The position numbers and the translations under genes are program-made. A stretch of 37,638 nt of DNA. It comes from Candidatus Moraniibacteriota bacterium. GTDB taxonomy: Bacteria > Patescibacteriota > Minisyncoccia > CAIUEV01 > JAHKAQ01. Of the stretch, positions 1 through 37,638 are shown one piece after another. The DNA lies in contig WJJI01000013.1 of assembly GCA_014729795.1 (NCBI GenBank), forward strand, positions 1-37,638, given 5' to 3'. Within the stretch, counting starts at the first letter, position 1. Each line of letters starts with the position of its first letter. The notes below the pieces were generated by a model. The model was not told where the DNA came from. It saw nothing but the letters and a program-made list of their open reading frames with translations, and did not search any database.

Positions 1-91
1 AGATAGCTATTCTCCAGAATAAAACCAATAAGTATTTGATTTTTAAAGTTTTTTTCTGTATATTTGTTCAGTTTAAGATCATTATTAAATT

Positions 92-1045
92 ATGTTAAAA
101 ATAATCCAACATAAAAAAGTTTATTTGATATTTTCCGGTTTATTAATGTTGGTCAGTATCATGGCTTTAAGTATATTTGGTTTAAATTTAGGTATTGACT
201 TTACCGGCGGTTCTTTGATGAGAATTCAAACCAATCAAGATCAAATAAATACTCAAGATATTAAACAGATCCTAAACCAAAAACAACAAGAACCTGAATT
301 TCAAGATATTTTAGGTAACTATACGGTGCAACCAGTGACAGAAAACCAGTTTCTAATCAAAACTACTCACTTAGAGGAAAAAGACCACCAGCAGATTCTT
401 CAAATTTTAAAAAAACAATTAAACAATAAACAAGCAAATACAGAGCAAGTTAATAATCCAATCACTGAAATCAAATACGACTCTATTGGTCCAACCATTG
501 GTAAGGAATTGAAAGGCAACGCTCAAAAAGCGATATTGGTTGTTTTAGTTGCCATAGTTATTTATATTGCTTTAGCTTTTAAAAAAGTTTCCAGTCAATT
601 AAACAAATACGAATCTTTGCGCTATGCTTTAGTTGCTATTATCGCTTTAATTCACGATATATTAATTACCCTTGGAATTTTTTCTGTTTTGGGTCATTTT
701 TATAATGTTCAAATTGATTCCTACTTTATCGCGGCTTTACTGACAATTTTGGGCTATTCGGTAAACGACACTATTATTGTGTTAGATCGAATCAGAGAAA
801 ATATTCTAAAAAAAGGCAATCAAGCTTTTGAAGCAGTTGTCAATAAAAGTGTTAATCAAGTTATTGGTCGATCTATTAACACCTCCATTACTACCTTGAT
901 TGTGCTTTTTGCTATTTTATTGTTTGGCGGAGAAACTATTTATTATTTTGTTTTAACCTTGATTATCGGGATTATTAGCGGAACCTATTCTTCGATTTTT
1001 TTAGCTAGCCCTTTATTGGTTGTATTTAAAAAACTTAAAAATTAA
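92..1045 (+). CDS. secF: Protein translocase subunit SecF
   Basis: SecF pairs with SecD to form the proton-driven membrane complex that helps pull proteins through SecYEG. The 317-residue product has the family plan. TM1 spans about residues 10-30 and is followed by GIDFTGGS at 34-41. A periplasmic P1 region follows, and five more TM segments lie after the SIGPTIGKEL motif. The hallmark segment GYSVNDTIIVLDRIREN is intact. The ATG at 92 has no Shine-Dalgarno sequence. Only 91 bases lie upstream. Two of their three frames close early and I cannot recognise a secD end there, so whether secD is adjacent is unknown. Identification is secure. Confidence 0.96.
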   Translation: MLKIIQHKKVYLIFSGLLMLVSIMALSIFGLNLGIDFTGGSLMRIQTNQDQINTQDIKQILNQKQQEPEFQDILGNYTVQPVTENQFLIKTTHLEEKDHQQILQILKKQLNNKQANTEQVNNPITEIKYDSIGPTIGKELKGNAQKAILVVLVAIVIYIALAFKKVSSQLNKYESLRYALVAIIALIHDILITLGIFSVLGHFYNVQIDSYFIAALLTILGYSVNDTIIVLDRIRENILKKGNQAFEAVVNKSVNQVIGRSINTSITTLIVLFAILLFGGETIYYFVLTLIIGIISGTYSSIFLASPLLVVFKKLKN

Positions 1046-1077
1046 GCCGTTATTTAAGCCGCTAAGTAATATTTAAA

Positions 1078-1106
1078 TTGACAATCGAACAATTTTTTAA
1101 TATATT
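1078..1106 (+). promoter_or_regulatory. Strong sigma70-type promoter upstream of the mini-ORF and 5S rRNA
   Basis: TTGACA at 1078-1083 is separated by exactly 17 bases from TATATT at 1101-1106, a near-consensus promoter. Transcription should start near 1113, which is almost exactly the ATG of the 28-residue mini-ORF and about 95 bases before the 5S rRNA. It most likely drives 5S rRNA; if so, the mini-ORF would be a leaderless 5' segment of the precursor. Confidence 0.7.
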
Positions 1107-1113
1107 GTAATTC

Positions 1114-1200
1114 ATGAAACAAAGTTTAAAATTCAGCACCACCATCATCATGCTTGCTTTGCTTATCGGAGTTGTTTTTTTAACCGCAAGCAGCTTGTAA
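1114..1200 (+). CDS. Possible 28-residue hydrophobic mini-protein
   Basis: The ATG opens a 28-codon frame ending in TAA seven bases before the 5S rRNA helix. The peptide begins MKQSLKF and continues as a hydrophobic stretch ending LTASSL. It therefore resembles a lone signal peptide or single TM segment with a positive N-terminus. The start codon sits at the predicted transcription start of the promoter at 1078-1106, so it could be translated from a leaderless transcript. I recognise no family. Chance is possible in AT-rich DNA, where hydrophobic codons are common. Confidence 0.35.
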   Translation: MKQSLKFSTTIIMLALLIGVVFLTASSL

Positions 1201-1202
1201 AA

Positions 1203-1361
1203 ACTCATGGTTCTGGTGACTCTAGCGGTAAGGCAACACCTGATCCCATCCCGAACTCAGAAGTTAAGCTTACCAGCGCCGATGGTAGCCCGCCAAAGTT
1301 TATTTAACAAAATAAGCTTTGGCGGGCAAGAGTAGGTCGTCGCCAGAACCATGGGTTTTTT
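1203..1361 (+). terminator. Terminator formed by extended 5S helix I and a T run
   Basis: The closing helix of 5S rRNA continues outward as ACTCATGG against CCATGGGT, followed by T6 at 1356-1361. This is the geometry of an intrinsic terminator whose stem is the 5S terminal helix. The downstream CDS therefore needs its own promoter or read-through. Confidence 0.5.
1207..1352 (+). rRNA. rrf: 5S ribosomal RNA with an enlarged arm
   Basis: The core is plainly 5S: ATCCCATCCCGAACTCAG, then GAAGTTAAGC, CAGCGCCGATGGTAG and AGAGTAGGTCGTCGCCAG. Helix I is formed by ATGGTTCTGG at 1207-1216 and CCAGAACCAT at 1343-1352. The molecule is about 146 bases, against roughly 115-120 in most bacteria. The excess is all in one arm, where 1288-1305 pairs with 1310-1327 over 18 continuous base pairs around an AACA loop. 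Helix I extends outward and is followed by a T run, so the transcript end probably doubles as a terminator. No 16S or 23S gene is in the window. Confidence 0.93.
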
Positions 1362-1383
1362 ATTTGCAACATTAAAAATTTCC

Positions 1384-2163
1384 ATGCATAGAAAAATCAA
1401 ACAAATCTTAATCATTCTGTTTTATCTGCTAATGTTTTCCGGCTTTATAGGTTTTTTATATTGGTATTTTACTCAACCAACATGTAATGATCAGAAACAA
1501 AATCAAGGAGAATTGGGCGTTGATTGCGGCGGTCCTTGCGCACAAACATGTCAACAAAATCCGGATCTTGAACCTTTACAAGTTCATGATCCTGAAATAA
1601 TTTCAAATCAGAACAATTATGATGTTGTTTTTTATTTAAAAAATGACAATTCCAAGTACGGATTTAATCAAATTCAATATGATTTAAACTTTTTTTCCGG
1701 TTCTGAACAATTAACCTGCTTCAGATCAGGCCAGACTTATATTTTACCCAATCAAGATCGCCCCGTAGTAGAGCTTAATATTAATTGCCCCAAAGCTCCG
1801 GATCAAGCTAAAATAACAATTAATAATCAAAGGCTTCATGAATTTAAGGATTATAATCGCCCTTCCTTAGAAATCCTAAATTTAGATTATCAACATACTC
1901 AGACCGGAGGGAGTTATTTTGAAATAATATTTCAAGTCGTTAATAGAAGTGATTACTCTTTTAAGCAAATTGATATTATTGCGGTGGTTAGGGATCAAAA
2001 TGGTCAGGCAATTGCTTTAAATCAAGGAAATATTAATTCTGTTTATACTCAAGATAAAAGAGATTTTCGTTTTTTTTGGGCCGAACCTTTTGACGGTCAA
2101 GTTAAATATGTTGACGTTGAAGCCTTTTCTGATGTTTTTTCTCTAAGCAATTTAGTTCATTAG
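1384..2163 (+). CDS. Membrane-anchored Cys-rich extracytoplasmic protein (CPR type)
   Basis: The ATG at 1384 gives a 259-residue protein with a short basic N-terminus, one TM segment (about residues 5-28) and an extracytoplasmic body. An in-frame ATG at 1351 lies inside the 3' end of 5S rRNA, before its terminator T run, so I reject it. Just after the membrane comes a Cys cluster, CNDQKQNQGELGVDCGGPC followed by AQTC. I recognise this as a recurring signature of secreted proteins in Patescibacteria. The rest looks like two beta-sandwich repeats (about residues 60-140 and 160-255), resembling FxLYD-like domains. The function is unknown; a surface or envelope role is inferred from topology. It ends two bases before murC. 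Confidence 0.8.
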   Translation: MHRKIKQILIILFYLLMFSGFIGFLYWYFTQPTCNDQKQNQGELGVDCGGPCAQTCQQNPDLEPLQVHDPEIISNQNNYDVVFYLKNDNSKYGFNQIQYDLNFFSGSEQLTCFRSGQTYILPNQDRPVVELNINCPKAPDQAKITINNQRLHEFKDYNRPSLEILNLDYQHTQTGGSYFEIIFQVVNRSDYSFKQIDIIAVVRDQNGQAIALNQGNINSVYTQDKRDFRFFWAEPFDGQVKYVDVEAFSDVFSLSNLVH

Positions 2164-2165
2164 TC

Positions 2166-3563
2166 GTGAATAAAATATTTAACCTTAACAAGCTTAAAAA
2201 AATTCATCTTGTTGGTATTAAAGGCGTGGCCATGACAGCCTTGGCTGAGATTTTAACCGACTCGGGAATTCACGTTAGTGGTTCTGATTCCCAGGATGTT
2301 TTTTTTACTGATGAACAACTAAAAAATAAAAAAATTCAAGTTTATGAAAATTTTCTATCAAGCAACCTGAAACCAGATTGTGATTTGGTTGTTTATTCAA
2401 CCGCTTATAATCAAGATAATCCAATTATACAAAAGGCGCTGACATTAAAAATACCTTCAATCAACTATGCAGAATTTATCGCTCAGTTATTCAATCGTAA
2501 ACATGGAATCGCGGTTTGCGGTACTCATGGAAAAACCACCACTACAGGCATGATCGCTCATATTTTAGCAAAAGCCGGTTTAAGTCCAACCGCTATTGTT
2601 GGGAGTCGAGTCAATAATTGGAAAACTAGCTCATTAACCGGATCTAGTGATTTTTTTGTTTTAGAGGCCGATGAATATCAAAATAAATTTCAATATTTAA
2701 AACCCAAATTGGTAATCTTAACAAATGTTGATTATGATCATCCCGACTTCTTTAAAAATCAAGAGCACTATCAGCAAACTTTTCTAAATTTTTTAAAAAG
2801 CATTCCCAAAAAAGGTTATTTGATTTATAATAAATCTGACAAGGTTAGCTACACTTTATCCAAAAAAATTAACTGCCAAAAAGTCAGCTTCAGTTATAAT
2901 TGGAAACAATCGGCAATTTATCAAGTTAAATCAAGAACCACTAACCAAACAAAAACATTGCAAGTTATTAAATTCAAGGGTCCTGATCAGCAAAATTTTA
3001 CATTAAAAATCAGATTATTCGGCCGGCATAATGCTTTAAATGCTTTGGCTGCAATTGCCGCCGCGAAAGTGTTAAAAATTGACGAACAAACCGCCTGTTC
3101 GTATCTTATTAGTTTTAAGTCAAGTCAACGTCGTTTTCAGTACATGGGAATCTTCAAAGATACAAAATTGTTTGATGATTACGCTCACCATCCTAATGAA
3201 ATCATGGCTACCTATGAATCAGCTCGGGAAAGATTTCCGGAACAAGAAATAATCGTGGCTTTTCACCCCCATACTTTTACCCGAACTAAAAGTTTATTTC
3301 AAGAATTTGTCCATGCTTTATCCGGAATTGATCAAGTTTATATTATAGATATTTATGGTTCAGCTCGAGAAAAACCCGGTAAAATAAAGGTTCATTCTCA
3401 AGATTTAGTAAACGCAATTAACCGAAATAATGGTCAGGCCTATTATTGTAAAAACATGCAAAAACTTGCTCAGAAAGTAAGAAAAAAATCTAAACCTAAT
3501 CAAATTTTCATAACCATGGGAGCAGGGGATATTTGGAAGGTGCATGCCATGATAAAAAAATAA
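2166..3563 (+). CDS. murC: UDP-N-acetylmuramate--L-alanine ligase
   Basis: MurC adds L-alanine to UDP-MurNAc, the first peptide step of peptidoglycan synthesis. The 465-residue product has the three Mur-ligase domains. These show an N-terminal Rossmann segment (VGIKGVAMTALAEIL, with GVAM where most have G(V/I)GM), the ATP-binding GTHGKTTTTG near residue 119, and the C-terminal DDYAHHPNEI near 337 followed by FHPHTFTRTK. The start is GTG, two bases after the previous stop, which implies co-transcription. The next gene is murB, giving the usual C-B pairing. Mpl is a related alternative, but length and motifs favour MurC. Confidence 0.92.
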   Translation: MNKIFNLNKLKKIHLVGIKGVAMTALAEILTDSGIHVSGSDSQDVFFTDEQLKNKKIQVYENFLSSNLKPDCDLVVYSTAYNQDNPIIQKALTLKIPSINYAEFIAQLFNRKHGIAVCGTHGKTTTTGMIAHILAKAGLSPTAIVGSRVNNWKTSSLTGSSDFFVLEADEYQNKFQYLKPKLVILTNVDYDHPDFFKNQEHYQQTFLNFLKSIPKKGYLIYNKSDKVSYTLSKKINCQKVSFSYNWKQSAIYQVKSRTTNQTKTLQVIKFKGPDQQNFTLKIRLFGRHNALNALAAIAAAKVLKIDEQTACSYLISFKSSQRRFQYMGIFKDTKLFDDYAHHPNEIMATYESARERFPEQEIIVAFHPHTFTRTKSLFQEFVHALSGIDQVYIIDIYGSAREKPGKIKVHSQDLVNAINRNNGQAYYCKNMQKLAQKVRKKSKPNQIFITMGAGDIWKVHAMIKK

Positions 3564-3613
3564 TCGATATTATCTGAAAATTAACTTATAAATTTTTCAA
3601 TCAAATAAAGACA

Positions 3614-4606
3614 ATGTATGAAATAAAAGAAAATTTTAATGTTGGCGCTCTTACCACTTTTAAAGTTGATGCCAAAGCAAAGTATTATGTGGTTATCCAA
3701 AATTTAGATGACATTGAAAAGCTTTTTCGTGAAATAAAGCAATCAGGTTTACCATATTTTTTTCTCGGTGGCGGTAGTAATACATTATTCAATTCAGCTG
3801 GTTACAATGGTTGGGTAATCAACCTAATGGCAGATCAAATTGAAACCGATGAAAATTTGTTTGATGTCGAAGCCGGTTGCGATTTAAATAAATTAATCAA
3901 AACTTCAATAAAAGCCGGCTATGCCGGACTTCATAAATTAATCGGTATCCCGGGCACTGTCGCGGGAGCAATCAGAGGCAATGCTGGCGCTTTTGGCCAA
4001 AGTATTAGCAGCTTTGTTAAAGAAGTTTTATTTTTTGATTGCCAAAGATTAAATTTTGGATCCCTTGACTATAAACAATGTCATTTTCAGTATCGTCAAA
4101 GTGTTTTTTCCACGAAAAAACATTTTTTAATATTACGCGCTCGTTTAGAACTAAAACAAAAAGCTACCAGCAAATTAGATCAAGAAATTAAACAAATAAA
4201 ACAACAAAGAAAAAATATGATCCATTACAAATTTCCTTCGGCTGGGAGTGTTTTTAAAAATATTCCCCTGGAGCAAATTAAAAAAAATCCTCATTACCAA
4301 GGCGTTCAAGGAGAAAAAGAACTAAAAAAACTCATTAAAGAATACTATTATGATCGAGACTTGAAAAAACAAAATCAAAAAATTTCCGATATAAAAGTCA
4401 TACCCGCTGGTTATTTAATTGAAAAAGTAGGTTTAGCTGGCAGAATTATTGGTCGCGCGGAAATTCCCCAAGAGCATTGCAATGTTATTTACAATTTAGG
4501 CAAAGCAACTTCCAATGAGATTATACAATTAATGAGCTTTGCCAAAGCCAGAGTTCGAGATGAATATGGAATTTTACTTAATGAAGAGCTTGTTTTCGTA
4601 TCTTAA
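3614..4606 (+). CDS. murB: UDP-N-acetylenolpyruvoylglucosamine reductase
   Basis: MurB is the FAD enzyme that reduces UDP-GlcNAc-enolpyruvate to UDP-MurNAc with NADPH. The 330-residue product has the FAD-binding GGGSNTLF near residue 52, GIPGTVAGAIRGNAGAFG near 117, the YRQSVF segment, and SAGSVFKN near 209, whose second Ser fits the catalytic proton donor. The C-terminus carries the conserved Glu (NEELVFV). Between SAGSVFKN and IPAGYLIEKVGLAG is a charged insertion of about 45 residues that most MurBs lack. It follows murC by 50 bases. Its last 26 bases overlap a hydrophobic mini-ORF in another frame. Confidence 0.94.
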   Translation: MYEIKENFNVGALTTFKVDAKAKYYVVIQNLDDIEKLFREIKQSGLPYFFLGGGSNTLFNSAGYNGWVINLMADQIETDENLFDVEAGCDLNKLIKTSIKAGYAGLHKLIGIPGTVAGAIRGNAGAFGQSISSFVKEVLFFDCQRLNFGSLDYKQCHFQYRQSVFSTKKHFLILRARLELKQKATSKLDQEIKQIKQQRKNMIHYKFPSAGSVFKNIPLEQIKKNPHYQGVQGEKELKKLIKEYYYDRDLKKQNQKISDIKVIPAGYLIEKVGLAGRIIGRAEIPQEHCNVIYNLGKATSNEIIQLMSFAKARVRDEYGILLNEELVFVS

Positions 4607-4658
4607 AATTTTAATCATCGCTTCATCCTTTTTATTTTTAATCATCATCCTAAGCTAA
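4581..4658 (+). CDS. Possible 25-residue membrane mini-protein coupled to the next gene
   Basis: The ATG at 4581 lies inside the end of murB in another frame and opens 25 codons. The peptide starts MKSLFSYLK and continues as an unbroken hydrophobic run ending IIILS, an N-in single TM segment. Its TAA shares its final A with the ATG of the following glycosyltransferase (TAATG), the classic layout for translational coupling. I recognise no family. It could be a genuine small membrane protein or a leader cistron that delivers ribosomes to the next start. Its composition alone is not decisive. Confidence 0.4.
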   Translation: MKSLFSYLKILIIASSFLFLIIILS

Positions 4659-5692
4659 TGAGTCTATTTTTAATTTGGTTTTTTTTAATTGTATTTTTTT
4701 CTCTACTGGTTTTTTTCAAAGCCGAAAAAAAAATTAAATCTAAGTTATCTCATAATTCTCAAGCCATGAATCAACAAAAAAGGATTGGCGGAGTTTGGCT
4801 TACTCTTATTTTTTCATTATTTCTTAATATTCAATATTATTTTTTGCAGGATTTTCCAATCCTAAGAAAAGATTATCTTAGTATTATCTTTGCCATTATC
4901 ATAATACTTTTTATTGGCATTTGGGATGATTTAAAAAAGGCAACAGCTTTGATTCAAATTTTATTTCAAAGCGGAATCGCCTTAGTTTTTATTATAGCTC
5001 AAGCAACGGTTGATCATGTTGGGCTGCCTTTTTATGGAGAATGGGAATTTTCTTGGTTATTGAGTTGGTTGGTTACGTTTTTTTGGTTTTTATTGGTTAT
5101 CAATGCTTTTAACTGGCTGGATGGTGTCAATGGATTAGCTCCCGGAGTGAGCATAATCGTTTTCTTCTTTTTATTATTGCTTAGTATTTCAAAAATCGCT
5201 TTGCAACCGGCCACTTCAATATTGATAATTTCTATAATAGCGATTCTTTTAGTGTTTTTAGGCTTTAATTTTTCCGGTAGGTTAACTTTGGGTAGTACGG
5301 GCAGCTTATTAATAGGAACTTTAATGGCATTATTCTCAATTTATTTAGGCGGGAAAATAATTACTTTAACTATTATTTTAATATTGATATTTTTAGATTT
5401 TTCTCTGGTGGTTTTCAAAAGAATCCTTCAAAAACAAAAACCTTGGCTTGGTGGTGATCGACAACATCTACATTACTTTTTAATTGATCAAGGTTATTCT
5501 CAAAGATTTGTTTATTTTTTTTATTTCTTCTTAACTTTCATTTTCGGTTTGTTGGCTATGAGTTTACAATTTTCTTGGTATAAACTACCAATATTTTTGT
5601 TTTTACTTGCCTTGCTTTTAATAGTGTTCTTTTTGCTCAAAATTAAATATTTCCAAATTCCTAAAAATTACTCAAAAAAAATAAAACCATAA
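4658..5692 (+). CDS. WecA/TagO-like polyprenyl-phosphate GlcNAc(MurNAc)-1-phosphate transferase
   Basis: Members of glycosyltransferase family 4 transfer a sugar-1-phosphate from a UDP-sugar to undecaprenyl phosphate, starting the assembly of wall polymers. This 344-residue protein is almost entirely TM helices. It has the Asp pair of the first cytoplasmic loop (GIWDDLKKA, D90-D91), NAFNWLDGVNGL at 149-160 and the loop DRQHLHYFL from 267. The HLH form of the last motif resembles WecA/TagO more than MraY. It follows murC-murB, so a wall or surface polysaccharide role is likely. The usual DGxDGL is DGVNGL here. MraY cannot be fully excluded. Confidence 0.85.
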   Translation: MSLFLIWFFLIVFFSLLVFFKAEKKIKSKLSHNSQAMNQQKRIGGVWLTLIFSLFLNIQYYFLQDFPILRKDYLSIIFAIIIILFIGIWDDLKKATALIQILFQSGIALVFIIAQATVDHVGLPFYGEWEFSWLLSWLVTFFWFLLVINAFNWLDGVNGLAPGVSIIVFFFLLLLSISKIALQPATSILIISIIAILLVFLGFNFSGRLTLGSTGSLLIGTLMALFSIYLGGKIITLTIILILIFLDFSLVVFKRILQKQKPWLGGDRQHLHYFLIDQGYSQRFVYFFYFFLTFIFGLLAMSLQFSWYKLPIFLFLLALLLIVFFLLKIKYFQIPKNYSKKIKP

Positions 5693-5718
5693 TAATGATT
5701 TTACTTTAAAGCAAACTG

Positions 5719-5736
5719 TTGCCTTTTTTTAGGCAA
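5719..5736. terminator. Small hairpin between convergent genes
   Basis: TTGCCT (5719-5724) and AGGCAA (5731-5736) form a 6-bp stem around T6, between the glycosyltransferase and recG ends. Neither strand has a proper T tract after the stem, so this is only a weak terminator candidate for the convergent pair. Confidence 0.25.
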
Positions 5737-5755
5737 AAAATGAAAATTTCATTAT

Positions 5756-7873
5756 TTATTCAAAATGCACTTTATTGAATTTTTGAACTTTGTATAAAAG
5801 CTTAGGGTTTTTTATTAAATTTGGATCTTTTAGGGTTAATTGTTCAGCCAGTTGTTTAGAGGTTTTAATCAATTCTAAATTATCTAAAGTCGCGATAGTA
5901 AAATTTGAAAAACCAGACTGTCTTTGGCCTAAAAATTCACCCGGGCCCCTTAGCCTTAAATCCTTTTGAGCTAACTCAAAACCACTCTCAGATGCTTCTA
6001 GGTATTTTAATCTTTTCCAGGTTTTAATTGAATTTGAATCAGTAAAAAGCAAGCAAAACGACTGGTAAGCTCCTCTACCTACTCTGCCTCTAAATTGATG
6101 CAGTTGAGCCAAACCAAACCTTTCCGCTCCTTCAATAACCATGATGGTGGCGTTAGGCACGTCAACCCCCACTTCAATAACCGAAGTGGCTACTAAAATT
6201 GCAATTTTATTGTTCAAAAAACCCTTCATCACGGTTTGTTTTTCTCTGGGTTTTAACCTGCCATGCAGTAAACCAATTTCTATATCCGGAAATATTTGTT
6301 TGCTTAGTTTTTGATATTCATGTTCCGCTGCTTTGGTTTCCAAAACAGTTGATTCTTCAATCAAGGGGCATATTACAAAAGCTTGCCTTCCTTGATTAAT
6401 TTGATCTTTAATAAAAGCATAAGCTTGACTTCTTTTTTCCTGGGTAACTACTTTGGTAATTATCTTTTTTCTGCCTCGGGGTAATTGCTTGATTATGGAT
6501 AAACTCAAATCTCCAAAAAGAGTTAACGCTAGACTCCGCGGAATCGGAGTGGCGGTCATTGATAATAAGTGGGGAATTTTTTCTTGTTTATTTTTGCAAA
6601 AATTATTTATAATTTGTGATCTTTGTTCCACTCCAAAACGATGTTGCTCATCAATGATAGCTAAACTTAAATTTTTAAAATTAATTTTTTGTTGAATAAT
6701 CGAGTGGGTGCCAATCATAACTTTTACGTTTCCTTTTTTTATCAAAGCAATCAATCGTTCTTTTTTGATTTTTGTAGGATTTTGTAGGATTTTTAGTTTT
6801 CCTGTTTTCGTAATCTTAAAATTTACCCAACTTTGTGAGTTGGTTAATAAACCAACCGCGATTGAATAGTTAGTAACTAACTTAATCAGTGTTTGATAAT
6901 GCTGGCTAGCCAAAATCTCGCTAGGCACCATCAAAGCAGCTTGAGTATTATTTAAAGCCACGTTAACACAGGCTAGCATTGCAACAATTGTTTTACCCGA
7001 ACCCACATCACCCTCAAGCAATCGATTCATTGGATTCTGTTTATCCAAGTCAGACAATATTTCCCATAAAGCAATTTTTTGATCATTAGTTAATTTAAAA
7101 TTTAAACTTTTTAGGAATTTTTTAATAATAGGAATTTTTTTAGAAATTTTTCTAGCTTGATTTTTTTGCCATAAATTTTTTTTTAATTCGTAGTTTAAAT
7201 GAAAAATAAACAATTCATTAAAGGCTAATCTTTTTTTAGCTTGAGAAATTTCAAGTTTGTTTTTGGGAAAATGAATTTTAGTGATTGCCTGATCCAGACT
7301 TAACAAATTTGCTTTTTTTAAAATCCAATCAGGAAGAAAATCATCTAGATAAGGTAAATATTGAAGAGCTTGCTTTAAAATAAAGCGGATCATTTTAGGA
7401 GTAATACCTCGAGTTACGCTATATACCGGAATTAATGGTTGATTATTTTGATTATTTTCCAGAATAGGTTCAAAAGATGGAGCTTGAAAAATCAACTTAT
7501 TTTTAATTATTTTAGGTTTACCCTGAAAACGATATTCAATTGCTTTTTTTAAAGTTTGTTTAAGATAGGGCTGATTATACCAAACTGTTTCAATACTGCC
7601 TGATTCATCGCTAATAATTGCTTTTGTTATAACCATTTTCCGATACGGACTTCGAATATTACAGATATTAAAAATTTTACCCTGAATCGTAGCTTTAGTT
7701 TCAGGTTTTAAATTTTTAATTAATTGAATATTGGAAAAATCATCCCATCGAAAAGGAAAATAGAATAATAAATCTTCTATTGTTTCAATCCCAAGTTGAG
7801 CAAGTAAGTTATAATTTTTTATTCCCACCCCTCTTAATTCATCTATTGATATTTGTAATTTTTTCTTGGTCAT
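5756..7873 (-). CDS. recG: ATP-dependent DNA helicase RecG
   Basis: RecG remodels stalled replication forks and branch-migrates Holliday junctions. The product has the N-terminal wedge region (DELRGVGIKNYNLLAQLGI, then DLLFYFPFRWDDF). The helicase core follows with Walker A EGDVGSGKT near residue 290, the family-specific DEQHRFGVEQR, MTATPIPRSL, and motif VI as QFRGRVGRG. The frame is open back to an ATG at 7945. I prefer the ATG at 7873 (705 residues, MTKKKLQISIDELRGVG) because family members start about 10-20 residues before the GVG motif. The stretch from 7945 also shows no conserved content. The gene lies downstream of tRNA-Ser on the same strand and may be co-transcribed with it. Confidence 0.94.
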   Translation of the reverse strand: MTKKKLQISIDELRGVGIKNYNLLAQLGIETIEDLLFYFPFRWDDFSNIQLIKNLKPETKATIQGKIFNICNIRSPYRKMVITKAIISDESGSIETVWYNQPYLKQTLKKAIEYRFQGKPKIIKNKLIFQAPSFEPILENNQNNQPLIPVYSVTRGITPKMIRFILKQALQYLPYLDDFLPDWILKKANLLSLDQAITKIHFPKNKLEISQAKKRLAFNELFIFHLNYELKKNLWQKNQARKISKKIPIIKKFLKSLNFKLTNDQKIALWEILSDLDKQNPMNRLLEGDVGSGKTIVAMLACVNVALNNTQAALMVPSEILASQHYQTLIKLVTNYSIAVGLLTNSQSWVNFKITKTGKLKILQNPTKIKKERLIALIKKGNVKVMIGTHSIIQQKINFKNLSLAIIDEQHRFGVEQRSQIINNFCKNKQEKIPHLLSMTATPIPRSLALTLFGDLSLSIIKQLPRGRKKIITKVVTQEKRSQAYAFIKDQINQGRQAFVICPLIEESTVLETKAAEHEYQKLSKQIFPDIEIGLLHGRLKPREKQTVMKGFLNNKIAILVATSVIEVGVDVPNATIMVIEGAERFGLAQLHQFRGRVGRGAYQSFCLLFTDSNSIKTWKRLKYLEASESGFELAQKDLRLRGPGEFLGQRQSGFSNFTIATLDNLELIKTSKQLAEQLTLKDPNLIKNPKLLYKVQKFNKVHFE

Positions 7874-7972
7874 TATTAAGATTCTAGTAGCATCCTGATT
7901 GATTTTAACCAAAATCTGGGTCAAAGTTATTGCGGTAAGCGCCAATCAATAAAGATTATTGAATACAAGTTG

Positions 7973-8059
7973 CGGAGGCGAAGGGATTCGAACCCCTGGC
8001 ACCCTTGCGGGCGCTCCGGTTTTCAAGACCGGCGCATTCGACCACTCTGCCACGCCTCC
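7973..8059 (-). tRNA. tRNA-Ser (anticodon UGA)
   Basis: The reverse strand folds as a class II tRNA of 87 bases. The acceptor stem is GGAGGCG with CGCCTCC, the T-loop is GGTTCGAATCC, and there is a long variable arm (GCGCCCGCAAGGGTGC), as expected for serine. The anticodon loop is CTTGAAA, with TGA complementary to 8023-8025, reading UCA and UCG. The discriminator is G. The following bases are CAA, so CCA is not encoded and must be added. Confidence 0.96.
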
Positions 8060-8445
8060 CAAAATTTTAATCTTTTTAATTTATGCCCTTAAAAAACCAT
8101 AGCAACTTATTAAAAAAAATTCATTTAAAATTATTTTTAAATTCATCATGTTTTGTTTATTTTTCCATTGTATTTGTTTATACCAGATTTCATGTTTAGA
8201 TTCAAATCAACTGAATATTCAAAGCTATGATTGGATAAAAAAACAAGTATGATTATTTGCAATTAATTATTGCAAAAATTATAATAAGTTAATAGAGTTT
8301 TTAGCTAACAACTAGCCGGTAAAATCAAAATGTAAAAAATATCATTCTTAATTTACTATAGCTTTTTATTGAAAAAGCGGCAAAAAATCTTTCAGTAATT
8401 ATTTAATAATCTAGGGATTAACAAAAACCCAAATCATAAATTATC
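8060..8445. other. AT-rich intergenic region between tRNA-Ser and recJ
   Basis: These 386 bases separate the divergent tRNA-Ser/recG and recJ/ruvX units. I see one well-formed promoter with an inverted repeat (8257-8285) and a weak 38-codon frame (8083-8199) that I do not call. There is no recognisable gene, RNA or repeat otherwise. Confidence 0.6.
8257..8285 (+). promoter_or_regulatory. Promoter with overlapping palindrome, upstream of recJ
   Basis: TTGCAA (8257-8262), a 17-base spacer and TATAAT (8280-8285) form a near-ideal promoter with a predicted start about 8292, leaving a leader of about 150 bases before recJ. A perfect inverted repeat, TTGCAAT-TAATT-ATTGCAA (8257-8275), covers the -35 box and much of the spacer, where a repressor could sit. 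No regulator is encoded nearby. Confidence 0.55.
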
Positions 8446-10170
8446 ATGAAAAATTGGAAGTTAAAACCACAACCAAGTTTGGCAATAAGAAAAAAATTAG
8501 CATCATATTCAAAATTTATTCAAACGATTTTATATAATCGGGGAATATCCGGCCATAAACAGGCTCAAAAATTTTTTGATTTAGATTATGATAATAACAG
8601 CTACGATCCATTTAAACTAAGCGGGATAAAACCAGCCGTTAAAACAATTATTGATGCTATTAAAAAAAAGAAAAAAATCGGTATTTATGGAGATTATGAC
8701 GCTGATGGGGTTACCGCCTCAACAATTGTAAATCAATATTTCTTGGCCAACGGTCTAAAACCGATTATTTACATTCCCGACCGAGTCAAAGAAGGTTATG
8801 GCCTTAATATGAAATCGGTTCAATACTTGAAAAAAAAAGGCGTAGAATTGTTAATTACAGTAGATACAGGAATTAGAAATCTTGCAGAAATCAGCTATCT
8901 GAAAAAGAATAATATTAAGGTTATTTTAACTGATCATCACAGCCCACCTAAAAAACTACCTCCGGCTCATGCGATTATCAACCCACATCTTTCCAATCAA
9001 AACGTTTTAAAGGAGCTTTCCGGAGCCGGTGTGGCTTTCAAGCTTATTCAAGCTTTAATACGCACTCAAGGCGACAGTAATTTTTCTCCAGGCTTTGAAA
9101 AGTGGTTGCTCGATTTAGTGGTTATTGGAACAGTGGCTGATCTGGTTCCTTTAATTAACGAAAACAGAATTTTGGTAAAATATGGTTTAATAGTTTTAAA
9201 TAAAACCCGTAGAGCTGGTATTAAACAATTATTAGAACTGGCAAAACTAGATGAATATAGTCCAATAATTAATACTCAAGATGTTGGTTATAAGATCGCG
9301 CCTCGCATTAACGCAGCCGGCCGTATGGATCATGCCAATCATGCCTTTGCTTTATTAAATGAAGCTCGAACCAAACAAGCCAAAAAATTCGCCTTGGAGT
9401 TGGAAAAACGAAATCAAAAAAGACAACAAGTTACCACTAAAATTTTTAATGCCGTGGAAAAAATCCAACCTCAAGACCAAAAAATCATCATTGCCGGAAG
9501 CAAAGATTGGCCTTTAGGTATTGTTGGTCTGGTTGCTGGTAAAATTTGCGATAAATACCATCGACCGGCTCTGATTTATTCTGATGAAGGCGCTCAAATC
9601 AGGGGCTCAGCCAGATCCATTGAACAATTTAATATTATTAAGGCTTTGGATCAGGTCGGTGAACTTTTAAAAGAACATGGCGGTCATAGTCAAGCCGCAG
9701 GTTTTACTGTGACCAAAGCCAATTTTCCAAAATTTCAAAAAGCTATTGCAGAAATCGCGCAAAAAAAAATACTGGCCAAACACCTGATTCCTGAATTAAA
9801 AATTGATTATAAGCTTAATTTTCAAGAAATTAATCGTCAGCTTGTAGATGAACTCAAAGCTTTAGAGCCGTTTGGAATGGACAACCCGGAGCCAATATTT
9901 TTATTAAAAAACATGACCATTAAATCAGTTTCCATGGTTGGTAATGGTAATAAACATTTAAAGTTGTCCGTTTGCAAGCAAGAGCCCAACAGTCCATTAA
10001 AATTTTTTCAATGCATATGTTTTAATTTTCAAAACACAGAGCCAAAATTCAAAACAGGGGACAGTGTTGACATTGTTTTTAATCTGTATATAAATAGCTT
10101 TAACGGTCAAAAAAATTTAGAATTAAAGCTAATTGACATTAAACCGGCTAATTGTAAGAATGTATCATAA
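8446..10170 (+). CDS. recJ: Single-stranded-DNA-specific 5'-3' exonuclease RecJ
   Basis: RecJ degrades single-stranded DNA 5' to 3' in recombination and mismatch repair. The 574-residue protein has the DHH phosphoesterase core with GDYDADGVTAS near residue 82, VDTGI, TDHH with D163-H164-H165, and GTVADLVPL. It then has the DHHA1 domain with GGHSQAAGF near 412 and a C-terminal OB-fold. The manganese-binding Asp and His residues are all visible. The last 11 bases overlap ruvX, so the two are co-transcribed, and recG is the divergent neighbour, giving a small repair cluster. The start ATG has no Shine-Dalgarno sequence. Confidence 0.95.
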   Translation: MKNWKLKPQPSLAIRKKLASYSKFIQTILYNRGISGHKQAQKFFDLDYDNNSYDPFKLSGIKPAVKTIIDAIKKKKKIGIYGDYDADGVTASTIVNQYFLANGLKPIIYIPDRVKEGYGLNMKSVQYLKKKGVELLITVDTGIRNLAEISYLKKNNIKVILTDHHSPPKKLPPAHAIINPHLSNQNVLKELSGAGVAFKLIQALIRTQGDSNFSPGFEKWLLDLVVIGTVADLVPLINENRILVKYGLIVLNKTRRAGIKQLLELAKLDEYSPIINTQDVGYKIAPRINAAGRMDHANHAFALLNEARTKQAKKFALELEKRNQKRQQVTTKIFNAVEKIQPQDQKIIIAGSKDWPLGIVGLVAGKICDKYHRPALIYSDEGAQIRGSARSIEQFNIIKALDQVGELLKEHGGHSQAAGFTVTKANFPKFQKAIAEIAQKKILAKHLIPELKIDYKLNFQEINRQLVDELKALEPFGMDNPEPIFLLKNMTIKSVSMVGNGNKHLKLSVCKQEPNSPLKFFQCICFNFQNTEPKFKTGDSVDIVFNLYINSFNGQKNLELKLIDIKPANCKNVS

Positions 10171-10579
10171 GAGAAACAGGTACGAAAAAAATTATTTAGC
10201 TTTAGATCCCGGCAAAAAACATACCGGCGTGGCTATTTCATTGCAGGGAGCCTTGCCCTTGGCGTTAGAAACTTTAAATTTGCCGGTCAAAAAGCAAATA
10301 AGCCGGATCCTAAAAATAATTAAGGACAATCAGATTAATCACTTAATTGTTGGCCGGATTAAAAACCAATCACACTCCGAGCAAATAAGCTTTACTGAAA
10401 AATATATTCAAGCTTTAAAAAAACAAATCCCAACAGATCTAAAAATCATCGTATTTAATGAAGATTTTACCAGTAAATTAGCCCAGCGACTACAGCCAAA
10501 TAAAAATCTGGCTCACGCTCAAGCCGCTCAAATAATATTGCAAGATTGGCTCAAAATCAATAATAACATGTTCCCGTAG
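10160..10579 (+). CDS. ruvX: YqgF/RuvX family Holliday-junction resolvase-like nuclease
   Basis: RuvX has an RNase H fold and is implicated in pre-16S rRNA 5'-end maturation and junction resolution. The ATG at 10160 overlaps the recJ end by 11 bases and gives 139 residues; a TTG at 10133 is a poorer choice. Visible family features are YLALDPGKKHTGVAIS (metal-binding Asp 16), HLIVGRIKN, FNEDFTSKLAQ and the final helix AQAAQIILQDWL. The final conserved Asp (ID before xAA in B. subtilis YrrK) aligns with His here. The stop TAG falls inside tRNA-Arg, with a 10-base overlap. Assignment is firm, but catalytic competence is less certain. Confidence 0.87.
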   Translation: MYHKRNRYEKNYLALDPGKKHTGVAISLQGALPLALETLNLPVKKQISRILKIIKDNQINHLIVGRIKNQSHSEQISFTEKYIQALKKQIPTDLKIIVFNEDFTSKLAQRLQPNKNLAHAQAAQIILQDWLKINNNMFP

Positions 10580-10643
10580 CTCAGTCGGATAGAGCGCAGC
10601 CTTGCGGAGGCTGAGGTCGCAGGTTCGAATCCTGCCGGGAACG
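10570..10643 (+). tRNA. tRNA-Arg (anticodon GCG)
   Basis: A 74-base cloverleaf: acceptor GTTCCCG/CGGGAAC, D-stem GCTC/GAGC, anticodon stem CAGCC/GGCTG with loop TTGCGGA, and T-arm GCAGG-TTCGAAT-CCTGC. The anticodon at 10604-10606 is GCG, which reads CGC and CGU arginine codons. The D-loop carries A20, an arginine identity base. CCA is not encoded. The first 10 bases are also the end of ruvX, so the tRNA is probably released from a recJ-ruvX transcript. Most bacteria use an ACG (inosine) tRNA for these codons. Confidence 0.95.
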
Positions 10644-10862
10644 CAACGTCGGACGTTCGTTATATTTTACGATTCCATTAAATGGATTTCGTAAGGAATA
10701 ATCGAGCTTTCCACCATTTACCTGTAAATATGAAAATAAAAACCTTAAAAAATCGGTTTTTAATTTGTATCTTAGGACTTTTGAAAATTTCGTAAGCTCT
10801 TGTACTTATGTCGAGCAGCTTTTTTAAGATAAAAATGAAATGTTTGTCGGCTTTTTATCTCA

Positions 10863-10891
10863 TTGCTAAACCCCTGAAAACATACTATAAT
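10863..10891 (+). promoter_or_regulatory. Promoter of the pilB-like/pilC-like pair
   Basis: TTGCTA (10863-10868), 17 bases, then TATAAT (10886-10891). The predicted start near 10898 leaves a leader of about 26 bases before the ATG at 10924, with no Shine-Dalgarno sequence. The gap from tRNA-Arg (10644-10923) otherwise holds only a short palindrome (AACGTC-G-GACGTT) directly after the tRNA. Confidence 0.55.
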
Positions 10892-10923
10892 TAAGCTATT
10901 AAATCCTTGAAAATTACCCTAAT

Positions 10924-12690
10924 ATGAAAACCAAATATTTAGTTCAGCACTTAACTGATCATAACGTTCTATCTCAAGCTGATTTAAAAAATATAAAACC
11001 AAATCAACTTCAATTTAGCCAAACCCAAGACCTTGTTAATATATTATTTCAGAGTAAATCAATTAATGATCAGGCCTTGGTTGGTTCGTTAGCCGATTTA
11101 TTTCAATATCCTACCGTTAATATTGAGGATGTTTCAATTACCTGGCATCAATACAGCCAAATACCTTATTATATATCAAAAAAATTTCAAATTATCGCAT
11201 TTGAACATAGCAATAATCAAACAAAATTATGTTTTTCTAATCCGCTTGTGTTTGAAGTTTTTAAAGCTAAATTAGCTCAAAAAGGCCAAAAATATCAAGG
11301 CTATTTATGTCAACCCAAGAGTATCAGCCAAAAAATTCAAGAATACTATGATAAATTAAAAATCAAACATATTAATAAATTTAAAAAAATACTAACTTTG
11401 GCGGATTTAAAACTTACAAACAAAACCCAACCCGGTTTTAAATATCTGAGCTTTGATCTAGCTAAAATAATCCGAATTTTATTAAAATTTGCCCAAAATC
11501 AAAAAGCTAACGAAATTATTTTTATACCAAAAAAAGATAAAGCTCAAATACAATTTAGAATCCAAGGTTACATATTTGATATTTTAAAAATAAATTTCCA
11601 AGTATATAATTTTATTATTAAATATTTCCAAAAAACAATCGGCCTAAAACAAGCTTTTTATGGCTGTTCTTTAGCTCGACTACCGTTTGAATCAAATTTT
11701 TTTAGAGTTGTTTACTTACCGGATAATAAAAAAAATGGAAGATTATTCATAAAAAAAATTCTTGCTCATTCCAAAGCCATGCCTTTGGAATTTTTAGGTC
11801 TACATCAAAATCCAGAGCCAATTTATCAAGCTCTTGACCAAAAACGTGGATTAATAATAATTTGCGGACCCAGGAGAAGCGGTAAAACCACAACAGCTCA
11901 AGCCATTACTGATTTACTATTACTGGAAAATAAAAATTTAAACAGCTTGGAACAAAATTCCGAATTAAAAGTAAAAGGAATTAATCAAGTTAAAATCAAC
12001 CCCAAAATTGGTTTAACAATTAATGAATTAATTAAAAAATTTCATAATCAGGATGCTGACTTTCTATTTTTAACCGATATTGATAATCAAAAAAGCGCTC
12101 AACAAACTATTGATTATTCATTTTATCAAGGAAATGTTGCCGCCAATTTAGAAGCTGAATCCACTTATCAATGTTTGCAAAAAATGATAAATTTTCGCCT
12201 AGAGAAACACTTGTTCGATTATTGCTTAAATTTAATCATTTTTCAGAAACTAATAAAAAAAATATGTCCACATTGCAAAAAAACTTTACGTATTCCACCT
12301 CAGCAATTTAAGCAGTTAGTTCGATTAATTGATATAGTTTTACTAAAAAAAATTTTAAAAAACAACCAAGATCCCAATCTAAATAAATTAAAAAACATAG
12401 ATAATATTTCTCAACTAACCTTTTATTCCGGAGCCGGTTGTAAAAAATGTTCTTATAAAGGATATAAAGGTAAAATCGCGGTTTATGAAATCATAAAACC
12501 GTGGCCGGGCATTACAGAACTTATCCAAGATCAAAAAAACCAAAGTAATTTCTATTTAGCTTTAGTTAAAAGGAACTATTTAACTTATTATTATGATTGT
12601 TTTATAAAAGCCTTAAATGGTTTCACTACAGTCCAAGAACTATTAAAAATTGCTCCGGAATTTGATTCTGCTAATTCTAAGTCCCACTAA
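10924..12690 (+). CDS. Degenerate GspE/PilB-family secretion ATPase
   Basis: PilB/GspE ATPases power type IV pilus or type II secretion assembly. This 588-residue protein keeps the family outline: an MshEN-like N-terminus (residues 1-150), a central domain, a P-loop region, and a zinc-binding pair (CPHC near 448, GAGCKKC near 506, then YKGKIAVYEII). The P-loop reads GPRRSGKTT (315-323) instead of GPTGSGKTT. The Walker B region is DADFLFLTDIDN rather than DPDIIMVGEIRD, and the usual HTN box is replaced by EAES. Walker A Lys321 is kept, but the hydrolysis-related acidic and His residues look lost. It overlaps or abuts the PilC-like gene, and no pilin gene is in the window. ATP binding without normal hydrolysis is my inference. 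Confidence 0.78.
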   Translation: MKTKYLVQHLTDHNVLSQADLKNIKPNQLQFSQTQDLVNILFQSKSINDQALVGSLADLFQYPTVNIEDVSITWHQYSQIPYYISKKFQIIAFEHSNNQTKLCFSNPLVFEVFKAKLAQKGQKYQGYLCQPKSISQKIQEYYDKLKIKHINKFKKILTLADLKLTNKTQPGFKYLSFDLAKIIRILLKFAQNQKANEIIFIPKKDKAQIQFRIQGYIFDILKINFQVYNFIIKYFQKTIGLKQAFYGCSLARLPFESNFFRVVYLPDNKKNGRLFIKKILAHSKAMPLEFLGLHQNPEPIYQALDQKRGLIIICGPRRSGKTTTAQAITDLLLLENKNLNSLEQNSELKVKGINQVKINPKIGLTINELIKKFHNQDADFLFLTDIDNQKSAQQTIDYSFYQGNVAANLEAESTYQCLQKMINFRLEKHLFDYCLNLIIFQKLIKKICPHCKKTLRIPPQQFKQLVRLIDIVLLKKILKNNQDPNLNKLKNIDNISQLTFYSGAGCKKCSYKGYKGKIAVYEIIKPWPGITELIQDQKNQSNFYLALVKRNYLTYYYDCFIKALNGFTTVQELLKIAPEFDSANSKSH

Positions 12691-12709
12691 ACTAAAAATC
12701 AAAGATTTT

Positions 12710-13825
12710 ATGTTTTTTGTAAATAAAAATTCAACCCTTGATCACCAGATTCATGTTTTTTTAAAACAAAAATCAAACTTAAAAAAGAACTTAAACCAAG
12801 GTTCGGATATTCAAACCAATTTAACTTATTTTTCCAATCAAAAAATTAGTCAAAAGCTTAAAGAAAACTTATTGAAAGAAAAGATATTATTTTTAACTAT
12901 ATTGAAGCATTTAATCAACCAAGGTTATCAACCTACAGAAGCTTTAAATCTTATTCTTAAAAAAACAGATAATTTAAAAATTTTAAAAAACAAACATTTT
13001 TTTAGCGATTCTAACCAGTGGGCTCAGAACTTAAAAAAACTTAATCTTTTGAACAATTTAGAAGCCAAAATACTTAGCAATTCAAAAACCGCAAGCCAAA
13101 TAGAATCTGCTTTAATTCAAATTATTCAAACCAATCATTCCCAGCAAAGTATAAACTTTACGCTTAACCATCAAATAATTAAACCAACAATCTTGATCAT
13201 TCTACTTGCGATAGTTCTAGAGGTTTTGCATTTTTTTTATTTACCCATCCTGCAACTTAAATTTAATAACCAATTTATTGATCAGCTTACCGCAGCTTCT
13301 TTTGTGTTTTTTGAAATCTGCATAGTTTTGCTTTGTTTAACCATAATTAATTTTTTAATCCAAATAAAAATCGGTAAGAATTTTTTCGATAAAATCCCAA
13401 TCATCAATAGATTAACAAATACTTACTATACCTTAATTTTCCTCAACACGCTTGCTACCGCATACCGGGTAAATCTTTATTTTTCCATGGCTCTAATTCA
13501 AACTTCATTTGATTGTAAAAACTTTAAATACCAACAAATATTTATCAATATTGGCGATGAACTTAAAAAAGGAAAAGCTCTTTCTGAAATTCTACAAAAT
13601 TATCAGATTTACTTTGATTATTTTTTAGTAAAAATAATCGCTGTTGCCGAAAAAACCGGGCTTTCCAATATTCTCTTGCAAGATTTAAAAAATTTTTTTC
13701 AAATAAAATTATACAAACAAATATCAATAATAAAGCTAATCATTTTTTTATTACATTTTTTTGCTATTTTTTTATTAACCCTGATACTATTTCTTACTTT
13801 ACTAGCCGCGGTTAATAAAATTTGA
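12710..13825 (+). CDS. PilC/GspF-like inner-membrane platform protein
   Basis: PilC/GspF proteins form the membrane platform on which pilus or pseudopilus subunits are polymerised by the partner ATPase. The ATG at 12710 gives 371 residues; a TTG at 12650 inside the previous gene would add a charged stretch without family similarity. Two GspF-type helical domains lie around residues 50-145 and 235-335, with TM segments near 160-180 and 195-220 and at the C-terminus. The second repeat has the family pattern KGKALSEIL, then AEKTGLSNIL. It starts 19 bases after the ATPase gene. Divergence matches that of its partner, so the pair has probably co-evolved. Confidence 0.78.
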   Translation: MFFVNKNSTLDHQIHVFLKQKSNLKKNLNQGSDIQTNLTYFSNQKISQKLKENLLKEKILFLTILKHLINQGYQPTEALNLILKKTDNLKILKNKHFFSDSNQWAQNLKKLNLLNNLEAKILSNSKTASQIESALIQIIQTNHSQQSINFTLNHQIIKPTILIILLAIVLEVLHFFYLPILQLKFNNQFIDQLTAASFVFFEICIVLLCLTIINFLIQIKIGKNFFDKIPIINRLTNTYYTLIFLNTLATAYRVNLYFSMALIQTSFDCKNFKYQQIFINIGDELKKGKALSEILQNYQIYFDYFLVKIIAVAEKTGLSNILLQDLKNFFQIKLYKQISIIKLIIFLLHFFAIFLLTLILFLTLLAAVNKI

Positions 13826-13848
13826 CTATTATCTTCAGATGTTATAAC
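13822..13848 (+). promoter_or_regulatory. Possible promoter for rpmG
   Basis: TTGACT (13822-13827) and TATAAC (13843-13848) have a 15-base spacer, shorter than ideal. They overlap the pilC-like stop and precede rpmG by about 65 bases. Weak call. Confidence 0.3.
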
Positions 13849-13910
13849 CTAACATGAAACATACCTAGAAACGTCGGTGAAACGAGCTAGATATATTATT
13901 ATTAATAAAT

Positions 13911-14072
13911 ATGAGTCGAATTCAAGAAAATTATGTTAAGTTGAAATGTAATAAATGCGGTAAAATTGGCTATACTACCCGTAAAAATAAAAAAAAGCTT
14001 AAAATTAAGCTAGAGTTAAATAAATTTTGCCAGGATTGCCACACTCACACCCAACATAAGGAAATAAAGTAA
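13911..14072 (+). CDS. rpmG: Large ribosomal subunit protein bL33
   Basis: This 53-residue gene begins MSRIQENYVKLKC. It encodes the bL33 pattern with a zinc ribbon: CNKC near residue 13, then TTRKNKKK, LELNKFCQDC and HTQHKEIK at the C-terminus. The spacing of the two Cys pairs and the terminal H-T-x-H-K-E-x-K match the family closely. It lies alone between pilC and a small membrane protein, 85 bases after the former. It is short enough to be missed by simple ORF calling. Both CxxC pairs are intact, so it is the zinc-binding form. Confidence 0.93.
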   Translation: MSRIQENYVKLKCNKCGKIGYTTRKNKKKLKIKLELNKFCQDCHTHTQHKEIK

Positions 14073-14095
14073 CATTAATAATTAACTTCAAAAAT

Positions 14096-14371
14096 ATGGC
14101 TAAAATCAAAGATCAAAAAATGTTTCATGTCTATCTGGTAATTTTTTTCATTTTGAGTTTTTTAATTGGCTATGTAGGTAAAAAAATCTTAAAACCGAAA
14201 ATTACTATGGGTTTTGATGACAGTAAGGTTGTGGTTGTCAATAGTAATGTTGATTTTAAAGAAATTGAAGAAAAGCTAAAAAAAGAGTTTGAAGAAAGGA
14301 AAAAACAAGCCCAAAATCAAGCGGCTCCCGCTCAACCAGCTAACCAACAGGGCGGTAGTTGCGGCAATTAA
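14096..14371 (+). CDS. Small single-TM protein with coiled coil and C-terminal Cys
   Basis: The 91-residue product has one TM helix (about residues 10-27) and a short extracytoplasmic beta-like stretch (ITMGFDDSKVVVVNS). A charged probable coiled coil (FKEIEEKLKKEFEERKKQ) and an Ala/Pro/Gln-rich tail ending GGSCGN follow. It lies 23 bases after rpmG and 28 before the thioredoxin-fold protein. The lone Cys near the C-terminus beside a membrane redox protein makes a thiol partnership conceivable, but that is only inference from position. I recognise no named family. Confidence 0.72.
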   Translation: MAKIKDQKMFHVYLVIFFILSFLIGYVGKKILKPKITMGFDDSKVVVVNSNVDFKEIEEKLKKEFEERKKQAQNQAAPAQPANQQGGSCGN

Positions 14372-14399
14372 TTAATAATTAGCATAAAGTATATTAATC

Positions 14400-15815
14400 A
14401 TGGAAGAAGAAGAAAAAAAATCCAAGAAAAAACAAAAAAATAAAAACCTTTCTAATAAAACCGATCGTGATCAAGACGATGTTGAAGAAGAAAAAAGCAA
14501 AAGCCAGGAACAAGAAACCAAAGATAAGCCGGAAACTGATCAAAAAAAGAAAAAAGCAGACCATGAAGAGCGAGACGATCTCGATGAACTCGATGATGAC
14601 GATGACCTTGATGACTTAGATGACGATGAAGATGATGATTTTGATGATGAGGAAGAAGAAGACGATGATGATAAAGACGAGGATGACGATGATCAGGATA
14701 AGACAAAAAAAGGCAAAGAAAAACTCGCCCAAAAACCAGAAAACCAGCGACTGAAAAACAGAATTCAAAATTTATTCGCAGTCATTATTGTTCTAACCGG
14801 CCTGTTACTTGGAGCAATATTTGTAGATGTTGCGCAGTTGTTTCAAGCTCAAGGTTTGTCAGTGAAAAAAATGCAACAAGCTGAAGAGAGCGGTGTAATA
14901 CAAGTGGGAGATGAACAAACCTGGATTCTGAACCAAAATCCGGCAATTGATATGACGGTTGTAAATGATCCTGAATGCGGAGAAAAATGCGACGTGGAAA
15001 GAATTATGTTAGCTTTTAAACAAGCAATTCCAACCTTGGTAGTAAACAAAGTTGATTATAAAACCGAACAAGGCAAGAAATTGATCAATGAATTCGATAT
15101 TAAAGCCTTGCCTAGCTTTATTCTAGAGGATCAAATCAAAGAAACAGATTTCTTTGAACAGGGAAAAATGATTCTAGAGGAAAAAAATGATAAATTTTTA
15201 GTTGATAATGGAAAAGCCAGATTGCCTTATGGTAAGTATTTGGTAATGCCAAAATTTGATAACGCTTCACCTATTTTAGGCAATCCCAACGCTGAATTGG
15301 AAGTTATCATCTTTGGAGATTTTCAATGTCCTTATTCCAGAAAATTCCAAGAATCTTTTAATGAGGTCTTTCCAAAATATAAAGACCAGCTTAAGGTTTC
15401 TTTTTATCAGCTTCCTTTATCAACTCTTCACCCAAAGGCGTTAGATGCGGCAAACGCTAATTTATGCGCCATGGATCAAGATAAATTCTGGGAGATGAAT
15501 CAAGAATTATACGCTAATCAAGAAGAATGGGGTAAAAGCCAACCACCAGCTAGTCCGGGTGCCTCTCCAAGCCCAGAACCGGAAAATCCCTTTCTGCCCT
15601 ACGCCAGAAAAATTGGCTTAAATCCAACCGAGTTTAAAACTTGCATGGATGAAAAAACTCATATGCCAATAATTCAAAACGATTTAAAGGTTGCTCAGGA
15701 ATTTTCTATTAATGCAACCCCTGCCGCATTTATCGGCGATGAATTTATTGGTGGAGCAATCAGCACAGAAGAAATTGAAAGCATTATTAATGAAAAATTA
15801 GGCACCGATAGCTAG
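14400..15815 (+). CDS. Membrane-anchored tandem thioredoxin-fold protein (DsbA-like) with polyacidic N-terminus
   Basis: The 471-residue protein has three parts. Residues 1-115 are charged and low-complexity, with an almost pure Asp/Glu block at about 56-100. A TM helix spans about 124-147. Two thioredoxin-like domains follow outside the membrane. The first has C193 and C197 (CGEKC) and a cis-Pro-like ALPSF. The second is DsbA-like: VIIFGDFQCPYS with C310 and Ser313 where a second Cys is usual, then a helical insertion rich in Pro/Ser, and NATPAAFIG with the cis-Pro loop. It probably handles thiols of secreted proteins. The single-Cys active site argues against a classical disulfide donor. 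The acidic block is expected in the cytoplasm. Confidence 0.83.
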   Translation: MEEEEKKSKKKQKNKNLSNKTDRDQDDVEEEKSKSQEQETKDKPETDQKKKKADHEERDDLDELDDDDDLDDLDDDEDDDFDDEEEEDDDDKDEDDDDQDKTKKGKEKLAQKPENQRLKNRIQNLFAVIIVLTGLLLGAIFVDVAQLFQAQGLSVKKMQQAEESGVIQVGDEQTWILNQNPAIDMTVVNDPECGEKCDVERIMLAFKQAIPTLVVNKVDYKTEQGKKLINEFDIKALPSFILEDQIKETDFFEQGKMILEEKNDKFLVDNGKARLPYGKYLVMPKFDNASPILGNPNAELEVIIFGDFQCPYSRKFQESFNEVFPKYKDQLKVSFYQLPLSTLHPKALDAANANLCAMDQDKFWEMNQELYANQEEWGKSQPPASPGASPSPEPENPFLPYARKIGLNPTEFKTCMDEKTHMPIIQNDLKVAQEFSINATPAAFIGDEFIGGAISTEEIESIINEKLGTDS

Positions 15816-15850
15816 TAGCAATTAAAAATTAGCAATCGCATTACCGTTAT

Positions 15851-15881
15851 ATAAAAGCAGTCTTGTAAGGGCTGCTTTTAT
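15851..15881. terminator. Bidirectional terminator between the DsbA-like gene and dprA
   Basis: ATAAAAGCAGTC (15851-15862) pairs with GGCTGCTTTTAT (15870-15881) over 12 positions with one G-T, around TTGTAAG. The 5' arm is A-rich and the 3' arm T-rich. The hairpin lies exactly between two convergent genes, as expected for a shared intrinsic terminator. Confidence 0.75.
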
Positions 15882-15884
15882 GCT

Positions 15885-16979
15885 TTATTCAACTAAAATA
15901 TAATTACCCTGATCTTGTTTTTTTATTAATCCACTTAATTCAAGCTCAGTTAAATTCGCATTTAACGTACTGCCATTAATTTTCATTTTCTTAATCAGCT
16001 TTTCAAAATTATTGTAATGAGCCAAACTCTTAACTATTTCTTGCTTAATTGGATCGTTGGGAAATAGTTTTAAATGATTTTTTTTGATTTTTTTGCTTAC
16101 GGTTTTAATATTAAGTTCATCTAAAATATCCTTTTCATCTTGAGTTAATTTGGCCCCTTTTTGAATTAAGGAATTAACTCCTTGAGATTGACTGGAAAAA
16201 ATATTACCCGGTACCGCAAACACTTCTCGTCCTTGTTCTAGTGCATGATTTACGGTTATTAAGGTTCCTGATTTAATGCCCGCTTCAAAAACCAACACTC
16301 CTTTACTTAGACCACTAATAATCCGATTACGAGCGTGAAAATTTAATACCGAACAATCGGAGCCAATTGGATATTCCGATATTAAGCCTCCATTCTGAAT
16401 AATCTTTTGAGCCAATTTTAGATTACTTAAAGGATATACTTGGCTTAAAGCACAAGGTAATACAGCATAGGTATTTCTACCATTTGTAATACATACCTGA
16501 TGACAAATTGTATCTAAACCCAACGCCAAGCCTGAAATTATTTCTATTTCATAGTTGGCTAACTTTTTAACAATAGATTCCGCGCATTTATGTCCATATT
16601 CTGTGCTTTTTCGACTTCCAATGGCGGCTAATGCTATATGATTATTACCAGGCAATGACCCTTTATAGTATAAAACTGGAGGCGGGTCGGGAATTTCCAA
16701 AAGCAGTTCAGGATAACTTTTGTCTTTTATGGTTACCGCCTGAACTTGATGTTGTTTCAACAATCGCAGTTCTTCTTCCGGTTCAAGCTTTTCTCTGTTA
16801 TTAATTATCAATTTGGCTTTACGCGGTTCTAAACCTGTGGAAATCAAATCTTTAAATTTAATTTTCCATAAAACCTTAAAATCACTAAAATGTTTACTTA
16901 ACTGCTGAAAAGCTTTGGGACCTATACCCTTAATTCTGGATAAAGCTATCCAGTAGGCTAAATCAAAACGATTTTTCAT
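15885..16979 (-). CDS. dprA: DNA-processing protein DprA (Smf)
   Basis: DprA binds incoming single-stranded DNA during natural transformation and loads RecA. The 364-residue protein has an N-terminal helix-hairpin-helix region (SRIKGIGPKAFQQL). The Rossmann-like core shows AIGSRKSTEYG, SGLALGLDTICHQ, NFHARNRIISGLSKGVLVFEA and GREVFAVPGNI. A C-terminal winged helix (about residues 300-364) ends LIKKQDQGNYILVE. The GSR and NxxRNRIISGLS motifs are intact. It stands alone on the minus strand. Competence genes are common in this lineage together with type IV pilus genes, and a divergent pilB/pilC pair lies 2 kb away. Confidence 0.95.
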   Translation of the reverse strand: MKNRFDLAYWIALSRIKGIGPKAFQQLSKHFSDFKVLWKIKFKDLISTGLEPRKAKLIINNREKLEPEEELRLLKQHQVQAVTIKDKSYPELLLEIPDPPPVLYYKGSLPGNNHIALAAIGSRKSTEYGHKCAESIVKKLANYEIEIISGLALGLDTICHQVCITNGRNTYAVLPCALSQVYPLSNLKLAQKIIQNGGLISEYPIGSDCSVLNFHARNRIISGLSKGVLVFEAGIKSGTLITVNHALEQGREVFAVPGNIFSSQSQGVNSLIQKGAKLTQDEKDILDELNIKTVSKKIKKNHLKLFPNDPIKQEIVKSLAHYNNFEKLIKKMKINGSTLNANLTELELSGLIKKQDQGNYILVE

Positions 16980-17051
16980 TCTTCATAATTGAATTTCTTA
17001 AAAAAATATTATATGATTATTTAAAGTTAATATATTAATTAAACTATGACC

Positions 17052-17081
17052 TTGAAAATATAACTTTTAGTTTACTATAAT
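17052..17081 (+). promoter_or_regulatory. Promoter of argS-ugd-DUF1361 giving a near-leaderless mRNA
   Basis: TTGAAA (17052-17057) and TATAAT (17076-17081) are separated by 18 bases. The predicted start near 17088 is only about 8 bases from the argS ATG at 17096, too short for a Shine-Dalgarno element. Confidence 0.55.
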
Positions 17082-17095
17082 TAAAAAACTTTGAA

Positions 17096-18814
17096 ATGAA
17101 ACAACTGCTAAATTACGAATTAAAAAAAATTAAAAAACAATTAAGGGTTGATCAAAGCTATAAAGTTGAAATTCCTGCTGATCAAAAATTTGGTCATTAT
17201 TCAACCAACTTGGCTCTTCAGGCAGCCAAACACCTCAAAAAAAATCCACTAATCATTGCTGAACAAATCATTAAATTATTAAAACAAAACCGAGTAATAA
17301 ATAAATATTTTAAAATAAGAATCGCCGGGGCGGGCTTTGTTAATTTTTTGCTTAAGCAGCAGGGATTTCAAACAATCACAAGTCAAATTTTAACATATAA
17401 AAAACAATATTTTACTAACAGGAAACTTGAAAATAAAAAAATCCTTGTTGAATATGGTCATCCTAATCCCTTCAAATCCTTCCATGTTGGTCATTTAAGA
17501 ACCTTAATAATTGGCGAATGTTTGGCAAGAATTTTAGAAAACGCTGGAGCCAATATAATTAGAGTCAATTATCAAGGCGATGTTGGTTTGCATATTGCTA
17601 AATTTTTTTATGGTTACAAGCAAAATCCCAAAAGCCCCAAGAGTCTTGAACAAAAAGTTGATTATTTAGCGGATTGTTATGTAATTGGCTCAAAAGCTTT
17701 TCAAGAAAATCCAAAAGCCAGACAAAAAATTCAAAAATTAAACAAAAAAATTTATCAAATGCATCCGGAAATCAAAAAAGACTGGCTGGAGAAAAGACAA
17801 TGGAGCCTTGATAAATTCAATCAAATTTTTAAACGTTTGAATACAAAATTCGATAAACACTATTTTGAATCAGAAATGCACGAATCCGGGCTAAAATTAT
17901 GTCAAAAAGCTTATAAAAAAGGAATTTTAATAAAAGACCGTGGATGTCTTATTTTTAAAGGAGAGAAATATGGCTTAAATAATCGAGTCTTTGTTAATAA
18001 ATATGGTATTCCCACTTATGAGGGCAAAGAACTTGCTCTTGCTTATCGCGAATTTACAGATTTTGGTCAAATTGATAAAGCTATTCACGTGGTAGCAAAT
18101 GAACAAATCAACTTTTTTAAGGTTACTTTCTTAGTGCAAAAATTATTGGATGAACGGTTATTTGATGATAAGCAATACCATCTTTCTTTTGGGATTGTTA
18201 ATTTACAAGGAATTAAGATATCATCAAGAGAGGGGAATATTGTGCAGGGAGAATCAATTATCAACGAGGCTAAAAAAGAAATCAAAAAATTATTAAAATC
18301 AAGAAAAGAAAGCTTAAACCAAAAAAAATCCGAGCAAATCAGCGAAACCGTAGCAGTTGGGGCTGTAAAATATTCATTTCTAAAGGTCAGTCCAATTAAA
18401 GACATTGCGTTTGATTTAAAACAAAGCGTTAAAATGACGGGACAATCCGGCCCATACCTAATGTATAGTTATACTAGAGCAACAAATATTCTACGAAAAG
18501 CCGAACATAAAGACACAATTAATCCCGAGTTTTCAAATTACAAATTCAATGCTTGGGAAAAAAAATTAATATTTACTGTCAGTCAGCTTCCTGATATGCT
18601 TGAAACAATTCAAAAAAACTATCAATTATCAGTATTGGCTGAATACACTTATGACTTAGCTAATAATTTTTCCGGGTTTTATGATAATTGTCCGGTTTTA
18701 AATCAAGATCATATGGATAACCGAAAAATAAGAATAGCCCTGGTTAAAATTTTTCAACTTGCCATGGGAAAGTGTTTAGATCTAATGGGCATTAAAAAAT
18801 TAATTCAAATGTAA
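17096..18814 (+). CDS. argS: Arginyl-tRNA synthetase
   Basis: ArgRS charges tRNA-Arg with arginine. The 572-residue class I enzyme has the N-terminal Arg-tRNA-S additional domain (FVNFLL near residue 82). The HIGH-type motif is HVGH at 130-133 (GHPNPFKSFHVGHLRTLIIG). The KMSKS-type site appears as KISSREGN near 374, and a C-terminal helical anticodon-binding DALR domain follows (SYTRATNILRKA onward). Its TAA shares its last A with the ATG of ugd, implying translational coupling. A promoter just upstream predicts an almost leaderless transcript. The other gene of interest for this amino acid is tRNA-Arg(GCG) at 10570. Confidence 0.96.
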   Translation: MKQLLNYELKKIKKQLRVDQSYKVEIPADQKFGHYSTNLALQAAKHLKKNPLIIAEQIIKLLKQNRVINKYFKIRIAGAGFVNFLLKQQGFQTITSQILTYKKQYFTNRKLENKKILVEYGHPNPFKSFHVGHLRTLIIGECLARILENAGANIIRVNYQGDVGLHIAKFFYGYKQNPKSPKSLEQKVDYLADCYVIGSKAFQENPKARQKIQKLNKKIYQMHPEIKKDWLEKRQWSLDKFNQIFKRLNTKFDKHYFESEMHESGLKLCQKAYKKGILIKDRGCLIFKGEKYGLNNRVFVNKYGIPTYEGKELALAYREFTDFGQIDKAIHVVANEQINFFKVTFLVQKLLDERLFDDKQYHLSFGIVNLQGIKISSREGNIVQGESIINEAKKEIKKLLKSRKESLNQKKSEQISETVAVGAVKYSFLKVSPIKDIAFDLKQSVKMTGQSGPYLMYSYTRATNILRKAEHKDTINPEFSNYKFNAWEKKLIFTVSQLPDMLETIQKNYQLSVLAEYTYDLANNFSGFYDNCPVLNQDHMDNRKIRIALVKIFQLAMGKCLDLMGIKKLIQM

Positions 18815-20148
18815 TGAAAATAAGTATTATTGGTTCAGGTTATGTTGGTTTGGTAACCGGGGCTTGTTTAGCTCAAATCGGTCATCTTGTTTATTGCTTG
18901 GATAAGGACCGGAAAAAAATCCAAAAGCTACAAAAAGGTCAGATCCCAATATATGAACCCGGATTAGAAAAATTAGTCAATCATAATATTAAAGCCGGAA
19001 AACTTTATTTTTCCAACAAAATAAAAAAACCCATTCAGGATTCTCAAGCGGTATTTATCGCGGTTGGTACTCCAAGTTCAAGAAGAGGAGATGGGTATGC
19101 TGATTTAAGCTATGTCTATGAAGTTGCCAAACAAATATCTGGTTTGCTACAAAACTACAAAGTAGTTGTTAATAAAAGCACGGTACCTATAGGAACCGCC
19201 CAGGAGGTTAAAAGAATCATTGGTCAATACAACCCAAAGGCTAATTTTGACGTGGCTTCCAATCCTGAATTTTTAAAAGAAGGCGCGGCGGTCAATGATT
19301 TTTTGGAACCAGACCGAGTGGTGATCGGAACAAACTCTCAGCGAGCTGAAAAAATCCTCACCCAGATTTACCAACCTCTAATAAACATTCAAAAAGTTCC
19401 GCGACAAAGCTTGATTTTTTTTACGGATATCGCTTCAGCCGAATTAATCAAATATGCTTCAAATTCTTTTCTTGCCACAAAAATTAGTTTTATTAATGAA
19501 ATAGCGGCCTTATGTGAAAAGGTATCGGCTGATATCGTTGATGTTTCAGTCGGTATGGGTATGGATAAAAGAATTAGCAAATATTTTCTAAAACCGGGTC
19601 CGGGCTATGGCGGTTCCTGCTTTCCTAAAGATGTTACCGCTTTATTAAGGATAGCCCAGGAAAACGAAAGTCCTTTGCGCATTTTGGAGGCTGTAGCCGA
19701 AGTTAATATTGCTCAAAAAGCTCGTTCTATTAAAAAAATTAAACAAATACTTAAAAACCGAGAAGCAGGAAAAAAAGTTTTAGTCCTTGGTTTAACTTTT
19801 AAGCCAGACACAGATGATATGCGACAGGCTCCATCATTAAGTATTATCCCGGCTTTAGTGGAAAAAGGAGTACAAATTTATGCCCACGACCCGCGGGGCA
19901 TACCCGAAGCTAAAAAATTATTACCAAAACAAGTTAAATACCTTCAATTTAATGAAATTTTAAAAACAATTCCGCAGGTTGACGCTGTGGTTCTTTTAAC
20001 CGAGTGGAAACAGTATCAAAAATTGGATTTTACAAAGATAACAAAACATATCAAAAAAACCCCATTTTTGGATTTTAGAAATCTCTTTTCAAAACAAATC
20101 ATGCAAAAGCATGGGTTTAAATATCAAGGCTTAGGAAGAAATAAATGA
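18814..20148 (+). CDS. ugd: UDP-glucose/GDP-mannose dehydrogenase family protein (UDP-glucose 6-dehydrogenase)
   Basis: Enzymes of this family oxidise UDP-glucose to UDP-glucuronate with two NAD+, supplying acidic sugars for surface polysaccharide. The 444-residue protein has the N-terminal Rossmann motif GSGYVGLVTGACLA and NPEFLKEGAAVNDF. The active-site loop PGPGYGGSCFPKD contains catalytic Cys269, and the C-terminal domain starts LGLTFKPDTDDMRQAPS. The motif set and length fit UDP-glucose dehydrogenase best, though the exact sugar cannot be read from sequence. It overlaps argS at its start (TAATG) and the DUF1361 gene at its end (ATGA). Confidence 0.93.
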   Translation: MKISIIGSGYVGLVTGACLAQIGHLVYCLDKDRKKIQKLQKGQIPIYEPGLEKLVNHNIKAGKLYFSNKIKKPIQDSQAVFIAVGTPSSRRGDGYADLSYVYEVAKQISGLLQNYKVVVNKSTVPIGTAQEVKRIIGQYNPKANFDVASNPEFLKEGAAVNDFLEPDRVVIGTNSQRAEKILTQIYQPLINIQKVPRQSLIFFTDIASAELIKYASNSFLATKISFINEIAALCEKVSADIVDVSVGMGMDKRISKYFLKPGPGYGGSCFPKDVTALLRIAQENESPLRILEAVAEVNIAQKARSIKKIKQILKNREAGKKVLVLGLTFKPDTDDMRQAPSLSIIPALVEKGVQIYAHDPRGIPEAKKLLPKQVKYLQFNEILKTIPQVDAVVLLTEWKQYQKLDFTKITKHIKKTPFLDFRNLFSKQIMQKHGFKYQGLGRNK

Positions 20149-20831
20149 CAAATAAAAAATCAATACTAAAAAAAATTTTACTTCAAAAATTTTTTATAAT
20201 TTTAATACTTTCCAGTTTTTATAGCTTTTTATTGGTGATTTTTAGAATTTTTTACTCTCAGGGCAGTGTCCGTTATTTATTTTTGAATTGGAATTTATTT
20301 TTAGCCTGGATCCCATTGATAATAAGCGTTTTGCTTAATATTTGTAGTCGAAAAAGATACCCAAAACAAATTCAGATTATATTATTTTTGACCTGGATCG
20401 TATTTTTTCCCAACTCGCTTTATATAATTACGGATTTATTCCATTTAAAACCCACATACGATATTGCTTTTTGGTTTGATCTAATATTGATAATGTCTTT
20501 TGCCTGGAATGGTCTCATTGTGGGGTTTGTTTCCTTGATTTTTATCGAGGATTTTATTGTTCAAAAGACCAAAGAATCAAAATACGCTAAGGCGGTTGCT
20601 ATCATCTCGTTATTTTTAGCCAGCTTTGGTATTTATGTTGGTCGGTACTTGCGCTGGAACAGTTGGGATATTTTAACCAATCCTATCAGTCTTTTTTATG
20701 ATATTTTCAGCCACATTTTTGACCCGATTAGTCATTTTCGCAGTATTGGCATGACTTTATTTTTTGCAGCCTTCCTTATTTTAGCTTATTCAACAATTCG
20801 CTCCATTAGCAAGGATAAACTGATTAAATAA
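20145..20831 (+). CDS. DUF1361 family membrane protein
   Basis: The 228-residue protein has about six to seven TM helices. The conserved DUF1361 features are visible: WIVFFPNSLYIITDLFHL in the middle and YVGRYLRWNSWDILTNP later. The biochemical role of the family is not established to my knowledge. It begins within the ugd stop (ATGA overlap), so it is the last gene of the argS-ugd unit. Downstream to 21117 there is no gene, only a weak CCTGGT/ACCAGG inverted repeat near 20850. Confidence 0.85.
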   Translation: MTNKKSILKKILLQKFFIILILSSFYSFLLVIFRIFYSQGSVRYLFLNWNLFLAWIPLIISVLLNICSRKRYPKQIQIILFLTWIVFFPNSLYIITDLFHLKPTYDIAFWFDLILIMSFAWNGLIVGFVSLIFIEDFIVQKTKESKYAKAVAIISLFLASFGIYVGRYLRWNSWDILTNPISLFYDIFSHIFDPISHFRSIGMTLFFAAFLILAYSTIRSISKDKLIK

Positions 20832-21051
20832 TAATATGACTTTTAAGCCTGGTGAAATTTTCCAGAGAAAAAACCAGGACTTTTAAAGGAAAACACCGAG
20901 TATCCGCGGCCAAAAACCTAAAGATTTTTTTAAAAATTTACCAAATTTTTAAGGCATAAATGAGTTATATTAATTAGCTTAAGTATTGTAACTAGAAACC
21001 ACGATTCTTTATTAAGTTATTAATAATTTTTTGATTCCGGTTTAAGGTTTA

Positions 21052-21079
21052 TTGACTAATCCAAATTTAACTTTATAAT
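21052..21079 (+). promoter_or_regulatory. Promoter of tRNA-Asp
   Basis: TTGACT (21052-21057), 16 bases, TATAAT (21074-21079). The predicted start near 21086 is about 32 bases before the tRNA 5' end. Confidence 0.65.
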
Positions 21080-21117
21080 CCATTATATTGAGTAAAAAAC
21101 TATATATTAGCATTATT

Positions 21118-21194
21118 GGGGGCGTAGCTCAGCTGGTTAGAGCGTCTGCCTGTCACGCAGAAGGTCGCGGGTTCGAGTCCCGTCGCTCCCGCCA
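21118..21194 (+). tRNA. tRNA-Asp (anticodon GUC), CCA encoded
   Basis: The acceptor is GGGGGCG/CGCTCCC with one G-T pair, the D-stem GCTC/GAGC, and the anticodon stem TCTGC/GCAGA with loop CTGTCAC, giving GTC at 21152-21154. The T-arm is GCGGG-TTCGAGT-CCCGT with a terminal G-T. Discriminator G73 and U35/C36 are aspartate identity elements. CCA is encoded at 21192-21194, unlike the Ser and Arg tRNAs of this window. Confidence 0.96.
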
Positions 21195-21392
21195 ATCGGA
21201 CTATCTTTATTTTGAAAACCTTTTACACAAAAAGTTTTAAAAAACGAGTTTACTTTTAAATTATTATCCGATTATTATATTCGTTTAAGTTTATTTAAAA
21301 AAATCTCCAACAAATTTAAACTTTTTTTTAAAAACTTGAAAACTATTATCGATTTTTCTTGATAAGAAAAATTTATTTAAATCGACCTTTTA

Positions 21393-22763
21393 CTACCCTG
21401 ACACCCCATTATTAAATAATTTGATGTCAATATAATATTGATATAAGTCATTATTTGTTAAAAATTCCTTAAATCTGTTCAAAAAAATATCTAAATTATT
21501 GTCACTATTATTATCCAAGTAATTGGATAAATTATAAATCTGTTTATAAAGTTTATCTAGTTTAACTGATTTAAATTTATTAAAAGGAACATTATCTACA
21601 TCAAAAGAATCGAGGTTAAAAGCAAATCCAAATTCCTTTTTAAAATAATCTGAATGGTTATTTAAATTTTTTAAATAATCATTAATCATTTCGATTTTTT
21701 CTTTAATCATTTCGATTTTTTCTTGTTTTAGTTTACTTTTTTCAATTGTATCAAGAAGTTCTGGCTTATACCTATCAACATTTTCCATTTCAATATCACC
21801 ATTGAGTGTATCTACGGTTCCAAAGCCTCCCAAAGGGGGTATAAATTGTCTTGAAGTTGAATCTTGTTGTTTTTGTTCATTTTTTACTGTATCTAATATA
21901 ATCACTTCTCTATCATTATTTTCAGAAACTTCACTATAACCAATAAGAGTTTGTGTAAGGATATGTTTTGCATCTAGCACTCGCATTTTTTGATCAAGAC
22001 TTTTTAGGTTTCTTTCAAGATCTTCTAAGTTACCCCATTCAATTAAAGCTGGGCCTTTTTGGGTACTTTCAAAACCAAATAATTGGCCATCTTTGGTTAG
22101 TAGACCAGAATTAAGATGCCCATTTGTAAATATAAAAACTTACTTAGCGTTTTTTTCTGTAAAAATATTATCTAAACGTTACATTGCTAGGATCGTTAAT
22201 AAGACGGAACTATTATTACAGGTTTGTCTGCTATTTAAGAATAAATCAGCTGTATTGCCATATTCTTTATTATATAACATATCTTGTTCGTTTACTTTTT
22301 TTAAGCTCTTTTCCATTAATAGTTTTAATCTTATCATTGCTACTACTTCATCAGGCTTATCGTTAAATATTTTGCTTATTTTATCCTTATCATGATTCTC
22401 TCTACCATCAAAGTCTTCTAGACTTTTTGAATCCCTAATAACACTAACTACCCTGGTTAATAGTTTTTTGTATTGCCTTTTTTCAGGTTGAAGAAGATGA
22501 TAATCTTTAATTAAATAGTGTTTAAATATTGTTAATGGGTCGGGTATCTTGCCTTCTTTTTCATATTGTTTTTGAATTTCTTGAATTTCTTTTTCATTGT
22601 AAGTTTCAAGTTTATCCTCAATATTTATTATATGATCATTTTTCTCATCACCATGCACATTTTTTGGTGTATTAATTATTGAAGCTGTCAATAAGCCCAT
22701 TATTCCTTTTAAAAAATCTCTTCGTCTAATATTATTTTTTGGTTTTTGTTCAAATTTATTCAT
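21393..22763 (-). pseudogene. Tat-exported transglutaminase-like protein broken by two in-frame TAA codons
   Basis: Read from the ATG at 22763, one frame runs 457 codons to 21393, interrupted only by TAA at 22179-22181 (codon 195) and TAA at 22140-22142 (codon 208). The N-terminus is a twin-arginine signal (NIRRRDFLKGIMGLLTAS). Across the two stops the frame holds C182 (RQTCNNSSVLL), H216 (VFIFTNGH) and E232 (LFGFESTQ). These residues and spacings resemble a papain/transglutaminase-like Cys-His-Asp/Glu site. The second half is Asn/Asp/Lys-rich, with a 21-bp duplication. Because the motifs on both sides fit one domain, I read it as one gene with nonsense mutations, not two genes. Read-through cannot be excluded. 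The function is unproven. Confidence 0.7.
21682..21723. repeat. Two tandem copies of a 21-bp unit inside the broken gene
   Basis: The 21-base unit starting TTAATCATTTCG occurs perfectly at 21682-21702 and again at 21703-21723. On the minus strand it encodes EKIEMI repeats (EKIEMIKEKIEMIN) in a probable coiled coil. The perfect identity suggests a recent slippage duplication. Confidence 0.9.
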
Positions 22764-23173
22764 TGTATGTTTTTATTAATAAATTTTAATATATTTATTT
22801 GCAACTTTTTTTATTCCGTTTCAAGCGACAATCAGATTCTTTCAACTGCCGGTAAGAATATAATTTAACTCCATTGAGATTTATTAGTCTTATTCCTTGG
22901 TAAATGACTAGAAACATTTAATGCGGTTAATGCGTACACGACTATCCTTTGCAAATTCATTTTGTCTATGACAAACACGGAAATGTTTATTATAGGTTTT
23001 AGTAGTCTAGAAGAGCTTTATTATTACTGTGATTATAGTTAGATTTTAAAAGTTTTATGCTTTTCGCTTTTTGAAATTTTTTTAAAATTATATATTATTT
23101 GCTCTCTTTATAAATCAAAATTATATTATCGAAGGCAGAACTTTAAAAAATAATATTTAATCTATCCGATATT
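22764..23173. other. Gene-free AT-rich stretch between efp and the broken gene
   Basis: These 410 bases hold no frame I can support on either strand. Besides the promoter candidate above there is a short hairpin, TTTGTC-TAT-GACAAA (22961-22975). Together with the broken gene this makes about 1.8 kb of apparently decaying DNA after tRNA-Asp. No copy of the tRNA 3' end that would mark an integration site was found. Confidence 0.6.
22776..22804 (-). promoter_or_regulatory. Possible promoter of the transglutaminase-like gene
   Basis: On the minus strand, TTGCAA (22804-22799), 17 bases, then TATTAA (22781-22776). It is 13 bases upstream of the ATG, so any transcript would have a very short leader. 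Confidence 0.4.
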
Positions 23174-23734
23174 TCATCCCATCCTTTCCACATAACTACC
23201 ATCAGTTGTTTTTATTCTAATAATATCACCGGTTTTTATAAATAGGGGAGCGTCAACCATTAAACCGGTTTGGATTTTGACTTTTTTACTGCCGCCATCA
23301 ACCGTATTACCCTTTTCCGCCGGGGGAGATTCGGTTACTTCAAAATTCATTTTTATTGGCAATGAAATATTAATCGGTTGGCTTTTATGGTATAAAATAT
23401 CAACTTTACAATCAGGTATCAAAAAATCAGTTAAATTTCCCAGGGTCTCCTTTTTTAAAAAAAATTGCTCATAATCCCTTAAATTCATAAAATAAAAATC
23501 CTCACCTTGTTCGTATAAATATTGCGCCTTTTCTTTTTCCAGTTGAATTTTTTCTAATTTATCAGAGTCTCGAAAAGTATAACTATTAACCGTACCGGTA
23601 GTTAAGTCCTTTAATTTGGTTCTTAAAACCGCTCCTTGTCTTCCAATTTTAGAAAATGAAGCCTTAACTACCTCCCGGGGTTTATTTTTATACTCAACAA
23701 TATCTCTAACTTTTATTTTTTTAATTTCGATCAT
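23174..23734 (-). CDS. efp: Elongation factor P
   Basis: EF-P enters the ribosomal E site and relieves stalling at consecutive prolines. The 186-residue product has the normal three beta-barrel domains: a KOW-like N-domain, the OB domain with EQFFLKKETLG, and the C-terminal domain with FEVTESPPAEKGNT and IKTGDIIRIKT. The tip loop that is usually PGKG reads IGRQG, placing Arg at residue 32 (codon 23639-23641). This is the position modified by rhamnose in the EarP class. Flanking residues differ from that class, so the modification is uncertain. It lies downstream of the rpsF-ssb-rpsR terminator and is a separate unit. Confidence 0.95.
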   Translation of the reverse strand: MIEIKKIKVRDIVEYKNKPREVVKASFSKIGRQGAVLRTKLKDLTTGTVNSYTFRDSDKLEKIQLEKEKAQYLYEQGEDFYFMNLRDYEQFFLKKETLGNLTDFLIPDCKVDILYHKSQPINISLPIKMNFEVTESPPAEKGNTVDGGSKKVKIQTGLMVDAPLFIKTGDIIRIKTTDGSYVERMG

Positions 23735-23827
23735 AATATTAATTTTTTATTATTAATCCATCATACAAACATATTTAGGGTTATACTCAACTTATTTTTT
23801 ATAAGATTTATATATAATACATATTCA

Positions 23828-23860
23828 AAAACCGATAAATATTTTTAATTTATCAGTTTT
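23828..23860 (-). terminator. Rho-independent terminator of rpsF-ssb-rpsR
   Basis: On the minus strand AAAACTGATAAAT pairs with ATTTATCGGTTTT around a 7-base loop and runs into TTTTT. One position is G-T on this strand but would be C-A on the plus strand, so the stem is complete only in the direction of rpsR. It lies about 70 bases after the rpsR stop. Confidence 0.75.
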
Positions 23861-23928
23861 GTAATTCTGTTCTAAATATATCAGCAATTATCTTCAAACA
23901 TGATCTAAATAATTCATATCTTGCCCAC

Positions 23929-24144
23929 CTAAGTTCTGACATAAGGCAAAAGAGCAATTACTCTTGCCCTTTTGACTGTTTTTGCCACCAACCTTTGATG
24001 TTTACTACAAAGAAAGGTTTTTCTTGGCGGTCTGATTTTACCTTGTGGGGTAATGAATTTTTGTAATAAATTGGTATCTTTATAATCAAGTTTATCCATA
24101 TCATTCTCGCAAAGATAACAATTTTTATCTTTCGAATTAATCAT
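23929..24144 (-). CDS. rpsR: Small ribosomal subunit protein bS18
   Basis: The 71-residue protein has the bS18 pattern: CYLC near residue 9, then DYKDTNLLQKFITPQGKIRPPRKTFLCSKHQRLVAKTVKRARVIALLPYV. S18 binds S6 on the platform of the 30S subunit. The Cys residues (CxxC plus LCxKH) are the zinc-binding type. It follows ssb by 27 bases on the minus strand and is the last gene of the operon. The gene that usually comes next, rplI (bL9), is absent, and a terminator follows instead. Confidence 0.96.
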   Translation of the reverse strand: MINSKDKNCYLCENDMDKLDYKDTNLLQKFITPQGKIRPPRKTFLCSKHQRLVAKTVKRARVIALLPYVRT

Positions 24145-24171
24145 TAAGCCTGTTTTTAAACAATTATTTTT

Positions 24172-24657
24172 CTAAAAAGGAATATCCTCGATTTTAATTT
24201 CTTCTTCATCATCGCCTTTCTCGCCTTGCTTTTTTTGTTTACCGGCCTGTTTGGAATTATCAGCCTTACTTATCGATTTATTATCTTGACCTTGATTTGA
24301 TGAAGAATAACCCGATCCTTGTGGTTTACTCCCCATTTGCATTCGACCATCCGCTCCTACGATAATTTCAGTTCGATAACGAGTGACTCCATCTTTGCCT
24401 TCCCAATTACGAGTTTCAAGTCTTCCTTCAATATACACTTCTTGACCTTTCACTAAATACTGAGCCGCTACTTCAGCTACTCTTCCCCAAAGGACCACAT
24501 CGTGGAACTCGGTTTTTTCTTGCTTGTTACCGGATTCGTCTTTCCAAGTAGAGGTCGAGGCAACCGCCATTGAGGTTACCGACTTTCCACTTGGAGTAGT
24601 GCGCGCTTCCGGATCTCTGGTAAGCCTTCCGATTATAATGGCTTTGTTTACATTCAT
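24172..24657 (-). CDS. ssb: Single-stranded DNA-binding protein
   Basis: SSB coats single-stranded DNA and recruits repair and replication proteins through its C-terminal tip. The 161-residue protein has a canonical OB-fold: MNVNKAIIIGRLTRDPEART, SVTSMAVAST, FHDVVLWGRVAE, YIEGRLETRNW. This is followed by a Gly/Ser/Gln-rich linker and an acidic end, DDEEEIKIEDIPF. The DIPF tip is the partner-binding motif, here preserved and relevant to RecJ and RecG, which are known SSB partners in other bacteria. It sits between rpsF and rpsR, the usual order. Confidence 0.97.
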   Translation of the reverse strand: MNVNKAIIIGRLTRDPEARTTPSGKSVTSMAVASTSTWKDESGNKQEKTEFHDVVLWGRVAEVAAQYLVKGQEVYIEGRLETRNWEGKDGVTRYRTEIIVGADGRMQMGSKPQGSGYSSSNQGQDNKSISKADNSKQAGKQKKQGEKGDDEEEIKIEDIPF

Positions 24658-24736
24658 GATTTTTTAATTTATGGCTTACTAATTATTATTTAAAACACAT
24701 ATTTTTAACAATTCTTGACCTTGTTTAACCGTTCAT

Positions 24737-25459
24737 TTAAACGAAATCATCATCCTTTAAAATATCATCAAGCTTTTTCTCTAATTCTTCAAATTTTAAT
24801 TTGCCCTTTTTATTCTTTTTCGTCTTATCTTGCTTTTCCTCTTGTTCCTGTTGTTGACCTTGTTGTCGCTCTTGGGTTTTATTCTTATCATCTTTCTGGT
24901 CCTGACCGCTTTTCTTCTTAGTTTTAGCTGGTTTATCTTGAGTGGCTCGACTTAATTCCTTTTGTTCCTGAATATCTAATTCTTTTTCAATTTTTTGCTC
25001 TGAAACGTCGGCTTTTTGTTGCTTTTCTTTGCCTTTGACTTGTTCTTGCTCTTCTGATTTTTGAACTTCTTTGGCTTGAGTCTTATCCGTTACGGTTTTT
25101 GCTTTATCGGTTGTTTTTTCTTTCTTAGCCTGATTTTGATCTTGCTTTTTTTGATCTTTTTTTGGTAACTCATCAGCTCTAACTAAAAGGTGCCTTAAAA
25201 CTCCTTGAATTAATTTTACTTGTTGCTGAAATTTAAGCGCTTGTTTTTTTTCTAAATTCAATCTCATTACAATATAGATTCCATTTTTGCTACCCTTTAT
25301 ACTGTATGCCAACTTCCTCTTTTGAGGTTCGCTTTGCTTAAGAATTTCTCCTTTTAAATCCTTAATAGTTTTCTCAACCTTTGCTTTAATTTTGTCTAGT
25401 TTTTCAAAATCTTGGTTTGCAACTATAAAAATTAATTCGTATTCATAATAGTGACTCAT
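24737..25459 (-). CDS. rpsF: Small ribosomal subunit protein bS6 with a long charged C-terminal extension
   Basis: bS6 pairs with bS18 on the 30S platform. Residues 1-100 are a normal S6 ferredoxin-like domain (YEYELIFIVANQDFEKL, KRKLAYSIKGSKNGIYIVMRLNL, LRHLLVRADE). The usual family length is about 95-130 residues, yet this protein has 240. The extra 140 residues are Lys/Glu/Gln/Asp-rich and low-complexity, probably disordered or coiled coil. They end in a more ordered-looking segment, KFEELEKKLDDILKDDDFV. The frame is uninterrupted, so the extension is part of the protein. It is first in the rpsF-ssb-rpsR operon, 79 bases before ssb. Confidence 0.93.
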   Translation of the reverse strand: MSHYYEYELIFIVANQDFEKLDKIKAKVEKTIKDLKGEILKQSEPQKRKLAYSIKGSKNGIYIVMRLNLEKKQALKFQQQVKLIQGVLRHLLVRADELPKKDQKKQDQNQAKKEKTTDKAKTVTDKTQAKEVQKSEEQEQVKGKEKQQKADVSEQKIEKELDIQEQKELSRATQDKPAKTKKKSGQDQKDDKNKTQERQQGQQQEQEEKQDKTKKNKKGKLKFEELEKKLDDILKDDDFV

Positions 25460-25546
25460 TGTGAAATTTAAATTAAATTTTTATTAACAAAAAATGCTTA
25501 TTTATTTAAACCAAATCTTGATTTAATTAAGCTTTTTTTAACTACT

Positions 25547-25573
25547 TTGAATTATTAAATAAAATGTTATAAT
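25547..25573 (+). promoter_or_regulatory. Possible promoter of the DUF456 gene
   Basis: TTGAAT (25547-25552) and TATAAT (25568-25573) have a 15-base spacer. Just after the predicted start is a small palindrome, TTATGC-AAA-GCATAA (25586-25600), which could form a hairpin or operator. The region lies between divergent rpsF and DUF456 genes. Confidence 0.4.
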
Positions 25574-25652
25574 TTAATCAATAACTTATGCAAAGCATAA
25601 ACAATACAGCTTTAGTTGTAAATATTGACAATATTAATAATTTATTTTATAA

Positions 25653-26141
25653 ATGCCGGAAATTATAATCATTATTTTAGTCACAATTTTTATAGCTCTA
25701 GGATTAATCGGCTCTTTTTTCCCTGTTGTTCCCGGCACTCCTTTGGTTTATGTGGGTATTTTAATCTTTGCGATATTTGAAAATTTTCAAAGAGTAAGTC
25801 CAACAATATTAATTATTCTTGGCTTAATTACCTTATTCTCATTATTTATCGATAATTTAGCTAGCATAGTGGGAGCAAAAAAAGCTCGGGGTTCAAACTA
25901 CTCTATAGTCGGTTCAGTGGTAGGCGGGTTTGTAGGGTTGGTTATGTTTAATTTTGTCGGTATGTTGTTGGGTATCTTTTTAGGCGCTTTTTTTTCCGAA
26001 CTAGTTTTTGCTAAAAATAATGCAAAGGCTTCTGTAAATATTGGTTTTATGAGCTTATTGGGTTTTTTGGCCGGTAGTTTAGCAAAAATTTTATTATCAT
26101 TTGCTTTAGTGATCGTTTTTTTAGCTACCTTGTTTAATTAG
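25653..26141 (+). CDS. DUF456 family membrane protein
   Basis: The 162-residue protein is almost all hydrophobic, with about four to five TM segments and Gly-rich turns. LGLIGSFFPVVPGTPLVYVGIL near the start, DNLASIVGAKKARGSNYSIVGSVVGGFVG in the middle and LGIFLGAFFSEL later match the DUF456 pattern, including the internal GxxxG-rich repeat. Its biochemical role is unknown. It is transcribed divergently from rpsF and lies 65 bases before the G5/RlpA-like protein. The start ATG has no Shine-Dalgarno sequence. Confidence 0.85.
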   Translation: MPEIIIIILVTIFIALGLIGSFFPVVPGTPLVYVGILIFAIFENFQRVSPTILIILGLITLFSLFIDNLASIVGAKKARGSNYSIVGSVVGGFVGLVMFNFVGMLLGIFLGAFFSELVFAKNNAKASVNIGFMSLLGFLAGSLAKILLSFALVIVFLATLFN

Positions 26142-26206
26142 CGCCCAAATATTATGGATTTAGAAAGACGCCTACGCAGCTAAACTTAATCAATTTATAA
26201 ATTGCG

Positions 26207-27217
26207 GTGAATAAACAATCTCAAAAATTAGGAAAATTCAACAAAAATATAAAATTTTCTTTGTATATTTTAATTATCCTACTAATAATTTATGGTTTGG
26301 ATTTTTTAATTTATAACCAATCTCAACTAAGCCTGCGCTTTTTTCCGAAAACTTTAGCTAAAAACGGCAATCAGGCTGATCTTAAAACTATTTTTATTGA
26401 TATCGATGGAATTAGCTATCATATTAAAACCAATAAACAAACAGTGAATCAAGTAATTCAGCAAACCAAGCTAAACCTTGAGTCAGACGCTCAAATTGAA
26501 CCAGATCGAGATCAACCAGTTTTTAATCGAAGTCAAATTCATATTAAGCAAAAAATTCCAGTCAAAATTTTAGCCGACAATCAAGAAATATCTGTTCGTA
26601 CTTATCCAAAGACTATCGATCAAATATTAACAACCGAACAAATTTCTTTAAACCCTCTGGATAAAATTGAGCCATCGCTTAAAACCAGAGCTTATAAAAA
26701 TTTAAAAATTAAGATTACCCGCATCCAAGTGGAGGAACTTACCCAAGAACAAGACATTGATTTTGAAGTTATCGAGAAAAAAGATTCCGATTTGGCCTGG
26801 AAACAAACCAAAATCATTCAGCCCGGCCAAAAAGGCGTTAGTCAAACTACTTATAAAATTACTTATAAGAACGGCAAGGTGGATGAAAAAATTGAATTAT
26901 CAAGCGAAGTGATTAAACAACCCGAACCTAAAATTATTGCCATTGGAACTAAAATGAAGCTTGGTAAGGCCAGTAAAGGTCAAGCCAGTTGGTATGCTTA
27001 CACAGGCACCATGGCTTGCGCTTCTCTGGAGCATCCCAAAGGCACTTGGCTAAAAGTCACTAACTTAGAAAATAATAAAAGCGTAAACGTGGTTGTAAAT
27101 GATAGCGGTCCTTATGTTCCTGGTCGTATCATAGATTTGGACAAAATAGCTTTTGAAAAAATTGCCAATCTTGGCCAAGGGGTTATTGATGTTAAGGTAG
27201 AAAAAATTAAAAATTAA
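26207..27217 (+). CDS. Secreted cell-wall protein: DUF348 repeats, G5 domain and RlpA-like/3D double-psi barrel
   Basis: The GTG at 26207 starts a 336-residue protein with an N-terminal TM or signal anchor (residues 17-37). Two DUF348 repeats follow (about 62-115 and 118-170; both have a K/R-T-V/I-xx-(V/I)-(I/L) core). A G5-type domain spans about 175-245 (QPGQKGVSQTTYKITYKNGKVDEK). The C-terminal double-psi barrel has GQASWYAYTGTMACA, GTWLKVTNLENNKSVNVVVNDSGPYVPGRIIDLDKIAFEKI. This is the plan of YabE/Rpf-like proteins. The barrel resembles RlpA, including the conserved acidic residue before SGPY. It probably binds or cuts peptidoglycan outside the cell. Substrate and activity are not shown by sequence alone. 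Confidence 0.85.
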   Translation: MNKQSQKLGKFNKNIKFSLYILIILLIIYGLDFLIYNQSQLSLRFFPKTLAKNGNQADLKTIFIDIDGISYHIKTNKQTVNQVIQQTKLNLESDAQIEPDRDQPVFNRSQIHIKQKIPVKILADNQEISVRTYPKTIDQILTTEQISLNPLDKIEPSLKTRAYKNLKIKITRIQVEELTQEQDIDFEVIEKKDSDLAWKQTKIIQPGQKGVSQTTYKITYKNGKVDEKIELSSEVIKQPEPKIIAIGTKMKLGKASKGQASWYAYTGTMACASLEHPKGTWLKVTNLENNKSVNVVVNDSGPYVPGRIIDLDKIAFEKIANLGQGVIDVKVEKIKN

Positions 27218-27247
27218 TTTCTATATTTTAATTATTAAATCAAAAAA

Positions 27248-27628
27248 ATGACCCGATTAAATCAAATTTATAAATGCGATATCTGCACAAATGTTGTTGA
27301 GGTTATTCATAGTGGAGCGGGGGAGCTAGTGTGTTGCGGCCAATCCATGAAGCTTATGGTAGCCAAAACCAAAGACCAAGGACAAGAAAAGCATACTCCG
27401 GTTGTAGAAAAAACACAGGATCAACTAATTGTCAAAATTGGTTCAATTCCTCATCCTATGGAATCTGAACACTATATTGAATGGATCGAATTGCTTTTTG
27501 ACAACAAAGTAAAACGACAATATTTGAAACCCGGTCAGGAACCAAAAGCAATTTTTTCCCCACCCCAAAACAAAGCTACCGTAAGAGCATATTGTAATGT
27601 CCATGGATTATGGCATGTCAATATCTGA
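27248..27628 (+). CDS. dfx: Desulfoferrodoxin (2Fe superoxide reductase)
   Basis: Superoxide reductase converts superoxide to hydrogen peroxide without making oxygen, a defence typical of anaerobes. The 126-residue protein has the N-terminal desulforedoxin domain with C10, C13, C29 and C30 binding the FeS4 centre. The catalytic domain has iron ligands H49, H69, H75, C116 and H119, plus the active-site pair E47-K48 (EKHTPVV, SIPHPMESEHYIEWI, CNVHGLW). The numbering is identical to the characterised Desulfovibrio protein, so both centres should be functional. It lies 30 bases after the wall protein. The electron donor (rubredoxin or similar) is not in the window. Confidence 0.96.
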   Translation: MTRLNQIYKCDICTNVVEVIHSGAGELVCCGQSMKLMVAKTKDQGQEKHTPVVEKTQDQLIVKIGSIPHPMESEHYIEWIELLFDNKVKRQYLKPGQEPKAIFSPPQNKATVRAYCNVHGLWHVNI

Positions 27629-27670
27629 AATAATAAATTATTCAGATAAACAAATTTCAGGTTCAAATGA

Positions 27671-27699
27671 TTGACATTATCGAGCTATTTTGATAATTT
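27671..27699 (+). promoter_or_regulatory. Promoter of the rpsL-rpsG-fusA operon
   Basis: TTGACA (27671-27676) is a perfect -35. The -10 is either GATAAT (27692-27697, 15-base spacer) or TAATTT (27694-27699, 17-base spacer). The predicted start is near 27704, about 50 bases before rpsL. It follows a near-palindrome at the superoxide reductase end (CTGAAATAAT-AA-ATTATTCAG). Confidence 0.5.
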
Positions 27700-27756
27700 A
27701 TTTAACAAGAACAAACCAGTTCGTATTTTTTTAATATTATATTAGTTTTAGAATAC

Positions 27757-28182
27757 ATGCCTACAATTAACCAGTTAATTCGCAAGGGTCGAACTCCCAA
27801 ATCTAAAAAATCAAAAACACCGGCTTTTGAAATTTTTTTTAATACTCTGAAAAATAAACCGGTAAAATATCGTAAAGGCAGTCCATTTAAAAGAGGAGTA
27901 TGCGTTAAAGTAGCAACTACCACGCCAAGAAAACCCAACTCCGCCTTACGTAAAATTGCCAGAGTTCGGCTCACTAACCAAATGGAAGTTACCGCTTATA
28001 TTCCGGGAATTGGCCACAACCTTCAAGAACACTCAATTGTTATGATTCAAGGCGGCCGGATTCCGGATTTGCCGGGAGTCAGATACAAAGTAGTTCGTGG
28101 TGTTTTAGATGCGGCCGGGGTTGAAAACCGAAAACAAGGCCGAAGCAAATACGGAGCTAAAGAACCTAAACCCGCCAAGTAA
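27757..28182 (+). CDS. rpsL: Small ribosomal subunit protein uS12
   Basis: uS12 lies at the decoding centre. The 141-residue protein has the standard N-terminus [40 protein letters not shown] and [12 protein letters not shown]. Relative to E. coli there is an insertion after SKTPA (about residues 24-43, containing [17 protein letters not shown]), of a type I associate with CPR S12. The decoding-loop motif PKKPNSA reads PRKPNSA (Arg58), and GGRVKDLPG reads GGRIPDLPG (Pro103). These are the two lysines whose replacement causes streptomycin resistance elsewhere. It heads a str-type operon. Confidence 0.97.
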
Positions 28183-28205
28183 TAACCATAAAGATTTAAG
28201 CACTA

Positions 28206-28655
28206 ATGACCAAGCAAGATCAATTAGACCCTAAGTATAACAATTTACTAGTAGCTAAATTCATTAATCAGATAAACAAACGCGGAAAAAAATCAAAAGC
28301 TCAAACCATTGTTTATGATTGTCTGGAATTTTTAAAGCAAAAAACCAAAAAAGAGCCCTTGGATATTTTTGAAGAAGGTATCAGAAACGTAGCCCCATCT
28401 TTAGAGGTTAAAGCCAAAAGAGTAGGTGGAGCTAATTATCAAGTTCCGGTCCCCGTGATTGGAGATCGTCGCTTAACTCTTGCTTTGCGCTGGATAATAA
28501 AAGCCGCCAAAAGCAAAAAAGGGAAAAAAATGGCTGATGCGCTGGCATTAGAAATTCTAGACGCCTCTAAAAAACAAGGGTCAGCTATTAAGACCCGGGA
28601 AAATATACACAAAATGGCCGAGGCCAATAAAGCCTTTGCTCATTTTGCAAGATAA
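28206..28655 (+). CDS. rpsG: Small ribosomal subunit protein uS7
   Basis: uS7 nucleates assembly of the 30S head and contacts tRNA at the E site. The 149-residue product is a little shorter than the E. coli protein. It shows the conserved blocks KFINQINKRGKKSKAQTIVYDCLE, FEEGIRNVAPSLEVKAKRVGGANYQVPVPV, RRLTLALRWII and ENIHKMAEANKAFAHFA. It begins 23 bases after rpsL and ends 17 bases before the DUF1189-like gene. All conserved basic patches seem present. Confidence 0.96.
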   Translation: MTKQDQLDPKYNNLLVAKFINQINKRGKKSKAQTIVYDCLEFLKQKTKKEPLDIFEEGIRNVAPSLEVKAKRVGGANYQVPVPVIGDRRLTLALRWIIKAAKSKKGKKMADALALEILDASKKQGSAIKTRENIHKMAEANKAFAHFAR

Positions 28656-28672
28656 TTAATAATAAAATCAAA

Positions 28673-29515
28673 ATGAAATTACTTAAAAGGTTTGTTCAGG
28701 TGTTTGATCCTCGCTTTATTAAAAAATTTGAGCCGGCTAAGGAAGCTAAGCTTTCATGGGATTTTTGGTTTACTTCTAATACCTTGGTGGTTATCATCGA
28801 AGTAATTATATTGTCGATCATTATTGTACCCATGATTTTTTTAGGAAAAAAAGCTTTAGTTGAAGAGACTCAAAACTTTGACTGGTCAATAGAGGTAAAG
28901 GATGGTGAATTAACAGCAAGTCCAGATAAATTAAATAAACCTTATTTAATTGAAACAGAAAATAACACTGTCATCATTATAGATTTAAAAAATCAAAAAT
29001 ATTCACCTGATGATTTAAAAAATTATACTCAAGGGGTTTATGTTGGCCAAACAAAAATTGTCACTAAAGACAATCAAAAAAAACAAGAGATTTCCTATAT
29101 GGCGATTGGAAATCTTCAAATCAATAATCAAACCATAATCCAATTAATTGAAAAATATCAAGGTTTGATCAATTTGGCGGCAATAATAATTCCAGTATTG
29201 ATCGGTATTTGTTTATTTATAATTTATATTGGTCTTAGACTTATTTTTGTTTTATTTTGGGCTTTAATCTTAATGCTGCTAGGTTATATTTTCAAAATAA
29301 AAAAACTAAATTTTAACGCTTCTTTTTTAATTATTCTAAATTTAATTTTTGCTCCATTTATTTTAGGAAAGATATTTGGGCTTTTAGGCGTTAATTCTAT
29401 TGTTTTAATGTTATTTTTATTTATTGCCTGGCTTATTATTCAATGCTTAATGGTGATATCCGAAAATAAAGACCAACCAACAGAAACGCTTCCGGCTAAA
29501 CCAAATAATTCATAA
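28673..29515 (+). CDS. DUF1189-like membrane protein inserted in the str operon
   Basis: The 280-residue protein has an N-terminal cytoplasmic piece (RFVQVFDPRFIKKFEPAKEAKLSWDFWF) and one TM segment (about 38-62). An extracytoplasmic domain of about 110 residues contains WSIEVKDGELTASP and VIIIDLKNQKYSPDDL, followed by four C-terminal TM helices. The W-x-I-x-V-x-D-G-x-L motif and topology resemble DUF1189. Its position between rpsG and fusA, with gaps of 17 bases on each side, means it is co-transcribed with translation genes, which is not the textbook order. The role is unknown. Confidence 0.72.
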   Translation: MKLLKRFVQVFDPRFIKKFEPAKEAKLSWDFWFTSNTLVVIIEVIILSIIIVPMIFLGKKALVEETQNFDWSIEVKDGELTASPDKLNKPYLIETENNTVIIIDLKNQKYSPDDLKNYTQGVYVGQTKIVTKDNQKKQEISYMAIGNLQINNQTIIQLIEKYQGLINLAAIIIPVLIGICLFIIYIGLRLIFVLFWALILMLLGYIFKIKKLNFNASFLIILNLIFAPFILGKIFGLLGVNSIVLMLFLFIAWLIIQCLMVISENKDQPTETLPAKPNNS

Positions 29516-29532
29516 TTACTTAAAAATCCTTA

Positions 29533-31671
29533 ATGCCCCGAAAATACCCGTTAGACAAAACAAGAAATATTGGTATAATTGCGCACATTGATGCAGGCAA
29601 AACCACAACCACCGAAAGAATTTTATTTTATACCGGCATCTCTCATAAAATTGGTGAAGTTCATGAAGGTCAAGCCATTATGGATTGGATGGAACAAGAA
29701 CGAGAAAGAGGCATAACCATTACTTCAGCCGCCACAACTTGTTTTTGGTCACGCTTAACCTTTGACGGCCAAGGTAAAATTCAATCAGGCACTCAAGATC
29801 ATCGTATAAATATTATTGACACTCCCGGTCACGTTGATTTTACAGTAGAAGTAGAAAGATCATTACGAGTTCTTGATGGAGGAGTGGTGGTTTTTGATGG
29901 AAAAATGGGAGTGGAGCCTCAATCCGAAACAGTCTGGAGACAAGCCGATAAATATAAGGTTCCTCGAATTTGTTTTATTAATAAAATAAACCAAACAGGT
30001 GGCGACTTTTATATGAGTTTAAAGTCTATTCAAGAAAGGCTAAGCCCCAACAGCGCTGCTATTACAATTCCCATTGGAACCGAGCAAAACCTTCAAGGCT
30101 TGATAGACTTAGTAGATATGCAAGCTTATACTTATGCTAATCAAGATCATACCGAACTGCAGAAAATCAAGATTCCAAGCGATTTGGAACAAAAAGCCCG
30201 GAAGTATCGTAACCGGTTAATTGAAAAGGTAGCAGAATTTGATGATAAATTATTAGAAGTTTTTTTAGAAGATGGCGAAATTAGCGAAAAAGAGCTTAAA
30301 TATGCAATCCGAAAAGCTACCTTAAGCGGAAAATTCTTTCCTATTACCGGTGGAGATGGACGATCTGTGATTGTCACAAAAGTTTTAGACAATATTTTAG
30401 ATTATTTACCAAGCCCAGTCGATATTCCCTCGGTTCAGGGTATTGATCCAAAAACTCAAGAAACCATCGAAAGACCGGCGGATGATCAAAAATCTTTCGC
30501 AGCTTTAGCTTTTAAAATAGCCAGCGATCCTTTTGTTGGTAGTCTTTGTTTTTTTAGAGTTTATTCCGGCACTCTAAAAGTGGGTAGTTATATTTATAAT
30601 TCAACCAAACAAGAGAAAGAGCGGGTAGGTCGAATTGTTCGATTACACTCTAATAAACGCGAGGAAGTTCAAGAAGTTTTTTCAGGCGATATTGCCGCTA
30701 TGATTGGCTTAAAAAACACAGTTACCGGCGATACCCTTTGTTCAGCTGACGATCCGATTGTTTTAGAACAAATTACTTTTCCCGAACCAGTTATTTCAGT
30801 TGCGGTGGAGCCCAAAACTAAAGCAGATCAAGAAAAAATGGGAATTGCTTTAAAGAAGCTAGCTCAAGAAGACCCTACGTTTCAAGTAAGAACCGATGAC
30901 GAAACCCTAGAAACTATTATATCCGGCATGGGCGAGCTGCATTTGGAAATTCTTGTTGATCGAATGAAACGCGAATTCAAAGTCGAGGCGAATATTGGCA
31001 AGCCCAGGGTTTCATACCGAGAAACCATTGATAAAAATAGCGATATTGAAGAGAAATATGTACGACAATCTGGCGGTCGAGGCCAATACGCTCATATTTT
31101 TATGAGACTGGAACCCAAAGAACCCGGTCAGGGAGTGGAATTTGTTAATGCAATAAAAGGAGGCCGCATTCCCAGCGAATACATTCCGGCTGTGGAAAAA
31201 GGCGTAAATCAAGCAGCTAATAACGGAGTTTTAGCCGGTTATCCGGTTACCGATTTAAAGATAACTTTGTACGATGGTTCTTATCATGAAGTAGATTCAT
31301 CAGAAGCCGCTTTTAAAATCGCGGCATCTAAAGGATTTAAAAAAGGTTTTAAGGCGGCCAAACCCTACCTATTAGAACCCATTATGAAAGTCGAAGTTAT
31401 TACACCTGAACAATTCATGGGTGATGTGGTAGGAGATTTAAATTCTCGTCGAGGTTTGATTGAAAACATGGAAGATCGAGGTCAAGGTACCGCCACGGTT
31501 AAAATAATTTCAGCCAAGGTTCCCTTGGCCAGTATGTTCGGCTACGCCACTACTTTAAGGTCATTAAGTCAAGGCAGAGCCAATTATTCAATGGAGTTTT
31601 CTCATTACGAAAGAGTGCCTGAAAACGTTACTCAATCAATTCTTGGTGAAAAACAAGATCCAAAAGCATAA
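29533..31671 (+). CDS. fusA: Elongation factor G, with an NKIN guanine-specificity motif
   Basis: EF-G is the GTPase that drives ribosomal translocation. The 712-residue protein has all five domains. Its G1 is [13 protein letters not shown]2 [12 protein letters not shown]3 DTPGHVDFT. The later domains show [18 protein letters not shown] and [20 protein letters not shown]. The G4 box, nearly always NKMD, reads N150-K151-I152-N153 (codons 29980-29991), replacing the Asp that recognises the guanine base. All other GTPase motifs are intact, and this is the only fusA in the str operon, so it is presumably the working factor. A tuf gene does not follow; tpiA does. Confidence 0.97.
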
Positions 31672-31703
31672 AAAAACTTTTAAAATAAATTTTAAATAAA
31701 AAC

Positions 31704-32486
31704 ATGCTTTTCATCGCTAATTGGAAAATGAATCCCACTAGCTTAAAACAAGCTCAAAAACTTAATAAAAACATCAAAGACAAGCTTAAGAAAATTAACA
31801 AAGAAAAAAAAGCCAAGGTTATAATTTGTCCGCCAACGATTTTTTTATCCAAATTATTTCAAAAAAATAAGCTTATCCAATATGGAGTCCAAAATATTTG
31901 TTTTGAGGAAAGAGGCGCTTATACAGGTGAAATATCTGTTTTAATGGCCAAAGACCAAGGAGCGAACTATTCCATTATTGGTCATTCCGAAAGAAAGCAG
32001 ATTGCCGGAGAGGATAATTACACAATTAGTCAAAAAGTAAATTTATGTTTAGCAAATAATATTAAACCTATTCTTTGCGTGGGAGAAAATTTACAGGAAA
32101 AAAACCATGCTAAAACCGGTTTGGTAATTCGCGAACAATTACAAATAGCTTTAAAAAACGTAAAAATTAATGATATTGAAAAAATCATCATTGCCTATGA
32201 ACCGGTCTGGGCAATTAGCAGTCAAGACAATGCGAGGCCAGGTACTCCGGATAGTATTCTGGGCGCTTCAATTATAATTCGCAAGGAATTATTAAATCTA
32301 TACAATCATGATGTCGCAACCAATATTCCGGTAATCTATGGCGGTAGCGTTAGCAAAGATAATGTGCTGGATTATTCTGGTAATAGTAATTTAAACGGTT
32401 TTTTAATTGGCTCAGCCAGTCTTAATGCCTTTGATTTTAGTCAAATTATTGAAAAATATATTCAATCCGCGCAAAAACAAACTTAG
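31704..32486 (+). CDS. tpiA: Triosephosphate isomerase
   Basis: TpiA interconverts dihydroxyacetone phosphate and glyceraldehyde 3-phosphate in glycolysis. The 260-residue TIM barrel has the catalytic residues Lys8 (ANWKMNP), His94 (IGHSERK) and Glu166 (AYEPVWAI). The phosphate-binding loops YGGSVSKDN and GFLIGSASL are also present. It starts 32 bases after fusA and precedes an aldolase gene, so two adjacent steps of lower glycolysis are encoded together. The ATG follows an A-rich leader without a Shine-Dalgarno sequence. Confidence 0.97.
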   Translation: MLFIANWKMNPTSLKQAQKLNKNIKDKLKKINKEKKAKVIICPPTIFLSKLFQKNKLIQYGVQNICFEERGAYTGEISVLMAKDQGANYSIIGHSERKQIAGEDNYTISQKVNLCLANNIKPILCVGENLQEKNHAKTGLVIREQLQIALKNVKINDIEKIIIAYEPVWAISSQDNARPGTPDSILGASIIIRKELLNLYNHDVATNIPVIYGGSVSKDNVLDYSGNSNLNGFLIGSASLNAFDFSQIIEKYIQSAQKQT

Positions 32487-32567
32487 TAAATAATAATATA
32501 TTTAATAATTCATAAAGTTTATAATTATTTTCAACAAATATTACATTTTGTCATTAAAAAAAATATT

Positions 32568-33437
32568 ATGCTAGCCAATCCAAAACAAATTTTGAATGAT
32601 TTTAAAGCTAAAAATCAAGCCACTTTCGCTTTTAATACAACTGATATTGTCACAACTCAAGCAATAATAGAAGCCGCGGTCGAAACCAAAACAGATTTTA
32701 TATTACAAATTACCAAAAAAACACTTGAATACAAAGGTGATGTAGAAATTGTAAATTTAGCTCTCAATATGATTGAACAGCGAACCCCAAAAAATCTTAA
32801 AGTTGGCTTACACTTAGATCATGGCAACGACTTTCAAACTTGTAAACATGCTATTGAATTAGGTTTTAACTCAATTATGATTGATGGTTCTCAGCTTTCT
32901 TACGAGGAAAATAAAAATTTAACTAAAAGAGTAGTTGATTACGCTCATAAAAAAAATATCCCTGTCCAAGGAGAGCTGGGAACAGTGCCCTACATTGGCA
33001 AACATGTTTTTGAAGAAGACGATGATTCCGTCTGGGATGAATATATGACTGATCCGGATCAAGCTCAAGAGTTTGTTGAATTTACTAAAATCGATACCTT
33101 AGCTATTGCTATCGGCAATGCTCACGGTTTTCAAAAAGAAAGAAGCTCGCCGGACTGGGAAAGATTGGAAAAAATTACTCAAAAAATTAATTTACCATTA
33201 ATTATGCACGGGGCTTCTGACTGGACTGAAAACAAAATAAAACAAGCCGTTAAAAGGGGAGTGAGCTGCTTCAATATAGACACGGACATTAGAGTCGCCT
33301 ATATTAGTAAACTTTGCGACCTTTTTGAAAACGAATGTCGCATGGATGACCCAAGAAAAGTAATGCAACTGGTTAAACGTAAGATTAAAGAAAAAGTTAT
33401 CCAGCGCATCAAAACTATTAAAAAAAATGAAGCATAA
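32568..33437 (+). CDS. fba: Class II fructose-bisphosphate aldolase family protein
   Basis: Class II aldolases use zinc to cleave fructose 1,6-bisphosphate into the two triose phosphates. The 289-residue barrel has FAFNTTDI near the N-terminus, LHLDHGNDFQTCKHAIELGFNSIMIDGS (active-site Asp and first zinc His), QGELG, AIGNAHGFQ (zinc His) and MHGASDW (zinc His, where HGGSG is more common). INTDIRVAY is seen as FNIDTDIRVAY. It lies 81 bases after tpiA, supporting a glycolytic role. Tagatose- or ketose-bisphosphate aldolases of the same family cannot be excluded from motifs alone. Confidence 0.92.
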   Translation: MLANPKQILNDFKAKNQATFAFNTTDIVTTQAIIEAAVETKTDFILQITKKTLEYKGDVEIVNLALNMIEQRTPKNLKVGLHLDHGNDFQTCKHAIELGFNSIMIDGSQLSYEENKNLTKRVVDYAHKKNIPVQGELGTVPYIGKHVFEEDDDSVWDEYMTDPDQAQEFVEFTKIDTLAIAIGNAHGFQKERSSPDWERLEKITQKINLPLIMHGASDWTENKIKQAVKRGVSCFNIDTDIRVAYISKLCDLFENECRMDDPRKVMQLVKRKIKEKVIQRIKTIKKNEA

Positions 33438-33679
33438 AAGCATAAATGATATGGGTAATTTTAGATTATTCTTGCGACGTCAAATTAGTCAAATTATTTA
33501 AGAGGCTAATCAATTAGCATAAATGAGTTTAAAAATTTCTAAATATTTCTAAATAAAGAAAATTATTATAACTTCCTTCATTCTTTTCGGAAAATTAATT
33601 TGTTTTTTTGCACTTTGCTTGCTTAAATTCCTTAGGCGTGCTTAAATTTAGACAAATCCTTATCTTTAAGTAAAAGATT

Positions 33680-34921
33680 ATGTCTAAAAATGTTTATCTC
33701 GATTACGCTGCCACTACTCCAATAGATAAACAGGTTTTAAAATCAATGCTGCCATTTCTAAAACAAAATTATGGTAATGCTTCGTCGTTGCATACACCTG
33801 GTCGAAAAGCCAACCAAGCGGTAGAAAAAAGCCGTGCAACAATCGCTCATGCAACCGGAATGCAGAACAAAGAAGTAATATTTACAAGTGGAGCAACAGA
33901 AAGTAATAACTTAGCAATCAAAGGAACCTTTCAAGCCCTGAATGCTAAATTTAACTCTTTAAAAAAATTACATTTTATTACTTCTAATATTGAACATCAT
34001 TGCGTTTTGGATTCATTCGCATATTTGAAAAAAAAATACCCAAAGAATGTTGAGATTACCTATTTACCTGTAAATGAAAAAGGATTAATTAATCCAGATA
34101 TACTTGCCAAAGCATTGAAAAAAAATACGGTTTTAATTTCCATTATGATGATAAATAACGAAATCGGGACAGCACAACCTTTAAAGAAAATTGCTCAAAT
34201 CATAAAAAAACAAAAAAAAGCCAGAAGCCAAGATCAAAATCCTATGCCAATATATTTTCATAGTGATGCCACTCAAGCGCCCTCTTACTTTTCCATCCAA
34301 TGTTCAGCTTATGGTTTAGACTTGTTAACCATCAATGCTCATAAAATTTACGGTCCCAAAGGGGTTGGAGCTTTAGTAATTAAAAAAGGCGTTTTGATTC
34401 ACGCTATCAATCATGGCGGGGGACACGAATTTCGAAAACGATCCGGCACTCTTAATGTTCCGGGTATTGTGGGAATGGGTAAAGCTATCGAGCTTGCGGA
34501 AAAAAACCGTGATAAAAACATAGAAAAAATAACAAAGCTTCGAGATTATTTTTTAAATCAAATATCTCAAAAATTAAAACGAATTAAAGTCAATGGAAGC
34601 CTAAAAAAAAGAACTCCCAACAACATTAATATTAGTTTTCTCGGAGTAGAAGGCGAAAGCTTACTGCTTTTATTAGACAAAAAGGGGATTTATGTTTCTA
34701 CTGGCTCTGCTTGTTCCTCTAATTCACTGCAGGCATCTCATGTTCAACTTGCCCTACACAATAACCATTTACGAGCCCACAGCAGTATTCGTTTCACATT
34801 GGGTAAATTTCTACTAAAATCAGATTTAGACTACGCTGTTCAAGAGATTAGCAAAGCCGTTAATCGATTAAGAAAAATTTCTCAAGGAATTAACCAAAAA
34901 TCTGAATGCAAAAAGAGTTAA
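33680..34921 (+). CDS. iscS: Cysteine desulfurase (IscS/NifS type)
   Basis: The enzyme is PLP-dependent and takes sulfur from cysteine for Fe-S clusters and tRNA thiolation. The 413-residue protein has YLDYAATTP at the start, SGATESNN, the PLP-stacking His in NIEHHCV, NNEIGT, HSDATQAP, and the Schiff-base lysine K222 in INAHKIYGPKGVGAL. The persulfide-forming Cys345 lies in the loop TGSACSSNS. The short loop after the Cys fits group I (IscS/NifS). It is 69 bases before iscU. Upstream of the gene a TGCTTAAATT direct repeat occurs twice, 19 bases apart. Confidence 0.96.
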   Translation: MSKNVYLDYAATTPIDKQVLKSMLPFLKQNYGNASSLHTPGRKANQAVEKSRATIAHATGMQNKEVIFTSGATESNNLAIKGTFQALNAKFNSLKKLHFITSNIEHHCVLDSFAYLKKKYPKNVEITYLPVNEKGLINPDILAKALKKNTVLISIMMINNEIGTAQPLKKIAQIIKKQKKARSQDQNPMPIYFHSDATQAPSYFSIQCSAYGLDLLTINAHKIYGPKGVGALVIKKGVLIHAINHGGGHEFRKRSGTLNVPGIVGMGKAIELAEKNRDKNIEKITKLRDYFLNQISQKLKRIKVNGSLKKRTPNNINISFLGVEGESLLLLLDKKGIYVSTGSACSSNSLQASHVQLALHNNHLRAHSSIRFTLGKFLLKSDLDYAVQEISKAVNRLRKISQGINQKSECKKS

Positions 34922-34989
34922 ATCTATGTATTCGCTTGCAGTTGGAGTTATATAACCAAATATTACCATAATTATTATTTTAAATTTAT

Positions 34990-35370
34990 ATGAATTACTC
35001 TGCCAAAGTCATGGATCATTTTACAAACCCAAGAAACTTAGGAACCCTAAAAAACCCTGATGGAGTAGGCGAGGTTGGCAATCCAGTTTGTGGCGATTTA
35101 ATGAAAATCTATATTAAAATTTCAGAAAAAAACAGTCAAGAATATATTCAGGATATCAAATTTCAAACACTTGGCTGCGGTTCCGCTATCGCCACCTCCA
35201 GCATGATTACTGAATTAGCTAGAGGTAAGACGTTAGATCAAGCCCTTAAGATAAGTCGTGATGACGTCGCTAATGAACTGGACGGGCTGCCTCCGGCTAA
35301 ACTTCATTGTTCCAACCTAGCAGCTGATGCTTTAAAAAAAGCTATTAAAGATTATCAAAACAATAAATAA
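34990..35370 (+). CDS. iscU: Iron-sulfur cluster scaffold protein IscU
   Basis: IscU accepts sulfur from IscS and iron, and builds [2Fe-2S] or [4Fe-4S] clusters for transfer. The 126-residue protein has all ligands in place: C34 and D36 (GNPVCGD), C63 (TLGCGSAIATSSM), and H106-C107 (PAKLHCSNLAADAL). The Asp of VCGD is retained, and the spacing matches IscU rather than the SufU type with its long insertion. It follows iscS by 69 bases, so a minimal ISC pair is encoded. No IscA, HscA/B, ferredoxin or IscR gene is visible. Confidence 0.95.
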   Translation: MNYSAKVMDHFTNPRNLGTLKNPDGVGEVGNPVCGDLMKIYIKISEKNSQEYIQDIKFQTLGCGSAIATSSMITELARGKTLDQALKISRDDVANELDGLPPAKLHCSNLAADALKKAIKDYQNNK

Positions 35371-35437
35371 TAAAAGATAGTTAATAAAAAACTTGAAAAT
35401 TAAAAATTATATAAAATCTAATATAAGAAATTATTTA

Positions 35438-35465
35438 ATTTAACATAAGTTACATTATGTTAACT
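35438..35465. other. dif: dif-like chromosome dimer resolution site
   Basis: Two 11-bp arms flank a 6-bp centre: ATTTAACATAA (35438-35448), GTTACA (35449-35454) and TTATGTTAACT (35455-35465). The left arm is the exact reverse complement of the E. coli XerD half-site TTATGTTAAAT. The right arm differs from it by one base, and is close to the right arm of B. subtilis dif. The 11-6-11 geometry is that of dif. It lies in a gene-free gap 203 bases before the Xer recombinase gene. The site was found by comparison from memory, not by a search. Confidence 0.75.
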
Positions 35466-35600
35466 AAAGTAATTATTTAATATGTTTTAAGTTTAATCAA
35501 AAATATCAAACAACTTTATCTCTATCATCTCTTTATAGGAATTAAATTAAAAATTAATTTAACTTCATATTTGGCTTAAATTGAGGTTATTTAAATTTTT

Positions 35601-35629
35601 TTGACTATAGAGTCATTTAAAATTAGAAT
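35601..35629 (+). promoter_or_regulatory. Promoter of the Xer recombinase gene
   Basis: TTGACT (35601-35606), 17 bases, TAGAAT (35624-35629). The predicted start near 35636 is about 32 bases before the ATG. A perfect inverted repeat TGACT-ATAG-AGTCA (35602-35615) covers the -35 region. An AT hairpin, TTAAATTAA-AAA-TTAATTTAA, lies upstream at 35542-35562. Confidence 0.5.
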
Positions 35630-35667
35630 TTAATAATAATTATTAATTTAAAATTTATATTTCTAAA

Positions 35668-36576
35668 ATGCATCCTAAAACCGCGATTAAAAAATTTCTT
35701 CAGTGGATAATAGTTGCTAAACAATATTCCAATAAAACATTTGATCAATATCAAAGGTATCTTAATCATTTTATGAAATTCCTGGATCATAATCAAATTA
35801 AAGATTGTAAGGCAATTAATTTGGATTTAATTAATGATTATCGATATCAACTTACCAAAAAAGATTTTGATTTAGATACTCAAAATTATTATTTAATTGT
35901 GGTACGTTCATTTTTAAAATATTTAATAAAAAACGATATTCAAACCCTTGATCCGTTAAAAATCGATTTGGCTAAAAAAAAGGATCGTCAAGTTGAATTT
36001 TTAGCACCGGATGAAATAAGAAAGTTGGTTCAAGCTTGCAATAATGATGAAATTGGTTTAAGGAATCGAGCTATCATTGAAATGCTTTACTCTACCGGCT
36101 TACGCATTAGTGAGCTTTGTTCGCTAAATGTTCAAAATATTAACTTTAAAAGCAAAGAATTTTCTGTTCGCGGTAAAGGCCGTAAGGTTAGGGTTGCTTT
36201 CTTGACAGATAATGCAATTTATGTTTTAAATAAATACTTAAACCAACGCAAAGATAATTACTCTCCCCTATTTATTAACTATAAAAAAAATCAAAACCAA
36301 AAAAATATTATAACCGATAATCATGATCATAAAAGATTATCCAGAAATTACATAAGCACTATGATTTCTAAAACTGCAAAAATTGCTGGTATCACTAAAC
36401 CAGTTTCAGCCCACACGTTAAGACACTCTTTTGCCACTACCCTACTCTCAGCCGGAGCCGACATAAGAAGCGTTCAGGAAATGCTAGGTCACGCTAGTAT
36501 CAATACTACTCAAGTCTATACTCATGTAACCAATAAAAAATTAAAGCAAGTTCATAATAAGTTTCACACAGGTTAA
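35668..36576 (+). CDS. xer: Tyrosine recombinase of the Xer family
   Basis: Xer recombinases resolve chromosome dimers at dif before cell division. The 302-residue protein has the N-terminal SAM-like core-binding domain (residues 1-95) and the catalytic domain with the complete set R146 (STGLRISEL), K170 (RGKGRKVR), H249 and R252 (HTLRHSFATTLL), H275 (MLGHASINTT) and nucleophile Y284 (QVYTHV). Length and motifs match XerC/XerD/XerA-type enzymes rather than phage integrases. It stands beside a dif-like site and next to no phage gene, so a housekeeping role is likely. Whether it works alone or with a second Xer elsewhere is not visible here. Confidence 0.93.
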   Translation: MHPKTAIKKFLQWIIVAKQYSNKTFDQYQRYLNHFMKFLDHNQIKDCKAINLDLINDYRYQLTKKDFDLDTQNYYLIVVRSFLKYLIKNDIQTLDPLKIDLAKKKDRQVEFLAPDEIRKLVQACNNDEIGLRNRAIIEMLYSTGLRISELCSLNVQNINFKSKEFSVRGKGRKVRVAFLTDNAIYVLNKYLNQRKDNYSPLFINYKKNQNQKNIITDNHDHKRLSRNYISTMISKTAKIAGITKPVSAHTLRHSFATTLLSAGADIRSVQEMLGHASINTTQVYTHVTNKKLKQVHNKFHTG

Positions 36577-37050
36577 GGCCTTAATCTTTTTAAACCACTC
36601 CCCTATTTCATATTTAAGGTTTTTTAGATATTAGTTTTTTTTCGTCATCTTGTCATCGTTTGAAATTATCTATACCTAGCTATTGGAGCTATTCTGAAAA
36701 GAACCCGTACGTCACTAGATAGCGGTAATAACCAAGCTTTGCTTAATGATTCTTTTTATCAAAATGTAACAGGAGAATCATTATTTTAATAAATATATTT
36801 TCTTGGCAATATATTGTTTGCCATAGTTTCATTTATGATTGGACTTTTTGCTGGTAAAATAACAACTAGAGTCGCGATTATTATCGGTGAAATTATGCTT
36901 TTTATCCCTTTAAATTGCTTCGATTGAATAAAAAACATACAAGAAAAACATTAAAGTTCATAGAATCTATAAATTATTTTCTTGTTTGTAACAGAAAAGG
37001 TAGTATTAAAAAAGTCATTTAATACCATTCATTTAATCTAGACTACTTGT
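36577..37050. other. Intergenic region with possible gene remnant
   Basis: These 474 bases lie between the Xer gene and an unknown minus-strand gene. Only one frame, 36793-36927, shows coherent hydrophobic content. It has ATG codons inside but no clear start, and looks like a degraded membrane segment (LFAIVSFMIGLFAGK, then IIIGEIMLFIP). No RNA, repeat or intact gene was recognised. Confidence 0.4.
36579..36625 (+). terminator. Possible terminator after the Xer gene
   Basis: CCTTAA (36579-36584) can pair with TTAAGG (36614-36619), followed by T6 (36620-36625). The loop of 29 bases is long. The first arm is also part of a perfect TTAAGGCCTTAA palindrome (36573-36584) overlapping the stop codon. 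Weak call. Confidence 0.3.
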
Positions 37051-37497
37051 TCAATATAACGTACCTAATCCAAATCTGATTATAAGTATAAATAATAAGG
37101 AATAAACCGAAATGAAAACGAATTTTCTTATATCTTTTGGTTTAAAAGTCCAGCTTGAATAATTTAACCTTTTTAAAGCACTAAATTTTTGCCGGTGTTT
37201 TTTTCTTATCCACATAGCGGAAAATAATAAAAATCCAAAAAATGACAAACAAAAAATATTCATCAGGGGATTTTTTATACTTATCCAATCTAAAACATTT
37301 ATTATCGGAGAATTTTGTAAAATCATCACAACCGAAGAATCACTTGGTATAAACATAATTAATAATAATACTAAGCCAATAAAAAAACATACAAATATTA
37401 AACGTCTTTTAAAAACAACATTATTCTGCCTTAACTCTTGAATAATCGCTTCAGCTTCTTGGTTCTTTTCTTTTATTCTTTGAAATAACTTCATCAT
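37051..37497 (-). CDS. Uncharacterised three-TM membrane protein
   Basis: The start ATG at 37497 is followed immediately by a second ATG at 37494. A further in-frame ATG at 37524 adds a stretch that probably belongs to the end of the neighbouring IS, so I reject it. The product of about 148 residues begins with a charged, probably helical segment (KLFQRIKEKNQEAEAIIQELRQNN). TM helices follow at about 33-52, 80-97 and 123-143, with a conserved-looking basic stretch (IRKKHRQKFSALKRLNYSSW) between the last two. I recognise no family, and nothing in the neighbourhood assigns a role. Confidence 0.6.
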   Translation of the reverse strand: MMKLFQRIKEKNQEAEAIIQELRQNNVVFKRRLIFVCFFIGLVLLLIMFIPSDSSVVMILQNSPIINVLDWISIKNPLMNIFCLSFFGFLLFSAMWIRKKHRQKFSALKRLNYSSWTFKPKDIRKFVFISVYSLLFILIIRFGLGTLY

Positions 37498-37564
37498 TGT
37501 TAATTTAATTTTGAAGTGCACCACTCATGTAAAATAAAGTTAATAAATTTTTAACTAAATTTTA

Positions 37565-37638
37565 ATGAGTAAAAAATATAAGCACTTCAAGAAATCGGAT
37601 AGATTGGAAATCTCCATCCTATTGAAGAAAGGTTATTC
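37565..37638 (+). mobile_element. IS30-family transposase, N-terminal part (cut by window end)
   Basis: The final frame starts at ATG 37565 and runs off the window. It reads MSKKYKHFKKSDRLEI, then SILLKKGYS. This matches the start of IS30-family transposases, whose N-terminal helix-turn-helix begins (K)KYKxLxxxDRxxIxxLLxxGxSxxxIA. Only 24 codons are visible, so the assignment rests on this pattern. The IS left end should lie between the minus-strand gene start and this ATG. TGAAGTGCACCACT around 37510-37525 is a candidate terminal inverted repeat, not verified. Confidence 0.7.

Follow-up and report, generated by a model that had tools for sequence, protein, structure and literature searches.

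The near-palindrome of 28 bp at positions 35438–35465 of the window is in our estimate (probability about 0.88) a dif site, with the neighbouring xer gene encoding the recombinase that acts on it, and the two would make up a one-enzyme system. By the window we mean the whole 37,638-nucleotide stretch of DNA analysed, which is one contig of a Candidatus Moraniibacteriota genome (G000) of 1.08 Mb in 50 contigs, 93% complete. A preliminary description had proposed a dif beside its Xer, and that proposal is now strongly supported by retention of the site in relatives, by its single copy per genome, by its location at the terminus in two closed chromosomes, by the presence of FtsK-gamma, and by genomes that contain a single Xer. 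It had also named three outcomes that would count against it, namely several equally good copies of the site, no conservation, and a skew switch elsewhere with a better dif; none of these was found. The extended symmetry around the site and the kinship of the enzyme with that of Gracilibacteria, both described below, were absent from that description.

The dif-like site and its surroundings

The features of the locus are listed here, where G001, G002 and G004 are relatives from the same family.

34990–35370, plus strand: iscU-like gene, upstream of the dif-like site; the order iscS-iscU-site-xer is the same in G001
35438–35448, plus strand: left 11-bp arm, ATTTAACATAA; its inner 9 bp are identical in G001, G002 and G004
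35449–35454, plus strand: 6-bp centre, GTTACA, non-palindromic, which confers polarity on the site
35455–35465, plus strand: right 11-bp arm, TTATGTTAACT, one base off the E. coli XerD half-site
35424–35479, no strand assigned: weaker outer inverted repeat (AAATTATTT / AAAGTAATT, with a 3-nt internal loop), with a fold z-score of −3.07
35668–36576, plus strand: xer, a 302-aa XerD-like tyrosine recombinase, as identified by profile scores, alignment and catalytic residues

The site therefore reads ATTTAACATAA-GTTACA-TTATGTTAACT, an 11-6-11 arrangement that forms a near-perfect palindrome of 28 bases, in which the inner 9-bp stretches of the two arms are perfectly inverted. Reverse-complemented, the left arm reads TTATGTTAAAT, the XerD half-site of E. 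coli dif. The sequence agrees with the preliminary description on both points that it made about the arms: the left is the exact inverse of the XerD half-site and the right is one base away, and both are XerD-type, with their inner 9 bp alike. The gene is adjacent to the site, as had been reported, at a distance corrected from 203 to 202 bases between the site and the xer ATG at 35668.

When both strands of the whole window genome were searched with up to 3 mismatches allowed in the 22 arm positions, the site was the single match, which is the number that had been expected, and the reversed control pattern gave no match in the same search. The 24-mer palindrome occurs once in the window, with no mismatches. 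On base composition, exact 9-6-9 copies are expected at 0.0009 per genome, and at 2e-7 in the stretch before xer.

Three of the four same-family relatives (G001, G002 and G004, which belong to three other genera) have a xer that is 69–71% identical to that of the window, with the site 78–506 bp upstream of it. Over the family, the gene is present as a single copy in four of five genomes, and all four have the site upstream. In the fifth, G003 (88% complete), no xer was detected and there is a weak site match elsewhere, with 2 mismatches. The 24-bp palindrome is perfect in G001 and G002 and has 2 mismatches in G004.

The DNA shared between the intergenic regions of the window genome and G002 is essentially the site alone (28 bp, 1 mismatch, E 2e-9); the site was found at an E value of about 1e-9 against 1e-4 for the next-best match, and the remainder is barely alignable. 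Alignment of the gap between iscU and xer, which had been suggested as a check, thus shows a 24-bp core kept in three genera within DNA that can barely be aligned. The genes around the site also vary. A regulator and a radical-SAM-like gene are inserted between iscU and the site in G002; an opposite-strand 93-aa zinc-ribbon ORF and 506 bp lie between the site and xer in G001; and the upstream neighbourhood is different in G004. In G001 and G002 xer is found between the core genes iscU and rplY, and in the window genome and G001 the site is 66–68 bp past the iscU stop.

Read towards xer, the centre is TGTAAG in G001 and G002 (CTTACA on the other strand) and TGTCCG in G004. We observed that the window centre, GTTACA at 35449–35454, is flipped relative to xer when compared with the three sister genera (L190, L191 and L192). 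Subtilisin-like protease ORFs occur near the site in G002 (L190:5683-7527) and G001 (L191:5140-6618), and end in PVYRFWSPVKRVHFYTASENE-type repeats. Elsewhere in the window, a 194-aa ORF at 22179–22763 carries a Tat-like signal (RRRDFLKG) and has no Pfam match. In other families of the same class, none of 26 xer loci had a comparable site clearly above the shuffled control. One genome of the class, G050, has a near-dif site, TTAACATAATGTATATTATATTAT, at which the GC skew is too noisy for placement.

The inverted repeat continues past the 11-bp arms, to a total arm length of 22 bp in G002 and 14 bp in G001 (both perfect) and up to 19 bp in Gracilibacteria, and its outer letters differ in every genome of the family and of Gracilibacteria. 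Over 12 sites, the left flank of a site matches its own right flank at 4.83 of 8 positions, compared with 2.97 of 8 for flanks from different genomes (permutation p 0.0001). Peribacteria flanks show no symmetry effect (2.35 vs 3.14). In Thermococcales, dif sites are likewise reported to be flanked by inverted repeats (PMC2958812). The outer symmetry may reflect a fold-back structure, a partner that changes together with it, or a mutational habit of palindromes. A more ambitious reading, which we put forward tentatively and consider rather unlikely, is that in the family and in Gracilibacteria dif is the core of a longer repeat whose symmetry is kept as its letters change; the repeat would also act through its shape, as a cruciform or hairpin or by way of a symmetric co-changing partner, and enzyme and site would have moved as a self-contained module.

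The recombinase and its relation to other Xer systems

The best-matching family for the window Xer is XerD (TIGR02225), at 261 bits, which is below the curated cut-off of 329.6, followed by XerC and then archaeal XerA. The XerA model (NF040815) scores 211.6 bits, narrowly under its cut-off of 220, and XerS scores 110.9 bits, under its curated cut-off of 267. The match to XerH is weak, at 64 bits compared with 126 bits for XerD. The protein aligns over its full length with E. coli XerD (1a0p, E 2.4e-35), and the catalytic residues are all present (R146, K173, H249, R252, H275 and Y284). XerD-type folds have already been solved. Away from this locus, the window genome encodes an FtsK that includes a gamma domain (E 4.7e-28, in an 806-aa frame), and FtsK-gamma was found in every site-bearing genome tested.

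The preliminary description had spoken of a single-Xer system. This holds for the relatives G001, G002, G093 and G257, and is less certain for the window genome, for which the suggested count gave two PF00589 genes, not one. PF00589 genes number one each in G001, G002, G093, G257, G097, G098 and G099, and three in G004, in which a 271-aa Xer-like frame was noted. The second Xer-like gene of the window genome (L002:331-1149) encodes a distant protein of 272 aa, 31% identical to the window Xer and closest to the XerA/integron-integrase model (208.5 bits, cut-off 220). Neither G001 nor G002 has a PF00589 counterpart to this gene, which adjoins an iron hydrogenase-like gene.

A maximum-likelihood tree was made from 56 Xer proteins, including 35 Xers of the same class with its sister family f2. 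Four Xers of the window's family pair with five Gracilibacteria Xers (support 100/98), and a branch with support 97/95 separates the palindrome-associated Xers of the family, Gracilibacteria and Peribacteria from the 35 class Xers including f2. This suggests, from sequence relationships, that enzyme and site were transferred together between lineages. Transfer is likely rather than proven, because a constraint that unites the family Xer with its own class, which is 19 log units worse, gives a p-AU of 0.0504 and is not firmly rejected.

We propose the following mechanism. A pair of molecules of the one Xer would bind the two near-identical 11-bp arms; a chromosome dimer contains the site twice, and the pairs bound at either copy would assemble. 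Strand exchange would then take place at the 6-bp centre, with cleavage and resolution of the dimer. The centre is the sole clearly asymmetric part of the site and would set its direction. FtsK, which carries the XerD-activating gamma domain, probably moves the two sites into contact and sets off recombination at the septum.

The known single-recombinase systems are XerS/difSL, XerH/difH, XerA/dif and XerL/dif (PMC5357621, PMC9765430, PMC2958812), and the system proposed for the window differs from each of them in how the enzyme scores, in the geometry of the site or in the distance between site and gene. XerA/dif of Archaea (Thermococcales) resembles it in having one recombinase, a 28-bp 11-6-11 site whose arms have few or no mismatches, flanking inverted repeats and, in some species, xer-dif modules (PMC2958812, PMC5357621). 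However, the archaeal reaction is reported to be independent of FtsK whereas FtsK-gamma is present here, and the window Xer scores best against bacterial XerD. XerL/dif of Legionellales also has one recombinase and long uninterrupted inverted arms; it was found by way of an element integrated at dif, and XerL forms a separate clade (PMC9765430). L. pneumophila has its dif over 400 kb from xerL (PMC9765430), whereas in the window's family the site adjoins xer and the arms are of the classical XerD type. In XerS/difSL and XerH/difH one recombinase is used, as proposed here, and the site adjoins the gene (PMC5357621), although difSL is 31 bp long with an 11-bp centre, compared with 28 bp and a 6-bp centre in the window. 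The E. coli XerCD/dif system shares the 28-bp length, the 11-6-11 arrangement, the XerD half-site and FtsK-gamma, but it has two recombinases and two different arms, in place of two XerD-type arms.

In the literature searched, with subscription papers outside its scope, we found no description of a dif or Xer system in Patescibacteria, Gracilibacteria, Peregrinibacteria or the Candidate Phyla Radiation. Patescibacteria are a very large group of ultra-small and mostly uncultured bacteria, and a recognisable dif would fix the terminus in draft genomes and mark the integration points of phages that use dif. A one-enzyme system with a near-symmetric, XerD-type site would be simple to reconstitute in vitro. 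With a Xer akin to those of Gracilibacteria, one can ask whether transfer of a gene-site module can replace an essential chromosome-maintenance pair.

Position relative to the replication terminus

The leading strand is usually G-rich, and the polarity of the skew switches described here relies on this. In the closed Gracilibacteria chromosome CP042461.1 (G093, 1.343 Mb), the stretch between about 80 and 630 kb has a positive GC skew and the sequence beyond about 700 kb a negative one, and the majority gene strand turns too. The site is at 621 kb, 20–80 kb from the turnover of skew and strand bias (about 640–700 kb), and xer is at 504 kb. The closed Peribacteria genome G257 (1.239 Mb) has a weak change of skew sign at about 680–720 kb, with the site at 710 kb. 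In the draft Peribacteria genome G097 the skew switch (about 345 kb) and the site (256 kb) are about 90 kb apart. In both closed genomes dnaA is about 100 kb from the site (G093:C1:721238 and G257:C1:807855), away from the GC-skew origin; the terminus is therefore called from the skew, together with gene strand bias in CP042461.1.

Within the family, the cumulative GC skew of the G002 contig is highest at kb 12, with the site at 18.4 kb, and that of the G001 contig at kb 11, with the site at 14.0 kb. The skew thus turns from positive to negative within 3–7 kb of the site in both, and the direction of the genes flips at the same place, which makes the two signals interdependent. No clear skew switch is visible in the window contig, which ends 2.2 kb past the site. 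Of the 20-kb stretches sampled from the window genome, most are single-signed (median absolute skew 0.12, compared with −0.03 for the window), and its 50 contigs are unordered. The earlier placement of the window near the terminus is hence supported in the sister contigs of G001 and G002, where the skew turns near the site, and has no visible switch to support it in the window itself. Overall, a terminus location is seen in the two closed relatives and would follow only indirectly for the window genome. The genes rpsL-rpsG-fusA, which are often near origins in other bacteria, are 4–8 kb from the dif-like site. This proximity, the offset in G097, the second Xer-like gene of the window genome and the flipped centre of its site all weigh against the dif reading.

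Wider occurrence and alternative explanations

The exact palindrome was scanned for in 85,000 species genomes. Among the matches listed, it recurs in Peribacteria, with the centre AATGCA, and in Gracilibacteria, with the centre GTTATA or similar. At all 22 testable Peribacteria loci among the matches listed, a high-scoring xer directly follows it. Four Gracilibacteria have a mapped xer, and in these the site and the gene are far apart: 117 kb separate them in G093, and they are on different contigs in G094, G098 and G099. In a further Gracilibacteria record, L089, the site adjoins xer. Each of seven genomes checked whole has one perfect copy. In a phylum sample of 380 genomes, with up to 1 mismatch allowed, the palindrome was found in 13: the window genome, 11 Peribacteria of family f124 and one genome of f38. 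We also noted that Peribacteria loci such as L052, L088, L115 and L164 have one conserved flank (TGTCAATTGA) and one AGGAAGG-like flank, whereas in Gracilibacteria the flanks are variable and symmetric.

Three other explanations of the palindrome were considered. It could be an operator of xer, to which a repressor or Xer itself binds, and have no role in recombination. Its position upstream of xer in all four family genomes with the gene fits such a role, as does its position in the 22 Peribacteria loci among the matches listed, directly before the ORF, where promoter or ribosome-binding sequences belong. This reading is insufficient because the Gracilibacteria site is far from xer in four genomes. 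Moreover, in G001 the 506 bp and the opposite-strand ORF intervene, and both the 11-6-11 geometry and the XerD-type arms match dif. We therefore consider an operator improbable. That the palindrome serves chiefly to terminate transcription past iscU, or as an RNA hairpin there, is more improbable still: there is no T-run and no terminator-like site was found, the inner 9 bp are conserved in sequence, which a terminator stem does not need, and there is a single copy per genome, even though the RNA has a favourable fold (−35.2 kcal/mol in G002, z −3.1 in the window) and the site closely follows the iscU stop in the window genome and G001. Both were judged unlikely, on the distant Gracilibacteria sites and the absent T-run.

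It is also very improbable that Xer and site are the attachment module of a mobile element rather than the chromosome's own resolution system. The gene is placed between core genes in G001 and G002, where it is the only PF00589 gene, it is single-copy in four of the five family genomes, and no element boundary marks were seen. In favour of a mobile element, the Xer groups with Gracilibacteria and not with its own class, and may therefore have been acquired, and similar palindromes occur beside other tyrosine recombinases in Firmicutes.

These Firmicutes, which include Paenibacillus (L058, L094, L097, L099, L114, L124, L136 and L151), have the palindrome 0–39 bp past the stop side of an ORF for another, lower-scoring tyrosine recombinase, and in L136 there are copies to either side of the gene. 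The arrangement is possibly a small recombinase-site module. Of the viral contigs with the palindrome, two that carry the commonest flank were examined closely; both are tailed phages, in which the palindrome lies between terminase genes, and a bare palindrome is therefore not always a dif.

Mobile elements elsewhere use dif. In CP042461.1, 11 kb (621,355–632,559; L220:11355 to L221:2559) lie between two dif-like palindromes, the second of which is TAAACATAACAGGAGTTATGTTAA. This stretch encodes an ATPase similar to M13 protein I (phrog_1675, E 4e-5), an SSB and a possible replication protein, and is probably a filamentous-phage-like element integrated at the dif of a Gracilibacterium.
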